Assembly (NCBI RefSeq): GCF_041080865.1
Contig: NZ_CP160906.1
Span: 1,984,001 to 2,048,000 of the forward strand
DNA from: Psychromonas sp. MME1
GTDB lineage: Bacteria > Pseudomonadota > Gammaproteobacteria > Enterobacterales > Psychromonadaceae
Reading direction: 5' to 3'
DNA length: 64,000 nucleotides
The first letter of the stretch is position 1. Every line of letters begins with the position of its first letter. The position numbers were made by a program, and so were the translations under genes. The notes under the pieces were generated by a model. It did not search any database and was not told where the DNA came from. It worked only from the letters and a program-made list of their open reading frames with translations. Positions 1-64,000 of the stretch are shown in pieces.

Positions 1-236
1 AGGAACAATAATTGTCGATGAAAAACATCACGATCTGAGGCGATACTCTCATTTTGCCAAGAAATATCACCACAATAGGGCTGAGCCAATCCAACTAACA
101 AACGAAATAGAGAGGTCTTTCCAACCCCATTAGGGCCTTCTATTTGGACAATATCACCCGGTTTGACTATCAAATTAAAATTTTGAAACAAAACTCTATT
201 TTCACGCACGCAGGTTAAATTGTTACAATGAAGCAT
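1..236 (-). CDS. ccmA: CcmA, haem exporter ABC ATPase (partial, N-terminal part only)
   Basis: The first 78 codons are visible; the 3' end runs off the window. The product is the ATP-binding subunit of the CcmABCDE system for cytochrome c maturation. The sequence starts MLHCNNLTCVRENRVLFQNF and has a Walker A motif, GPNGVGKTS, near residue 37, followed by the LFRLLVGL helix expected for this family. An AGGTAG ribosome binding site lies just upstream of the ATG. It sits downstream of cheW and the DUF2802 gene on the same strand, an arrangement known in Vibrio- and Shewanella-like genomes. The signature motif and Walker B lie outside the window, so the CcmA call rests on the N-terminus and the context. 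Confidence 0.85.
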   Translation of the reverse strand, partial: MLHCNNLTCVRENRVLFQNFNLIVKPGDIVQIEGPNGVGKTSLFRLLVGLAQPYCGDISWQNESIASDRDVFHRQLLF

Positions 237-409
237 ACCAGCTACCTAATATTAAAAATGTGCAATATGAAAACGTAATGATGCAGGTTGCAAAAATAAG
301 AATGTTAACACAGCGATTTTATCTGAGGAATAGAGTGGAATATACAAGCGCATACTTTTCTCAATTCACATTGCCTGTGGCATGCGCTCGTTAATAATAA
401 AATAAATCC

Positions 410-802
410 CTACTTCTTATGCAAGTTAAGTAACAATTCAGCTTCAGCTCTGGGTAATTCACATTCAACCATCAATTCATCAATTGATGCACCAAGCTCA
501 ACCATTTTCATGGCTCGAGTATAAAGCCTATTTTCAGGCGCTTGTGCAACTAAATTGGAATGATTTTCTTGAATTTGTTTTACCATTTTTTCAAATTTTT
601 GTATTTTCTTCCCCATCCCTAAACTGACCGCATGCGCTTCCGTAAACTGTCTTTTAAAAGACGCGTTATTGCTCGTAAGAGATTCAACAAGTGACTGTAA
701 TTCATTAATTTTAAGTTGTTGTTTTTTTATGAATAGATAATTTACAACAAATAAAATAATAGATAGCAACAAAGCAATCCAAGGGATATAGGATAAGAGC
801 AT
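410..802 (-). CDS. DUF2802 family protein
   Basis: A 130-residue protein of unknown function. It has one N-terminal membrane helix (residues about 4-25, SYIPWIALLLSIILFVVNYL), then a charged, probably coiled-coil stretch (about 28-85). The C-terminus, MKMVELGASIDELMVECELPRAEAELLLNLHKK, resembles a small helix-turn-helix-like fold and is the conserved part of the DUF2802 family. It follows cheW by 12 bases and precedes ccmA, the usual place for this family in gammaproteobacteria with polar flagella. Co-transcription with the chemotaxis genes suggests, but does not show, a role in polar array or flagellar function. Confidence 0.8.
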   Translation of the reverse strand: MLLSYIPWIALLLSIILFVVNYLFIKKQQLKINELQSLVESLTSNNASFKRQFTEAHAVSLGMGKKIQKFEKMVKQIQENHSNLVAQAPENRLYTRAMKMVELGASIDELMVECELPRAEAELLLNLHKK

Positions 803-814
803 TATTTACTCAAC

Positions 815-1302
815 TTATAATAAATTTAATTCATCCCACTCATCTTCAGAGAGCAGCTTATTCAAATCGACCAGAATAAGTAAACCATCTCCTCGATTAC
901 TTACCCCCTGAATAAATTGTGCACTCTCAGCGGTGCCGACATGCGGCGCATCTTCTATCTCAGATTTCTTAAGGTAAACAACTTCGGCAACGCTATCGAC
1001 CAAAATACCAATTACCTGTTTTTCAGCTTCGATAATAACAATACGGGTATTATCTGTAATTTCAGCAGGCATTAAACCAAAGCGGAACGAGTATCAATTA
1101 CCGTGACAACATTACCACGTAAATTAATAATACCGAGTACATAACTAGGCGCACCGGGCACCGCAGCAATTTCACTATAACGCAAAATTTCTTGTACCTG
1201 CATTACATTGACGCCATAGGTTTCATTTTCAAGTTGAAAAGTTACTCTTTGAAAGACTTCATCATCTACAGATTTCACGATTTTTTTATCATTGTTTTGC
1301 AT
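815..1302 (-). pseudogene. cheW: CheW chemotaxis coupling protein, interrupted by a frameshift
   Basis: CheW links chemoreceptors to the kinase CheA. Two overlapping reading frames together make one complete CheW of about 162 residues. The first half (codons from 1302 down to about 1084) ends in NLRGNVVTVIDTRS. The second half resumes with FGLMPAEITDNTRIVIIEAE and runs to the normal C-terminus LLILVDLNKLLSEDEWDELNLL. Adding one base within 1082-1086 (TCCGC, where TCCCGC would encode the usual S-R) restores the frame. Both halves are otherwise well conserved, so I suspect a sequence error rather than decay. If the break is real, the cell would need another CheW; ParP upstream has a CheW-like domain but is a localisation factor. 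Confidence 0.85.
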
Positions 1303-1363
1303 AAGGTTCCCTACTTATATATTAATTAAAGTAATCTTAGTGTTTTTTTAAGTCCATTGAACA

Positions 1364-2101
1364 CTATTTATTACTGTGAATATTCATACCACTATTTAAT
1401 AGTTTAACGAGCTCTTCGGCATGTAACAACGCACACATTTTATCCTTCACCATCCCTGCTAGCCAAGGTCTTCTGCCTGCAGAACTACGCCACTTAATTT
1501 GCTCTTTCGTTAACGTTTCCGTTCCTAACAATTTTTCACAGGAGAGTCCCCACTCCGTTGAACCTAATAAAACATAATGGCTATAATTGAGTGTTTCCGA
1601 AGAAAGTGTTGGATTCACCCATTTAGCTGTATCGACAATATTAAACAATGATTCGTTGTGTGTCATCACACCAGCAAACCAATCGGGCTTCCCAAGTAAA
1701 GAATTCAGAGATCGGTCTAATTTATGGATACCACCGAGGTCAGTTAACGGGATTGCAAAGGTCAATCCGGCTAATTCAAAAAATAACACTTGAAATTCAT
1801 TGGCAATAGAAAGTTGCTGCCACTCATCAGCAAATTCAGCTCCACTAATATCAATCGTTTCAGTTAATTCAGGCGTAGCAACAATATCGATACTTTCTAA
1901 TAACTTCGATGATTCCGAAACTTCCGATGAGTCTGGCAATGGGGAAAAAACCAATGTCTCGGGCAATGAATGAACAGGCTCTTGAAAAGGTTCTAGATCA
2001 ATCACATCAACGGATTTTTCTGTTGCCGTTGGCTTAGTGTTTTTTTCAGATAACATTGACGAAAAATAGTTCGCCATCGCTTGATCATTATGATTTTTCA
2101 T
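1364..2101 (-). CDS. parP: ParP-like CheW-domain protein for polar chemotaxis arrays
   Basis: 245 residues. The first roughly 100 are acidic and low in conservation. The C-terminal 140 form a CheW-like domain (FQVLFFELAGLTFAIPLTDLGGI, then WFAGVMTHNESLFNIVDTAKW and GRRPWLAGMVKDKMCALLHAEEL). In Vibrio, ParP of this architecture binds CheA and the ATPase ParC, and stabilises signalling arrays at the cell pole. The gene starts directly after the parC stop codon, with no gap, and lies upstream of cheW, matching the known parC-parP-cheW order. Function is inferred from family and context. It could be loosely annotated as CheW, but the N-terminal extension and its neighbour argue for ParP. Confidence 0.8.
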   Translation of the reverse strand: MKNHNDQAMANYFSSMLSEKNTKPTATEKSVDVIDLEPFQEPVHSLPETLVFSPLPDSSEVSESSKLLESIDIVATPELTETIDISGAEFADEWQQLSIANEFQVLFFELAGLTFAIPLTDLGGIHKLDRSLNSLLGKPDWFAGVMTHNESLFNIVDTAKWVNPTLSSETLNYSHYVLLGSTEWGLSCEKLLGTETLTKEQIKWRSSAGRRPWLAGMVKDKMCALLHAEELVKLLNSGMNIHSNK

Positions 2102-2872
2102 TTATTTCTCTGTTGTCATTAAATCATTGAGTAGAGCTTCATAGGCGATGGTACCGCGACAATCACGTGAATAGATAGAGATGGGGAGGTGATCTAAACT
2201 TGCATCTCTAAATTTTGTATCAACGGGAATAACACCACTCCATACCTTATCGGCATAACTTGCTAATAATACCTCAAGTGCATTGATAGATGCACGCGTA
2301 CGTTTATCGTACAGGGTTGGAATAATACAAAAATCAAAATTTTCAGCGTGGGATTTTTGTATAATATCTAACGTTTTGATCATCTGCTCTAACCCCTTCA
2401 ATGCAAGAAAATCAGTCTGCACTGGCACTAATAGTTTTTCACAGGCTGCAAGTGCATTAACCATCATTATCCCTAATACAGGAGGGCAGTCAATTAAAAC
2501 AAAATCATACTCATCTTCGACTAAGGTTAGCTGTTTTTTAATAAATAGCCCCATACCATCTTGACCTCCAACCATACGGTCAAGGGTTGATAACGCCATC
2601 GATGCAGGAATTAAGGAGATGTTTTGTAAATCCGTTGGTAGAATAACCTGTGCCAGCTCTTCCTTCGTTTCAGCAGGCTCAACAAAGAGGTCAAATAAAC
2701 TAACAGGCAGTTGTTCAGGGTCAAATTGCAAATAACAAGTTAAAGATGCCTGTGGATCGGTATCTATTAATAAAACTCGATAACCTCGTTGAGCAAGTAA
2801 TCCCGCTAATGATATGGCAGTGGTCGTTTTACCGACTCCACCTTTTTGATTTGCTACAGTCCAAATAAACAA
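2102..2872 (-). CDS. parC: ParC, ParA/Soj-type ATPase positioning chemotaxis arrays
   Basis: A 256-residue MinD/ParA-family ATPase. The deviant Walker A motif KGGVGKTTTA lies at residues 10-19, Walker A' around LIDTDPQASL (about 37-46), and Walker B in FVLIDCPPVLG (about 125-135). In polarly flagellated gammaproteobacteria this Soj-like protein, encoded inside the chemotaxis operon, recruits ParP and the receptor array to the old pole. It is not the chromosome-segregation ParA: no parB is adjacent, and its neighbours are motD upstream (2 bases apart) and parP downstream (abutting). Confidence 0.85.
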   Translation of the reverse strand: MFIWTVANQKGGVGKTTTAISLAGLLAQRGYRVLLIDTDPQASLTCYLQFDPEQLPVSLFDLFVEPAETKEELAQVILPTDLQNISLIPASMALSTLDRMVGGQDGMGLFIKKQLTLVEDEYDFVLIDCPPVLGIMMVNALAACEKLLVPVQTDFLALKGLEQMIKTLDIIQKSHAENFDFCIIPTLYDKRTRASINALEVLLASYADKVWSGVIPVDTKFRDASLDHLPISIYSRDCRGTIAYEALLNDLMTTEK

Positions 2873-2874
2873 CG

Positions 2875-3807
2875 TTATTCCTGCCTTGTTGTGAAAATTA
2901 ATCTGCCATCAGGTAAATGCAATTCTTGCATCGTCTCTAAGTCTGGCTTTTGCGTTGCCACCGACTCAGAGACCGTTTTAACGATAGGCTTGGCCAACTC
3001 TATGCTGGGTTGTTTAACCATTGAGTAACGTGAAATTGCCAGAACAACTCTTCGGCTCGCTAAATTATTAACGCTACCATCAGAATGATAAATTGGACTG
3101 TATGAACCATAAGCTTCGACGGCCATTCTTTGTGGATCGATGCCTAAATTAGCTAATTCATGTAATACACTAAATGCCCGAAAAGCAGAGAGTTCCCAAT
3201 TTGAAAAGTAGATCTCATTGGAGACCTTTGTTTGATCGGCATAACCACGGACTCGGATTAAATTATCAATCGGTTGTATACTTTTCGCCAATGCTTTTAG
3301 CAATTCATTTGCTGATATAAGTAGTGTATGACTTCCGCCTGCAAATAACATTTGCCCGGCAAACTCTAAAGTTAACCAATCACCATCATCCTTAATAACT
3401 AGCAATTCATTATCTAATTCCGCTGAAAATAAATTCTCCAGCTCAGTCTTTAACTGTTTCAGCTCTACCCCTTCTTTAAGATCATCTACCGCTGACAATT
3501 CATTTTCAGCTTGTTGATATCGATGCTCTGAAAGCAGAGCAGGTCCACTATCTTCTAATATATTATTACTCTGCTTATCGAGAATCCCTGCATCATTACT
3601 GCTTAAAATTGCATTATTGAGTAATTTACTCGCCTCCTGAATACTTTGCATCACCTCTTTGTATTTATCTTCTTCAGTTGAAGATACTGAATACAAAACG
3701 ACAAAAACAGCAAACATTAATGTCATGAAATCAGCAAAGGAGACGGTCCAACGATTTAGGTCATTGCCGCCATGTGCATGCAATCTTCTGCGAGGCCGAA
3801 ATCCCAT
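2875..3807 (-). CDS. motD: MotB/OmpA-domain stator protein (MotD-like)
   Basis: 310 residues. It is the peptidoglycan-anchoring half of a flagellar stator. A short basic N-terminus is followed by one membrane helix (RWTVSFADFMTLMFAVFVVLYSVSS, about residues 19-43) containing the conserved proton-binding Asp (SFADFM). A linker and an OmpA-like peptidoglycan-binding domain follow (IRVRGYADQTKVSNEIYFSN, NWELSAFRAFSVLHEL, VEAYGSYSPIYH). Its start overlaps the stop of the MotA-like gene by one base. The position between cheB and parC matches motC-motD in Pseudomonas, where this pair is a second stator; whether another stator exists elsewhere in this genome cannot be seen here. Confidence 0.85.
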   Translation of the reverse strand: MGFRPRRRLHAHGGNDLNRWTVSFADFMTLMFAVFVVLYSVSSTEEDKYKEVMQSIQEASKLLNNAILSSNDAGILDKQSNNILEDSGPALLSEHRYQQAENELSAVDDLKEGVELKQLKTELENLFSAELDNELLVIKDDGDWLTLEFAGQMLFAGGSHTLLISANELLKALAKSIQPIDNLIRVRGYADQTKVSNEIYFSNWELSAFRAFSVLHELANLGIDPQRMAVEAYGSYSPIYHSDGSVNNLASRRVVLAISRYSMVKQPSIELAKPIVKTVSESVATQKPDLETMQELHLPDGRLIFTTRQE

Positions 3808-4571
3808 TAATAGGCGGCTCTATTGAGATAACTGTCTAAGCGACGTTCAAGTAATAGGCTATTTTCACCATGGGAAATCGCAATTAATCCCACTAAAGTC
3901 ATCTCTTTGTAAAGTGCAATATGTCGATAATGTAAACGGATTTTATTGGCAATAGGTAAGTAGATAAAATTAGCAAACCCAACACCATAAATAGTTGCAA
4001 CAAATGCAATGGCAATGCCATTCCCTAATTTTTCAGGTTCATCTAAAAAACTCATCGCTTGAATCAAACCGAGTACCGCACCGATGATCCCGATAGTCGG
4101 GCTATATCCTCCCATTGACTCAAAGATTTGTGCACTACGTTCCTGATGTTCGCACTCAAGATCAATGTCATGCTGTAAAACATCTTGCAATGCAATCGGA
4201 TCGCTACCATCGACTATCATTGCTATGCCCTTATCGGTAAAGGGATCTAAGCTATTATCATTGGCTTGCTCTAAACTTAATAAACCATGCAATCTCGATT
4301 TATGTGACCACTCTTTGATCTTTAGTGATTGTTCAATAAGAGAGGAGGAAGGCGCTAAAAATATTTTTGGCAATAATTTCAATGCATCTAAAAACTGCTT
4401 AGAGGAAGTTTGTATTAAAATAGCTCCTAAGGTGCCACCAAAGACAATGAGAAAAGCAGGTAAGTCCAGAATTCCTTGTATCGATGCACCGTGATAGCTT
4501 TGTGCAATCAGTAAGCTAGAAATAATAATAAAAAAACCAAATAGAGCGAGCTTATTCATGTCGTAATTCAA
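3807..4571 (-). CDS. motC: MotA-type stator channel protein (MotC-like)
   Basis: 254 residues with the MotA/ExbB layout: membrane helices near residues 9-24 and 35-54, a cytoplasmic loop carrying charged residues, then two helices near 155-175 and 183-205 ([20 protein letters not shown] and [20 protein letters not shown]). It forms the torque-generating ion channel together with the MotB-like product encoded just downstream. Its start lies 20 bases inside the cheB 3' end, so translation is probably coupled to cheB. Ion specificity (proton or sodium) cannot be decided from the sequence alone. Confidence 0.87.
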
Positions 4572-5736
4572 TATTAATCGATTTAGCTATCTGATCTAGC
4601 GGTAATGAATACGATGTATATCCGGCTTTAAAAACCGCTTGAGGCATGCCATACACCACGCAACTGGCTTCATCTTGTGCCCAAATAACGGCTCCTTTTT
4701 CCTTAAGCATACGCGCCCCCTCACGGCCATCTGCTCCCATTCCAGTAAGCACAACCGCAAGCACCTTTCCACCATAACTTTTTGATAATGATGCGAATGT
4801 AATATCGACACTAGGTTTATAGTTTAGTTTATCGCTGCCTTCATGAATACGGATGGAAGCATTACCAGGACGCCCATCTATTAACATCTGCTTTCCACCA
4901 GGTGCTAAATATGCACAACCAGGAAGCAGCTTATCCCCATCACTTGCCTCTTTTACATTAATTTTACAAACACCATTTAAACGATCAGCAAAGGCTTTAG
5001 TGAAGGTACCAGGCATATGCTGAATTAAAACAATGGGTAATTTAAAATCCGCGGGTAACTCCGTTAAAATAGTTTGTAACGCCACAGGACCACCAGTTGA
5101 AGTACCAATAGCCAATATATCGTAGGATTTACCCGACGCTTTAAAAACCGCATGTCGGGAAGGGGCACTGGTCACATTCCTGTTCGTTAGTGTTGAGAGA
5201 GGTTTAGCGGCTGAAGTCGCTGTACTTTCTGCTCGTCTATTGTTCAATTTTTGTAGCGCAGTCAAGGTCGCACTAGGCGCTCGACTGGTCGTTTTCGTTA
5301 TTGTAGGTTGTGTGGTTGGTGTTATAACTCGATGAACTCGTTTACTCGCGATTGCTTTAATACGCTGTTGAAGCAGTGTTATTGCTTCCTCTTTATCACG
5401 CGCGATATCTTCAAATTTTTTCGGTAAAAAATCTGCTGCACCGGCTTCTAGTGCATCCAACGTAGCACTAGCACCTTGATGGGTCAGCGATGAAAACATT
5501 AAAATTGGCACCGGATTTGATGCCATTATTTTTTTTACGGCGGTAATACCATCCATCACCGGCATTTCTATATCCATGGTGACAACATCAGGTTTTAATT
5601 TCGCGACCATCTCTACCGCTTCTAAACCATTATTTGCAGTTCCAATCACCTCTAATGCAGGTGAATTGTTAATGATCTCACTTACTCTTCGACGAAAAAA
5701 ACTTGAATCATCAACAACTAATACTTTGATCACCAT
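4552..5736 (-). CDS. cheB: CheB, receptor methylesterase/deamidase response regulator
   Basis: 394 residues. An N-terminal receiver domain (about 1-120) has acidic residues D9/D10 and the phosphorylation site D55 in [10 protein letters not shown] variable Thr/Ala-rich linker (about 140-200) is followed by the catalytic methylesterase domain. The catalytic triad is visible as Ser in IGTSTGGP, His in IQHMPGTFT and Asp in [12 protein letters not shown]. CheB removes methyl groups from chemoreceptors when phosphorylated by CheA, giving adaptation. No cheR is present in the window. The gene follows cheA by 14 bases. Confidence 0.95.
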
Positions 5737-5750
5737 ATTGGATCCTATTT

Positions 5751-7970
5751 TTATACGTAATGTTTCAGTAGGCTTGGTATATCAAGAATAAGTGCAATAC
5801 CACCATCGCTAGTAATCGTCGCTCCAGCCATACCCGGTGTCCCCGTTAACAAACGATCCAGTGCTTTAATAACGACTTCTTCCTGCCCGAGTAACGCATC
5901 AACAACAAATGCAACTTGCTGAACACCTAACTGAACAATCACCACATGCCCCTCTTTCTTTGTTTCTAATGCAGATGCTGATTTTGGAGCTAACCATTTA
6001 CTCAGATAAAACAGAGGTATAGCGCGGTCACGAATGACAATTGTAGGTTGACCATTAACAATATTTTGTTTACTTAAATCTAAATGGAAGATTTCATTAA
6101 CATTCGTTAATGGTAGTGCAAAGGTTTGTCCGCCAACGACTATCATCAATGTCGGTAATATAGCGAGAGTTAAAGGTACTTTGATCTCTAAACGCGTACC
6201 TTTACCAATGGCTGAATCAATGGAAATAGTGCCGTTTAACTTGGTAATACTGGTTTTCACTACATCCATGCCGACACCACGGCCTGAAATATCCGAAATT
6301 TCAACTTTAGTCGAAAAGCCGGGAGCAAAAATAAGTGTATATGCCTCTTTATCAGGCATACGCTCAGCGGTATCTTGATCTAAAATGCCTTTATTTATCG
6401 CAATTTGCTTTAATTTTTCAGCATCCATTCCTGCACCATCATCTTCGATAACAAGCAGGATATGATCCCCCTCTTGCGAAGCGGAAAGTAAAATACGTCC
6501 TTCTTTTTCTTTGCCTGATTGCATGCGTATATTGGGCATTTCAATACCGTGATCCACCGAGTTTCGTACTAAATGCACGAGCGGATCTGCCAGAGCTTCA
6601 ACCAAATTTTTATCTAAATCAGTATCTTCACCAACCAATTCAAGTTTAATATTTTTGCCTAAGGTGCGAGCTAAATCTCGCACTACACGCGGAAACTTAC
6701 CAAATACTTTCTTGATTGGCTGCATACGCGTCTTCATTACCGACCCCTGAAGATCGCCCGTCACAATGGCAAGATTAGCAATTGCACGTGAAATCTCTTC
6801 ATCTTCGGTCGTTGTTTCAAGACTGACCAAACGATTTCTCACCAATACTAATTCACCGACCATATTCATAATTTCATCAAGAATGGCGGTATCTACACGG
6901 ACGGTCGGTTCGACGATCGTCGCTTTAGCAGCGTTAGCCGGCATGGCTTTAGCTGCTGGGGCAGCAGGAGCCGGAGTGGCAGCTGGCGCTTTAACCTCTT
7001 TGCTGGAGTTTGTGGCACTTTGAGCAGGAGCTTTAGCAGGCTCAATTGCTGCAGGCTTGGATTCAGCTTCTGGCTCTGTTTTAGACGTTGTCTGAGCCGC
7101 CTTGCCTACCCCATGTAACTCATCGAGTAAAGATTCAAATTCATCGTCACTTATTTCATCGCCATTTACTTCAGCCGCAGCGGGTTTTTCTTGTGAGACT
7201 TTGGGCGTTCCACCATGAGTCCCTTTACCATGAAGCTCATCGAGTAAAGATTCAAATTCATCATCGGCTATCGCATCGGAGCTATGCGGCTCTTTATTAT
7301 TTTGTACAGCAGGCGCCGTCAATGAGTGCTTACCGACACCATGTAATTCATCTAATAACGACTCAAATTCATCTTCACTAATCTCAGCATTTTCAGGAGA
7401 AGCAGGGGGAGCAACGACTGAGGAGCCTGAAACTGCATGCAGTTCATCTAGCAGGGCATCAAATTCATCTTCGCTAATATCGTCTATATTGTGATTGTCA
7501 TCAGCGACTTCAACGGGGGCGACAACTGGCTCAGACTCAGAAACGGGGACTTCATATTTAGTTGCCACTTCATCTAGTGACTCGGGTTTACTTAATTGGT
7601 GTAACTTTGCCAAAATATCCTCAGGAGCCGCATTGATCGGATCTCCGGATTTGACAGCGTCAAATTGCTCATTAATAACATCAAGCGCAGCTAATATGGT
7701 ATCCATCAATACGGCAGTTACTGAGCGATTATTTTGTCGCAAACAATCGAAAACATTTTCAGCACCATGGCATGTTTCAACAAGCTCAGTTAAGGATAAA
7801 AAACCAGCACCACCTTTTACCGTATGAAAGCCGCGAAATATTGCATTCAATAATTCCGTGTCACTTGGATTATTCTCCAGTTCAACTAACTGTTCCGATA
7901 ATAATTCTAAAATTTCACCAGCTTCAACCAAAAAGTCTTGCAGGATTTCTTCATCTACTTCAAAGGTCAT
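5751..7970 (-). CDS. cheA: CheA, chemotaxis histidine kinase
   Basis: 739 residues with the full CheA domain set. An HPt domain (about 1-105) has the phosphorylated His49 in [14 protein letters not shown] long linker (about 150-355) follows, then the dimerisation domain (about 355-420), the ATPase domain (N box [12 protein letters not shown]1 DDGAGMD, G2 GRGVGMDVV) and the C-terminal CheW-like domain. The linker carries four copies of an acidic motif of the form [15 protein letters not shown], listed separately. I do not recognise a normal CheY-binding P2 domain in the linker. In related polar-array systems the CheA linker contains a segment that binds ParP/ParC, and the repeats may be that segment (inference). 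Confidence 0.96.
7107..7478 (-). repeat. Four-copy 16-residue repeat inside the CheA linker
   Basis: The translated CheA linker contains the motif four times: [16 protein letters not shown] (165-180), [16 protein letters not shown] (197-212), [16 protein letters not shown] (234-249) and [16 protein letters not shown] (273-288). The copies are spaced 32, 37 and 39 residues apart and separated by Pro/Ala/Lys-rich sequence. Each copy would form a short acidic amphipathic helix ending in LHG. Such a layout suits multivalent binding of one partner domain, such as ParP, ParC or CheY (inference). Confidence 0.9.
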
Positions 7971-7981
7971 TATCTTTATCC

Positions 7982-8737
7982 TTAAAATCCTAAACTAGAA
8001 AGCAAATCATCTACGTCATCTTGTCCATTTACAACGTCGTCGCGTTCTTCGGCCCGCATAATCGGCCCTTCAGCGGTAATATCTTTCTCAGTGTTTTTTT
8101 CTATTACTCGTTTGTTACTAAGCGCGATCTCTGTACTAGATATTTTTAAAATATCTACCAGTTTAGCTTCAATCTCTTGCACTAAAGTAATCACCCGACG
8201 AATCATCTGTCCGGTTAGGTCTTGAAAGTCTTGTGCCATTAATATGTCAGTTAGTGAAGATCGCAAATCTAAAGCACTAATTGTTGACTCTTTAAGCATG
8301 GCATCAACATCATGACAAAGTGTTTTAAAATCGCCTAACGCTAAATTTCGCGTCATTAAACCTTGCCAATTTGGACTGATTTTTTCAAGTGAAGCAATCA
8401 TTTTATCGGCAATGGGTAGACAAGAATCAACTGCATCCATCGTTTTATTGGCTGCGTTATCGGTCATTTCAATAACGTAATTTAAACAATCTTTAGCATC
8501 AGGAAGCTCATGGTCAGCTAAATCAATTAACCTAGTGTCCTCTTGAAAACTAACTAATGTATCATGCAGTTCTCTTGTTAATTCACCTACTTTATCAAAC
8601 ACAAAATCTTTGTTTATGGTACTAAGAGTTACATTTTCAACAATTTTATTTGCAGCATCTATATCGTCAGCTTCTAGATGAGCAACAACAGCTCTAGCTT
8701 GTTCAATAGAGAGTAGCGGCATCAATGGGTTCGCCAT
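7982..8737 (-). CDS. cheZ: CheZ, CheY-P phosphatase
   Basis: 251 residues, largely helical. The catalytic Gln region is MAQDFQDLTGQMIRRVI (about residues 169-185), with Asp and Gln in the DFQDLTGQ motif typical of CheZ. The C-terminal peptide QDDVDDLLSSLGF is the CheY-binding tail. CheZ dephosphorylates CheY-P to keep tumbling or reversal signals short-lived. It lies between cheY (13 bases upstream) and cheA (11 bases downstream). Confidence 0.93.
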   Translation of the reverse strand: MANPLMPLLSIEQARAVVAHLEADDIDAANKIVENVTLSTINKDFVFDKVGELTRELHDTLVSFQEDTRLIDLADHELPDAKDCLNYVIEMTDNAANKTMDAVDSCLPIADKMIASLEKISPNWQGLMTRNLALGDFKTLCHDVDAMLKESTISALDLRSSLTDILMAQDFQDLTGQMIRRVITLVQEIEAKLVDILKISSTEIALSNKRVIEKNTEKDITAEGPIMRAEERDDVVNGQDDVDDLLSSLGF

Positions 8738-8750
8738 AGCGATTTCCTTT

Positions 8751-9134
8751 TTAACCTAATCGCTCAAATACTTTATCTAACTTCTCTTTTAGCGTACCCG
8801 CAGTAAAAGGTTTCACGATATAACCATTTACGCCCGCTTGAGCCGCTTCAATAATTTGTTCACGTTTCGCTTCAGCCGTCACCATTAAAACAGGTAAGTG
8901 TTTCAAGTTGGGGTCTTTGCGAATCTCTTTTAACAAGTCGATTCCTTGCATAATTGGCATATTCCAATCAGTTACAACGAATTCAAAGCCGCCTTCTTTA
9001 AGCATAGGTAAAGCCGTGCTTCCATCATCAGCTTCAAATGTGTTTGTAAAACCAAGGTCTCGTAGTAAATTCTTGATAATTCTTCTCATTGTTGAAAAAT
9101 CGTCAACAATTAGCACTTTCATATTTCTGTCCAA
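8751..9134 (-). CDS. cheY: CheY, chemotaxis response regulator
   Basis: A 127-residue single receiver domain. The acidic pocket is D11/D12 (VLIVDDFS), the phospho-acceptor is D56 in VVTDWNMP, the switch Thr is in LMVTAEAK and the conserved Lys in YIVKPFT. CheY-P binds FliM in the switch. The four residues before MKVLIV are kept because close homologues share the NMK start. A 155-base gap separates it from fliA upstream, where I see no convincing promoter. Confidence 0.96.
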
Positions 9135-9289
9135 AACATTCCCCTAAGTAAAAAATATTTTTATTTATCTACTACAAATAAATAAAAGCAAATATAAAAA
9201 AAAATGAGCGTAATAGCCTGTCATTTCTTTATTTGTTAATGCAACTGTGATGTATCTCTTAGTAATCGAAGAGCATGTCTAGCAACTCA

Positions 9290-9988
9290 CTAAGCAATTA
9301 GCGCTTTTGCTTTCAAGCGGTGTAGTGCTTGGCTATGAATTTGGCTTACTCTAGACTCACTCACATCGAGTACTAAACCAATTTCTTTTAAGTTTAACTC
9401 TTCATCATAATATAAGGATAATACTAATGCTTCTCGTTCAGGAAGCTGTTTTATCAACTCCACGAGCTTGCTTGAAAATTGATTTTCACTGACAGCATCA
9501 AAAACAGTATCACTACTTTCTTCCCCATGCACTTCATCACAATCAGAAATATCTTCATAGGCAACTAATCTAGCACAATTTACATCCTGCAACATTTGTT
9601 GATAATCAATAAGTGATATACCTAACTCTTTTGCAACTTCACTGTCCTTTGCATCTTGACCAGTACGTTTTTCAACCGCGTTGATTGCAGCCGCTATTTC
9701 ACGACTGTTTTTATGCACTGAACGCGGTACCCAATCGCCTTTACGTATTTCATCTAACATTGCACCACGTATCCGGATACCTGCAAAAGTTTCAAAACTT
9801 GCGCCCTTAGAGGCATCAAAATTTCTCGCAGCTTCCAATAAACCAATCATACCAGATTGCAGCAAATCATCGATCAGCACGGTAGCAGGCAACCTAGCAT
9901 TAAGATGATAAGCTATTTTTTTTACTAGTTCAGAATGGCGGTCAATGAGATCTGAAGTATTATTGTAATAGCCCTGTGCTTTTATCAC
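9290..9988 (-). CDS. fliA: FliA, flagellar sigma factor sigma-28
   Basis: 232 residues. Region 2 (LVKKIAYHLNARLPATVLIDDLLQSG and DASKGASFETFAGIRIRGAMLDE), region 3 (DWVPRSVHKNSREIAAAI) and region 4 helix-turn-helix (YYDEELNLKEIGLVLDVSESRVSQIHSQAL) are all present. It directs transcription of late flagellar and chemotaxis genes. The start abuts the flhG stop codon, so the two are translationally linked. Sequence and context (flhF-flhG-fliA-cheY) agree fully. Confidence 0.95.
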   Translation of the reverse strand: MIKAQGYYNNTSDLIDRHSELVKKIAYHLNARLPATVLIDDLLQSGMIGLLEAARNFDASKGASFETFAGIRIRGAMLDEIRKGDWVPRSVHKNSREIAAAINAVEKRTGQDAKDSEVAKELGISLIDYQQMLQDVNCARLVAYEDISDCDEVHGEESSDTVFDAVSENQFSSKLVELIKQLPEREALVLSLYYDEELNLKEIGLVLDVSESRVSQIHSQALHRLKAKALIA

Positions 9989-10870
9989 TTATGGCAACTC
10001 GCTTATTTTAGCATTATCATTGAGTAACAATTTTTCAATAAAGAACTCCAAGTGTCCGCCGGGTTGATTCGGGATAGGCCAATCACAAACTCGATTTGCT
10101 AATGCCTTTAATGCTAATGATGCAGGTGTTTTAGGGTATGCTTCAACAACCACTTTTTGCTTACGCACCGCTTGGCGAACATTGCCATCAAATGGGATAC
10201 AAGCAACAAGCTCTAAGGAAGCATCGAGGAAACGATCCGTTACGCGCGTCAATTTAGTGAATAGGTCTTGCCCTTCTCGTAAGCTACGAACCATATTGGC
10301 AACAATTTTAAAACGATAAACGCCATTTTGTTTACTTAAAATTTTAATCAGTGCATAGGCATCTGTAATTGATGTAGGTTCATCACAAACCACCATGATC
10401 ACATCCTGCGCCGCTTGAGCAAAACTGACAACCATATTGGAAATACCGGCGGCGGTGTCGATCAGAAGAATATCGATCGGAGTTTGTAAAGAGCTGAAGG
10501 CTTGAATCAGCCCAGCATGCTCAACATCAGACAATTCAACCATTGACTGTGTTCCAGATGTCGCAGGAACAATCATGACCCCATCCGGACCTTCCACAAT
10601 CACTTCATCAAGGGTGCATTCACCAGATAAGACATGCGATAAATTTTTGGTGACGCGAATACCAAGTAGCACATCGACATTTGCCAGACCTAAATCGGCA
10701 TCTAGAATTAAAACTCGTTTGCCTCGTTGCGCAAGTGATACAGCAAGATTCAAAGTAACATTCGTTTTACCCACGCCGCCTTTACCACCGGTAACGGCAA
10801 TTACTTTTACTTGATTATTTGTCATTCTTCTTAAGCCACTTGCTTGATCTGAAATCATCATATTACTCAT
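9989..10870 (-). CDS. flhG: FlhG (FleN/YlxH), MinD-type ATPase limiting flagellar number
   Basis: 293 residues. The N-terminal peptide DQASGLR (residues 8-14) matches the DQAxxLR motif by which FlhG stimulates the FlhF GTPase. A deviant Walker A, GGKGGVGKTN, lies at 28-37, with LILDADLGLANVD and ILLIDTAAG further on. FlhG keeps the number of polar flagella low by antagonising FlhF and the flagellar master regulator. It lies between flhF and fliA, as in Vibrio, Shewanella and Pseudomonas. Confidence 0.94.
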   Translation of the reverse strand: MSNMMISDQASGLRRMTNNQVKVIAVTGGKGGVGKTNVTLNLAVSLAQRGKRVLILDADLGLANVDVLLGIRVTKNLSHVLSGECTLDEVIVEGPDGVMIVPATSGTQSMVELSDVEHAGLIQAFSSLQTPIDILLIDTAAGISNMVVSFAQAAQDVIMVVCDEPTSITDAYALIKILSKQNGVYRFKIVANMVRSLREGQDLFTKLTRVTDRFLDASLELVACIPFDGNVRQAVRKQKVVVEAYPKTPASLALKALANRVCDWPIPNQPGGHLEFFIEKLLLNDNAKISELP

Positions 10871-10937
10871 TATTTATTAACTTATTTTATACGATAAAGG
10901 TTTGCTATTACCTTTATTGCTAATTATAACAAAAAAT

Positions 10938-12392
10938 TTAATCGCTAAAGTTATCAAACCACTGCTGTTGCTGCTGTGTGAATAACTCGTTCATCATCTC
11001 TAATGTTTGCGTGATTAAACTTTCCGTTTTTGCTATTTCAATATCTTCAGGCACTCGCTGCCCCGTTGTCACATAACTAATAGGTAGCGCATGCTCCATG
11101 GTAACACTCAGCACTTCACCTAAACCGACACTTTCATCGACTTTTGTTAAGATACAACCAGAAAGTTTAATTCGTTTAAAATGTAATAAAGCTTCTTCAA
11201 TAACACGCCGTTGAGATGTAGATGATATAACTAAATAGCTATGGATATTGACCCGACTATTACGCATTAACGTATCAAGTTGTTCCGATAATCGTACATC
11301 TCGTTGCCCCATCCCAGCTGTGTCAATAAGTACTAAACGCTTTTCTCTGAATTGATACAATATCTCTGAAAGCTCATCGGCATCTTTTGCAACCCGTATC
11401 GCACAGCCCATTATTTTAGCATAGGTTGCTAATTGCTCATGAGCCCCTATACGATAAGTATCAGTAGTAATTAATGCAACCTGTTCAGCACCATATTTCA
11501 TGGCAAATTGCGCTGCAAGTTTGGCAATGGTGGTTGTTTTTCCAACCCCAGTTGGCCCCAAAAGCGCAATGGCTCCTCCCTGCGCTAAAATTTCATTATT
11601 ACCTACTTTTAATTTTTCTTGCAATAATGCTTGTATATAATCCTGAACTTGTGACGAAGACGCATCCTCTGGAATATATTCGGCTAATTTATCTGCAACA
11701 TCATGAGAAAATCCGGCGCCAGTTAGCCATTTGATAACCATCGCACGAACAGGCTCTTTACGTTCTAATTCTTGCCATAGTAATCCAGATACTTGATGTT
11801 CTAATAATTTGCGTAATGAAGCAACATCTTCGCTAATTTTTGCTATCTCTTTATTCTCTCCACTACGACTAACAGGGGCGCTTCGTCGAATAGAGGGCGA
11901 AGCCGGTTTCGCTTCTTTAGGATGACTCCAATTCTGTTGCTCTGCTAATGTTTTAGGCTGCGCCACATCAGCTGAATATTTATTTTTAGCTAATGAATAT
12001 TCCCCGTTATGGTTAGCCGTTGGAGCGACCTTATTTGCACTGTTTTTTGCCTGCTGTGCATTCACTTTACCGAAGAATGAATTTAATGATTTAGCAAAAT
12101 CATCACCACTCTCTTTATCCTCTTTACGGGGGGATGCTTTTAACCTAATCGGCGCTTTACTAGCCTGAGAAGAAAGTTGCACATTATCCTCAGCTAACAA
12201 GCCGTAGGGGTCATCATTTTTTTTATTTTTTTGTAATTCCGTTTTTTCCGATTGATAATCGACGGCAGCAACAATCTCAATGCCGCCAACTACTTTTTTA
12301 TTAGACATGATCACAGCATCAGGTCCAAGAACTTCTTTAACCTCAGTCATTGCTGTACGCATATCTTTTGCAAAAAAACGTTTAATTTTCAT
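10938..12392 (-). CDS. flhF: FlhF, SRP-like GTPase setting the polar flagellar site
   Basis: 484 residues. A basic N-terminal region (MKIKRFFAKDMRTAMTEVKE) is followed by a long low-complexity linker (about 60-180), a helical N domain, and an SRP-type G domain. That domain has the P-loop GPTGVGKTTT at 279-288, the DTAGMGQRD switch and TKVDE for guanine recognition. FlhF marks the pole for flagellar assembly. The ATG lies 13 bases after the flhA stop. Confidence 0.94.
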   Translation of the reverse strand: MKIKRFFAKDMRTAMTEVKEVLGPDAVIMSNKKVVGGIEIVAAVDYQSEKTELQKNKKNDDPYGLLAEDNVQLSSQASKAPIRLKASPRKEDKESGDDFAKSLNSFFGKVNAQQAKNSANKVAPTANHNGEYSLAKNKYSADVAQPKTLAEQQNWSHPKEAKPASPSIRRSAPVSRSGENKEIAKISEDVASLRKLLEHQVSGLLWQELERKEPVRAMVIKWLTGAGFSHDVADKLAEYIPEDASSSQVQDYIQALLQEKLKVGNNEILAQGGAIALLGPTGVGKTTTIAKLAAQFAMKYGAEQVALITTDTYRIGAHEQLATYAKIMGCAIRVAKDADELSEILYQFREKRLVLIDTAGMGQRDVRLSEQLDTLMRNSRVNIHSYLVISSTSQRRVIEEALLHFKRIKLSGCILTKVDESVGLGEVLSVTMEHALPISYVTTGQRVPEDIEIAKTESLITQTLEMMNELFTQQQQQWFDNFSD

Positions 12393-12405
12393 CTATAACA
12401 ACCAA

Positions 12406-14436
12406 TTATTGCCCTATCGAACTAATTATTTTTATCTGCTTGTCATCGGGTATCTCTTGATATGACAGAACATGTAAACTCGGAATTGTATATTTTACAA
12501 ATTTAGCTAACGTACCGCGTAATATACCGGAGGTTAACAATACCGCAGGCTGCCCCATCAATTCTTGCTGTTGTGCCGCCTCTAGTAATGAAGATTGTAC
12601 TCTTTCAGCCAATCCCGGCTCAATACCTGCACCATCAGCACCACCAGCTTGCATAGATTTATGCAAAATTTGCTCCAAATCTGAAGATAGTGTTATAACA
12701 GGTAATTCGAGTTCATTGCCAATGATTTCTTGCACGATCATGCGTTTTAGTGAAATTCGACACGCGGCAGTCAATACCTCCGTGTCTTGGCTTTTAGGTC
12801 CATAGTCAACTAAGGTTTGAACAATTGTACGGATATCCCTCAGTGCTACATTTTCATTGAGCAAATTTTGTAATACTTTCACAACACTACTCAAGGATAA
12901 TGTCTCTGGTACTAATCCCTCGACTAATTTAGGGTGTTTTTTAGCCAACAAATCTAACAGATTTTGCGCCTCTTCATGGCCTAACAATTGCGCGGCATTG
13001 TTACTTAAAATCTGGCTTAAATGAGTAGCAACCACGGTGGCGGTATCCACCACGGTATAACCTAACGCTTGGGCTTGTTCTCGTTGAACTTCATCTATCC
13101 AAACTGCTTCCAAGCCAAAGGCAGGATCAATCCCAGCGACACCATCGATAGGGCCAAAAACTTGTCCTGGATTAATAGCCATCTCTTTATCGTGATAAAT
13201 ATCAGCAAAACCACAGCTAACACCCATCAAGGAGATATTATAATTATTAGGTGGTAAATCTAAATTATCACGTATATGAACTGGTGGGATTAAAAACCCC
13301 ATTTCTTGCGACAATTTTTTACGCACGCCCTTAATACGATCAAGTAACTGACCTCCTTGACTTCGATCAACAAGGGGGATCAAACGGTAGCCGACCTCAA
13401 GCCCGATGGTGTCAACACTTCGCACATCATCCCAGCCTAACTCTTTATTAACGGCTGTTTGTTTGGCGTTCTCATTTACGCTACTCTCTTGCACTTGTAG
13501 TGCGGCTTCTTCTTTAGCTTTACTACGACTAAATTGCCAATACGCGCCACCAGCAGCCATACCACCTAATAATAAAAAGGCAAAATGAGGCATCCCCGGT
13601 ACAATGCCCATTACTAATAAAATAGCCGCCGTGATCATTAATGCTTTGGGGTTGTCAAACATTTGACCCAGCATCCGCCCACCCATGTCGGCATCAGTAT
13701 TTTCACGGGTAACGGTAATGGCAGCAGCAATGGATAAAAGTAGAGAGGGTATTTGTGCGACTAAGCCATCACCAATGGTCAATATAGTATAAATTTCAGC
13801 GGCTTGTGAAAATGGCAGGTCATATTCCAACATACCAATGATGAAACCACCGATAATATTAATAAATAGGATCATAATACCGGCAATGGCATCACCCTTC
13901 ACGAATTTACTCGCACCGTCCATGGAACCGTAAAAGTCAGCTTCCATAGTTACTTCTTCGCGTCGTTTTCGTGCCTGATCTTGATCAATTAATCCCGCAT
14001 TGAGATCGGCATCTATTGCCATCTGTTTTCCGGGCATGGCATCCAAAGTAAAGCGGGCGCTTACTTCTGAAATACGACCAGCACCTTTAGTCACAACAAC
14101 AAAGTTAATGATCATTAAAATAAGGAAAACAATTAAACCAACAGCTAAATTGCCACCAATAACAACCGACCCAAATGCTTCAATAACATGTCCTGCAGCA
14201 GCGCCACCTTGATGACCTTCAAGTAACACAACGCGTGTTGAGGCGACATTTAACGCAAGCCGTAATAATGTAGCAATCAACAATACACTTGGGAATGCAG
14301 CAAAATCCAACGGACGTCGGGTATAAATGGAAACGAATAAAACCACTAAAGAAAGTGCGATATTAAAGGTAAAGAGCATATCAAGTAGAAACGCGGGCAT
14401 TGGTAACATAACCATACCTAGCGCAGCCAACACCAT
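12406..14436 (-). CDS. flhA: FlhA, flagellar type III export gate protein
   Basis: From the first in-frame ATG the protein has 676 residues. The N-terminal half carries about eight membrane helices. The FHIPEP segment (GKQMAIDADLNAGLIDQDQARKRR) is clear, and the C-terminal cytoplasmic domain binds export chaperones. The ATG at 14436 is probably internal: the conserved family N-terminus LGGGLGTPIMVLAALGMVM continues upstream in frame, but no ATG, GTG or TTG precedes the stop codon at 14512-14514. An ATT at 14503-14505, with AGG nine bases before it, would give a 699-residue protein, the usual length. Either ATT is the start or a base error hides the true one. Confidence 0.93.
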   Translation of the reverse strand: MVLAALGMVMLPMPAFLLDMLFTFNIALSLVVLFVSIYTRRPLDFAAFPSVLLIATLLRLALNVASTRVVLLEGHQGGAAAGHVIEAFGSVVIGGNLAVGLIVFLILMIINFVVVTKGAGRISEVSARFTLDAMPGKQMAIDADLNAGLIDQDQARKRREEVTMEADFYGSMDGASKFVKGDAIAGIMILFINIIGGFIIGMLEYDLPFSQAAEIYTILTIGDGLVAQIPSLLLSIAAAITVTRENTDADMGGRMLGQMFDNPKALMITAAILLVMGIVPGMPHFAFLLLGGMAAGGAYWQFSRSKAKEEAALQVQESSVNENAKQTAVNKELGWDDVRSVDTIGLEVGYRLIPLVDRSQGGQLLDRIKGVRKKLSQEMGFLIPPVHIRDNLDLPPNNYNISLMGVSCGFADIYHDKEMAINPGQVFGPIDGVAGIDPAFGLEAVWIDEVQREQAQALGYTVVDTATVVATHLSQILSNNAAQLLGHEEAQNLLDLLAKKHPKLVEGLVPETLSLSSVVKVLQNLLNENVALRDIRTIVQTLVDYGPKSQDTEVLTAACRISLKRMIVQEIIGNELELPVITLSSDLEQILHKSMQAGGADGAGIEPGLAERVQSSLLEAAQQQELMGQPAVLLTSGILRGTLAKFVKYTIPSLHVLSYQEIPDDKQIKIISSIGQ

Positions 14437-14659
14437 GATAGGTGTACCTAAACCGCCACCTAATTTTGCTCTATTTGCCCATAGGGAAGTAAATAGTGTA
14501 TTAATGTTGTTAACCTATAATCAAGTGATGATGTCTGTGATAGGAATCATGCCATAAATTGTATGATCATGCTGAATTCAAACGGCTACTATAATAAATC
14601 ATTTACAATAATTTGAACAACTTCTAATTAAATAGATGATAAAAGTAGGTCGCAAAAAA

Positions 14660-15799
14660 TTAACTATCATATTTAAAGTCATCTGGTATCACCAAATCAC
14701 TAGGAAGTGCTTTAGGACGGCCAGACTTGCCTTGACGAAATCGGTCCAATTGATAAATGTAAGCAAGCACTTGTGCCACTGCGGCAAATAGAGCTTCAGG
14801 CACCTCGTCATTGATCTCTGTACTATGATATAAGGCACGACAGAGCGCTGGTGATTGTAAAATTGGCACCTCATTTTCCCGTCCAACTTCCCTTATTTTC
14901 ATCGCCATAAAGTCAACCCCCTTAGCGACAACATAGGGAGCTCTGTCACCACTTTGCTCATACTTAATAGCGACCGAATAGTGTGTTGGATTGGTCACTA
15001 TCACATCCGCATCGGGCACATCTCCCATCATTTTGCGTTGTGATGCCTCATATTGGAGCTGTCTGATCCGCTGTTTTACCTCGGGCTTCCCCTCTGAATT
15101 ACGGTACTCATCTTTCACCTCTTGTTTAGTCATTTTTAATTCTTCACTGTGTTTATGTATTTGATAAGGTACATCAACAGCCACTATGATTAACAATGAC
15201 AAACATAACACCATAAACATCCAAGCAATCATATCTAATGCTTTAAAAACACTACCAGGCAAAGGCGATACGGATAACTGTAATATTTCGTTAAAGGTAA
15301 CGCCTAAAATCCACCACGCTATTCCCATCACGACAAGCACCTTTAGAATTGATTTTATTAACTCAACCCATGCCTGTTTTCCAACCATACGCTTCAAACC
15401 CGCAGCAGGGCTTAGACGACTCCATTTAGGCATCATCGCTTGCGTACTAAATATCATCCCACCCAATAGTGAGCTACCTAAGATGGAAACAATGAAAAGC
15501 ATAAATAAAATAATAAACATCGGTAAACCCAAGCCAGAAAAGCCTGCCGATATATGTAACCACATCTGCTCAGGGGCAAAAATATCATCACGAACAAGGG
15601 TGAAACTTCGTTTCATCATTAGAAATAGCTGATAAGCGAGACGCTCGCCAAAAATAATAATGGCAATAGAGGCTGAAATTAATACGGAAGCTGTCGCTAA
15701 CTCTTTAGAGCGAGCAACTTGCCCCTTTTCTTTGGATTTTCGCAGCTTATCGGGGGTGGCATCTTCGGAACGTTCCGTGCCGTTTTCATTTTCAGCCAT
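14660..15799 (-). CDS. flhB: FlhB, export apparatus specificity switch
   Basis: 379 residues: four membrane helices between about 30 and 210, then a cytoplasmic domain with the autocleavage motif NPTH (VIVTNPTHYSVAIKY). Cleavage at Asn-Pro switches export from hook to filament subunits. The N-terminus, ERSEDATPDKLRKSKEKGQVARS, is the family signature. The product works with FlhA, FliP, FliQ and FliR in the export gate. It is followed by a 154-base gap before flhA, which may hold a promoter. Confidence 0.95.
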   Translation of the reverse strand: MAENENGTERSEDATPDKLRKSKEKGQVARSKELATASVLISASIAIIIFGERLAYQLFLMMKRSFTLVRDDIFAPEQMWLHISAGFSGLGLPMFIILFMLFIVSILGSSLLGGMIFSTQAMMPKWSRLSPAAGLKRMVGKQAWVELIKSILKVLVVMGIAWWILGVTFNEILQLSVSPLPGSVFKALDMIAWMFMVLCLSLLIIVAVDVPYQIHKHSEELKMTKQEVKDEYRNSEGKPEVKQRIRQLQYEASQRKMMGDVPDADVIVTNPTHYSVAIKYEQSGDRAPYVVAKGVDFMAMKIREVGRENEVPILQSPALCRALYHSTEINDEVPEALFAAVAQVLAYIYQLDRFRQGKSGRPKALPSDLVIPDDFKYDS

Positions 15800-15853
15800 C
15801 GCTACAACTCTCCTAGATGATCAAAGTGAAGCCCCATATAAGGCAGATAATAG

Positions 15854-16648
15854 TTACGGCCTTTCACAGCTATTATTAATTAATTCACACATTAAATTAA
15901 TCGCACGCAACCATTGATTATCAAAGTGTATAGGGACATTGATCATGGTTACCCACAAAATAAATAGACCAAACACCATGCTAATTGAAAAGCCTAAACT
16001 GAATATATTTAATTGTGGTGCCGCTTTGGTCATTATGCCAAAGGAGAGGTTGACTAAAAGCATGGCTACCATGGATGCGATTGAAAAGGCTAATGCGGCA
16101 CTAAACATCAAAGAAAACCAACTGGCCAGTTTTTCATAATCGGTTGCTAATAAGCCTTGCATAGATATTGGAAGCGTATCAAAACTGCGCACAATCATTT
16201 CGATCATCAACAGATGTCCATCTACCGCTAAAAAGAGAAGTGTCACTAATAGCACATAAAATTGCCCAACAACGGGGGAGGATTGCCCATTAGTCGGATC
16301 GGCCATCGAAGCAAAACCTAAACTGGTTTGCATTGCAATAATTTGTCCCGCAACGACAAAGGTCTGCACCACGAAAATTGAGATTGTACCGATTGCAATA
16401 CCAATCAATAGTTGTTGCAAAATAACAATGACACTGGCAAATGAAAAGAGCTCGATAGTGACATGCAAAGGAGGTAGGACGGGTAACACAGCAAATGTAA
16501 TTGCCAGTGCATAAAAAAGGCGAATACGTGTTGGTGTGGTACGAGAGCCAACCACAACCATCACCATCAACATGGCCGCAATACGACAAAATGCCCATAA
16601 ATAAGAGGCAAGCCAATCGAGCAAAAATTCAGCAGAAAATACCATCAA
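15854..16648 (-). CDS. fliR: FliR, flagellar export gate membrane protein
   Basis: 264 residues, almost entirely hydrophobic, with about six membrane segments. Family features include the LASYLWAFCRIAAMLMVMVVVGSR N-terminus and QTSLGFASMADPTNGQSSPV. FliR forms the FliP5-Q4-R1 export core. Its start overlaps the fliQ stop by 4 bases. Confidence 0.93.
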   Translation of the reverse strand: MMVFSAEFLLDWLASYLWAFCRIAAMLMVMVVVGSRTTPTRIRLFYALAITFAVLPVLPPLHVTIELFSFASVIVILQQLLIGIAIGTISIFVVQTFVVAGQIIAMQTSLGFASMADPTNGQSSPVVGQFYVLLVTLLFLAVDGHLLMIEMIVRSFDTLPISMQGLLATDYEKLASWFSLMFSAALAFSIASMVAMLLVNLSFGIMTKAAPQLNIFSLGFSISMVFGLFILWVTMINVPIHFDNQWLRAINLMCELINNSCERP

Positions 16649-16914
16649 CCTACAACTTGCGGTATCTGTTCAATCATTGAGATAAAAAACACCATCAGCT
16701 TTTCCATTCCCCAATGCGCACCAAATGCAAGCGCGATTAAGGTCATCATTAAACGCGGTAAAAAACTTAATGTTTGCTCATTGATAGAAGTCGCCGCTTG
16801 GAAAATGGCAACCACTAAACCAATTAACAAGCTCGGTACAATAACGGCCGAAACTAACATCAGTACAAGCCATAATGCTTGTCTAAAAATAGAGACAAAT
16901 ACTTCAGGTTCCAT
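16645..16914 (-). CDS. fliQ: FliQ, flagellar export gate membrane protein
   Basis: 89 residues with two membrane helices (about 15-40 and 52-75). The conserved stretch GLVVAIFQAATSINEQTLSF and the C-terminal hydrophobic region match FliQ. It overlaps fliR by 4 bases and follows fliP by 8 bases, the canonical fliP-fliQ-fliR order. Confidence 0.94.
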   Translation of the reverse strand: MEPEVFVSIFRQALWLVLMLVSAVIVPSLLIGLVVAIFQAATSINEQTLSFLPRLMMTLIALAFGAHWGMEKLMVFFISMIEQIPQVVG

Positions 16915-16922
16915 CTGCTCTC

Positions 16923-17666
16923 CTACAGGCCAAAGCTATTAGCTAAACTACCCATAATCAAATTCCAACCATCCACTAAAACAAATAACATCAACTTAAA
17001 TGGTAATGAAATAATCATCGGTGACAACATCATCATCCCCATTGCCATTAAAATACTTGCCACGACCAAATCTATAATTAAAAAAGGAATGAAGATCATA
17101 AAACCAATTTGAAATGCGGTTTTTAATTCACTGGTAACAAAAGCAGGAATAAGCACTGTGATAGGCACATCTTCTGGTGTCTCGGCCTGAACATTCGCGA
17201 TTTCCATGAAGGTTTCCAAATCTTTCAGACGCGTCTGCGCTAACATAAAATCCATCATCGGCTTTTTGCCTTTTTCAAGCGCCTGAACAATGGTCAATTC
17301 TTCACTTAAGTAAGGCTGCAGCGCAGCCTCATTAATACGGTCGAAGACCGGAGCCATAATAAAAAAAGTTAAAAATAATGCGATCCCGTTAATCACTTGA
17401 TTTGAAGGGGTTTGTTGCAAACCAAGTGCCTGTCGTAAAATTGACATCACGACAACAATACGCGTAAAGGAGGTCATTAAAATAAGCATCGCAGGCAAGA
17501 AACTTAACGCAGTCATGAACGCTAATACTTGTAGCGTAACGCTATACTCTTGATTTCCTGCGCTATTAGTGGTAACGGTTACAGCGGATAACGCCCCTGT
17601 TTGTGCCAATAGCTGAGGTGAGAAGAGTAATAAGATAAGGGCAAGTAGCGGATATATTTTACGCAT
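16923..17666 (-). CDS. fliP: FliP, flagellar export gate membrane protein
   Basis: 247 residues. A cleavable signal peptide (about 1-21, [15 protein letters not shown]) precedes helices at about 45-70 and 88-108, a periplasmic loop, and two C-terminal helices. Signature sequences are [27 protein letters not shown] and the C-terminal [24 protein letters not shown]. FliP5 is the pore core of the export gate. It overlaps fliO by 8 bases. Confidence 0.95.
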
Positions 17667-18069
17667 CTGATTTACGACTTATTTTAGCTAATAATGTAGC
17701 AAAAGAGGTATTTACTTCTTTTGTAGTAGGCTCGTCAGTAGTTAACGGTTTACTATATTTATCAAGTAGTGAGATATTTTGCTCCGTCACTCCTAATAGA
17801 TAGTGTTGACCATTAAGTTCAACTATCTGCACGCGACCTTTATTAGTTAGTGGCAATGTCGCAACCACTTTCATTGCAGTTTTTCCCTGTCCATTTTTTA
17901 AAAGATTGGTTTTTTTCATTAAAAAAGCAAATAAAAAAATACAGGCAATGACTAATAGCAAGGAGGCAAGTACGCTACCCAAAGCAAAATCAGGGTTGTT
18001 CATACTCTCCTCCATAGCAGATACATTGCTAGAAAAAACGGCTGCAATAGTAAGGAAAAAAATCCTCAT
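17659..18069 (-). CDS. fliO: FliO, export apparatus assembly protein
   Basis: 136 residues. An apparent signal sequence (1-18) is followed by a membrane helix (about 31-50, [22 protein letters not shown]) and a cytoplasmic SH3-like region containing [30 protein letters not shown]. FliO helps FliP complexes assemble. It overlaps fliN by 4 bases upstream and fliP by 8 bases downstream. Sequence conservation in this family is low, so gene order matters in the call. Confidence 0.9.
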
Positions 18070-18464
18070 TTTAGCTTTTTAATTCGTTCAGTTTGGCTGA
18101 TGACATCCGTTAATCGGATACCAAACTTATCATTAACCACAACCACTTCACCATGCGCTATCAAGGTCCCATTTACCAAAACATCCAAAGGCTCTCCAGC
18201 AACGCGATCCAGTTCAACCACCGAACCTTGGTTTAACTGTAATAAATTACGAATATTAATTTTGCTACGGCCAACTTCCATGGAAATAGTCACGGGAATA
18301 TCAAGTATACTCTCTAAGCGTGATGATTCTTCACTATCTAATCCCGTTGACGTGTCCTTAAGTTCATCAAGTTCAACACTATTAATCTGATTGGCTTTGC
18401 CAGCGTCACCAGATTCTTCGAGTGCCGCAGCCCACTCATCAGCCATATCTTGTTCATTACTCAT
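18066..18464 (-). CDS. fliN: FliN, flagellar switch C-ring protein
   Basis: 132 residues. An acidic, variable N-terminus precedes the SpoA/SURF1-like domain: LDIPVTISMEVGRSKINIRNLLQLNQGSV, LDVLVNGTLIAHGEVVVVNDKFGIRLTDV. FliN forms the lower C-ring with FliM and FliG. Its start is 58 bases after fliM. Confidence 0.94.
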   Translation of the reverse strand: MSNEQDMADEWAAALEESGDAGKANQINSVELDELKDTSTGLDSEESSRLESILDIPVTISMEVGRSKINIRNLLQLNQGSVVELDRVAGEPLDVLVNGTLIAHGEVVVVNDKFGIRLTDVISQTERIKKLK

Positions 18465-18522
18465 ATTTTTCCCTATTTACCATTTTTATGACTATCGTTA
18501 GTTATCCTAAGAACTAATTATG

Positions 18523-19550
18523 CTAGTGTTCTTCAGAGCCTAATTTTAAATTTGAAATCTGTAATTTACTATTATGTATCTTCGGACGTCTCAAGCGCTC
18601 TGTTATTTTCATGGCTAACTGCTCATTAGACTGCCCTAACGTTGCCTTGAATGTCGGCAATCCCTCTACAGATACCAACATTGACTCTGGCATATCCACA
18701 GGAATAATATCACCCACTTTAAAATTCATCATTTCGCGCAAGGTTAACTCTTTTTCCAATAATTTAGCGGTAATATCGACCGATACATCCATAATTTCAT
18801 CTTCAAGCGCCTGGCTCCAGCGCTGATCGGTATCTTCTTTATCACTCTGCACACCCGCATCAAGTAATTCTCTTATTGGCTCTAACATAGCGTAAGGCAT
18901 TGCAATATGAAAATCACCGCCACCGCCATCAAGTTCAATATGAAAAGAATTAACGACGATAACTTCGGTCGGGCTAACAATATTCGCCATGGCAGGGTTA
19001 ACTTCTGAATCAAGGTACTCAAATTCAGCGTCCATCACGGGGGCCCATGCATCGTGGTAATCTTCAAATATTATTTTTAACAGCATTTGAATAATACGGC
19101 GCTCCGTTGGCGTAAATTCGCGTCCTTCTATCTTTGCATGATAGCGACCATCACCGCCAAAGAAATTCTCCACAAGAATAAATACCAAACGTGCTTCCAT
19201 GGTGACGAGAGCGGTTCCTTTCAATGGGCGAAAACGTACCATATTCAAACTGGTTGGTACAAAAAGGGTGTGTAAATATTCACCAAATTTAAGCATTTGC
19301 ACGCCATTAATGGAGACTTCTGCCGTGTGACGTAACATATTAAATAAACTAATTCTTAAATGACGCGCAAATCGTTCATTAACCAACTCCAAGGTTGGCA
19401 TACGTCCTGAACGATACGATCTTGTGAGGAAAAATCAAAATGAACAAGAGATTCTTCAGAGCCACCATCAATTTCAGCAATATCCTCTTCAACATCATCT
19501 ACGCCATGAAGTAGCGCATCAATCTCATCTTGGGATAACAGATCTGCCAT
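18523..19550 (-). pseudogene. fliM: FliM, flagellar switch protein, interrupted by a frameshift
   Basis: FliM binds CheY-P and sets motor rotation. The first 48 codons (MADLLSQDEIDALLHGVDDV, to FDFSSQDRIV) contain the N-terminal CheY-binding peptide. The rest of FliM (MPTLELVNERFARHLRIS to the SpoA domain and C-terminus) continues in another frame. One base inserted near 19408-19410 (GTTCAGGACG to GTTCGAGGACG or similar) gives DRIVRGRMPTLELVNERF, exactly the family sequence, and a 342-residue protein. Both parts are well conserved, so a sequencing error is likelier than loss. As given, the downstream frame alone would lack the CheY-binding peptide. Confidence 0.9.
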
Positions 19551-19709
19551 GAAAAATCCTACTGATATAAAGAATTAAAAAAGTAATGATTCAGGCAAAC
19601 ATCATGTTTGCCGTTCGACCATTAATAAAATTAAACCGCTTAAACTTTGCTCTTCGTAATAACGACTCTATTATGATGAAAGTAAAATGGGCTAAATAGT
19701 CACTAAAAT

Positions 19710-20241
19710 TTACTGTAAAACAAAGCCTGTAAATAGTACCGCATTAATTAATGCTTTTTGCTCAACTTTTGATGTAGCTTCATTTAGTGCTTTTAAAAGA
19801 ATCGCTCTTAAGAGCTTCTTTACCTTCTGGACTACGCAATTGTGCAACCGTTGCAGAACTTAATACCTTAACAATTGTGCCTTCTAATAGTGGCCTATGC
19901 TTGCGAGTAAGTAACGCATATTCGTTGTTTCGAACCATTAATTGCACTTTAATTTGTACCAAACGCGTACGTTTACCATCTTCAACATTAAAAACAAAAG
20001 GCAGAGGCATAGGCACATAAACATTTTCAACAAACCCATTATCCACTTCTTCTTCAACCACTTGCTCTACGACGGGTTGTTCTTTTTCAGCGCTGTCATT
20101 GAAAAATAAAAAGTAAGCGCCGGCTGCAATTATTAATAATAATATACTGGCGGCTGCAATAATGATGATTAACTTTTTTTTACCGCCTTCTTTGACAGCT
20201 TCACCTTCAGCTGTTTCTTTATTGTTATCCGTGTCAGCCAT
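19710..20241 (-). pseudogene. fliL: FliL, basal body/stator-associated protein, frameshifted near the C-terminus
   Basis: FliL is a single-pass inner-membrane protein around the stator. The sequence has a charged N-terminus, one membrane helix (about 24-48) and a periplasmic domain ending RSPEGKEALKSDS before a premature stop (153 codons). In another frame immediately after, the normal FliL tail appears: LLKALNEATSKVEQKALINA, then VLFTGFVLQ and TAA at 19710. Removing one base around 19806-19812, inside the palindrome GCTCTTAAGAGC, restores a protein of about 176 residues. Error or real mutation cannot be told apart here. Confidence 0.87.
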
Positions 20242-20322
20242 TAACCTATATCCTTAAACTGTTAAAATAATTGTGCGGATTTTAATGCATTTCGATGACA
20301 AATTCAGTAATAATCAAAAACG

Positions 20323-22062
20323 TTATGCATAATAGTCTATTCCTTGAGCAGCCAAGGTGATATTTCCTTTAACCCATCCATCTAACTCCGACGTTGCAGA
20401 CAATGTATTTTCACTTCGTGAACTATCACTATGTGCTAAATTCGTTTGCTGTTGGTTCTGCTGCTTTTGTTGTTGGCTTTGCTGCTCGATATTAGCTTCA
20501 CCCAAATTAACCCCCTGTTGAGCAAGTTGTTCACGGAGTTTGGGTAAATGTTGCTCAATAAAATCGCGCGTTTGGCTCATTTGCGTGTGAATGGTTAGCT
20601 GCACTTGGTCCTGCTGTACTTGTACTTTTATATTCATTGAGCCAAGTTCAGCGGGATCAAGGCGAATTTGTATTTCCTGCTTATCCTGTGAAATCATCAT
20701 CATCACTCGCTCTCCCAATAAAGCCGCATTCTGTTTAGCATGCAGAGATAATGGATCATGTAATGACGTTGCGTGCATGGTTAACATTGGTTGCGGCTGC
20801 CCATTCAATTTATCGCTTTGAGTCCCCGTGATGTGATTCGAACGAAGTAGCGAATTGCTATCCATCGATGCCGTTAATGCTGTTTTATCAGTTTGATTTG
20901 ACGTTAAAATGTGTTCTTGTTTATCAGGGATAACCACGGCTGCTTGATTTTTTAAAAATGCTTCAGTTGATGCTTTATCGTTACTCATAGCGTTATCTTT
21001 TAACGCGATTTTTTCAGGCTCAAATAAACTTTTAGAAATCAGTTTACCCTTTTTTTCATCCTGAACTTCTACACTCTCATTTTCTGATTCTGTTTTATCC
21101 GATCCGCTCACAGCTTGACTGTTTAATCCACTAATACGTATATTGGTTTTTTGTGCTTCTTCTATCTGCGCTAAAATATTGGCAGGTTGCAACTCTGCTT
21201 GTGAGGGCTTAATCTCACCACTAGAATTGATAGAAGTACGCTTATCATCTTGCTGCGATAGCTTTGCGTCACCAGCAATATTAGCCGGGTTCCTTGTTTC
21301 GTTATTAGATGAAAAATAATGCGCTTCAAGCTGATTTTGAGCAACATTTTGTAAGCGACCTTCTGTATCGGATAAGACTCCTTGGGCTTGGATCCCTTCT
21401 TGGTCATTAATACGTGACGATAGCGATTGATGTTCCTTTTGCTTTTCGGCAAATGAAACACTATTTTGCTCCCCTTTTTTGACTTTATCATTTTCTATTT
21501 CGTTATCAATACCAGAAACATTGACCTTATTTGATTTATCGATGTTGCCTGTCGATAAAACAGCGTTATTCTTATCTGATTCGTTAATTTCTTGATCAAC
21601 AGAGAGTTCCCTGTTTTTCTCTGAGTGCAACTTTTCATTTTCACTCCTATTGAGCAGGCGCTCGCCCTCAGCAACTACCGCGTGAGTATCAACCTCAACG
21701 GTCTGATTATCCCACTCAAAGCTGACCTCTGTCTGGCTATAATCTTGAACGCTCAGCTCCTCTTCAACTGCATCAACTAATTCGCTCTCATTGATTGAAC
21801 TAGGCTCAGCACTATCTTTATTTATTTCTTCTTCAGATAAAGTTGATTGAAGTTGCTCTGATAATGTTTTTGCACTGGCATCGATTGCTTGTTTTGGTGT
21901 TATCGCAGCATCAAGCAGAGTAGAAAAAATGCTATTTTTCTTTTTCACTTGCGTCTCTGCGGATGATCCATCAATCTCATCGCCCTTGGATTCATTTGAG
22001 CTAACCGACTCTTTTGACTGCAAGGAGGACGGTGAGGTCGGTAATAAAATAGATTGCATCAT
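20323..22062 (-). CDS. fliK: FliK, flagellar hook-length control protein
   Basis: 579 residues. The long N-terminal and central part (about 1-430) is hydrophilic, Ser/Glu/Asn-rich and poorly conserved, as usual for the FliK ruler. The C-terminal domain has the conserved LDPAELGSMNIKVQVQQDQV and a Gln-rich tail. FliK is exported during hook growth and triggers the FlhB switch. A sigma-54 promoter lies about 140 bases upstream, so fliK probably starts its own transcription unit running into fliLMNOPQR. Confidence 0.9.
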   Translation of the reverse strand: MMQSILLPTSPSSLQSKESVSSNESKGDEIDGSSAETQVKKKNSIFSTLLDAAITPKQAIDASAKTLSEQLQSTLSEEEINKDSAEPSSINESELVDAVEEELSVQDYSQTEVSFEWDNQTVEVDTHAVVAEGERLLNRSENEKLHSEKNRELSVDQEINESDKNNAVLSTGNIDKSNKVNVSGIDNEIENDKVKKGEQNSVSFAEKQKEHQSLSSRINDQEGIQAQGVLSDTEGRLQNVAQNQLEAHYFSSNNETRNPANIAGDAKLSQQDDKRTSINSSGEIKPSQAELQPANILAQIEEAQKTNIRISGLNSQAVSGSDKTESENESVEVQDEKKGKLISKSLFEPEKIALKDNAMSNDKASTEAFLKNQAAVVIPDKQEHILTSNQTDKTALTASMDSNSLLRSNHITGTQSDKLNGQPQPMLTMHATSLHDPLSLHAKQNAALLGERVMMMISQDKQEIQIRLDPAELGSMNIKVQVQQDQVQLTIHTQMSQTRDFIEQHLPKLREQLAQQGVNLGEANIEQQSQQQKQQNQQQTNLAHSDSSRSENTLSATSELDGWVKGNITLAAQGIDYYA

Positions 22063-22203
22063 GTAATAACTCTCTTAAACAACATTTATTGCCGCTTTTT
22101 CTAATTCAACACCAAAAGCAAACAATAAATAACATTAAAAATCAGATAATTAACCAAAAAACAGAGCAATTAACCAACATGTAAAGTAGACATTTAAAAA
22201 TAA

Positions 22204-22219
22204 AGCAATATATAGGCCA
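22204..22219 (-). promoter_or_regulatory. Sigma-54 promoter upstream of fliK
   Basis: Read on the minus strand this is TGGCCTATATATTGCT: TGGC at -24 and TTGC at -12, with GG and GC ten bases apart. It matches the TGGCAC-N5-TTGCW consensus except for the C in TGGCC. It lies between the fliJ stop and fliK. RpoN-driven fliK or fliE units are known in polarly flagellated bacteria. Confidence 0.75.
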
Positions 22220-22223
22220 TAAA

Positions 22224-22673
22224 TTATCTTCGTGGGGCGCTTTTTTGAAAAAACTGAAAGGTGGAAAACTCATCAAGTAATTGTTGCTCTTTACGGTCGG
22301 CTATTTTCGCATTTTGTTGCGCTTTCTTCTCTAATAACATTAGCAATGCTTTGCAGCTCACCTGACTATCTAACCAATGCTTCTTACTGGCCTGCACATC
22401 GTATTCAAATTTAACCATCGATTGCTGCTGATTGGTGATCCCTTCATCAATCTGCATGATGAAACGCTGGTATTTAGCCAATTCAGAGATGGATAGCCCC
22501 TCCCCCCCCTTTGCAGTTAATTGGGAAATATATTGTTGTCGGTATTGGCTTAGATTTTGTAATTGTTTGCGCTGCTCAAACAACATCTTTTGTGATTTTT
22601 GATAGGCGTATAATGCTTGCTCTACCTGTTTTTCACGCTGTTCATAAACAAGTTGTAGTGCATCTCTGGCCAT
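22224..22673 (-). CDS. fliJ: FliJ, flagellar export chaperone/ATPase stalk
   Basis: A 149-residue coiled-coil protein rich in Gln, Lys and Glu (YEQREKQVEQALYAYQKSQK; QLQNLSQYRQQYISQL). It forms the stalk inside the FliI ring and helps deliver substrates. It starts 21 bases after fliI. The family is identified by helical content, length and position. Confidence 0.92.
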   Translation of the reverse strand: MARDALQLVYEQREKQVEQALYAYQKSQKMLFEQRKQLQNLSQYRQQYISQLTAKGGEGLSISELAKYQRFIMQIDEGITNQQQSMVKFEYDVQASKKHWLDSQVSCKALLMLLEKKAQQNAKIADRKEQQLLDEFSTFQFFQKSAPRR

Positions 22674-22694
22674 CTAAATCCCTTTTTCATAAAG

Positions 22695-24026
22695 TTAACT
22701 ATTAACAAACTGTTGCGTTAAGGACGCTAGTTGTGTCAAACAATCGTTATAACTAATGCTATCTTTCATACCCTGCTGCAAAAAATGGTCCAACTTTGGC
22801 TTAATTACGATCGCTTTATCAATTCTTGGATCACTGCCCCTCGCATAGGCGCCAATAGTTATCAACTCTTTGTTCTCTTGATATAAAGAATAAGCTTGTT
22901 TTAAAGCGCGAGCTAAAATTTGATGTTCATCTGAAGTGACCATGGGCATCACACGACTAATCGATTTACCCACATCAATCGCGGGGAAGTGGCCAGAATC
23001 GGCCAATTCTCGAGATAATACGATATGACCATCAAGAATAGCTCTTGATGCATCGGCAATGGGATCCTGCAAATCATCACCTTCCGTTAATACTGTGAAG
23101 AAGGCGCTAATAGACCCTTGATTTTCATTACCATTTCCAGCTCGTTCAACTAAAGCGGGTAATTTAGCAAACACGGAGGGAGGATACCCCTTGGTTGCAG
23201 GAGGCTCTCCGATGGCTAAGGCGATTTCACGTTGAGCTTGTGCAAAACGCGTTAAAGAGTCCATTAAAAGTAAGACATTTAAGCCTTGATCACGAAAATA
23301 TTCTGCAATAGTTAAAGAGGTTTCACATCCTTTTAAGCGCATTAATGGCGAAGCATCCGCCGGAGCTGCAATTACAACGGCACGCTTACGTCCCTCTACA
23401 CCTAATATTTCCTCAATAAACTCTTTAACCTCTCGGCCACGTTCCCCAATAAGACCAACCACCACGACATCAGCCGTTGTACCACGAGTCATCATACCTA
23501 AAAGCACACTTTTACCGACACCAGACCCCGCAAATAACCCCATACGTTGACCTTTGCCAACAGTTAATAATGAATTAATCGCTTTAATACCAACATCCAG
23601 AGGCTCTTTAATTGCTTTACGACTTAGTGGATTAATACGCGGGTTATTATATTGGCTAGATTGTGCCGTAATGATATCTCCCTTGCCATCAATCGGTTTA
23701 CCAATGCCGTCTAAGACCCTTCCCAATAATTCCATGCCAACGGGAATTCCCTGTGCAACGGTTTGTGGGATAACTTTCGCACCTGGGACAACTCCTGTTA
23801 GCCTTTCACTGGGCATTAAAAAAAGACGTTCATCAGAAAAACCAACGACTTCGGCATCAATAAAGCCATCCTTGGTTTCCACTTTGCATAAACTTCCCAC
23901 CGCAGCGGTACAACCGATAGCCTCCAAGGTTAGCCCAACGACACGAATAAGTTTCCCTGATACCGTTGGGTGAGTCACTAACTGATCTGTTTGGTATTGC
24001 GTAAGTCGCTGTGCAAGGCTATTCAT
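22695..24026 (-). CDS. fliI: FliI, flagellar export ATPase
   Basis: 443 residues from ATG at 24026 ([15 protein letters not shown]). A longer in-frame start at 24080 would lie deep inside fliH, so I prefer the later one, which overlaps fliH by 8 bases. Walker A is [16 protein letters not shown]. The F-type ATPase signatures [17 protein letters not shown] and [20 protein letters not shown] are present. FliI with FliH and FliJ energises export. Confidence 0.94.
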
Positions 24027-24927
24027 TTTTAGCATCAACATCCGAATTAGGATTAAGCTCATCGCTATCACTGACATCATCGGGCGGCGCTATTTCTGGC
24101 TGGTCAATATTATCGATAGGCGCATTATTTGATAAGTCAGAATCATCATTTTTATCTGGCATGAAATCATGGTTTTCTTTAAAGAACTGCTTTAACACCT
24201 GATCTATTCGATGTGAAAATAGATAATCCACACTGGAAATTTTTGTCTGTATTTGACAGTCGCCACGCGCTAATGCCGGCTCAGCTTGCAAATCCCAACC
24301 TCGTTTTTCACAGAGCGAAGGAGGATAGGCGGCTTGTACAAAGAGTAGATCATCTGGATGTAATAAAATATGTATTGTTTGCTCTGAGACAGGGAGTGCT
24401 TCAACGGCTTGTTTTAAAGCATGCAAAATTATCTGCGGATTAGTTTGTACTTCACAACGGGTAATTTGTTCAGCAAGCGCTGTTGCTAAACGCACCAATT
24501 GATACTCAACACTATCATCAAGCTTTTCGAGTGGATTATGCAGCCGCTCAATCAAACGTTGCCAATGATTGACTTGCTCATCAATTTGCGTTTGCCCTTC
24601 ACTACGACCTTCACTCAAGCCTAATTCCGTACCTTCTTGTTTGCCCTCAATAAAACCTGCCGCCTTCCCTTCTTCATGTCCAGCACTGTAACCGGCTTCT
24701 TTTCCTTCTTTAAAGCCATCCTCATAGGCCGATAAACGAATTGCCTCAATGTCCTCTAACGTTAATGGGGTTGGTTCATCTTCAAGGGCTTCTTCTTCTT
24801 CGCTTATTTTTTCATGACTATACCAAGCAGCAGGTTTACCAAATAAACTCACCTCATCAGCATCGTCCTCTGTTTCTCCCATTTCGGGCAAATGCCAATT
24901 AACAAATTCTGGTTTGTCATCTTTCAT
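24019..24927 (-). CDS. fliH: FliH, flagellar export ATPase regulator
   Basis: 302 residues. The central GxxxG-type repeats ([40 protein letters not shown]) are the hallmark of FliH. A C-terminal domain similar to V-ATPase subunit E follows, then an unusual acidic Asp/Asn-rich tail (about 250-302). FliH binds FliI and the C-ring. The start is 24 bases after fliG. Confidence 0.92.
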
Positions 24928-24951
24928 GAGAGTACTCTCCGGCTACCTGAA

Positions 24952-26011
24952 TTATAAGTATTCATCACCACCACCACCACCAAGCATGATTTCACCAGCA
25001 TCAGACAGGCGACGAGCAATGGTAAGTATCTCTTTTTGAGCCGCTTCCACTTCACTAATACGCACAGGTCCCATCGCTTCTAGATCGTCACGTAGCATTT
25101 CAGCTGCACGAGAAGACATATTTTTGAATATTTTTTCTTTAAGCTGTTCATCGGCACCTTTAATCGCTAATTTCAGCTGCTCACCAGGTACTTCACGTAA
25201 TAATGTTTGTGTACCACGGTCATCAAGGTCAATAAGGTTATCAAAGACAAACATAAGATCTTGAATTTGTTGACTCATATCTTCATCAGACTCGCGCAGA
25301 GCATCCATTAACGGACCTTCTATAGCCGTATCTAAATAGTTCATTATATTAGCAGCAGCTTTGATTCCCCATTTTCGCTGCTTGAGCACCCGCCTGTCCG
25401 GCAAACTGTTTCTCCATGATTTCATTCAGCTCTTGTAATGCGGCAGGTTGTACCTCTTCTAATCCGGCAATACGCATCATCAGATCCAGTCGAATTTTTT
25501 CGGGGAATTGAGTTAATATTTCAGCAGATTGTTCCGGCTCCAAGTAAGACAACACAATGGTTTGGATTTGAGGATGCTCATTTTGAATAATCGCAGCCAC
25601 TTGCCGCGCATCCATCCATTTCAATGAATCAAGTCCTTTCGAGCCACTGCCTAATATAATTTGATCAACCAAATTACCGGCTTTATCTTCACCTAATGCT
25701 TCAATAAGCGATGCTCTAACAAAGTTTTCACTATCTAAACCGATGTTGCTATATTTTTGGATATCTTCTATAAATAAACGGTGCACACTACTCACACTCG
25801 CCTGTGAAGAATCCTTTAAAGCAGCCATCTGCATCCCTAACTTTTGCACTTGTTTCGGCTCTAAGTTACGAAATATTTGTGCAGCATCGGCAGGCGTTAA
25901 ACTGAGCATAAGTAAGGCTGATTTTTCTACACCTGTAAGCGTAGTGACATCAAAATCGGTACCCGCGACCTTATTATTTTTACTATCTACTTCTGCTTTT
26001 TTATCCGTCAT
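24952..26011 (-). pseudogene. fliG: FliG, rotor switch protein, interrupted by a frameshift
   Basis: FliG is the torque-bearing rotor protein. The first frame (26011 down to about 25370) covers the N- and middle domains to AGQAGAQAAKMG. The C-terminal domain resumes in another frame as IKAAANIMNYLDTAIEGPLM and runs to LSDAGEIMLGGGGGDEYL, with the charged motor helix DLIDLDDRGTQTLLREV. The break is at the GGGG run (minus strand) at 25367-25370. Most homologues read KMGG-IKAAA there, which would need two more G; one G fewer would also restore the frame. Both parts look intact. The overlap with fliF upstream is 11 bases. Confidence 0.9.
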
Positions 26012-27710
26012 CTTTAATTAACCACTCTTTAATTACCTGTGCAGACAAACCGGGCTCATTGGCAACTAATGCCCGCACCGCTTTAAGTAAGTCTTCATCT
26101 TTGTGTAAATCTGGCAATACAACTTGACCATTCGTGATACCAAATTCAATACCATTATCATCGTCATTCAATAACTGCAAATCATTACCAGACATAGAGC
26201 CAATTGCACCACCTAACTCATACTCATCCACTTTTTCAAGCATTTCAGGATAAAGTAGTTTTTTCATAATAGGGCGTACAATTAACAGTAAAGTTAATAA
26301 AATAATCAACATACTGCCACCGAAGCGGACATAGCTTTGGAATATCTCAGTTTTCCAGAACTCTTCTTCTGCATCACTTGCTAACTCGGGGCGGTTAAAA
26401 CTCACCGATGCTATTTCTAACACATCACCACGAGCAACATTAATACCTAATCCACCCAATAGTAAACGACGTATATTGGCGATTTCTTCAGCAGGACGAG
26501 GCGTATAAACGACATCACCAGCTTCATTGGTGGTCGTGACATAATCTAGTGCAACGGAAACAGCTAAGCGATCCACTTTACCAATTTTATGCTTAATATA
26601 GGTAACCGTACTATCCACTTCGAAATTTCGCGTTGTTTCATTATGTGAATTACCATCAACGGTTTTAGCCGATTCGTTTCCAGCAACTTCTTCTGGTATA
26701 GAGGACGTTGCTGGAGGCTGATTACTTAATGCTCCGGGTACTGAGCCAGCCAAGGCACTGGTTGATTTTGTTTCAACAAGCATTTCACTTCTAACTGCTT
26801 GCTGAGTTGGGTTAAAGGTTTTCTTGGTCTCTTCAACAACGGTAAAATCCATCATCAAATCGACTTCAGAAGTGTAGTTAGCCAATCCTAGCACCGGAAT
26901 TAATATGGCATCAATTTTCGCTTTATATTCGTCTTCGCGTTCACGTTGGAGAGCAAATTCTTTACTCGATTGAGCAGACATGCCACTACTGCTACCAGAA
27001 TGAAGTAAACGTCCCCGCTGATCGCTCACGGTGACATTATTCGGAGATAACCCTTGCACAGCGGATGCCACAATATCGACAATGGAGTCAACTTCTTGAC
27101 TCGAAAGCGTATAAGAGCGAGCAGTCGTGACCACTACGGTAGCACTTGCTTCACGTTCTTTTCGTGCAAACACACTCTCCTTTGGTATCGCCAGTAATAC
27201 CTTCGCGTTAGTCACACTTTTCATCTCTTGAATGGCCAAGGCTAATTGGCGCTCACGACTTAGCTTCAAACGCTCTTTTTCTACACGTTGGCTAACCCCA
27301 AAGCCCATATCTTGGAGAAGAATATCATCACCATCTTCACTATTATCATTAACTAACCCAGCACGTGTCATCTGTAGTTTTATTTTCTGATATTGTTCAG
27401 AGATAACAAGTATCGAATTTCCTTCGAGTTTGTATTGAATTTGCTGTTTATCAAGGAAATCAAGTGTCGTAATTAACTCCTCTGTTTGGTAGGTACCAAG
27501 AGGACGGTAGTCAGCTTCTTTACCCCATGACCAAATAATAACAACGATGGCCAAAACAATCAGCAAACCGATAATCATGCTAATTTGTCTGAGTACGTCA
27601 ACATTTGAAAAGAAAGCCGCGATAGCCCCCTTTTGAGGCGCAACCGTTTCATCATTGTTGTAGTTACTATCTTCTAATAACATGTTAGGGGTATTATCTG
27701 AACTAGCCAC
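26001..27710 (-). CDS. fliF: FliF, flagellar MS-ring protein
   Basis: 569 residues. It has an N-terminal membrane helix (about 42-62), a YscJ/FliF domain (LGTYQTEELITTLDFLDKQQ; IKLQMTRAGLVN), an MS-ring C domain, a second membrane helix (about 455-475), and the C-terminal FliG-binding tail VRALVANEPGLSAQVIKEWL. FliF is the first ring assembled in the membrane. It sits between fliE and fliG. Confidence 0.95.
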   Translation of the reverse strand: MASSDNTPNMLLEDSNYNNDETVAPQKGAIAAFFSNVDVLRQISMIIGLLIVLAIVVIIWSWGKEADYRPLGTYQTEELITTLDFLDKQQIQYKLEGNSILVISEQYQKIKLQMTRAGLVNDNSEDGDDILLQDMGFGVSQRVEKERLKLSRERQLALAIQEMKSVTNAKVLLAIPKESVFARKEREASATVVVTTARSYTLSSQEVDSIVDIVASAVQGLSPNNVTVSDQRGRLLHSGSSSGMSAQSSKEFALQREREDEYKAKIDAILIPVLGLANYTSEVDLMMDFTVVEETKKTFNPTQQAVRSEMLVETKSTSALAGSVPGALSNQPPATSSIPEEVAGNESAKTVDGNSHNETTRNFEVDSTVTYIKHKIGKVDRLAVSVALDYVTTTNEAGDVVYTPRPAEEIANIRRLLLGGLGINVARGDVLEIASVSFNRPELASDAEEEFWKTEIFQSYVRFGGSMLIILLTLLLIVRPIMKKLLYPEMLEKVDEYELGGAIGSMSGNDLQLLNDDDNGIEFGITNGQVVLPDLHKDEDLLKAVRALVANEPGLSAQVIKEWLIKDDG

Positions 27711-27738
27711 AGTTTATCCTTTTTCTGAGTCAATACAC

Positions 27739-28065
27739 CTAAACAGGCATGCTCATCACTTCTTTATATGCTTCTACCATTTTATTACGTATTTGCACGG
27801 TTGCATCAAATGCCAAGCTTGATTTATTGGCAGCAATCATCACTTCGCCTAAACTAATCTCTTTATCACCCATTTCAAAGCGATTACGTAATTCTGTTGT
27901 ATTTTGTTGTAGCCCATTCACATTATCTATCGCTTGTTTGAGCATTTTAGAAAAATCAGCGGATGAGGAGTTGGTTGGTTGGCTGGCAAATTCGCCTTCG
28001 ATTCGCTTATTCTGAATGTTTGCGCTGCCTAACTCATTAAATAATGCAGAAGTATTAAGATTCAT
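27739..28065 (-). CDS. fliE: FliE, rod/MS-ring adaptor
   Basis: 108 residues from ATG at 28065 (MNLNTSALFNELGS). An in-frame ATG at 28113 lies inside a sigma-54 promoter and cannot be the start of a message from that promoter. Conserved C-terminus: GEVMIAANKSSLAFDATVQIRNKMVEAYKEVMSMPV. FliE joins the MS ring to the rod and is an export substrate. It is the first gene of the fliEFGHIJ unit. Confidence 0.92.
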   Translation of the reverse strand: MNLNTSALFNELGSANIQNKRIEGEFASQPTNSSSADFSKMLKQAIDNVNGLQQNTTELRNRFEMGDKEISLGEVMIAANKSSLAFDATVQIRNKMVEAYKEVMSMPV

Positions 28066-28101
28066 AATATTAACCCATTTATTGACACATACATCCAGAA
28101 A

Positions 28102-28117
28102 AGCAATATTCATGCCA
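28102..28117 (-). promoter_or_regulatory. Sigma-54 promoter upstream of fliE
   Basis: On the minus strand the site reads TGGCATGAATATTGCT, an essentially full match to TGGCAC-N5-TTGCW with correct GG to GC spacing. Transcription would start near 28090, about 25 bases before the fliE ATG at 28065. It supports sigma-54 control of the fliE operon. Confidence 0.82.
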
Positions 28118-28156
28118 TTAAATGGGCTGATTAACTCTGCGTTTTAGCCAGCAACA

Positions 28157-28732
28157 CTATTGTTGCTGTAATTTTTCTAATTCAGCATCAAGCTGTTGTT
28201 CAGCTCTTTGCGCTTTAAACTCCGTATACAACAGATCTTTTTGTTGTGCAGACATAGGGCGTTTTGCTGCATTTACTAAATTATCAAATATCTCTTTAGT
28301 AGATTCTTGACCAATAGCAACCAAGACACAGAGATTATCTTTACCAGCAATTTCAACAATATCTGTTTTAACAAGGCTAGTACCCACTAACGTTTGTTGT
28401 GTTACCTGCTTAGAAACACTAGAAAATGTAGTCCCAGATTCTACGCCACTGCTCACTTCTATTTTATCCCGATATATTTTGTCTAGCGCACTGACTCGCG
28501 ATTCAATACGTTGAGCAAGAGAAGCACGCCCATTAGCTAATGCTTGTTGCCTATCAATGGACATATTTCCAGAAAATAAAACACACTCAGAAACAGCAAT
28601 ACCATCTTCAATTTGCGGATCTAAAATCCATTTAGGAATACTGCCAATGGATGTCTCTTTCTCCGTTGATGAAGAGCAACCAACAACTAAAACAAGCAAA
28701 GATAAACTCAAAACCTTCATTATAGATAACAT
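28157..28732 (-). CDS. LPP20-family-like lipoprotein
   Basis: 191 residues from ATG at 28732, chosen because AAGGA lies eight bases before it. The signal peptide MLSIMKVLSLSLLVLVVGC ends at lipobox Cys19. The mature part has IPKWILDPQIEDGIAVSECV, which resembles the start of LPP20/FlgP-type lipoproteins, then a helical segment (RASLAQRIESRVSALD) and a Gln-rich coiled end. The neighbouring fliE operon on the same strand suggests an outer-membrane basal-body role like Vibrio FlgP, but that is inference. Confidence 0.65.
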   Translation of the reverse strand: MLSIMKVLSLSLLVLVVGCSSSTEKETSIGSIPKWILDPQIEDGIAVSECVLFSGNMSIDRQQALANGRASLAQRIESRVSALDKIYRDKIEVSSGVESGTTFSSVSKQVTQQTLVGTSLVKTDIVEIAGKDNLCVLVAIGQESTKEIFDNLVNAAKRPMSAQQKDLLYTEFKAQRAEQQLDAELEKLQQQ

Positions 28733-28843
28733 CGCTTTATTCCTTATCGTTATTATAATCAAAAAAACACCTTTCTATGACTATAACTGCTCCCAATTAA
28801 AATGCAAAAATAGCCGTTGGTTATAGTATCAACTAAGAGACAC

Positions 28844-29326
28844 TTAAACTTCGCTTTCTGTTCCACGAAAACGTTTAGTTATACCATTTAAAAAATTTCT
28901 AAGTAATTGATCTCCACAGACTTTATAATTACGGTGATCTTTTTTCCTAAATAAAGCTGAAAGCTCCGCTTTAGAAACAGGGAATTCCACCGAGTCTAAC
29001 GCAGCAAGCATATCTTCTTCTTTAAAGTTAAGTGCGATGCGTAATTTACGTAAAATATCATTATTAGAAATCACCGCTTTAGCAGGCAAAAGAATTGGAC
29101 TACTACCTTCTTTTTTACCACGTTTAGCATCGATAAGCCCATCAAGAAATAAAGAAAGTAAGCTATCACGACAAAACACAAAATTATCTTCGCCCTCTTT
29201 TGCGATGATGCTATGCAGATAATTTTCATCGATAGGATTATCTACCGATGCAAATATTTCTAACATCTTTTTATCATTAAGTTGTAGCGCATAACGTACA
29301 CGTCGTAGAACATCATTTGTGATCAT
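28844..29326 (-). CDS. yehS: YehS, DUF1456 family protein
   Basis: 160 residues made of two related DUF1456 units: NDVLRRVRYALQLNDKKMLEIF (about 3-24) and NDILRKLRIALNFKEEDMLAAL (about 88-109), each followed by a region resembling a small DNA- or protein-binding helical fold. Its function is not known. It lies between nadA and the flagellar block, all on the minus strand but with spacing that suggests separate transcription. Confidence 0.85.
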   Translation of the reverse strand: MITNDVLRRVRYALQLNDKKMLEIFASVDNPIDENYLHSIIAKEGEDNFVFCRDSLLSLFLDGLIDAKRGKKEGSSPILLPAKAVISNNDILRKLRIALNFKEEDMLAALDSVEFPVSKAELSALFRKKDHRNYKVCGDQLLRNFLNGITKRFRGTESEV

Positions 29327-29397
29327 AATTTCTCAGTAAGTAATAAGTAAGTAATAGGGTTAATTAAGTCAATGCAATGGGTATAATCAAATTGATA

Positions 29398-30456
29398 TTA
29401 TGCATTACCTTGCACTTTCAACTGTTGCTCCGCAGCAAAGTCAAGCATACGATTTAATGAAACTAATGCACCTTGAGCAACTTTTTCATCTACATAAATC
29501 TCATGGCCCGTTGCATCCGTTAATGCATTATAGATCGCTTTCAACCCATTCATTGCCATCCAAGGACAATGCGCACAACTTCGACAGGTTGCACCGTTGC
29601 CAGCGGTTGGTGCAGCTAGAATCTCTTTATCCGGGCAAGCCTGTTGCATCTTATAAAAAATGCCCTTATCCGTTGCTACAATGAGCTTTTTATTAGGTAA
29701 CGCCTTCGCTGCTTTAATTAATTGACTTGTTGAACCAACTGCATCGGCTAATTTAACGACGCTTTCGGGTGACTCAGGATGGACTAAAATTGCAGCATCT
29801 GGGTACACAGCTTTCATATCTCGTAACGCACTGGCTTTAAATTCATCGTGAACGATACAGTCGCCTTGCCACATTAGCATATCTGCATCTGTTTTAGCTT
29901 GTATATAACCACCAAGGTGTCGGTCAGGCCCCCAAATTATTTTTTTATTTTCACTGTCTAAATGTTCAACGATCTCCAATGCAATACTTGATGTTACAAC
30001 CCAGTCTGCTCTTGCCTTTACTGCTGCCGATGTATTGGCATAAACAACCACGGTACGATCTGGATGTTGATCGCAGAACTCGCTAAATGCATCAACTGGG
30101 CAACCTACATCTAACGAACAGGTTGCTTCAAGTTCTGGCATTAAGACATGCTTATGGGGCGTTAAAATTTTAGCGGTCTCCCCCATAAAACGAACACCAG
30201 CAATAATCAAGGTTTTAGCAGCGTGATCTCGGCCGAAACGAGCCATTTCTAAAGAATCGGCAACATAGCCTCCAGTCTCTTCAGCTAACGCTTGGATTTC
30301 AGGATCGGTATAATAGTGAGCAACTAAAACAGCATCTTTTTCAATTAATAACTGTTTAATCTTTGCTTTGTAATCGCACTTTTCAGACTCGGTAAGTACC
30401 GACGGCTTTGCTGGGAACGGGTAATCAGAACCAGCAAGAGGAGATATTTTGCTCAT
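29398..30456 (-). CDS. nadA: NadA, quinolinate synthase
   Basis: 352 residues. The enzyme condenses iminoaspartate with dihydroxyacetone phosphate to quinolinate in NAD synthesis, using a 4Fe-4S cluster. Cluster Cys residues are seen in [10 protein letters not shown] and in [35 protein letters not shown] and [18 protein letters not shown] are typical. It follows the tRNA-Lys array, the same neighbour as in E. coli. The partner nadB is not in the window. Confidence 0.96.
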
Positions 30457-30561
30457 ATTTGTCTCGATGTTTAGTAAATATAGATAAATTATACCGTGGT
30501 TAAAAATAAAAACGACAATTAAAACATGAGGGAGTGATTAATAAATTTCATTTAAAATGAG

Positions 30562-30637
30562 TGGTGGGCCGTGAAGGATTTGAACCTTCGACAAATGGAT
30601 TAAAAGTCCACTGCTCTACCAACTGAGCTAACGGCCC
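30562..30637 (-). tRNA. tRNA-Lys (UUU), copy 6 in transcription order
   Basis: A 76-nt cloverleaf read on the minus strand: acceptor GGGCCGT, D-arm AGCTCAGTTGGTAGAGC, anticodon loop CTTTTAA, T-arm GAAGGTTCAAATCCTTC, encoded CCA. It is identical to the other four intact copies. Confidence 0.97.
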
Positions 30638-30678
30638 ATATAATGGGTATGAATAAATTTACTTTTATAAAATAAAAG

Positions 30679-30754
30679 TGGTGGGCCGTGAAGGATTTGA
30701 ACCTTCGACAAATGGATTAAAAGTCCACTGCTCTACCAACTGAGCTAACGGCCC
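30679..30754 (-). tRNA. tRNA-Lys (UUU), copy 5 in transcription order
   Basis: Same 76-nt sequence, with TTT anticodon and encoded CCA. The spacer to the next copy contains a short CTTTTA/TAAAAG inverted repeat, as do the others. Confidence 0.97.
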
Positions 30755-30780
30755 GATATACGGTGAAACTGACGAATAAA

Positions 30781-30853
30781 AGGTTGAACCTTCGACTCTT
30801 ATCAACACAATAGGATTAAAAATCGACTTCTAAACCAACTGAGCTAACGGCCC
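30781..30853 (-). pseudogene. Decayed tRNA-Lys copy in the array
   Basis: The 5' part, GGGCCGTTAGCTCAGTTGGT, matches the intact copies. After that the D-stem, anticodon stem (GTCGA facing TCCTA) and variable region are disrupted, and the variable region holds extra bases. The T-stem GAAGG survives, but the T-loop is short and the 3' acceptor strand and CCA are lost. It cannot fold as a tRNA. Confidence 0.85.
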
Positions 30854-30893
30854 ATAAATGGGTCTTACTAACTGTACTTTTACAAAATAAAAG

Positions 30894-30969
30894 TGGTGGG
30901 CCGTGAAGGATTTGAACCTTCGACAAATGGATTAAAAGTCCACTGCTCTACCAACTGAGCTAACGGCCC
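30894..30969 (-). tRNA. tRNA-Lys (UUU), copy 3 in transcription order
   Basis: Intact 76-nt tRNA-Lys identical to its neighbours, with TTT anticodon and encoded CCA. It lies just upstream, in transcription order, of the decayed copy. Confidence 0.97.
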
Positions 30970-31011
30970 ACAAATGGGTCTTACTATTTTTACTTTTACA
31001 ATGCATAAAAG

Positions 31012-31087
31012 TGGTGGGCCGTGAAGGATTTGAACCTTCGACAAATGGATTAAAAGTCCACTGCTCTACCAACTGAGCTAACGGCCC
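31012..31087 (-). tRNA. tRNA-Lys (UUU), copy 2 in transcription order
   Basis: Intact 76-nt tRNA-Lys identical to its neighbours, with TTT anticodon and encoded CCA. Confidence 0.97.
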
Positions 31088-31125
31088 ATAAATGGGGTAT
31101 TACTATTATACTTTTACAATAAAAG

Positions 31126-31201
31126 TGGTGGGCCGTGAAGGATTTGAACCTTCGACAAATGGATTAAAAGTCCACTGCTCTACCAACTGAGCTAACGGCC
31201 C
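31126..31201 (-). tRNA. tRNA-Lys (UUU), first copy of the array
   Basis: Intact 76-nt tRNA-Lys, with TTT anticodon and encoded CCA. It is the promoter-proximal copy of an array that is probably processed from one transcript. Confidence 0.97.
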
Positions 31202-31333
31202 ATAAATGGGTCTTACTAATTTAGATTAGTTTGTACTTATCGATCATTTTAACCAATAAGTTAACACAAAAGAACCTTAAATTGAAAACAACCACCGTGA
31301 TATAACTCACAGGTCACGCTTCAACTGCGGCGT

Positions 31334-31361
31334 ATAATATAGAATTTTTTTAATAGCGCAA
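31334..31361 (-). promoter_or_regulatory. Probable promoter of the tRNA-Lys array
   Basis: On the minus strand: TTGCGC (31361-31356), a 16-base AT-rich spacer, TATTAT (31339-31334), then a GC-rich stretch ACGCCGC. A strong -10 followed by a GC-rich discriminator is typical of growth-rate-regulated stable RNA promoters. The leader to the first tRNA would be about 125 nt. Between cpoB and the array I see no gene. Confidence 0.5.
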
Positions 31362-31440
31362 CAAAAAAAAAAGCTTTTCGTTCTGCTTGCTGAGAAAACA
31401 AACAAAATCACCTAGTTCAGCAAAGTGCTCACCAATGTGA

Positions 31441-32181
31441 TCATAAAACTTTCAACCTCTCCTTCGACAATTCAGCGGCTGACGAGTTGGGATATTCAGC
31501 CACGGCTTTTTGATAAAAAACTTTCGCCGATGTTAGGTTCCCCAAATATTCATCGATAAGGCCAATTTTAAAAAGAGAATCAGCTCGCTTATTAGATTTA
31601 GGGTAATCATCTATAACAATTAAAAAGGCTGATCGCGCTTCATCACGCTTTTTCTGTTTATATAGCAATTGCCCTAACCAGTACTGTGCATTTGCAACAT
31701 ATTCTGATTTCGGGTAGTCAACTACAAAGGCCTCGAAGGCGGCAATCGCTTGTTGGTATTCTTTATTTACCAAGACAAGATCAACGGCACTTTGATAGGC
31801 AACTTGCTCATTTTTGCTTTCAGGTTTTACACTGTCAACATTTGCAACGGGTTGCAGCTTGGCTTTTTTCTGTTCTTCAATTAATTGATATAAATTACGT
31901 TGGCGATTTTCAATTTCTTCAATTTTATGATTAAAGACCTCGATATTACCTTGTAACATACTCATTTCTTGTGATAAAAGATCAAGCTGACTCTGCATCT
32001 TGACTTGCATTTTATTACGCGTCTCCAATAAGCGAGACAACTCATTTAGCTGCTTTTCTAACTCGCCATTAGTCGTATTTCCCGTACTTGACCTAAGGTC
32101 AGCCACAGGAGCCGCTGCAGATACAGGTAACGAGGATAAAGAGGCCAATAAGATGGCCATTGTATAGATTTTATATCTCAT
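31441..32181 (-). CDS. cpoB: CpoB (YbgF), periplasmic Tol-Pal coordinator
   Basis: 246 residues. A signal peptide (about 1-23, ending VSAAA) precedes a coiled-coil trimerisation region (about 35-95) and C-terminal TPR repeats (AYQSAVDLVLVNKEYQQAIAA; AQYWLGQLLYKQKKRDEARSA). CpoB links Tol-Pal constriction to septal peptidoglycan synthesis. It begins 10 bases after pal and ends the tol-pal operon. Confidence 0.94.
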   Translation of the reverse strand: MRYKIYTMAILLASLSSLPVSAAAPVADLRSSTGNTTNGELEKQLNELSRLLETRNKMQVKMQSQLDLLSQEMSMLQGNIEVFNHKIEEIENRQRNLYQLIEEQKKAKLQPVANVDSVKPESKNEQVAYQSAVDLVLVNKEYQQAIAAFEAFVVDYPKSEYVANAQYWLGQLLYKQKKRDEARSAFLIVIDDYPKSNKRADSLFKIGLIDEYLGNLTSAKVFYQKAVAEYPNSSAAELSKERLKVL

Positions 32182-32191
32182 AGGTAAAAAC

Positions 32192-32743
32192 TTAATAGGT
32201 TAATTCAGCACGACGATTTTCAGCCCAACCAGACTCATTATGTTCAAAATTAACAGGCTTTTCTTCACCATAACTTACAACTGAAATTTGCTTACTCATT
32301 ACCCCCATATTTTCTAAATAGGTAGCAACCGATGCTGCACGACGCTCTCCTAAAGCGATGTTATATTCAGGTGTCCCTTTGGCATCGGTATGCCCTTCGA
32401 TAACCACTACTTTTGCAGGGTGATCGATCAAAAATTTGGCATGAGCATCTAAAATTGTAGCAAATTGAGGTTTGATTGTTGCTGCATCAAAATCAAATAA
32501 AATAGTTGATTCTAAAATCGCTGAGGTATATTCCTTCACCATTATCTCTTCATCAGTTAATTCAATAACGTCACCAACTTCAATAGACTCAGTTTGCACT
32601 CCATTGTTATTTTCACTAGTGTTTGTAGCAGCTTGTTGCGATGCAGATTTTGTTGCTTCTGACTCAGTGGTAGAGCTACATGCCCCTAATGCCAACATAG
32701 GTAATGCAATTAATAAGCTTTTTGAAATCATAGTTAGGTTCAT
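32192..32743 (-). CDS. pal: Pal, peptidoglycan-associated lipoprotein
   Basis: 183 residues. The lipoprotein signal peptide has lipobox LGAC (Cys22). A Ser/Thr/Asn-rich linker leads to the OmpA-type peptidoglycan-binding domain: ILFDFDAATIKPQF, VVIEGHTDAKGTPEYNIALG, ERRAASVATYLENMGV, and the C-terminal ENRRAELTY. It anchors the outer membrane to peptidoglycan and binds TolB. Confidence 0.96.
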   Translation of the reverse strand: MNLTMISKSLLIALPMLALGACSSTTESEATKSASQQAATNTSENNNGVQTESIEVGDVIELTDEEIMVKEYTSAILESTILFDFDAATIKPQFATILDAHAKFLIDHPAKVVVIEGHTDAKGTPEYNIALGERRAASVATYLENMGVMSKQISVVSYGEEKPVNFEHNESGWAENRRAELTY

Positions 32744-32768
32744 ACTACTTCCTTATCGTTTGGTTGAA

Positions 32769-34088
32769 TTAATTTAAAAATGGAGACCAAGCTGGCGATT
32801 TAACTTCACCATTGAGCGCTGGTATATTAGCTTTAAAACGTCCATCCATAGATACCAGTGCTAATCCCTGCTTACCTTTATAAACCGTACTATAGATTAT
32901 CATACTACCATTAGGAGCAATACTTGGTGATTCATCTAGTTGGGTTTTAGTTAATGTTCTTAACTCACTTGAATTTAGGTCTTGTACTGATATTTTATAA
33001 TCACCTTGATGGCGAGTTACCACAACTAGACTATCACCATTGGGGGTAATTGTGCCACCTAAATTAACATCCCCCTGCCAAGTAACTCGTTTTATTTTCC
33101 CCGTTGCGAGTGTCACTTGATAGACCTGCGCTTTTCCGCCTCGTTCGGAGGTAAATACAAGACTTTGCCCATCGGGAGCCCAACTTGGTTCGGTATCAAT
33201 GACTCGACTTTTAGTGATACGGCGTAGCGCTTTAGTGGTCAGATTAATGGTATAAATATCTGGTTGCCCATCCTTTGAAAGAACGATTGCTAACTCTTTA
33301 CCATCGGGAGAAAAACTCGGTGCACCATTAATTTTAGGGTATTGAGTAATTAATTCGCGTTGCTGAGTAAACAGATCTTGCACCCAAATTTCTGAGCGAC
33401 GTTTCTCAAAACTGACATAGGCCAATTTACGCCCATCTGGCGACCAAGAAGGAGACATTATAGGTTGTTTAGAACGTAAAATGGTTTTTTCATTATAGCC
33501 ATCGTAATCGGAAATACGCAGTTGAAATGGATGCTCATCGTTTCTATCAACGGCGACATAGGCAATCTTAGTCGAAAAAGCGCCCTTAACACCGGTCAAT
33601 TTCTCATAAACAATATCACTGATTTTATGGGCTAACGGACGCAGTTGTTCTGTTTTTACAATACTTCGTCCTTGATCTAATAGAGGGTTATAACCTTCGA
33701 TATCAACATTACCTTTTACAACATCAAACAATTGATAACTTACAATATATTGTCCCGCATCTTGCGCAGCTTGGATCGTGCCAATAACAATCACTTCAAC
33801 CCCCGCTTTATGCCATAACGCATAATTAATATCTTCACTTTTAGAAGGTGTCTGCGGCATTTTAGCAATAGCGATAGCGTTAAATTGTCCACTGCGTTGC
33901 AAATCTGCGGCAATAATATCAGAGAGATTATCCGGTTTATCTCCTGCACCTACCCATTGAAAGGGGACCACGGCAACGGGTCTTGCACTATTAACCCCCT
34001 CCGTAATTAAAATTTCTAGACGCGCACTGACATTCGCTGAAAAAACAATAAAAAGAAAAGACAATATAAAACGATAAAACATGGACAA
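32769..34088 (-). CDS. tolB: TolB, periplasmic beta-propeller
   Basis: 439 residues. A signal peptide (about 1-22, SANVSA) is followed by an N-terminal domain (to about 165) that contacts TolA, then a six-bladed propeller with repeated SWSPDG, SFSPDG and SWAPDG blade motifs that binds Pal. Family length is normal. It follows tolA by 5 bases. Confidence 0.96.
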
Positions 34089-34093
34089 CTCTC

Positions 34094-35089
34094 CTATAAA
34101 TCGGGATCTAAGGTTATATCAAAATCGCGAAACTGTAATGATATTTCAGGATCCTTTGGAATCGGTAATGTGCGCGCTTTTAGGGCTGCACGTTTGGCAG
34201 ATGCACATAACTTATCATCGCCTTTACTTTTATTTGCAGATAAGACTAAACCATCTGGAGCAAGACGAATAGCAAGCGTACATGTTTTACCTTTCATATC
34301 GGCATCAACTTGCCAATTTCGGCTGATTTTGTCTCGAATTAATGCTTCATAACGCTTAATTTCAGATAACTGCTTAGCACTTTGCGCACTAGAAAAAGCT
34401 TCTGCAAATTCATCTTCCATTAGCCTTTCCAATTCTGCTTTACGAAGACGCTCTTTTTCAGCAGCCTCTTTTTGTGCTTTCTCTTTCGCAGCCTTCTCCT
34501 GCGCCTCTTTTACTGCTTTCTCTTTGGCCGCTTTTTCCTGTGCTTCTTTAATCGCTTTCTCTTTGGCGGCCTTCTCCTGCGCCTCTTTTATTGCTTTCTC
34601 TTTCGCCGCTTTTTCCTGTGCTTCTTTAATTGCCTTCTCTTTCGCCGCTTTTTCCTGTGCTTCTTTTACTGCTTTCTCTTTCGCAGCCTTCTCCTGCGCC
34701 TCTTTAATCGCCTTCTCCTTTGCCGCCTTTTCCGTCGCTATCTTTTCAGCCTGTATACGCTCTGCTTCCTCTCTTTTACGTTCAGCTTGCGCTTTTTCTT
34801 CTTTTATTCTCTGTACTTCCCTTTGCTTGCGCAATGCTTCTTCCTTTTGCAAGCGCTCTTTTTCTTGACGAATTGCTTGTTGTTTTTTCTGTTCAGCTAA
34901 TATTTTATCTTTTTTTCGCTGCGCCAAATCATCAAACAATTTTTGTTCAACCAATGATGCATTAATAATATTTTCTTTCGGTTTATCCTTTGGCAAAGTA
35001 AATTCAATATTCATTAATAAAATACCGCCAACAATAAGATGTAACGCGACAGCTGTAATAAAAGCAATTATCGTTGTGCTATTTTTCAT
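34094..35089 (-). CDS. tolA: TolA, energy-transducing periplasm-spanning protein
   Basis: 331 residues. Domain I has one membrane helix (about 8-28). Domain II is a long Lys/Glu/Ala helix (about 50-225) with seven near-identical 13-residue repeats. Domain III (about 235-331) has the two Cys residues seen in [13 protein letters not shown] and [12 protein letters not shown]. TolA connects TolQ-TolR to TolB-Pal. It overlaps tolR by 4 bases. Repeat number probably varies between strains. Confidence 0.95.
34460..34732 (-). repeat. Seven tandem 39-bp units coding the TolA helix
   Basis: Residues 120-210 of TolA consist of seven units of [13 protein letters not shown] (x is I, V or Q), the last ending KEAA. 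At DNA level the units are similar but use different synonymous codons (GAGGCG or GAAGCA), so some may have spread by duplication of adjacent units. Recombination and assembly collapse are both possible here. Confidence 0.95.
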
Positions 35090-35529
35090 TCGTCCTCAGG
35101 CTCTGTCATTAATCCTAGCGAAGGGACTCCCGCTTCTTGCAATAGCACCATTAAATCAATGACTGATTTATAGGGCACATCACCATCCCCTTTGACGACA
35201 AATTGTGCATTTTTATCAAGCGCCAATTGAGCACTCACTAACGCCTTCATTTCCGAGGCCTGAAGAGGCGTTTTAACACTCTCACCAACATTAAGATAAT
35301 AACGCCCTTGTTTATCAATAGAGGCAATCAGTGGCGGTTTACTATCTTCAGATAAAGGCTCTGCGGCAGCTTGTGGCAAATCGACTTTAACGCCTTGCGT
35401 GATTAACGGGGCTGTAACCATAAAAATAATTAACAAAACCAACATTACATCGATATAAGGAACAACATTAATTTCAGCAATAACGCGGCGTCTTTTCGGG
35501 TTTCGATAAGAATATTGCATGCTCATCAC
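35086..35529 (-). CDS. tolR: TolR, ExbD-type stator subunit
   Basis: 147 residues. It has one membrane helix (about 24-44) with the conserved Asp in [20 protein letters not shown], and a periplasmic domain ([31 protein letters not shown]). Together with TolQ it uses the proton gradient to energise TolA. The start overlaps tolQ by 4 bases. Confidence 0.95.
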
Positions 35530-36209
35530 TCATTCTCATTCATGGATTGGCGGTGCAGAATCGAGGTAAAATCTTCCATTAAATTAATATAAGCAGTTTC
35601 TAATGAAGCAACTTGTGTGGAAAAACGGTTGTAGGCCATAACGGCAGGGATCGCAGCAAAGAGGCCCATAGCTGTAGCAATAAGCGCTTCGGCAATTCCT
35701 GGTGCAACCATTGCTAATGTTGCTTGTTGAACTTGTCCAAGTGCAATAAAGGAGTTCATTATCCCCCATACTGTGCCAAACAATCCTATGTAGGGGCTGA
35801 TTGAACCGATAGTAGCAAGCACTGGCAAACCTTTCTCCAACTCATCGATTTCACGTGATAAGGTGACTCGCATAGCACGATGTGCCCCTTCGGTAACACT
35901 GTCAACATTGCGTCCAGGAATACGATGTAAACGAGAAAACTCTTTAAAACCACTATAAAATATTTTTTCACTCCCTACGATTCGTTCGCTACGAGCAGCC
36001 GTTTCTTTATACAGGCGACTCAAATCATGCCCTGACCAAAACCGTTCTTCAAAATGCTGCAACGATATTTTCGCGGCATTAATGACCCTTGTACGCGAAA
36101 AAATGAGTGTCCACGAATAGATAGACATAGCTAATAATAACAACATAACAAACTTCACAAGCCAACTGGCTTGCAAAAATAGACCTATAAAAGACATATC
36201 AGCGTGCAC
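35526..36209 (-). CDS. tolQ: TolQ, ExbB/MotA-type channel subunit
   Basis: 227 residues with three membrane helices (about 12-32, 134-157, 169-190). The family motif is [20 protein letters not shown], followed by [22 protein letters not shown]. It forms the proton channel with TolR. It overlaps ybgC by 11 bases. Confidence 0.96.
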
Positions 36210-36603
36210 TGGACATTACCTCTAGTATTTCAGCCGGAATAGCTGTGGGTTTCATTTTCTGTAAATTAACACAGGCGATTAAAGTTGTCGCTTGACAAAG
36301 CAGTTCGCCATTTTCATTGACAATAGTTTGCTTAAAAATGATGCTTGCTTTTCGATAAGAAAGCACCTCGGTATTAACATGGATCAGCTGATTGAATCGT
36401 GCTGATTTTACGCAATCCATGTCAACTTTTTTTACCACAAAAGCAATATCTTGTGCCAATAAAGTATCTTGTTCTATCGAGGCTTCACGCAAACACTCTG
36501 TTCGGCCTCGCTCAAAAAATTTTAAATAATTAGCATAATAAACGACACCACCGGCATCAGTATCTTCGTAATAAATTCGTACGGGTAATGTTGAGCTTAA
36601 CAC
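36199..36603 (-). CDS. ybgC: YbgC, acyl-CoA thioesterase of the Tol-Pal operon
   Basis: A 134-residue hotdog-fold protein. The catalytic Asp region is [20 protein letters not shown], followed by ERGRTECLR. Homologues hydrolyse short-chain acyl-CoA or interact with phospholipid enzymes. It is the first gene of ybgC-tolQRAB-pal-cpoB, preceded by about 95 bases and then the cydX terminator. Confidence 0.94.
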
Positions 36604-36695
36604 GTCTTTCCCTCTTTGCTAAAAATAGCTTTCAAAGCTACTACAAAAGACTTTTTTTGTCGAATTATCTCTTTGTCGTCACCTTATTTTGTCAC

Positions 36696-36726
36696 AAAAA
36701 AAAGAGCCTGTCCGGCTCTTTTTTAT
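36696..36726 (-). terminator. Rho-independent terminator after cydX
   Basis: An inverted repeat, AAAAAGAGCC, loop of five, GGCTCTTTTT, with a run of eight T after the stem on the minus strand. It ends the cydABX unit before ybgC. The A-run on the other side makes it potentially bidirectional. Confidence 0.88.
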
Positions 36727-36747
36727 TTTTAAATCAGCAATGATGAA

Positions 36748-36876
36748 TTAACTGTTATCGCTATCATTTTGCTTTTCAGCAAGCTCATTAGTTTCCACTT
36801 GCTCTAGCCATAAGCCATTGATAATACCAAATGAACAGGCTAATAGTACACCTAAAATCCACGCAAAATACCACAT
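36748..36876 (-). CDS. cydX: CydX, small subunit of cytochrome bd oxidase
   Basis: 42 residues: MWYFAWILGVLLACSFGIIN, then GLWLEQVETNELAEKQND and a short end. One membrane helix with the conserved N-terminal MWYFAWILG and the internal N-G-L-W-L-E motif identify CydX (YbgT). It stabilises haem binding in CydAB. It sits 18 bases after the true end of cydB and is followed by a terminator; ybgE, often next, is absent. Confidence 0.94.
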   Translation of the reverse strand: MWYFAWILGVLLACSFGIINGLWLEQVETNELAEKQNDSDNS

Positions 36877-36894
36877 ATATTTCCCCTAAATTTC

Positions 36895-38032
36895 TTAATA
36901 AGCTGAATGTTTATATTTAGCCATATATTGCTTACCTAAACGCCCAAACATTTTTATATAACCCCATGAGGTATAAAGAGAACGATAGGCAAAAAGATAA
37001 CAGCAGCAATAGTCATAATATTCAGCGTCATCTCACTTGATACCGCATCCCACACAGTAAAGCTCATACTCGGATTAATGCTTGATGGCATCACAAATGG
37101 GAAAATACTCAATGCAAAGGTCATCAATACTGCCGCTTGTGTCAAGCTAGTAAATAAAAATGCAAAGCCTGCTCGGTTAAATTTAGTCGCAATAACGGCT
37201 AACAGCGGCAGTAATAATCCCAACGCAGGCGCTAACATCATTATTGGGTATTTCTCATAGTTCAAGAACCATGCTCCCGCCTGTAGTTCAGCTGTTTTTA
37301 ATAATGGATTAGAGGGGCCATTAAGATCGCCAATCGCGGTGATCACATAACCATCAATACCGTAATATAACCAAACACCTGCAATAGCAAATAACAGAAC
37401 AGCTAATGGCGCGACAACAAAAATAACACGTCGAGCACGTGCATGTAACTCATCTTCGGTTTTCATCTGTAACCAAGCAGCACCTTGCATCACAAATAAC
37501 ATTAAGCTGAATACCCCCACCAATAACGCAAAGGGATTAAGCAGGGCAAAAAAGCTTCCTAAATACTGTGCACGTAAAAAATCATCAAGTACAAAAGGGA
37601 TCCCCTGCAATAAATTAGCAAAAGCGACACCAAAAACAATTGGTGGCACCGTACTACCTGCAAAGATCCCCAGTCCCAGCTTTTACGCCAGCGAGAGCTT
37701 TCTAGTTTACTACGGTAATCAAAACCAACGGGCCTGAAGAATAATGAGAATAAAGTCAGCATCATAGCAATATAGAAACCAGAAAAAGCAGTCGCATAAA
37801 CAGCAGGCCAAGCTGCAAAAACAGCCCCCGCAGCTAACACTAGCCAGACCTGATTACCTTCCCAATGTGGCGCAATACTATTTATCATAATACGTCGTTC
37901 ATCATCGGTTTTTCCGATAACAGGCAGCAATGTACCGACTCCCATATCGAAACCATCAGTGATAACAAAACCAATCAACAATACGCCAATCAGTAACCAC
38001 CAAAGTAATTTTAACGTTTCATAATCAAACAT
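36895..38032 (-). pseudogene. cydB: CydB, cytochrome bd oxidase subunit II, with two frameshifts
   Basis: The full protein (379 residues if repaired) is spread over three frames. Frame 1, [20 protein letters not shown] to RWRKSWDWG, breaks at a GGGG run (37668-37671), where a fifth G would give [18 protein letters not shown]. Frame 2 runs to IFLPIVLF and breaks at a TTT run (36975-36977), where a fourth T gives FYTSWGYIKMFGRLGKQ. Frame 3 ends in YKHSAY at 36895. All segments are conserved and hydrophobic as expected. Two undercalled homopolymers in one oxidase gene point to sequencing error. Confidence 0.9.
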
Positions 38033-38040
38033 AATAATTC

Positions 38041-39609
38041 CTATCCCTTTTGTTCTGTTCTATTTTCTGGTTGTTCAAAATGGTAACGACCGGTTTTCAA
38101 ACTACTTGGACCTAGACGTGCAAAACGGAACATTAAAAACATCTCAGCGACCAACAGTATGGTGTAGAAAGCGGCAATAGAGATAATACTAAACCAGATC
38201 TGCTCAATCGAAACGCCTGAAACACCTATAGATGTTGGTAATATTTCAGCAATAGCCCATGGTTGACGCCCATACTCAGCAACAAACCAACCAGCTTCGG
38301 CTGCAATCCAAGGTAGTGGTAAACTGTACAAACATATTTTTAAAAATAGCTTATTTTCACCAATACGATGACGGGCAGATTGATAGAAAGCGAATAAGAA
38401 AATGAACAGCATAACAATACCGCAGCCAACCATAATACGGAATGACCAAAACATTGGAGCTACTTCAGGAATACTGTCATTAACAGCCATTTGAATTTGC
38501 TCTTCCGTGGCATCAACGACATTTGGCGCATATATTTTCAACAGCAAACCGTAACCTAAATCACTTTTTGCAGCTTCGAAAGCAGCTCTTGTTTCATCTG
38601 AAGTATCACCCGCACGCAAAGCTTCAAGATATTGATAAGCAATCATACCATTACGAATACGCACTTCATGCTCAGCCATTAAATCTTTTAAGCCTGTCAC
38701 TTCTTCATCCAAAGAGCGCGTTGCAATAATCCCTAATGCATAAGGAATTTTAATCGCGTAATCGGTGCGCTGCTCTTCTTGATTAGGTAAACCTATCATC
38801 GTAAAAGCAGCTGGTGCAGGATGAGTCTCCCATTCAGACTCTATCGCTGCTAACTTCACTTTTTGCACATCACCTACTTCATAGCCACTTTCATCACCAA
38901 GCACAATGGTCGATAAAATCCCAGCCAAACCAAATGCTGCTGCTATTGCAAAAGATCGCTTAGCAAAACCAATATCACGCCCTTTCAGTAAATAATAAGC
39001 ACTAATCGCTAAGACGAACACGGCGCCCGTTGTATAACCAGAAGCCACCGTATGAACAAATTTAACCTGTGCGACTGGATTAAATACTAATTCAGCAAAG
39101 CTGGTCATTTCCATACGCATGGTTTCATAGTTAAATTCAGCACCAACCGGATTTTGCATCCAGCCATTAGCCACCAGAATCCACAGTGCGGACATACTCG
39201 AGCCTAATGCAACTAACCAAGTTGCAGTTAAATGCTGTACTTTGCTTAATCTATCCCAACCAAAGAAAAACAGGCCAACAAAGGTTGATTCTAAGAAAAA
39301 TGCCATCATACCTTCAATGGCAAGAGGCGCACCAAATACATCCCCAACGTAATGGGAATAATAAGCCCAGTTAGTCCCGAACTGGAACTCCATAGTAAGA
39401 CCCGTTGCCACACCAAGCGCAAAATTAATACCGAACAATTTGCCCCAAAACTTGGTCATGTCCTTATATATTTCTTTATTTGTCATCACATAAAGTGATT
39501 CCATTATCGCTAAGATCCAAGCCAGACCTAATGTTAATGGTACAAATAAGAAATGATACATAGCGGTCATCGCAAACTGAAATCGCGATAGATCTACAAT
39601 GTCATCCAT
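38041..39609 (-). CDS. cydA: CydA, cytochrome bd oxidase subunit I
   Basis: 522 residues with about nine membrane helices. His19 in [16 protein letters not shown] is the expected haem ligand, and the signature [14 protein letters not shown] follows the Q-loop. The Q-loop region (about 255-385) is of the long type. It oxidises quinol and reduces oxygen, generating a proton gradient at low oxygen. It starts the cydABX unit. Confidence 0.96.
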
Positions 39610-39857
39610 CTATTTTTCTCCTAAAGTTAATTTTTAATAAATTATGAAATATTTAAATTATTTATCTATATAGGGCATCCCTAATAAGATATTCGACATA
39701 AAAGAAACAAGCTCAAAAACGACTGATATTAAATTTTAATATAATAATTATTTGATAATTTTAATACCATTGTAGTTTTTTAAGTAAAAGAAAAATTCCT
39801 TTTCGTCACAATCACACTATCGTTCAAGTCTTCGCTAGATTAAATAAAAAGCTATAT

Positions 39858-39873
39858 TGTTAACGATATGTTA
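39858..39873 (-). promoter_or_regulatory. Candidate ArcA site upstream of cydA
   Basis: Two direct repeats of TGTTA start 11 bases apart (TGTTAACGATATGTTA), matching the GTTA-type direct repeat used by ArcA. It lies about 250 bases before the cydA start, in the 529-base gap between cydA and ruvB, which holds no gene that I can see. Activation of cyd by ArcA is known in E. coli. Confidence 0.5.
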
Positions 39874-39959
39874 AAATATGATGTAAATAACCACTTTCAT
39901 TAACAATCAATAAACATCAAAGGGTTGCACTGATAATAATTACATTTATACAAGTGAAT

Positions 39960-39973
39960 TTGATTTAGATCAA
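39960..39973. promoter_or_regulatory. Candidate FNR box upstream of cydA
   Basis: TTGATTTAGATCAA is an exact match to the FNR consensus TTGAT-N4-ATCAA. It lies about 350 bases from the cydA start and about 165 bases beyond the ruvB stop. Oxygen-responsive control of cyd by FNR is well known in enteric bacteria; use here is inferred. Confidence 0.65.
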
Positions 39974-40138
39974 GTTAGATATTGAGTAAGAAATTATCAC
40001 CGCGCAACTGTAATCGCGAATCTATTCATTGAAGTATCAGAGGTATGATTCAAAACGAAATATACTCAAATTAATGACATGTTGATACCGTAACATTAGC
40101 TAATAGGGGTCAAATAGCAACACGTCTCCCCTTCCTAA

Positions 40139-41152
40139 TTAACGAGATGTTTCTGGCTTATCAAATCCAAAATGCAAATAGGTTCGGTTAGTGGCAATGC
40201 GACCACGAGGTGTGCGTTGTAAAAAACCTTGCTGAATTAAATAGGGCTCAAGCACATCTTCAATCGTCTCTTTCTCTTCCCCTATTGCCGCAGCTAAATT
40301 ATCCAAACCAACGGGGCCTCCTTGAAAGGTATCTAAAATAGCGAGCAGGAGTTTTCTATCCATATAATCAAACCCCTGATTATCAACCTCAAGCATATCC
40401 AACGCTTGTTTAGCAATCTCATCGTTAATCACCGTCACATTTTTGACTTGCGCAAAATCTCGCACTCGACGTAGCAGACGATTGGCAATACGTGGTGTAC
40501 CACGAGACCGTTTTGCAACTTCAATTGCCCCCGATTCATCCATCTTCAGTAGCAGATGATTCGCGCTTCGTAAGACGATCCGAGTTAATGATTTTAAATC
40601 GTAATATTCAAGGCGTTGTACAATACCAAAACGATCCCGTAATGGTGAAGTCAAGGAACCAGCACGGGTCGTGGCACCAATTAATGTAAAGGGGGGAAGA
40701 TCAAGTTTAATAGAGCGCGCAGCGGGCCCTTCACCGATCATAATATCGAGTTGATAGTCCTCCATTGCAGGATATAAAATCTCTTCGACCATGGGGCTTA
40801 AACGATGTATTTCATCAATAAACAAGACATCGTTCTCTTCAAGGTTCGTTAATAGTGCCGCTAAATCACCCGCTTTTTCTAAAATAGGCCCCGAAGTGGT
40901 TTTAATATTCACTTGTAGTTCGTTCGCGACAATGTGCGATAGTGTTGTTTTACCCAGACCAGGAGGACCAAATATCAATAGGTGATCTAGCGCCTCGCTG
41001 CGCTGACGTGCCGCTTCAATAAAAATTTCCATCTGACAATTTACTTGTGGTTGACCTTCATAGTCTGCTAATAATTTCGGTCGAATGGCACGATCCACAA
41101 AAGTATCATCAATTTTTTCTTGGCCGGAAATCAGGCGATCTTGTTCAATCAT
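40139..41152 (-). CDS. ruvB: RuvB, Holliday junction branch-migration ATPase
   Basis: 337 residues. Walker A is [10 protein letters not shown], Walker B is [10 protein letters not shown], sensor 1 is [10 protein letters not shown], and the C-terminal winged helix ([18 protein letters not shown]) is complete. The hexamer drives migration with RuvA. It starts 34 bases after ruvA. Confidence 0.97.
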
Positions 41153-41186
41153 TATTTACTCTTAATTATATTCGCAGTGATAGCAC

Positions 41187-41810
41187 TTATAGCATATTTT
41201 TAAGGGCAGAACGGATCAGAGCTTCACAGTCCATGCCAGCTTGATATATCTGATTAATGGTTTTCTCTGCCAACATCGGTTTATAGCCCAATGCTACTAA
41301 TGCACTGATCGCCTCTTCTTTACTATTATTTATCTGCTGCGGGTGCTCACTGTCACTTTCTAATGCCATTCTATCTGCTTCAGGAGTTAATAAATCGGCC
41401 CCCGTCCAATTTTTTAGGCGATCTTTCATTTCCACCAACAAACGTTCAGCGGTTTTTTTACCCACCCCAGGTAATTTTACTAAACTATTAACGGCATCAT
41501 TATGGATACATTGCACGAATTGATTGGCAGTCATTCCCGACAGAATAGCAAGTGCCAACTTAGGCCCAACGCCATTCACTTTAATCAATTCACGAAACAT
41601 TGCACGTTCATGTTTATCGGTAAATCCATATAGCAATTGAGCATCTTCACGAACCACGAAATGGATGTAGATAATAGCCTCTTGGCCAATGTCGGGTAGA
41701 AGATAGAATGAACTCATCGGTAATTGTATTTCATAGCCCACCCCGGATACATCTAACAATACCTCTGGTGGTTGTTTTTCTAATAATATGCCACGTAAAC
41801 GACCAATCAT
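41187..41810 (-). CDS. ruvA: RuvA, Holliday junction-binding protein
   Basis: 207 residues. It has an OB-fold domain ([20 protein letters not shown]), two helix-hairpin-helix motifs ([40 protein letters not shown]) and a C-terminal RuvB-binding domain ([19 protein letters not shown]). A LexA-like box lies about 50 bases upstream. Confidence 0.96.
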
Positions 41811-41858
41811 TTGCTCTTTTCTCTTTAATGTTGATTATACTACTAGCATAAAAAACAA

Positions 41859-41874
41859 CTGATTAAATATCCAG
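41859..41874. promoter_or_regulatory. Candidate LexA (SOS) box before ruvA
   Basis: CTGATTAAATATCCAG has the CTG-N10-CAG core of gammaproteobacterial LexA sites, and its right half resembles the E. coli ruvA box. The fourth and thirteenth positions deviate from CTGT...ACAG. The position just upstream of ruvA, after rarD, suits SOS control of ruvAB. Confidence 0.45.
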
Positions 41875-41876
41875 CT

Positions 41877-42764
41877 TTATTTAAGCCATGTTTGTATTTT
41901 ATTTTCACAAGCAAAAAGGCAGACTCCTAGCCAAATAAATACAAAAGTAACCATTTTAACCAAACTTAATGGCTCTGCGTAAATAAATACGGCAAATAAA
42001 AACATTAATGTCGGCGCCAAATATTGAAAGAAGCCTAATGTGGATAATTTTAATCGTAATGCTGCTTGCCCGAAAAAAATTAACGGCATCGCCGTTACAA
42101 CGCCCGCAAACATCAGCCAAATATTCAAAGACCAACTGTTCTCGAACATATTAGCACTCGGGCCATTGGCAATATAGACAAGATAGTATAGTGCTATGGG
42201 CGTAACTAATAGGGTTTCAACAAATAATCCCGTCAATGCTGCAATTTTTATTTTTTTACGAACCAATCCATAAATAGCGAAGCTGTTAGCCAAAAATAAG
42301 GCAATCCAGGGTATTTCACCTAATTGTACAACCTGAATAGAAACACCAATGACAGCAAGCATGACTGCGAGCCATTTTATGCGGCTTAAGGACTCCTGTA
42401 AGAAAAATAAACCAAATAAAACATTAATAATAGGATTGATAAAATAACCTAAACTAGCATCGAGCATATAGCCATTATTAATCGCCCAGATAAACATCAT
42501 CCAATTACCACTAATGAGTAGTGAGGTTAACGCCAATAACGCTATCTTTTTAGGGGATTGCAATAATTGCAATACATTACCCCACCCATTGCTATAGCTG
42601 ATAATAAGAGCTGTCACCAATAGTGACCAAACAACTCGATGCGCTAATATTTCATAAACAGGAATAAACTGTAAGTATTTAAAATAGACAGGGGCAAAGC
42701 CCCACATTAAATAAGCACCAAGCGCATAAAAAACACCTAGATGTGTATCGGATAAATTTTTCAT
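41877..42764 (-). CDS. rarD: RarD, EamA-family drug/metabolite transporter
   Basis: 295 residues with about ten membrane helices in two EamA halves. LGAYLMWGFAPVYFKYLQFI and EILAHRVVWSLLVTALIIS are typical of RarD, a permease of unknown substrate. It lies between ruvC and ruvA, a position normally free or occupied by yebB-like genes, so it looks like an insertion into the ruv cluster. Confidence 0.9.
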   Translation of the reverse strand: MKNLSDTHLGVFYALGAYLMWGFAPVYFKYLQFIPVYEILAHRVVWSLLVTALIISYSNGWGNVLQLLQSPKKIALLALTSLLISGNWMMFIWAINNGYMLDASLGYFINPIINVLFGLFFLQESLSRIKWLAVMLAVIGVSIQVVQLGEIPWIALFLANSFAIYGLVRKKIKIAALTGLFVETLLVTPIALYYLVYIANGPSANMFENSWSLNIWLMFAGVVTAMPLIFFGQAALRLKLSTLGFFQYLAPTLMFLFAVFIYAEPLSLVKMVTFVFIWLGVCLFACENKIQTWLK

Positions 42765-42808
42765 TCATGTCTCAAGGAAGGGCAAAATAAATTACTGATT
42801 ATAATATT

Positions 42809-43333
42809 CTAGTAACGTAAACGTCCGCGCACAGTTTTCTTTACCTGTCCAGACATTGCGACTAACGATTGTGCGGTATGGGCATGGCAGATGGCCACCG
42901 CTAATCCATCGGCAGCATCTGCTTGAGGCGTTCCCGATAAAGAAAGAATTTTCATCACCATCTGCTGTACTTGTTCTTTGCTCGCCCCACCACTTCCTGT
43001 GACCGCTTGTTTTATTTGTCGTGCAGAATATTCACAAACATAGAGATCCGCTTGCGTTGCGGCAACAATTGCCGCACCTCGAGCTTGCCCCAATTTTAAT
43101 GCCGAATCGGGATTCTTAGCCATAAAAACCTGCTCAATAGCAAATTCGGAGGGTTGATATTGGCTAATAATTTCACAGATCCCTTTAAAGATCATATCTA
43201 ATTTAGGAGCTAACTGATCACCTTTAGTGCGAATACATCCACTAGCAATATAGATACATTTACTGCCTTTTTGTTGGATCACACCGTAACCCGTAATACG
43301 CGACCCAGGATCAATACCAAGAATAATACTCAC
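42809..43333 (-). CDS. ruvC: RuvC, Holliday junction resolvase
   Basis: 174 residues. The catalytic acidic residues are visible as D7 in [15 protein letters not shown] in [20 protein letters not shown], and the two Asp in [14 protein letters not shown]. The dimer cuts Holliday junctions bound by RuvAB. It is separated from ruvA by rarD. Confidence 0.95.
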
Positions 43334-43414
43334 ACCAACATACCTTTAAAAAATCCCACGGGGTCAAAATAGTAGCCTACTGTACGCTTTGCGCATTGCT
43401 AGCGCAAAATAAAT

Positions 43415-45585
43415 TTACAGCCCATCGATAAATTGCTCAACTAACTTAAATACCTCTAAACAAGCGTTCCCCGTACAATAACATGGCGATTAAATGCAAT
43501 TTCCTCTAACTTTTTCTGTGATGAGCAAACCGTATTAACTATCTCCCTTGCGCCACTAGGATCAACGAGAGGATCATTACTACCCTGTATAATTAATAAA
43601 GGAGCACGAACCTTAGCCAACTTATCCCCACAGAGGGCTTGTAATTCGGTAAATTGACGCAATCCACTGATATATATTTTATCGTAATTGCTGTCGCTAT
43701 TTTCACTCTCATTTTCTAACCAAGGTAAAGTGCCCCGCTTAAGCGATAAATTATGTAGCGCTTTATTCCATCTATCTAACATTGGAGATAATTGGCTCGA
43801 TTTTTGTCGTAAAGTCAAAGCGGGATTAATTGCGACAATACCCGCTAATTGTTTGCCTTCACTACTGCCCTTGAGTAAGGCGAGTAACGCTCCGGCAGAA
43901 AATCCAACAACGATGACTTTACGGTAATAATGGCTCAGCAGCGCATATCCTCGTTGCACAGAATCTCTCCACTTCTCGACAGTGGCATTTTCCAATTCAG
44001 AAGGATGTGTCCCATGCCCCTCTAAACGCACCAAATAAACGCCATATCCCAGTTTATTCAAATACTCACCCAGCGCTAACATTTCCAATGGGGAAGCCAA
44101 AAAACCATGGATAAGCACGATACCGGGCTTGCTTTTATCGCCCACTAAATGGCGCGGCTTACCCACGTCTCGTGATTTACTTTCGTCTTTGATATAGGAA
44201 CGCATTCGCTCTTCCTCATAGATAGAGCAGTCTCGGTTCATAATGGCATCGGCTACCTGATAGGTTAATTTAGCCGCAGAGTTAGCCAGTAATTTTTTTA
44301 TCGCCGCAACGCTCTCCTCCATCACCTCAAACTCATTGGCTAATACGGCCGTCGTATTATCAAGGCGCACGCGATGGAAGGCATGTTGCAGTTTTATTTT
44401 ATTATGATCGACATATAGGAGACCATCTTCTCGCCGTAACACTTTTTCCGATTCAGCGAGGGCAATAATACTCTCATAGGGTTTATAGGGGTCTTCAGCA
44501 ATGAGATTAATCACCCTATCATCAATACTTTGATGCACGCGTCGCTGCCCATGATTTTTTATCATGACAATAGCAAGGTAGATAACTTGTTTAAAGGTTT
44601 GCTCAGCAATTCCCTGAACGGGGACATAACGCAATGCCGTTGCGACCAAATGGTCCATATTGATAGATAAACGTTTATAGATTCGGTGCATAAATAGCCG
44701 CGTTAAGCGGTGACGCATCAGCAGCATCAACCAATTAATTTTCCTCTGAGTCGATAAAAAAGGTAAAAATAGATTAAATAAACGACGGTAGGGCTTACAG
44801 AAACTACGCACATCCAGTGGATGTCCAAAGGAGATAGACATATCACTCTCTTGTAGTAATAGCTTTCCCTCAACTAATAACTCTTCTTCTACTTTCGGGG
44901 GAAGATCTTTTAATAAAAGCTGTACGCCCGTTGCCAATAAATTCCTACCTGGGCGTAATGGGTAGTAGGTAATATTGACAGGCACAATACATAGGTCTAA
45001 CGGGTCGAGATTGCCCGGACCACGCAAATGATAAGTATCTTGGTAAAAATTAATCAACTTTTCATTATTATCAGCAATCGCCTGTTTATAATCTTCTTTC
45101 AATAAAAAACTTTTCAATGCTAAGGTCGCTGCCCCCGTATAAGGTGAGCGCTTTATATGGGGTAAGTGTAATTGTAAGCGTCCATTTTCAACCACTTTCT
45201 TATTTTTCATCATTGACCCTTCAGGAAAAATCACCCAGTTATAACTACCACGCATCAATTCAGATATGATTTTTTCATCCCGGCCCTTAAGATTAACGGG
45301 AAAAGCCCCCACTGAGGTTAAAAATTGCCCAAACTTTCCAACGAACAATGCGCTGTCAGCTAAAGAATGGACCATTTGCCCATTGAATTGGTACAATACT
45401 TTGGGCAACAGGCAGGTCTCAATACGGGTAAAATGGTTGACAACAAATAAGGTCGGGTTAGCACGCGTATTTTCTAACCCCTCAACAGAAATAGAAGTAC
45501 GCGTAAATTTTTCCAACGCACTGATCAACAGCCCTGATATTCGAAAGGATCGACTCGCTTTTTCTAGCCTGCTCTCATATAACAT
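43415..45585 (-). CDS. Acyltransferase/alpha-beta-hydrolase fusion protein, frameshifted near the C-terminus
   Basis: The N-terminal domain (about 35-260) is PlsC-like: NHFTRIE at 50-56 (an H-x4-E version of the usual H-x4-D motif) and FPEGS at 120-124. Residues about 260-480 are not recognised. The C-terminal domain (about 485 on) is an alpha/beta hydrolase: IHGFLASP oxyanion region, nucleophile Ser563 in GFSAG, Asp671 in GSNDPLVD, His701 in NRHVI. The open frame stops at 43456 just after the His. In another frame the expected ending CLEVFKLVEQFIDGL continues to 43415, so one base is probably missing near 43473-43476. A possible role is transfer or release of acyl chains. It is the last gene of the lipid operon, with AAGGAG before its ATG. 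Confidence 0.8.
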
Positions 45586-45590
45586 AGTGA

Positions 45591-47486
45591 TTACTCCTTA
45601 TCATTAACCGGATAGATCCCCCTCTCTAACCAAATTAAATGATCCTTGAGCAGACTGTCACTTATATTTTTTGCCGTTTTACGCTGTTTAAATGAGAGCG
45701 CATTATATTCAGCCTTAATACGTTGACGTGCTAATCGACAATAGTGCTGCGCTAAGTCGATTGCATTACGGTTTCCTTGTTGGTACTGATTTTGTGCGTA
45801 TGAACAGGTAGCAGCAATGGCGAAAATTTCACTACCAATCGCCATTAAATGACCTAATATCTCCTGACGTAATTCCAGTTTTTCACGATGAATTAACAAT
45901 TGTAAAAACAGCGTTCGCGCCAACTTATGGGCTGCACGTTCACAATAACTCAGCTGTTTTGCCAAATTGCCACCTGCGATGCTTGTGACAGTTGTAATCA
46001 AACTCATGTTAATGAACTGTTTTGGATACCAACTAAGATAAGCTTTACTCAATTTAATCATGGCCGCTTTTTTGCCCTTTGCATCAAGACCCGGTTGCAG
46101 TAAATCCTGCGCCAGTTTTAGGTGACTATCAAGCGCCTCTCGACTTAAAAAAAGCTCCATGATATCCGTTGTCCCCTCAATAATACGATTGATTCGACAA
46201 TCTCGTAGCATACGTTCGATGGGAAAGGGTAATTCCCCCCGCGCTTTTAATGAGCTGGCTTTCTCATATCCACGCCCACCAAAAAACTGCACCGTTTCAT
46301 CGACCACCTGCCACGCCATTTCACTACAAAACATTTTCGCCATCGCCGCTTCCATGCGAATATCAACATCGCCTCTGTCCGCTAAATGGCTAGTTAACCA
46401 AGTGACGGATTCCATTGCCAAGGTGGTCGAAGCAATAAAAGCAAGACGATTCGACCCTTTTTCATGCTCTCCAATTGGCAACCCCCATTGAACTCGTTGA
46501 TTGCCCCAACGTCGTGTCATATTAACGCACTGTTTTGCCATACCCGTGGAGGCAGCCGGGATAGTAAGTCGCCCAGTATTAAGGGTTGCCAAGGCAATTT
46601 TAAGGCCACGCCCCTCTTCTAAAATACGATTTTCAACGGGCACCGCAACATCAGTAAAATGCAAAAGACCATTTTGAATACCACGTATCCCCATAAAATC
46701 ACAGCGGTGCCGTATCTCAATACCCGGCGATTTCCCTTCCACAATAAATGCCGATATTTGCTTATTCTCTTTACCATTAATTATTTTAGGGGCGGTGCAT
46801 GCCATCACCACCAAGTAGTCTGCAATCAAGCCATTGGTACACCAGAGCTTTTCGCCATTAATGAGGTAATGGGTGCCCGCTTCATTTAAGGTGGCGGTGG
46901 TTTTCATGTGTGCAGGATCGGAGCCAACACTTGGCTCCGTTAATGCGAAAGCAGAGATTGCCCCTTCTTTAAACCGCGGTAAAAAACGTTGTTTCTGCTC
47001 CTCTGTTCCAAATAATTTCAAGGGTTGAGGTACACCAATACTTTGATGTGCCGATATTAAAACCGCGGTCGAGCCACAATGGCTGGATATAGCTGCCATG
47101 ACACGATTATAATTGACCAAAGAAAGCCCTAATCCACCATATTTTTTATCCACTTTCATGCTGAAAATACCGATTTTTTGTAATGCTTGAATCGCCTCCT
47201 CTGGAATAACTCGCGTTTCATCAACTAAATCAGCATCCAATTTTTCACGTAGGATAACCTCCACATCAGCAACCAGTTGATCGCCTATTTTCTTATCTTC
47301 CTCACTTTGTTTTGGAAAGGGGAAAATCATCGCTTTATTAAATTCGCCCATGAACAGGGATTTGCCAAAACTAGGATGATGCCATATCGACTCGCGAGCA
47401 TTTTCGGTCAGATGTAATGATGACGCCTTCGCATCGCTCATTTTCGATGTATCTATGACCATTTTATTGTCATCTTCTGAGTTCAT
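45591..47486 (-). CDS. Acyl-CoA dehydrogenase family protein
   Basis: 631 residues, longer than a typical 380-residue enzyme and similar in size to VLCAD/ACAD9-type dehydrogenases. Core signatures are FALTEPSVGSDPAHMKTTAT, WCTNGLIADYLVV, QFFGGRGYEKAS and RIIEGTTDIMELFLSREAL, the last carrying the likely catalytic Glu. A C-terminal helical extension (about 460-631) fits membrane-associated long-chain enzymes. Its ATG overlaps the preceding stop (ATGA) and has a perfect AAGGAGGT site. FAD-dependent acyl-CoA oxidation is inferred. Confidence 0.88.
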   Translation of the reverse strand: MNSEDDNKMVIDTSKMSDAKASSLHLTENARESIWHHPSFGKSLFMGEFNKAMIFPFPKQSEEDKKIGDQLVADVEVILREKLDADLVDETRVIPEEAIQALQKIGIFSMKVDKKYGGLGLSLVNYNRVMAAISSHCGSTAVLISAHQSIGVPQPLKLFGTEEQKQRFLPRFKEGAISAFALTEPSVGSDPAHMKTTATLNEAGTHYLINGEKLWCTNGLIADYLVVMACTAPKIINGKENKQISAFIVEGKSPGIEIRHRCDFMGIRGIQNGLLHFTDVAVPVENRILEEGRGLKIALATLNTGRLTIPAASTGMAKQCVNMTRRWGNQRVQWGLPIGEHEKGSNRLAFIASTTLAMESVTWLTSHLADRGDVDIRMEAAMAKMFCSEMAWQVVDETVQFFGGRGYEKASSLKARGELPFPIERMLRDCRINRIIEGTTDIMELFLSREALDSHLKLAQDLLQPGLDAKGKKAAMIKLSKAYLSWYPKQFINMSLITTVTSIAGGNLAKQLSYCERAAHKLARTLFLQLLIHREKLELRQEILGHLMAIGSEIFAIAATCSYAQNQYQQGNRNAIDLAQHYCRLARQRIKAEYNALSFKQRKTAKNISDSLLKDHLIWLERGIYPVNDKE

Positions 47487-49635
47487 AATACCTCCTTAGC
47501 CTGCGCGTAAAATCCTTTCTGAGCAGCGACCAACTCCGTTAAATAGGGGCTAACTTGATAGCGTTCAGGGATAATTTCATTAAGAGCGTTACATTTATTG
47601 ACGATAGTCTCCAAACCAACACTGTCAGCCCAGCGGCACAATCCACCTCGCCAAGGCGGGAAGCCCGTGCCCATCACCATCGCCAAGTCCAACTGTCCTG
47701 CATTAGCAACGATATTTTCCTGCAAACAATGTGCGGCTTCGTTAACCATAATAATCATTAAGCGGTCAATAATATCCTCTTCACTGTGCGCTTTTTTCGC
47801 CGTTGTCCCCGTAAAATTGGCCACCAATGGATTGACTGTGACTTCCTTACCTTGATATTTATAAAATCCAGCACCCCCTTTCTTTCCTAACAGTTTTAAA
47901 TCCTCATATACGGTTGTGAGCAGCGGACTCACCGCCATGCGCGAACCAAAACCTTCCTGTAGCGTTTTAGCAACCTTATAACCAACATCAATGCCCACCT
48001 CATCGGCTAACTGAAAAGGTCCCATCGGCATACCAAACTCAGTGATCACGCGATCAATCATCTCAATATCAGCCCCCTCTTGTAGTAAATAGGCAGCTTC
48101 ATTCATGTAGGGTAATAAAATTCGATTAACTAAAAATCCCGGGCAGTTAGCCACAACAATTGCCGTTTTCCCCCAACTTTTAACCATAGCAACCGCACGC
48201 GCAATGGTCTCATCACTGCTTTTTTCGCCGCGAATAATCTCCACCAAAGGCATACGATTAACGGGATTAAAAAAGTGCATCCCACAGAAATTTTCTGGGC
48301 GATTTAGCACACTCGCCATCTCGGTAATAGACAATGCAGAAGTATTACTACAGAGCAATGTCGAATCACTGATGTGCGTTTCTGTCTCCGCTAATAGCTG
48401 TTTTTTGATAGTGATATTTTCCACAATCGCTTCGATCACCACTTCTACATGGGCAAAACCTTCATAATTTACCGATCCACCAATGCGATTCATGGCCCGA
48501 TCAATGTCACCTTGTTGAAGGCGACGACGTTTTTTTAACTGGGCAAAATAATTACTCGCCTGTGCATAACCTAATGCGACGGCATCCCAACTAATATCCT
48601 TCATTCTGACGGAAAGTTTGTGCTGAGATAATAGCCACGCGATACCGCCCCCCATTACCCCGGCACCAAGCACTGCTGCGTGCTGAGGCGGCGTAATTTC
48701 GCCCTTATAATCTGCTCCCGTAGACTTTTTAACCGCTTCGGTTAAGAAAAACAGTTCGATCAAATTTTTCGATATATCGCTAACCGCTAATTTGGAAAAG
48801 GCCTCAAGTTCACGGCTGATGCCCTCATTAAAACTGCATTTAGTCGCGACAACATCGAGCACGGCAAGTGGAGCGGGATAAAAACCTTTACTGCTTTTCA
48901 GAACACTTTTGCGCGCTTGTTTAATCACCCATGCACGGCCCCAGGATGTCTCTAAGAGTTGATTCATGATGCGTTGTGTTTTAGCTCGAGGCTCCCTATT
49001 CGCCTTTAACTCATCTCTAAAGTTCGGATCGCGCAACTGTTGTAAAAAGCCTTCACATTGATCATTTAATAACGCAGAGGCGATCAACTTATCTATCAAT
49101 TTTATTTTTTTCGCTTTACTGCCATTAACGGTTTTTCCTGCCAAAATAATATCCAATGCATTGGGTAAACCGATTAATCTTGGTAAGCGTTGTGTTCCCC
49201 CCACCCGGGAATAATTCCTAAGCGAACTTCAGGTAACCCAATAGTTGTTTTAGGATTATCCGTGGCGATACGGTAATCGCAGGCTAGCGCCAACTCGCAG
49301 CCCCCACCAACACAGGCACCATCAATAATCGCGACGGTGGTTTGTGGTAATGCGGCGATACGGGTAAACAACATTTGCCCAACTTGCCCCTTTTCACGTG
49401 CAGTTGCTAAGTCATTAATATCGCGTAATTCCTCAATATCGGCCCCCGCAATAAAAATATCTTTTTTAGCACTTTCAAAACTGACCACTTCATACTGCGT
49501 CTCTTTACTAAGCTCTGTGACCACTTGAGCTAGCTCAGACATAACAGCTGTGGATAACTTATTTACTCTTTCATCGGGAAGGTCAAAAATAACACGTAAT
49601 AACCAATCGTTTTTTTCCATGCGAATTGTTTTCAT
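47483..49635 (-). pseudogene. FadJ-like enoyl-CoA hydratase/3-hydroxyacyl-CoA dehydrogenase, frameshifted
   Basis: A bifunctional beta-oxidation enzyme, about 717 residues if repaired. The hydratase domain has FIAGADIEELR and GACVGGGCELALACDYR, with the second catalytic Glu in GLPEVRLGIIPGWGG. The dehydrogenase has VLGAGVMGGGIAWLL and the catalytic His in CGMHFFNPVNRMPLVEII. The frame breaks at a run of six G (minus strand, 49197-49202); seven would give PGWGGTQRLPRLIG exactly. The start at 49635 overlaps the thiolase stop (TAATG). It resembles FadJ more than FadB in neighbours, but no exact symbol is claimed. Confidence 0.87.
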
Positions 49636-50924
49636 TACTCTACCTCCAGTGCCAGAGATGCACCTTGACCACCACCAATACAAAGTGTCGCTAATCCTCT
49701 TTGCCCCCCTCTTCTGCGCAATTCATGCAACAAGGTTAATATTAATCGCCCGCCCGTTGCGCCAACGGGATGACCGAGTGCAATCGCCCCACCATTGACA
49801 TTTAACTTGGCGCGATCGATGACCCCTATGGCTTTATCTCTGTGTAGATATTGCTTTGCAAATTGGTCACTCGCAAAGGCACGCTCATTGGCGATCACCT
49901 GCACGGCAAAAGCTTCATTTAGTTCAATTAAATCGAAATCATCGAGTGTCAGCCCCGTTTTATCTAATAAACAGGCTGTAGAGTAAACGGGCCCAAGTCC
50001 CATTCGCGCACCATCAAGTCCGGCATAGCTGTAATCACGTAAATATCCAAGGGGTTTTAAACCGCGCTGTTTTGCCGTTGACTCCGCCATCACAGTGAAA
50101 GCTACCGCACCATCGGTTATCGGACAGGCATTACCAACGGTCACACTACCTGCATCGCGGTCAAAATAGGGACGTAATTTAGATAATGCCACACTGCTTT
50201 GATCACCGCGCGGGCCATTATCAAGGTGTTGAATATGTTTATAATCAGGTGCACAGGGAACAGGCACAATTTCATCGCTCAAACGTCCATCGGACTGTGC
50301 CTGTGCTGCACGTTGATGACTAAGCAATGCAAACTCATCTTGCTCTTGGCGGGTAATGGCAAATTCACGGCATAACACTTCCGCCGTTTGCCCCATATTT
50401 AACCCACAAACGGGGTCAGTTAATCCGAGCTCAATACCAATCACTGGTTTTAAAAAATGGGCGCGGAATGTCAATAGCGCCTTTAATTTATCCGGCAAGC
50501 TTTTAGCCATCATTAGCCGAGTAAAAAAATCACTCATTTGCGCACTCAATAATAGTGGAATATTAGACATCGATTCAGCCCCACCTACGACCGCGATCTC
50601 GATTTCACCAGCAAATATTTTATTCGCGGCGGTGGTCATCGCTTCCATACCCGACGCACAATTGCGATTAACCGTATAAGCGATGGTGGTTGAAGGAAAA
50701 CCACCCTGTAAGGCGATCACACGAGCAATATTAGCGGCATGACCGGGCTGAGCCACATTGCCCATTATCACCTCGTCAATGTCATTATAATTGAGTACCG
50801 ATCGTGCCATTAACTCACGAACAACAATGGCACCAAGTTGATCCGCCTGCATCCCCTTAAAAGCCGTACCCGCTTTACAAAAAGGGCTACGAATCCCTTC
50901 AATTATCGCTAATCGCTCTTTCAT
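49635..50924 (-). CDS. Acetyl-CoA C-acyltransferase (FadI-like thiolase)
   Basis: 429 residues from ATG at 50924, preceded by AGGAG. Catalytic residues: Cys in VNRNCASGMEAM, His in NGGAIALGHPVGATGG, Cys in LCIGGGQGASLALE. It cleaves 3-ketoacyl-CoA in the last step of beta-oxidation. The long loop region (about 120-180) is as in FadI. It lies directly upstream of the FadJ-like gene in the lipid operon. Confidence 0.9.
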   Translation of the reverse strand: MKERLAIIEGIRSPFCKAGTAFKGMQADQLGAIVVRELMARSVLNYNDIDEVIMGNVAQPGHAANIARVIALQGGFPSTTIAYTVNRNCASGMEAMTTAANKIFAGEIEIAVVGGAESMSNIPLLLSAQMSDFFTRLMMAKSLPDKLKALLTFRAHFLKPVIGIELGLTDPVCGLNMGQTAEVLCREFAITRQEQDEFALLSHQRAAQAQSDGRLSDEIVPVPCAPDYKHIQHLDNGPRGDQSSVALSKLRPYFDRDAGSVTVGNACPITDGAVAFTVMAESTAKQRGLKPLGYLRDYSYAGLDGARMGLGPVYSTACLLDKTGLTLDDFDLIELNEAFAVQVIANERAFASDQFAKQYLHRDKAIGVIDRAKLNVNGGAIALGHPVGATGGRLILTLLHELRRRGGQRGLATLCIGGGQGASLALEVE

Positions 50925-50980
50925 ATCCTCTCCTATCAATGCTTAAAATGGATCACAGTTGATGGTCTTTAGTAATTATT

Positions 50981-52750
50981 TTATTCGCTATGATGGCTAT
51001 ACATAGACGTTATCAGCTCTGCATGTCGCTCACTCACTTTTCCTCGGCAAAGTTTCATGGTCGGCGTTAATAAACCTGACTCAATCGTCGGCTCCTCGGT
51101 AATTAACCTGAAGCTACGTATTTTTTCCCAGTCATTAATCGTTGCATTGATTTGATCGACGTGTTTTTGCAAGGACTGCATAATGCAATGATCCGCATCC
51201 TGAGACTCAGCACATTCAGGCGAGTTTTGATAGGTGGTAAATGCTCTTTGGAAAGCTTCGCCTTCCGCAAAAAGCAGTGCGCTAACAAATGAGCGACCAT
51301 CTGCAATCACCATTGCAGCATCAACTAAAGGATGTTTAAGTAGAGCTTGCTCAAGCGGTACGGGCGAAACAAATTTACCCGTTGAGGTTTTACAAATATC
51401 ACTCAAGCGTCCAGTAATAATCAAATTTCCATGTTTGTCGAATACTCCCGTATCGCCAGTACAAAACCAGCCGTCATCATCAAAACGACTAGCCGTATAC
51501 TCGGGCATTTTATGATACCCCAGCATGATGTTTGGTCCCTTACAGCGAATCTCCCCCTCTTCTCCCCGAATTTCCACCAGCACATCGGGAAAAGCGGGGC
51601 CAACTGTTCCTGGATGATTATGACCAGGATAATTAGCAGTTAACACTGGCGATGTTTCCGTTAAACCATAACCTTGATAAATGGGAATACCTGCATTAAT
51701 AAAAAAACGACATAAATGTTCATCGAGAGCGGCACCACCAGCAATGACTGTTTTTAATCGACCTCCTAAACCCGATCTGATTTTTTTAAATAGCAATTTA
51801 TCTGCGGCAAATTTACTGAGCGCATTAGCATTATCTTGATGCCCGACTTGCACACTCCAATTGCCCAGTGCTTTTATTAAAGAAGAGGAGCTGTCTATTT
51901 TTTCATGTAATTTCGAATAGAGTTTTTCTAAAATACGCGGCACCATGGTCATTATCGTAGGCTCGACTATCGGTAAATACTCTTTAAGCTTTTGCACGTC
52001 ATCAGCAAAATAGATGGGCACCCCCTGACAGAAATAGGTATAAACCACCGTACGTTCAAAACAATGCGCAAGAGGTAATGCACTGAGCGCCCTATCTTTA
52101 CTATGATCCAGAGGATAACGCTGTATAGCAGCAACGATTTGGCTACATAGATTATTATGGCTAAGGACAACACCTTTAGGATCACCAGTGCTACCTGATG
52201 TATAAATAATGGTGGCAATATCATCGGGCTTTAGCTGTGCACAAAGTTGTCGATATAGCTCCGGTTTAGCCAGTGATAATTGGTCGCCTTTTTTTAGCAA
52301 ATCGTTAAAATTGACATAGTTACTTTTTTGCTGATGGGCAACATCTCTTAAGATTACTTTTTTTAATGACTTGCATTCACTTTGTGCAAAAGTCCATAAC
52401 TCAGGATCATCTACATAGGCAAAACGGCAAGCTGAATCTTTGAGTTGATAGGCAAGATTTTGTTTGCTGATTTTAGGGAATACTGCGGTACTGTAACCAC
52501 CCGCTAACATTATGGCCAAATCCACCATTAACCACCAAGGGCTAGAATTAGCAATAATAGCTACCACATCGCCACGCTTTAAGCCTAACGCAGCAAATCC
52601 CAAAGCCATACGACGAATAGTTTCTAAAAAATGTTCAGATGAAAGGGGAGAAAAACCATCTCCTCGACGATAAAAAAACGCTCCACTACTACGGAAAGTG
52701 GTAAAAGATTGTTGCACAAGTTCTGGTAATGTCATTCCTTCTTTCGTCAT
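50981..52750 (-). CDS. Long-chain fatty acyl-CoA synthetase (AMP-forming)
   Basis: 589 residues of the ANL superfamily. The P-loop-like motif is IIYTSGSTGDPKGVVLSHNN, with YQGYGLTETSPV (A5) and GWFCTGDTGVFDKHGNLII (A7), and K near the C-terminus (LLTPTMKLCRGKVSERH). It resembles FAA/FadD15-type long-chain synthetases rather than E. coli FadD. It is the first gene of the lipid operon; the 335 bases upstream of it carry no other gene that I recognise. Confidence 0.9.
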   Translation of the reverse strand: MTKEGMTLPELVQQSFTTFRSSGAFFYRRGDGFSPLSSEHFLETIRRMALGFAALGLKRGDVVAIIANSSPWWLMVDLAIMLAGGYSTAVFPKISKQNLAYQLKDSACRFAYVDDPELWTFAQSECKSLKKVILRDVAHQQKSNYVNFNDLLKKGDQLSLAKPELYRQLCAQLKPDDIATIIYTSGSTGDPKGVVLSHNNLCSQIVAAIQRYPLDHSKDRALSALPLAHCFERTVVYTYFCQGVPIYFADDVQKLKEYLPIVEPTIMTMVPRILEKLYSKLHEKIDSSSSLIKALGNWSVQVGHQDNANALSKFAADKLLFKKIRSGLGGRLKTVIAGGAALDEHLCRFFINAGIPIYQGYGLTETSPVLTANYPGHNHPGTVGPAFPDVLVEIRGEEGEIRCKGPNIMLGYHKMPEYTASRFDDDGWFCTGDTGVFDKHGNLIITGRLSDICKTSTGKFVSPVPLEQALLKHPLVDAAMVIADGRSFVSALLFAEGEAFQRAFTTYQNSPECAESQDADHCIMQSLQKHVDQINATINDWEKIRSFRLITEEPTIESGLLTPTMKLCRGKVSERHAELITSMYSHHSE

Positions 52751-53052
52751 AACATGAATCCCTCTGTTTCACCTGCGGGTATTGCATATTAAGTATAGGG
52801 CGGCTTTGCCATTGGGCAAACGTAACCGATCTGTTTGTTTTGTTTATCTGTGAGTTAGCTTGAAATAATAGGTAAATATAATGGGGTGTGGAGTTCAGTC
52901 CGCATGGCTATGCGAAGCATGGTGAATAATAGTTCTAAGCAAAAAAAATATAAAAATGCAGACTCAAACCTGCGCACCATTTACTCTCAGATAAAGCAAC
53001 CAATAGAGTAATAACAAGCAAGGATATGGGATTTTCTATATTACAGAAATGA
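52751..53052. other. Intergenic region without a recognised gene
   Basis: Between the acyl-CoA synthetase start and the tRNA-Ser terminator. It should hold the lipid operon promoter. I see no clear -35/-10 pair or FadR-type operator. A stretch at about 52957-52977 resembles a tRNA T-arm (GCAGGTTTGAGTCTGC on the minus strand), but I could not build a cloverleaf around it. Confidence 0.5.
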
Positions 53053-53080
53053 AAAAGGCTTCTCAATTGAGAAGCCTTTA
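53053..53080 (-). terminator. Rho-independent terminator after tRNA-Ser
   Basis: Stem AAAGGCTTCTC, loop AATT, GAGAAGCCTTT, followed by further T residues on the minus strand. It starts a few bases after the tRNA-Ser CCA end. Confidence 0.85.
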
Positions 53081-53085
53081 AAATG

Positions 53086-53176
53086 TGGCGGAGGAGGAGA
53101 GATTTGAACTCTCGGAGAGCTATTAACCCTCGCTGGTTTTCAAGACCAGTGCATTAAGCCGCTCTGCCACCCCTCC
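53086..53176 (-). tRNA. tRNA-Ser (UGA)
   Basis: A 91-nt class II tRNA read on the minus strand: acceptor GGAGGGG, anticodon loop CTTGAAA with TGA anticodon, long variable arm (GAGGGTTAATAGCTCTC), T-arm GAGAGTTCAAATCTCTC, encoded CCA. Confidence 0.96.
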
Positions 53177-56247
<3,071 letters not shown>

Positions 56248-56281
56248 TGGTAACAAACTAGGTTTTCATTGCGCAGCAATA

Positions 56282-56312
56282 GATGAGAGTAAAAAATAGT
56301 CTACTCTCATCT
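56282..56312 (+). repeat. Perfect 10-bp inverted repeat between leuS and lptE
   Basis: GATGAGAGTA, eleven-base loop, TACTCTCATC, followed by TTATTGATATT. It could be a weak terminator or attenuating hairpin after leuS; there is no true T-run. Confidence 0.5.
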
Positions 56313-56344
56313 TATTGATATTAACTAACCGAAAAGGCTTCTTA

Positions 56345-56906
56345 ATGATCTCTTATTTTTGTAACCTCTTATATGCCAAGCAGCGATACTGCAAAAGCTC
56401 TTTTATTTTATGCACAACACTCTTACTCAGTGGCTGTGGATTTCACCTCAAGCATGTCGATGGATTAGCCGATAAATATCCGCAACTTTACCTGCAAACG
56501 CATGAACCGAATGGTGATTTAGCACGTTTTGTTAAGGTTCGCCTCCGTGGTGCAGGTATCGAGCTTGTCCCTAATCCTGATGCCAATATCGCGACCTTAA
56601 AAATAGACTCAGAGCGTCGTTCATCACGCACTATCTCACTTTATGTGAACGCACAAAATGCTGAACAAGAAATCAGTTACAACCTAAATTATTCAATTCA
56701 AACACCAGGCTATCAAGCGCAGGAGTTCAGTGTTAATTTATACCGTGATTTTTTGGATAATTCAGCAAAAGCATTGGCAAAGTCGCGCGAATCAGAGCGC
56801 TTACTCAAAACTACGTAGTATTGCCGCGGATAACATAATAACAACGATGCTTAGCCTAAATATTAACAATGCAGATAAATTACCCGAAGCAACGGTAACC
56901 GAGTGA
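56345..56906 (+). pseudogene. lptE: LptE, LPS transport lipoprotein, frameshifted near the C-terminus
   Basis: LptE plugs the LptD barrel that places LPS in the outer membrane. Start at ATG 56345, with AAAAGG upstream. The signal peptide ends in LLLSGC (Cys31). The core GFHLKHVDGLADKYPQLYLQ and VKVRLRGAGIELVPNPDANI is typical. The frame stops after SRESERLLKTT. In the next frame LRSIAADNIITTMLSLNINN continues to a TGA at 56906, a normal LptE tail. One A too many (or two bases missing) in the AAAA run at 56807-56810 explains it. The gene is normally essential. Confidence 0.87.
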
Positions 56907-56912
56907 TTATTT

Positions 56913-57917
56913 GTGCGAATTTATCCTGAGCAGTTACTGCAACACTTAAAACAAAAAATACCTCATTGCTGCCTGATTTTTGGCGATGAGGCACTGCTCT
57001 GTTTGGAAGCCCGAGATCAAATTCAACGGGTTGCCAAAACAGCGGGGTTTATGGAGACCTTCTCCTTCAGCTTGGACGGGAAGTTCTCAGGTGACCTTAT
57101 TTACAATGAGTTTAATTGCCACTCTCTTTTTTCAGAAAAAAAAATTATTGAGCTTAGCTTTACTAAAACAAGTAAAGAAAACACCGCGTTTATCCGTGAA
57201 ATAACCACGCTCATTAACGACGATATATTATTAGTTTTGCAAGGCCCAAAACTTAATAGCCAACAACTCAATAGTGTTTGGTTTAAAACCCTTGAGCAAC
57301 AAGGTATCTATATTTCCACCAACACTCCCGCTGCACATAGGCTACCCCAGTGGATGTTCCAACGCTTAAAGGCGTTAAACTTACACGCAGACAAAGAGGT
57401 CATTGACTATCTTTGTACCCACTTTGAAGGCAATTTATTAGCGGCAAAACAAGAATTTGAAAAACTCTCTTTACTTTACCCAAAGCAACACTTAACGTTA
57501 AAGCAAGTTGAGCAGTCGATTACGACACATAATCATTACAGCCTTTTTCAATGGATAGATTGCTTACTAGCTGGTGATCAAATTCGCGCGACGCGTATAT
57601 TCAAACAACTTAAAGCAGAAGGCAGTGAGATTCTGCTGTTAAGTGCCACCCTTAATAATGAGGTTGTTAAATTACTTAAGTTAAGTTATCAGCGCCAACA
57701 TACGCCATTAACACAACTATTTAAACAGCAAAAACCGATGCTCTGGGCAACTAAGCAACAGCTTATTACGGATGCATTAACACGCCTGAGTAGTGCTCAA
57801 CTTGAAAAGACACTCAATTGCTGTGCCGAATTAGAAATTGCCATTAAAGTGGATAATAGCGATGATAACTGGCTACAACTTGAGGCCATCAGCAGATCAT
57901 TTTTTAGTAAAGAGTAG
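56913..57917 (+). CDS. holA: HolA, DNA polymerase III delta subunit
   Basis: 334 residues from a GTG start giving MRIYPEQLLQHLKQ, the usual family N-terminus. The AAA-like fold is degenerate, with LIFGDEALLCLEARDQI near the start, and a C-terminal helical domain of clamp-loader type follows. Delta opens the beta clamp. It starts 6 bases after the repaired lptE end, the conserved leuS-lptE-holA-nadD order. Confidence 0.93.
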   Translation: MRIYPEQLLQHLKQKIPHCCLIFGDEALLCLEARDQIQRVAKTAGFMETFSFSLDGKFSGDLIYNEFNCHSLFSEKKIIELSFTKTSKENTAFIREITTLINDDILLVLQGPKLNSQQLNSVWFKTLEQQGIYISTNTPAAHRLPQWMFQRLKALNLHADKEVIDYLCTHFEGNLLAAKQEFEKLSLLYPKQHLTLKQVEQSITTHNHYSLFQWIDCLLAGDQIRATRIFKQLKAEGSEILLLSATLNNEVVKLLKLSYQRQHTPLTQLFKQQKPMLWATKQQLITDALTRLSSAQLEKTLNCCAELEIAIKVDNSDDNWLQLEAISRSFFSKE

Positions 57918-57923
57918 CAATAG

Positions 57924-58579
57924 ATGAATCAATATAATCAACAAACCGCGATTGGATTTTTAGGCGGTACCTTTGATCCCATCCATTTTGGCCACCTTCG
58001 CCCTGCACTCGAAATCAGTACTGCTCTGGCGTTACAAAAACTCTATGTCATGCCAAATCATATCGCGCCACATAAAAAGAGCAGTCAAGCCAATGCACAA
58101 CAGCGCAGTGAGATGGTGCGTTTAGCAATACAAGATCAAGCCAATATAGAGATAGATACCAGAGAGCTAAATCGACACGCTAAAAGTTATACTATTGATA
58201 CGCTCAAAGAGTAAAAAAAGAGCACCCTAATAATCCAATCTGTTTTATTATGGGCATGGATTCACTACAAAGTTTTGACTCGTGGTATCAATGGCAGGAG
58301 ATACTTAACTACTGCCATTTAGTGATTAGTGAGCGACCAGGAACAACGCAACTATTCAATAAAACCATACAAGCGTTAGTGGAACGCTGCCGCTGTGATG
58401 ATATCGCGACCTTACATAATTTACCCTGCGGTAAAATATACTTTCAAACAACTAGCCAATTTGATATTTCATCAACGCAAATTCGTCAATTACTAAAAAA
58501 CAAGATGCCTATTGACTACTTACTGCCAGAGGCCGTTCATCAATATATTAAGCAGCAGGGTCTTTACCAAAGAGATTAA
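57924..58579 (+). pseudogene. nadD: NadD, nicotinate mononucleotide adenylyltransferase, interrupted by a frameshift
   Basis: NadD adenylates nicotinate mononucleotide in NAD synthesis. Part 1 has GFLGGTFDPIHFGHLRPALE (HxGH motif) and ends YTIDTLKE. Part 2 has PICFIMGMDSLQSFDSWYQW and the C-terminal ISSTQIRQLLKNKMPIDYLL. Between them one G is missing at 58211 (GAGTAAAAAAAG instead of GAGGTAAAAAAAG); restoring it gives DTLKEVKKEHPNNPICFI and a 218-residue enzyme. The gene is normally essential, so an error is suspected. It overlaps the convergent queE by 4 bases. Confidence 0.9.
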
Positions 58580-59253
58580 TCTATCCCCAAGTACTTATGA
58601 ACCTGCACCGACAATCGCCAATTTCGTTCAATGCAGACGCGACTGCAAAGCGCTGTCGCTCTACTCTTTTGTGAGATAGGTTGTAAACAGATCACCTTAT
58701 TCTGTATCGATATTAATGATGCTAATAGCTCATCGAGTTGCGCAATATCATGCTCAGTGCCCACGGGATGCTTAATTTCATTGGCTCGCTCAAGTGCACT
58801 CGACAGAATGGCCTTACCGCCACGCATATTGACTTTAGGCGATAACGTCACCCAACTTCTATCATCCACTAAAATAGGATGTGTACCACTGGTTTCAATT
58901 TGTGTTTGAAAAGCATATTGATGTAATAGTGTTGTCAATTCACGAAGATCATACATACAGGGCTCTCCACCTGTGATCACCACCAAATTCGCGCTATAAC
59001 CTAAGCGTTTAATCTCATCAATAATATCCTGTGCAGTGACGCCCGCCCAACAATCGGAATCATTACTTTGATCCGTCAGATTAGTTAACTGTGTCTCTTT
59101 ATCGGGATCGATATGCCAAGTATTTTTTGTATCACACCATGCACAGCCAACATCACACCCCTGTAAACGGACAAAAATAGCAGGCAAGCCAGTGAAATGA
59201 CCTTCCCCTTGGATAGTTTGAAATAATTCATTTACTTTATAGTTGCTATGCAT
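58576..59253 (-). CDS. queE: QueE, 7-carboxy-7-deazaguanine synthase
   Basis: A 225-residue radical SAM enzyme of queuosine synthesis. The cluster motif is RLQGCDVGCAWCDTKNTW (CxxxCxxC), preceded by FQTIQGEGHFTGLPAIFVR. NLVVITGGEPCMYDLREL and ETSGTHPI follow. It is of the longer E. coli type, with an insert around 45-70. It is divergent from queC, which makes the next product in the pathway. Confidence 0.95.
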   Translation of the reverse strand: MHSNYKVNELFQTIQGEGHFTGLPAIFVRLQGCDVGCAWCDTKNTWHIDPDKETQLTNLTDQSNDSDCWAGVTAQDIIDEIKRLGYSANLVVITGGEPCMYDLRELTTLLHQYAFQTQIETSGTHPILVDDRSWVTLSPKVNMRGGKAILSSALERANEIKHPVGTEHDIAQLDELLASLISIQNKVICLQPISQKSRATALCSRVCIERNWRLSVQVHKYLGID

Positions 59254-59324
59254 TCGCGTATTATACTCCGCTAATAAAAATTTGTTCGGACTTATAAGTT
59301 AATAGAACAGGAAACACAAGTATT

Positions 59325-59987
59325 ATGAATAAAAAAGTTGTCGTAATTTACTCCGGTGGCATGGACTCTTACACCGTATTGCACAAAGCGATTCAGCAAG
59401 GATTTACGCCATATGCATTAACCTTTGATTATGGACAACGCCATATCAAAGAGATTGAAGCGGCAAAAAAAGTGTGTGCCGATCTTGGCATCAACCATAA
59501 AGTGATCGATATATCTGCTATTAACGAACTTATTGGTGGTTCATCACTCACCGATAGCAATATAGATATCCCACTTGGTGATTACCAAAAAGATAACATG
59601 GTCTCAACGGTCGTACCCAATCGTAATATGATTTTGCTTTCCCTCGCGATTGGTTATGCCGTCTCATTAAAGATAGAAAAAGTCTACTACGGCGCACATT
59701 CTGGCGACCATGACATTTATCCCGACTGTCGCCCCGTATTCATCGAAAAAATGAACGATGTGGCCGCAGTCGCCAATTATGAAAAAACGGAAATTTTTTC
59801 TCCCTATTTACATAGCGACAAGGTTGGTATTCTAAAAGATGGCTTAGCGATGGGACTAGATTATATCAATACGTGGACTTGCTACAATGGCCGAGAAAAA
59901 GCATGCGGTCACTGTGGTAGTTGTCTGGAGCGACTCCATGCATTCGCTGCTAATGGTGTAACCGATCCCGTTGCGTACGAAGCATAA
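59325..59987 (+). CDS. queC: QueC, 7-cyano-7-deazaguanine (preQ0) synthase
   Basis: 220 residues. The ATP pyrophosphatase loop SGGMDSYT lies at about 10-17. Zinc ligands are the four Cys in [18 protein letters not shown]. It converts carboxydeazaguanine to preQ0. Start codon ATG follows CAGGAAAC. Adjacent to queE, head to head. Confidence 0.96.
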
Positions 59988-60024
59988 TCAGTTGTAAAAT
60001 TCGCCCCCTTTAGCTTGAATTAAT

Positions 60025-60052
60025 TTTTCATTAATAAAGGAGGCGCTATAAT
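60025..60052 (+). promoter_or_regulatory. Candidate promoter of cti
   Basis: TATAAT at 60047-60052 is a consensus -10. TTTTCA sixteen bases upstream is a weak -35. It lies about 55 bases before the cti ATG. An inverted repeat with arms TAAAGG(A)GGCG and CGCC(C)CCTTTA brackets the region (about 60002-60046). Confidence 0.4.
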
Positions 60053-60104
60053 TATCGGTAGTCATTTACTATAAAGCAACACATCAAACGAAAGGACTCT
60101 AGCA

Positions 60105-62447
60105 ATGCTATTACGGCAGCTCTTGATAGTACTAAGCACTCTTTTTATCTTCTCTTGTTCAGATACCACAAAAGAGATGAATGAAGATTATGGCACACCG
60201 CAAGTCCGCGATCGCATACGCCCTAACGATGACCCCCTCGCTATTGATTACCTAACACAAGTAAAGCCTATAATTGATCAACGCTGCGTTGTTTGCCATG
60301 GCTGTTACGATGCCCCCTGCCAGTTAAAACTCACCTCACCAGAGGGGATAGATAGAGGCACCTCAATCGAGAGTGTTTATGCCACTCGTCTATTTGAAAC
60401 TGAACCTACTCGATTATTTATCGATCATAAAACAACGCAAGCGTGGCGCGATAATCATTTCAATTCCATATTAAATGAACGAGATCAGACACCGACCGCA
60501 AACTTGCAAGGCAGTGTGCTATATCAACTACTAGTACAGAAAATGAAACATCCGCTTCCAAATGTCGCGGTACTGCCCGATGATTTTGATTTTTCTTTAG
60601 ATAGAGAGCAGCAATGCCCAAGTATCGAAGAGTTTGCTAGCTACGCGGAAGACAAACCACTTGCGGGCATGCCCTATGGCCTACCACAGCTAAGTAACAG
60701 CGAATTTAAAAAAATAGAGAAGTGGATTAGTCAAGGCGCACCAATGGCACAACCAATAGCACTCAATGACAATATGCTCGCTGAAATTGAAAAATGGGAG
60801 ATGTTATTAAATGGCAAGGATAATAAATCGCAACTAATCAGCCGCTATATTTATGAACATCTGTTTTTAGCGCATATCTATTTTTCAGAACAGACTACAG
60901 ACAATAACAAGCAACCGATATTTTTCCGATTGGTGCGTTCAACAACGCCACCAGGAACAGACGTGGATGAAATTGCAACGCGACGCCCCTACACAAAACC
61001 ACCCGTTGATCAATTTTACTATCGCTTACTTCGCGATACAGAAACCATATTAACAAAAACACATATGCCCTATGCACTGAACAAGGATAAATTAGCACGT
61101 TGGAATGCATTGTTCTATAAAGCTCATTTTAGCGTCGAAAATCTACCAAGCTACGAAAAGGGGTACGATCCGTTCAGCACATTTGCAGCTATCCCTGCAC
61201 ATTCCCGTTATCAATTTATGCTCGATGAAGCTCACTTTACGATTATGGGATTTATTAAGGGTCCCGTTTGCCGAGGACGAATCGCCTTAAATGTTATACG
61301 AGACAAGTTTTGGGTCTTTTTTGTCGCCCCAGAACTAACAAATTCAAAGGCGTATGACGAATTTATCCTGGGGCAAGCAGAAAATTTGCAATTACCATCG
61401 GACTATAGTGAAAATCATCTCGCTCTTACCACTTGGCATAAATTCTCTAAATTAGAACAAAAATACATTGCCGCACAGGACACTGCCTTAAAAAGTACCA
61501 AAAAAATAGATCAATACCTCGGTCTAAATGGTATCTGGAACGGTAATGAAAATGCTGGATTAACTATTTTTAGGCATGCAGATAATGCTCAAGTAGTAAA
61601 AGGGTTACAGGGTCCCCACCCTAAAACAGCATGGTTAATTAACTACCCCATTTTAGAACGAATTCATTACCTATTAGTTGCAGGCTATGATGTTTACGGG
61701 CGAGTAGGTCATGAATTAACCACACGGTTGTATATGGACTTTTTAAGAATTGAAAGTGAAATGGACTTCATCACCCTACTTCCGATTGGCAACCGCACCG
61801 ATGAAATTAATAGTTGGTACCTTGACGCTAATAAAGATTTAAAAACTTACTTTGATGAAAATAGTTTTTTCTTACATAAACAAAATAATTTAACCTATGT
61901 AACAAGTAACCCGAAAAAAGAGTTATTTAACAAATTAAAACAACACTACCAAGAGCCGTTAAGCACGACACAACGCGATAAACAACGATTGGATCTCGTT
62001 AATGAGCCCTTAGCGAGATTGAATCATTTACCAAACCACGCCGTTCAGCAATTATCACAGGCGAGCTTTATATTAGTTGAAGATGCCAATGAAGGAGAGC
62101 AACTATTTAGTTTAATACGTCACAACGCTCATAAAAATGTCTCTAGCTTGTTTCGTGCAGAAAAAATGCATCTTCCCGATCAAGATACCGCTGAAATATA
62201 TACGGGTTTATTAAGTAACTACCCTGAAACTATTTTTGCGTTCAAGGCTTCACAGCAAGCAGCATTTAGTCAACAACTTGCCGCAGTCGCTGATGCCGAA
62301 AGTTATGCGAAGTTACTGGATAAATATGGAGTTCGCCGCAGTAGTAAAAACTTCTGGGAGGTGAGCGATACAATTCATCGCTTATATCAACAAGGTGATG
62401 CGATTAACTCCGGTTTGTTTGATTATAATCGCTTAGATAATCGCTAA
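60105..62447 (+). CDS. cti: Cti, fatty acid cis/trans isomerase
   Basis: 780 residues. The lipoprotein-type signal peptide has Cys18 in LFIFSCSD. A c-type haem site CVVCH lies at 61-65 in DQRCVVCHGCYDAPCQLKLT, and the rest is the long Cti domain (YLGLNGIWNGNENAGLTIFRHADN; TTRLYMDFLRIESEMDF). Cti converts cis unsaturated phospholipid acyl chains to trans in the periplasm, stiffening the membrane during solvent or temperature stress. The lipobox suggests membrane anchoring. Stop overlaps arfB (convergent) by 4 bases. Confidence 0.93.
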   Translation: MLLRQLLIVLSTLFIFSCSDTTKEMNEDYGTPQVRDRIRPNDDPLAIDYLTQVKPIIDQRCVVCHGCYDAPCQLKLTSPEGIDRGTSIESVYATRLFETEPTRLFIDHKTTQAWRDNHFNSILNERDQTPTANLQGSVLYQLLVQKMKHPLPNVAVLPDDFDFSLDREQQCPSIEEFASYAEDKPLAGMPYGLPQLSNSEFKKIEKWISQGAPMAQPIALNDNMLAEIEKWEMLLNGKDNKSQLISRYIYEHLFLAHIYFSEQTTDNNKQPIFFRLVRSTTPPGTDVDEIATRRPYTKPPVDQFYYRLLRDTETILTKTHMPYALNKDKLARWNALFYKAHFSVENLPSYEKGYDPFSTFAAIPAHSRYQFMLDEAHFTIMGFIKGPVCRGRIALNVIRDKFWVFFVAPELTNSKAYDEFILGQAENLQLPSDYSENHLALTTWHKFSKLEQKYIAAQDTALKSTKKIDQYLGLNGIWNGNENAGLTIFRHADNAQVVKGLQGPHPKTAWLINYPILERIHYLLVAGYDVYGRVGHELTTRLYMDFLRIESEMDFITLLPIGNRTDEINSWYLDANKDLKTYFDENSFFLHKQNNLTYVTSNPKKELFNKLKQHYQEPLSTTQRDKQRLDLVNEPLARLNHLPNHAVQQLSQASFILVEDANEGEQLFSLIRHNAHKNVSSLFRAEKMHLPDQDTAEIYTGLLSNYPETIFAFKASQQAAFSQQLAAVADAESYAKLLDKYGVRRSSKNFWEVSDTIHRLYQQGDAINSGLFDYNRLDNR

Positions 62448-62860
62448 GCGTCGAAATTTTTCTTACGCATCGCTTTAATTTGTCCGCGCGCTGTTTTTTT
62501 ATCCATACGCCGATGCTGAGAACCTCGCGTTGGCTTGGTATCTCGTCGAGCCTTCTGCACAACCACCGCGGCCAAAATTAACGTTTTTAAGCGTTCCAAT
62601 GCATCACTACGATTTTTTTCTTGAGTACGATGCTGTTGCGCTTTAATGATAATCACACCATCAGCGGTGATACGCGAATCGGAGTATTTGAGTAAACGTT
62701 CTTTATAAAATGGCGGTAATGTAGAAGCGTTTATATCAAAACGAAGGTGAATGGCACTAGAGACCTTATTAACATTCTGCCCACCTGCTCCCTGCGATCT
62801 AATTGCGCTCAACTCAATTTGCCAGTCCGCTATCTCCACACCCGCTGTAATTTTTAACAT
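62444..62860 (-). CDS. arfB: ArfB (YaeJ), ribosome rescue peptidyl-tRNA hydrolase
   Basis: 138 residues. The GGQ motif is in AIRSQGAGGQNVNKVSSAIH, and the basic C-terminal tail (KARRDTKPTRGSQHRRMDKK) enters the empty mRNA channel. It releases stalled ribosomes without a stop codon. Start overlaps the upstream DTW gene by one base (TAATG). Confidence 0.94.
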   Translation of the reverse strand: MLKITAGVEIADWQIELSAIRSQGAGGQNVNKVSSAIHLRFDINASTLPPFYKERLLKYSDSRITADGVIIIKAQQHRTQEKNRSDALERLKTLILAAVVVQKARRDTKPTRGSQHRRMDKKTARGQIKAMRKKNFDA

Positions 62861-63480
62861 TATGAGGCTGTCTCTCTGCTATTTTTATCAAGATAATGTT
62901 TTTTATAAGTCCCCTCTGGCATTCTGGATATTTGATAATCAATCATGGCATTAAAACTTTCCAACAAAGGCAAATATTTTTCACTTTCGTTTTCCAATTG
63001 AGAAAGTAAATAGTAACCCGCTTCGACCGTCGATAAACCATCTTCACGCGGTGATTTACGGATACGGTAATGGCTACTCTCTGTCCCTGTTATCGCCACT
63101 TTCGGTAATTTTTGCAAAAAAGGGTTGCTCATTAATAGTTTATAGGCTTTTTTCCAACTACCATCGAGAATAATAAAATGACTGTCAAAATTAATATTGG
63201 CCTGATTTATTAAGCTATCGGCAGGAATTGCCGCCTCATCAGGGAACAATAAATAACTGTTATCAATATCAAATAAACCTTCGTCAAACAAGTTAGCAGT
63301 AGTAATTTCACAGCGCTGTAACGATAACGCTAGTATTTTGGCGGTGCCGATTGCTTTTTTTTCTTCACTCGGATCTTGCAATATGTGCAAAAAGTGTTGA
63401 TTATCAATCATTTTAATCGTTGCACAAATACATGCAGATTGTGCTTTTAAACAACGTTGGCACACGACTCGTTTGGTCAT
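62860..63480 (-). CDS. tapT: TapT-like DTW-domain tRNA-uridine aminocarboxypropyltransferase
   Basis: 206 residues. N-terminal Cys cluster CQRCLKAQSACIC, then the DTW domain: HFIILDGSWKKAYKLLMSNP (Asp-Gly-Ser-Trp in place of the more common D-x-T-W) and YRIRKSPREDGLSTVEAG. E. coli TapT makes acp3U47 in tRNA. TapT versus another DTW paralogue cannot be settled, so the symbol is tentative. Confidence 0.8.
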   Translation of the reverse strand: MTKRVVCQRCLKAQSACICATIKMIDNQHFLHILQDPSEEKKAIGTAKILALSLQRCEITTANLFDEGLFDIDNSYLLFPDEAAIPADSLINQANINFDSHFIILDGSWKKAYKLLMSNPFLQKLPKVAITGTESSHYRIRKSPREDGLSTVEAGYYLLSQLENESEKYLPLLESFNAMIDYQISRMPEGTYKKHYLDKNSRETAS

Positions 63481-63507
63481 AAATTCTCACAGCAATAAAG
63501 GAAACGG

Positions 63508-64000
63508 ATGCGAAATCTTGCTATTGAAACTACGCTCATCATATCAATATCGATATTAGTTTATATATTTGAGCCACAAGCTAGTCAGCTTCTGGCATAT
63601 TATCACAATGCTATTACCCATTTCGAGTATTGGCGATTCATCAGCGCAACTTTCTGCCATACTAATTTCAATCACCTTGGCCTCAATTTAATCGGTTTAC
63701 TTATTACGCTCGGACTTTTTATCGACACCTTTAAAGAAGTTAAGGTATTGCCCCTTCTCCTATTTAATAGCCTATTTATTGGTCTTTGTCTGTTTTTCTT
63801 AGAGCCAACAGTTACAGGGTATGTCGGTTTATCTGGGGTGTTACACGGATTATTTAGTTATGGAGTGATAAGTGATATCAAAAATAAAGATCGCTGGGGG
63901 TATTTATTAGGAACAGGTTTTGTGATTAAAATTTTTTATGAGCAAATTTTTGGTGCGCAACAAAGTACCATTGATTTAATTGCCGCCCCCGTGCTGGTTA
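63508..64000 (+). CDS. rrtA: Rhombosortase-type rhomboid protease (partial)
   Basis: 164 codons visible, the end lies outside the window. ATG follows AAAGGAAACGG. Several membrane helices: LIISISILVYIFE; WRFISATFCHTNFNHLGLN with the conserved HxxxxH-like loop; LLLFNSLFIGLCLFFLE; catalytic Ser in GYVGLSGVLHGLFSYG. Length and the W-R-F-x-T-x-x-H-x-N pattern fit the rhombosortase group that processes GlyGly-CTERM proteins; the second catalytic His is beyond the window. Confidence 0.82.
   Translation, partial: MRNLAIETTLIISISILVYIFEPQASQLLAYYHNAITHFEYWRFISATFCHTNFNHLGLNLIGLLITLGLFIDTFKEVKVLPLLLFNSLFIGLCLFFLEPTVTGYVGLSGVLHGLFSYGVISDIKNKDRWGYLLGTGFVIKIFYEQIFGAQQSTIDLIAAPVLV

Follow-up and report, generated by a model that had tools for sequence, protein, structure and literature searches.

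The stretch of DNA analysed here (the window) comprises 64,000 nucleotides of Psychromonas sp. MME1, in which five reverse-strand genes lie in the order ligase, thiolase, FadJ, acyl-CoA dehydrogenase, and acyltransferase-hydrolase fusion. The first (50981..52750) encodes a probable AMP-forming acyl-CoA ligase, whose best match is of the FadD11 type (243.9 bits, cut-off 950). It is followed by an acetyl-CoA acyltransferase (thiolase; 49635..50939) that scores above the TIGR01930 cut-off and is FadI-like, the FadI model being its best match but staying below its own cut-off; this is the sole PF00108 match above 40 bits in the genome. The FadJ/FadB-type multifunctional subunit (47483..49683) has FadB/FadJ models as its best NCBIfam matches and is split over two frames, with a C-terminal piece that on its own falls below the cut-offs. 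The acyl-CoA dehydrogenase (45591..47486) passes the Pfam cut-offs, and the ATG of the fusion gene lies 5 bases past the end of its ORF. The fusion gene is one ORF of 709 codons (43456..45585), a form kept in relatives; the first-pass annotation had placed its end at 43410, but the ORF stops at 43456.

Both domains of the fusion protein exceeded their Pfam cut-offs. The Acyltransferase domain (PF01553; residues 32-157, 45115..45492) scored 38.9 bits against a cut-off of 23, and the alpha/beta hydrolase domain (Hydrolase_4, PF12146; residues 486-703, 43477..44130) scored 79.2 bits against a cut-off of 27. Motif I of the acyltransferase reads H-x4-E within NHFTRIE, from His51 to Glu56 (45418..45435), and FPEG at residues 120-123 leads into a motif III, PEGSMMK (residues 121-127, 45205..45225), which is without the Arg of EGTR or EGGR. 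The hydrolase carries Ser563 as the nucleophile in GFSAG (43897..43899), Asp671 (43573..43575), and His701 (43483..43485). The first-pass annotation had read the variant motif, FPEG, and the triad from this one polypeptide, and all of them were found at the positions given above. It had also described the middle part as unrecognised; no Pfam domain was found in the window protein between Acyltransferase and Hydrolase_4, and residues 259-465 (44191..44811) are helical in the structure model described below and contain the invariant residues N309, H312, H351, and E418 in the alignment.

Directly after His701 the frame breaks, and NACLEVFKLVEQFIDGL runs on in another frame of the same strand (43415..43470) to a stop at 43415. 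A C-terminal tail of this kind is present in 11/11 aligned relatives of the same genus, and a frameshift seems to have cost the window copy, as sequenced, about 17 residues at its C-terminus. The break adjoins a run of four G. Two other genes of the window, fadJ (47483-49683) and cydB (36954-38032), are each split over two overlapping frames, and the break in fadJ also adjoins a G run. These splits and G runs make sequencing slips in this assembly likely, and such a slip is the likely cause of the C-terminal break, while a real truncation of the window copy could be the alternative. Elsewhere in the window, a stretch rich in lysine, glutamate, and alanine repeats was noted at 34094-35089 in a putative TolA-like protein.

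Distribution of the fusion as a single gene

Of 24 Psychromonas genomes, 13 carry the full-length fusion as a single gene, the nearest named relative being that of Psychromonas GLG-1 (72% identity), while 36 other genomes of the same order yielded short hydrolase matches or nothing, and no fusion. At the level of the class, a profile of the whole fusion matched 33 of 369 genomes at E 1e-20, some of them through the hydrolase alone, and a profile of the N-terminal half matched 24 of the 369, the source genome included. The N-half lay in a single open frame of 711-1026 codons in 22 of these 24 matches; the remaining two end at a contig edge (G417) or are broken (G371), and no clear stand-alone acyltransferase half was detected by this profile among the 369 class genomes. 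In another order, 31 of 120 genomes contained the fusion (E 1e-60), one of them aligned only to position 615 of 760, and two orders within the class contained it in 9/17 and 3/3 genomes, partial copies included. A sample of the phylum gave 8 matches in 398 genomes at E 1e-30, five at full length and three through the hydrolase only.

Since dozens of genomes share this architecture, the fusion is not a product of chance, and it is a genuine, widespread union of known domain kinds. An origin of the fusion by sequencing or assembly error, as would be expected if its homologues were always two separate genes, was rejected because the same single-gene form recurs across genomes. A literature search, which covered titles and abstract openings and few subscription papers, returned no description of an acyltransferase-hydrolase fusion; the domain kinds are known, and the combined protein is apparently undescribed. 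No plasmid record covering 80% of the query was found in a search for a mobile origin. One viral-collection contig (L172, 3001-4251) aligns near its end with residues 46-436 of the fusion and is perhaps host DNA.

The acyltransferase half, the middle part, and the hydrolase half

Conservation was assessed in an alignment of 54 rows, from which near-copies and three triple fusions (see below) were left out; the counts refer to rows with letters. His51 of motif I is kept in 52/53 rows and Glu56 in 53/53 rows, so that H-x4-E is a trait of the family. The site of the motif III Arg, position 125, is occupied by M in 51, L in 2, and I in 1 of the 54 rows, while the PEG of motif III and the Pro of motif IV are otherwise nearly invariant. 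In PlsC, the Arg of EGTR is placed for binding the phosphate of LPA, according to the part of the source available to us (PMC6688108). As this phosphate-binding Arg is absent in 54/54 rows, G3P or LPA would be unlikely acceptors, and the sequences point to a non-phosphorylated acceptor for the N-terminal head. Lys127, conserved in 53/54 rows, could be a partial stand-in for the missing Arg. One natural member (L046, 9602-11665) has Tyr in place of the His of motif I and Gln in place of the Glu of motif III, together with an intact hydrolase triad; its acyltransferase half should be dead, and its existence argues that the acyltransferase head can be dispensable.

PF01553 was matched by 27 of 29 members at E<=0.1 and by 29 of 31 N-halves at E<=1, and the score of the window protein above the cut-off of this domain places it in the LPLAT superfamily. 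A sequence search for a solved relative of the N-half gave 0 matches at E<=10, and the fold-search matches listed for the window model were hydrolases only. Judged from its sequence, the N-half is GPAT/LPLAT-like. It shares the PF01553 domain, the motif I His, the motif III PEG, and the motif IV Pro with PlsC/LPAAT and PlsB/GPAT. It differs from PlsC/LPAAT in that the signature NHxxxxD fails, with Glu in every row with letters, in that the EGTR Arg is replaced by M, L, or I throughout, and in that the fusion falls far below the cut-off of TIGR00530 (13.6 bits for the whole protein and 14.9 bits for the N-half against 102.95). The PlsB/GPAT motif I Asp and EGGR are likewise both missing; among 20 PlsB-type ORFs used for comparison, all have the Asp, by which they were picked, and 17 read EGGR. 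The genome carries a PlsB-type gene of its own, and replacement of PlsB by the fusion was accordingly rejected.

Residues 1-470 aligned with 16 PlsB-type proteins from motif I into the PlsB C-terminal region, with an hhalign score of 42.3 against 34.0 for the best of 24 shuffles. The middle part alone scored 20.0 against PlsB, with shuffles reaching 22.4, and GPAT_C (PF19277) was found in 2/31 N-halves (best E 0.015). Kinship of the middle part, a weakly PlsB-like region, with the C-terminal region of PlsB is suggestive only.

A structure model of the window protein was built from 54 sequences (mean pLDDT 84.6, pTM 0.84); an earlier model from 12 sequences, with L002 as the first row, captured the N-half poorly and was set aside. 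The structure prediction proposed in the first-pass annotation thereby gave a confidently modelled helical middle part and a hydrolase resembling monoacylglycerol lipases (MGLs), the fold search informing on the hydrolase half only. Residues 455-709 best matched the bacterial MGL 5xks (Z 29.7, rmsd 2.0 over 228 residues, 28% identity), with Est30-type esterases ranking behind the MGLs at Z 23-24. A profile search of the hydrolase agreed with the fold search, giving MGLs at E 6.6e-49, and no phospholipase was present among the profile and fold matches listed for the hydrolase. Across the alignment, Ser563 is S in 54/54 rows, Asp671 is D in 49 and E in 4 of 53 rows with one gap, and His701 is H in 53/53 rows. 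The PF12146 score, this triad, and an MGL as the closest solved structure identify a member of Hydrolase_4, and the C-terminal head would, by its closest match, be an MGL-like serine hydrolase. Its predicted fold and its triad are those of the bacterial MGLs of Bacillus H-257 and Geobacillus 12AMOR (PDB 3rm3, 5xks, 7e0n); those enzymes are separate chains of about 250 amino acids, whereas the fusion hydrolase is the C-terminal part of a longer protein and is 25-30% identical to them.

Neighbouring beta-oxidation genes and fusions with acyl-CoA ligase

The neighbourhood was compared in the window, 12 further Psychromonas loci, and 40 other loci chosen, at about one or two per genus and with three long-frame loci (L111-L113) included deliberately, from the 60 non-Psychromonas genomes that have the fusion or its N-half. 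Loci counted as linked had a beta-oxidation gene no more than 5 ORFs away on the same strand; the figures are raw counts, some contigs being short. Linkage was observed at 7/13 Psychromonas loci (window included) and at 14/40 others, and no such gene was observed at 6/13 and 26/40 loci, respectively. At least the dehydrogenase is retained upstream in six of the 12 other Psychromonas loci, one of which (L070) has the dehydrogenase only, split in two where the contig ends. The first-pass claim that the fusion ends a beta-oxidation operon holds for the window and these six loci, but not for the remaining six; in the 40 others, the fusion is more often the first gene or has no beta-oxidation neighbour.

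A frequent order elsewhere is fusion, ligase, thiolase, FadB/J, and dehydrogenase. A MerR-type gene follows the ligase in L120, L123, and L126 (Pfam was run on L120 only). Among the linked cases, L049 and L057, which are near-copies, are weaker in having only a FadB/J-related gene of 438-439 aa, as are L044 and L111 in having the dehydrogenase only, and an opposite-strand ORF lies in between in L111, L114, and L117. Mapped on the tree, linkage requires at least seven gains or losses. ACDH_C is missing from the window dehydrogenase but present in the FadE-like dehydrogenase of L119, and the ligases of the Psychromonas loci L059 and L060 share only 25-29% identity with the fused ligases described below. 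These differences in gene order, dehydrogenase, and ligase suggest that the association of the fusion with beta-oxidation genes probably arose repeatedly.

Three other Psychromonas loci (L169-L171) have the same thiolase-FadJ-dehydrogenase arrangement and no fusion in the fetched stretch, indicating that beta-oxidation does not need the fusion, which is an accessory. A thiolase with 60% identity or more occurs in 12/13 fusion-bearing and 6/11 fusion-free Psychromonas genomes, a weak co-occurrence. The available passages of the GLG-1 paper (PMC8027456) describe this organism, linked to the genome record through its isolate name, as representing a lipid-degrading population with the full set of beta-oxidation enzymes and no genes for intracellular glycerol degradation; the fusion is not mentioned in those passages.

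Triple fusions of acyltransferase, hydrolase, and ligase occur in three genomes (L111, 8224-12324; L112, 6059-9706; L113, 7547-11497). The ORF runs on into AMP-binding and AMP-binding_C in L111 (1367 codons) and L113 (1317 codons); so does that of L112, which has 1216 codons from its first Met before the contig stops and whose ligase part shares 71% identity with the L113 ligase part. Between the fused ligases and the separate ones of L114, L119, L120, L123, and L126, the identity is 48-64%. The ligase and fusion ORFs share four bases, the stop codon counted, in L120, L123, and L126. Because L111 belongs to a different supported clade of the tree from L112/L113, joining of the ligase probably happened twice. 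Aas also joins an acyltransferase to an AMP-forming ligase; an Aas-type model was not listed for the window N-half and was matched by 1 of 31 N-halves at E 0.25. No hydrolase is known to lie between the acyltransferase and the ligase of Aas.

A proposed role in lipid turnover

The ligase fusions and overlaps are the strongest hint that the ligase takes over the freed fatty acid, and the ligase fusions favour acyl release towards beta-oxidation. We give an even chance to the fusion being a two-headed enzyme of lipid turnover, in which the lipase feeds the ligase and beta-oxidation and the other head re-acylates a non-phosphorylated acceptor. The protein is probably cytoplasmic. Its MGL-like head would free fatty acids from intracellular acyl esters; these would pass to an acyl-CoA ligase, encoded nearby or fused in some relatives, and the resulting acyl-CoA would then enter beta-oxidation. 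The GPAT/LPLAT-like head, with its His-Glu dyad, would most likely take acyl groups off acyl-CoA or a lipid and pass them to a non-phosphorylated acceptor, and the protein as a whole could adjust how much acyl material sits in esters and how much in the acyl-CoA pool. Without regulation, a chain with both an acyltransferase and a lipase looks futile. The lipid remodelling or acyl release suggested in the first-pass annotation would each be a putative role.

Opposite activities in one chain would also fit editing of phospholipids of the Lands type, in which the hydrolase strips a phospholipid or lysolipid of a chain, the acyltransferase re-acylates a lysolipid carrying a head group, and the discarded chains are burnt by beta-oxidation, for example in adaptation to cold. 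The genus of the source organism is Psychromonas, the window encodes a fatty acid cis/trans isomerase (PF06934, 812.5 bits; 60105-62447, forward strand), and a motif III without Arg is compatible with lysolipids that have head groups. The hydrolase is closest to MGLs, with no phospholipase among its listed matches, and we consider such editing rather unlikely. It is quite unlikely, too, that the protein is active as a lipase only, with the acyltransferase-like half as a membrane- or acyl-binding scaffold. In favour of this reading are L046, in which His51 and Glu122 are replaced and the triad is kept, and the strong inhibition of mammalian LPAAT-alpha by an Asp-to-Glu change, as stated in the part of PMC6688108 available to us; against it, there is hardly any other variation in H-x4-E, PEG, and the motif IV Pro across the 54 rows, and an HX4E motif with His and Glu is functional in LpxL and LpxM, as far as the available text of PMC6286764 goes. 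These enzymes have the His-Glu motif in common with the fusion, but their family is absent from the Pfam matches listed for the fusion N-halves. LpxL and LpxM are not known to carry a hydrolase.

A synthase of neutral esters, resembling the plant phytyl ester synthases, would agree with the non-phosphorylated acceptor suggested for the fusion. The domain order of plant PES1 and PES2 is opposite to that of the bacterial protein. PES1 and PES2 (ELT family) combine an alpha/beta hydrolase and an LPLAT domain in one chain, and a PES2 homologue has the same two domain kinds (available passages of PMC9111173 and PMC12048435). The likeness is one of description: these are plant enzymes with an acyltransferase related to DGAT2 (PMC12048435), whereas the Pfam matches of the N-halves are to PF01553 and the 16 listed include no DGAT2-type family. 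The neighbours of the fusion are degradative where linked, and a ligase is fused to it in some relatives, so that we regard ester synthesis as improbable.

Returning to the turnover enzyme, we consider it unlikely that this bacterial family acts as a two-way valve between acyl esters and beta-oxidation, in which the MGL-like head would cut, the fused or overlapping ligase would activate, and the His-Glu head would recapture surplus acyl-CoA onto a non-phosphorylated acceptor. If true, a single polypeptide or a closely coupled pair of genes would provide the route from ester to acyl-CoA. The passage of acyl chains from internal lipids into beta-oxidation is less well known in bacteria than the uptake of fatty acids from outside. 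A conserved acyltransferase-lipase(-ligase) protein near beta-oxidation genes in several lineages would make this internal-lipid step testable, and lipid-degrading marine bacteria would be one example of a setting in which to test the hand-over of internal acyl chains.
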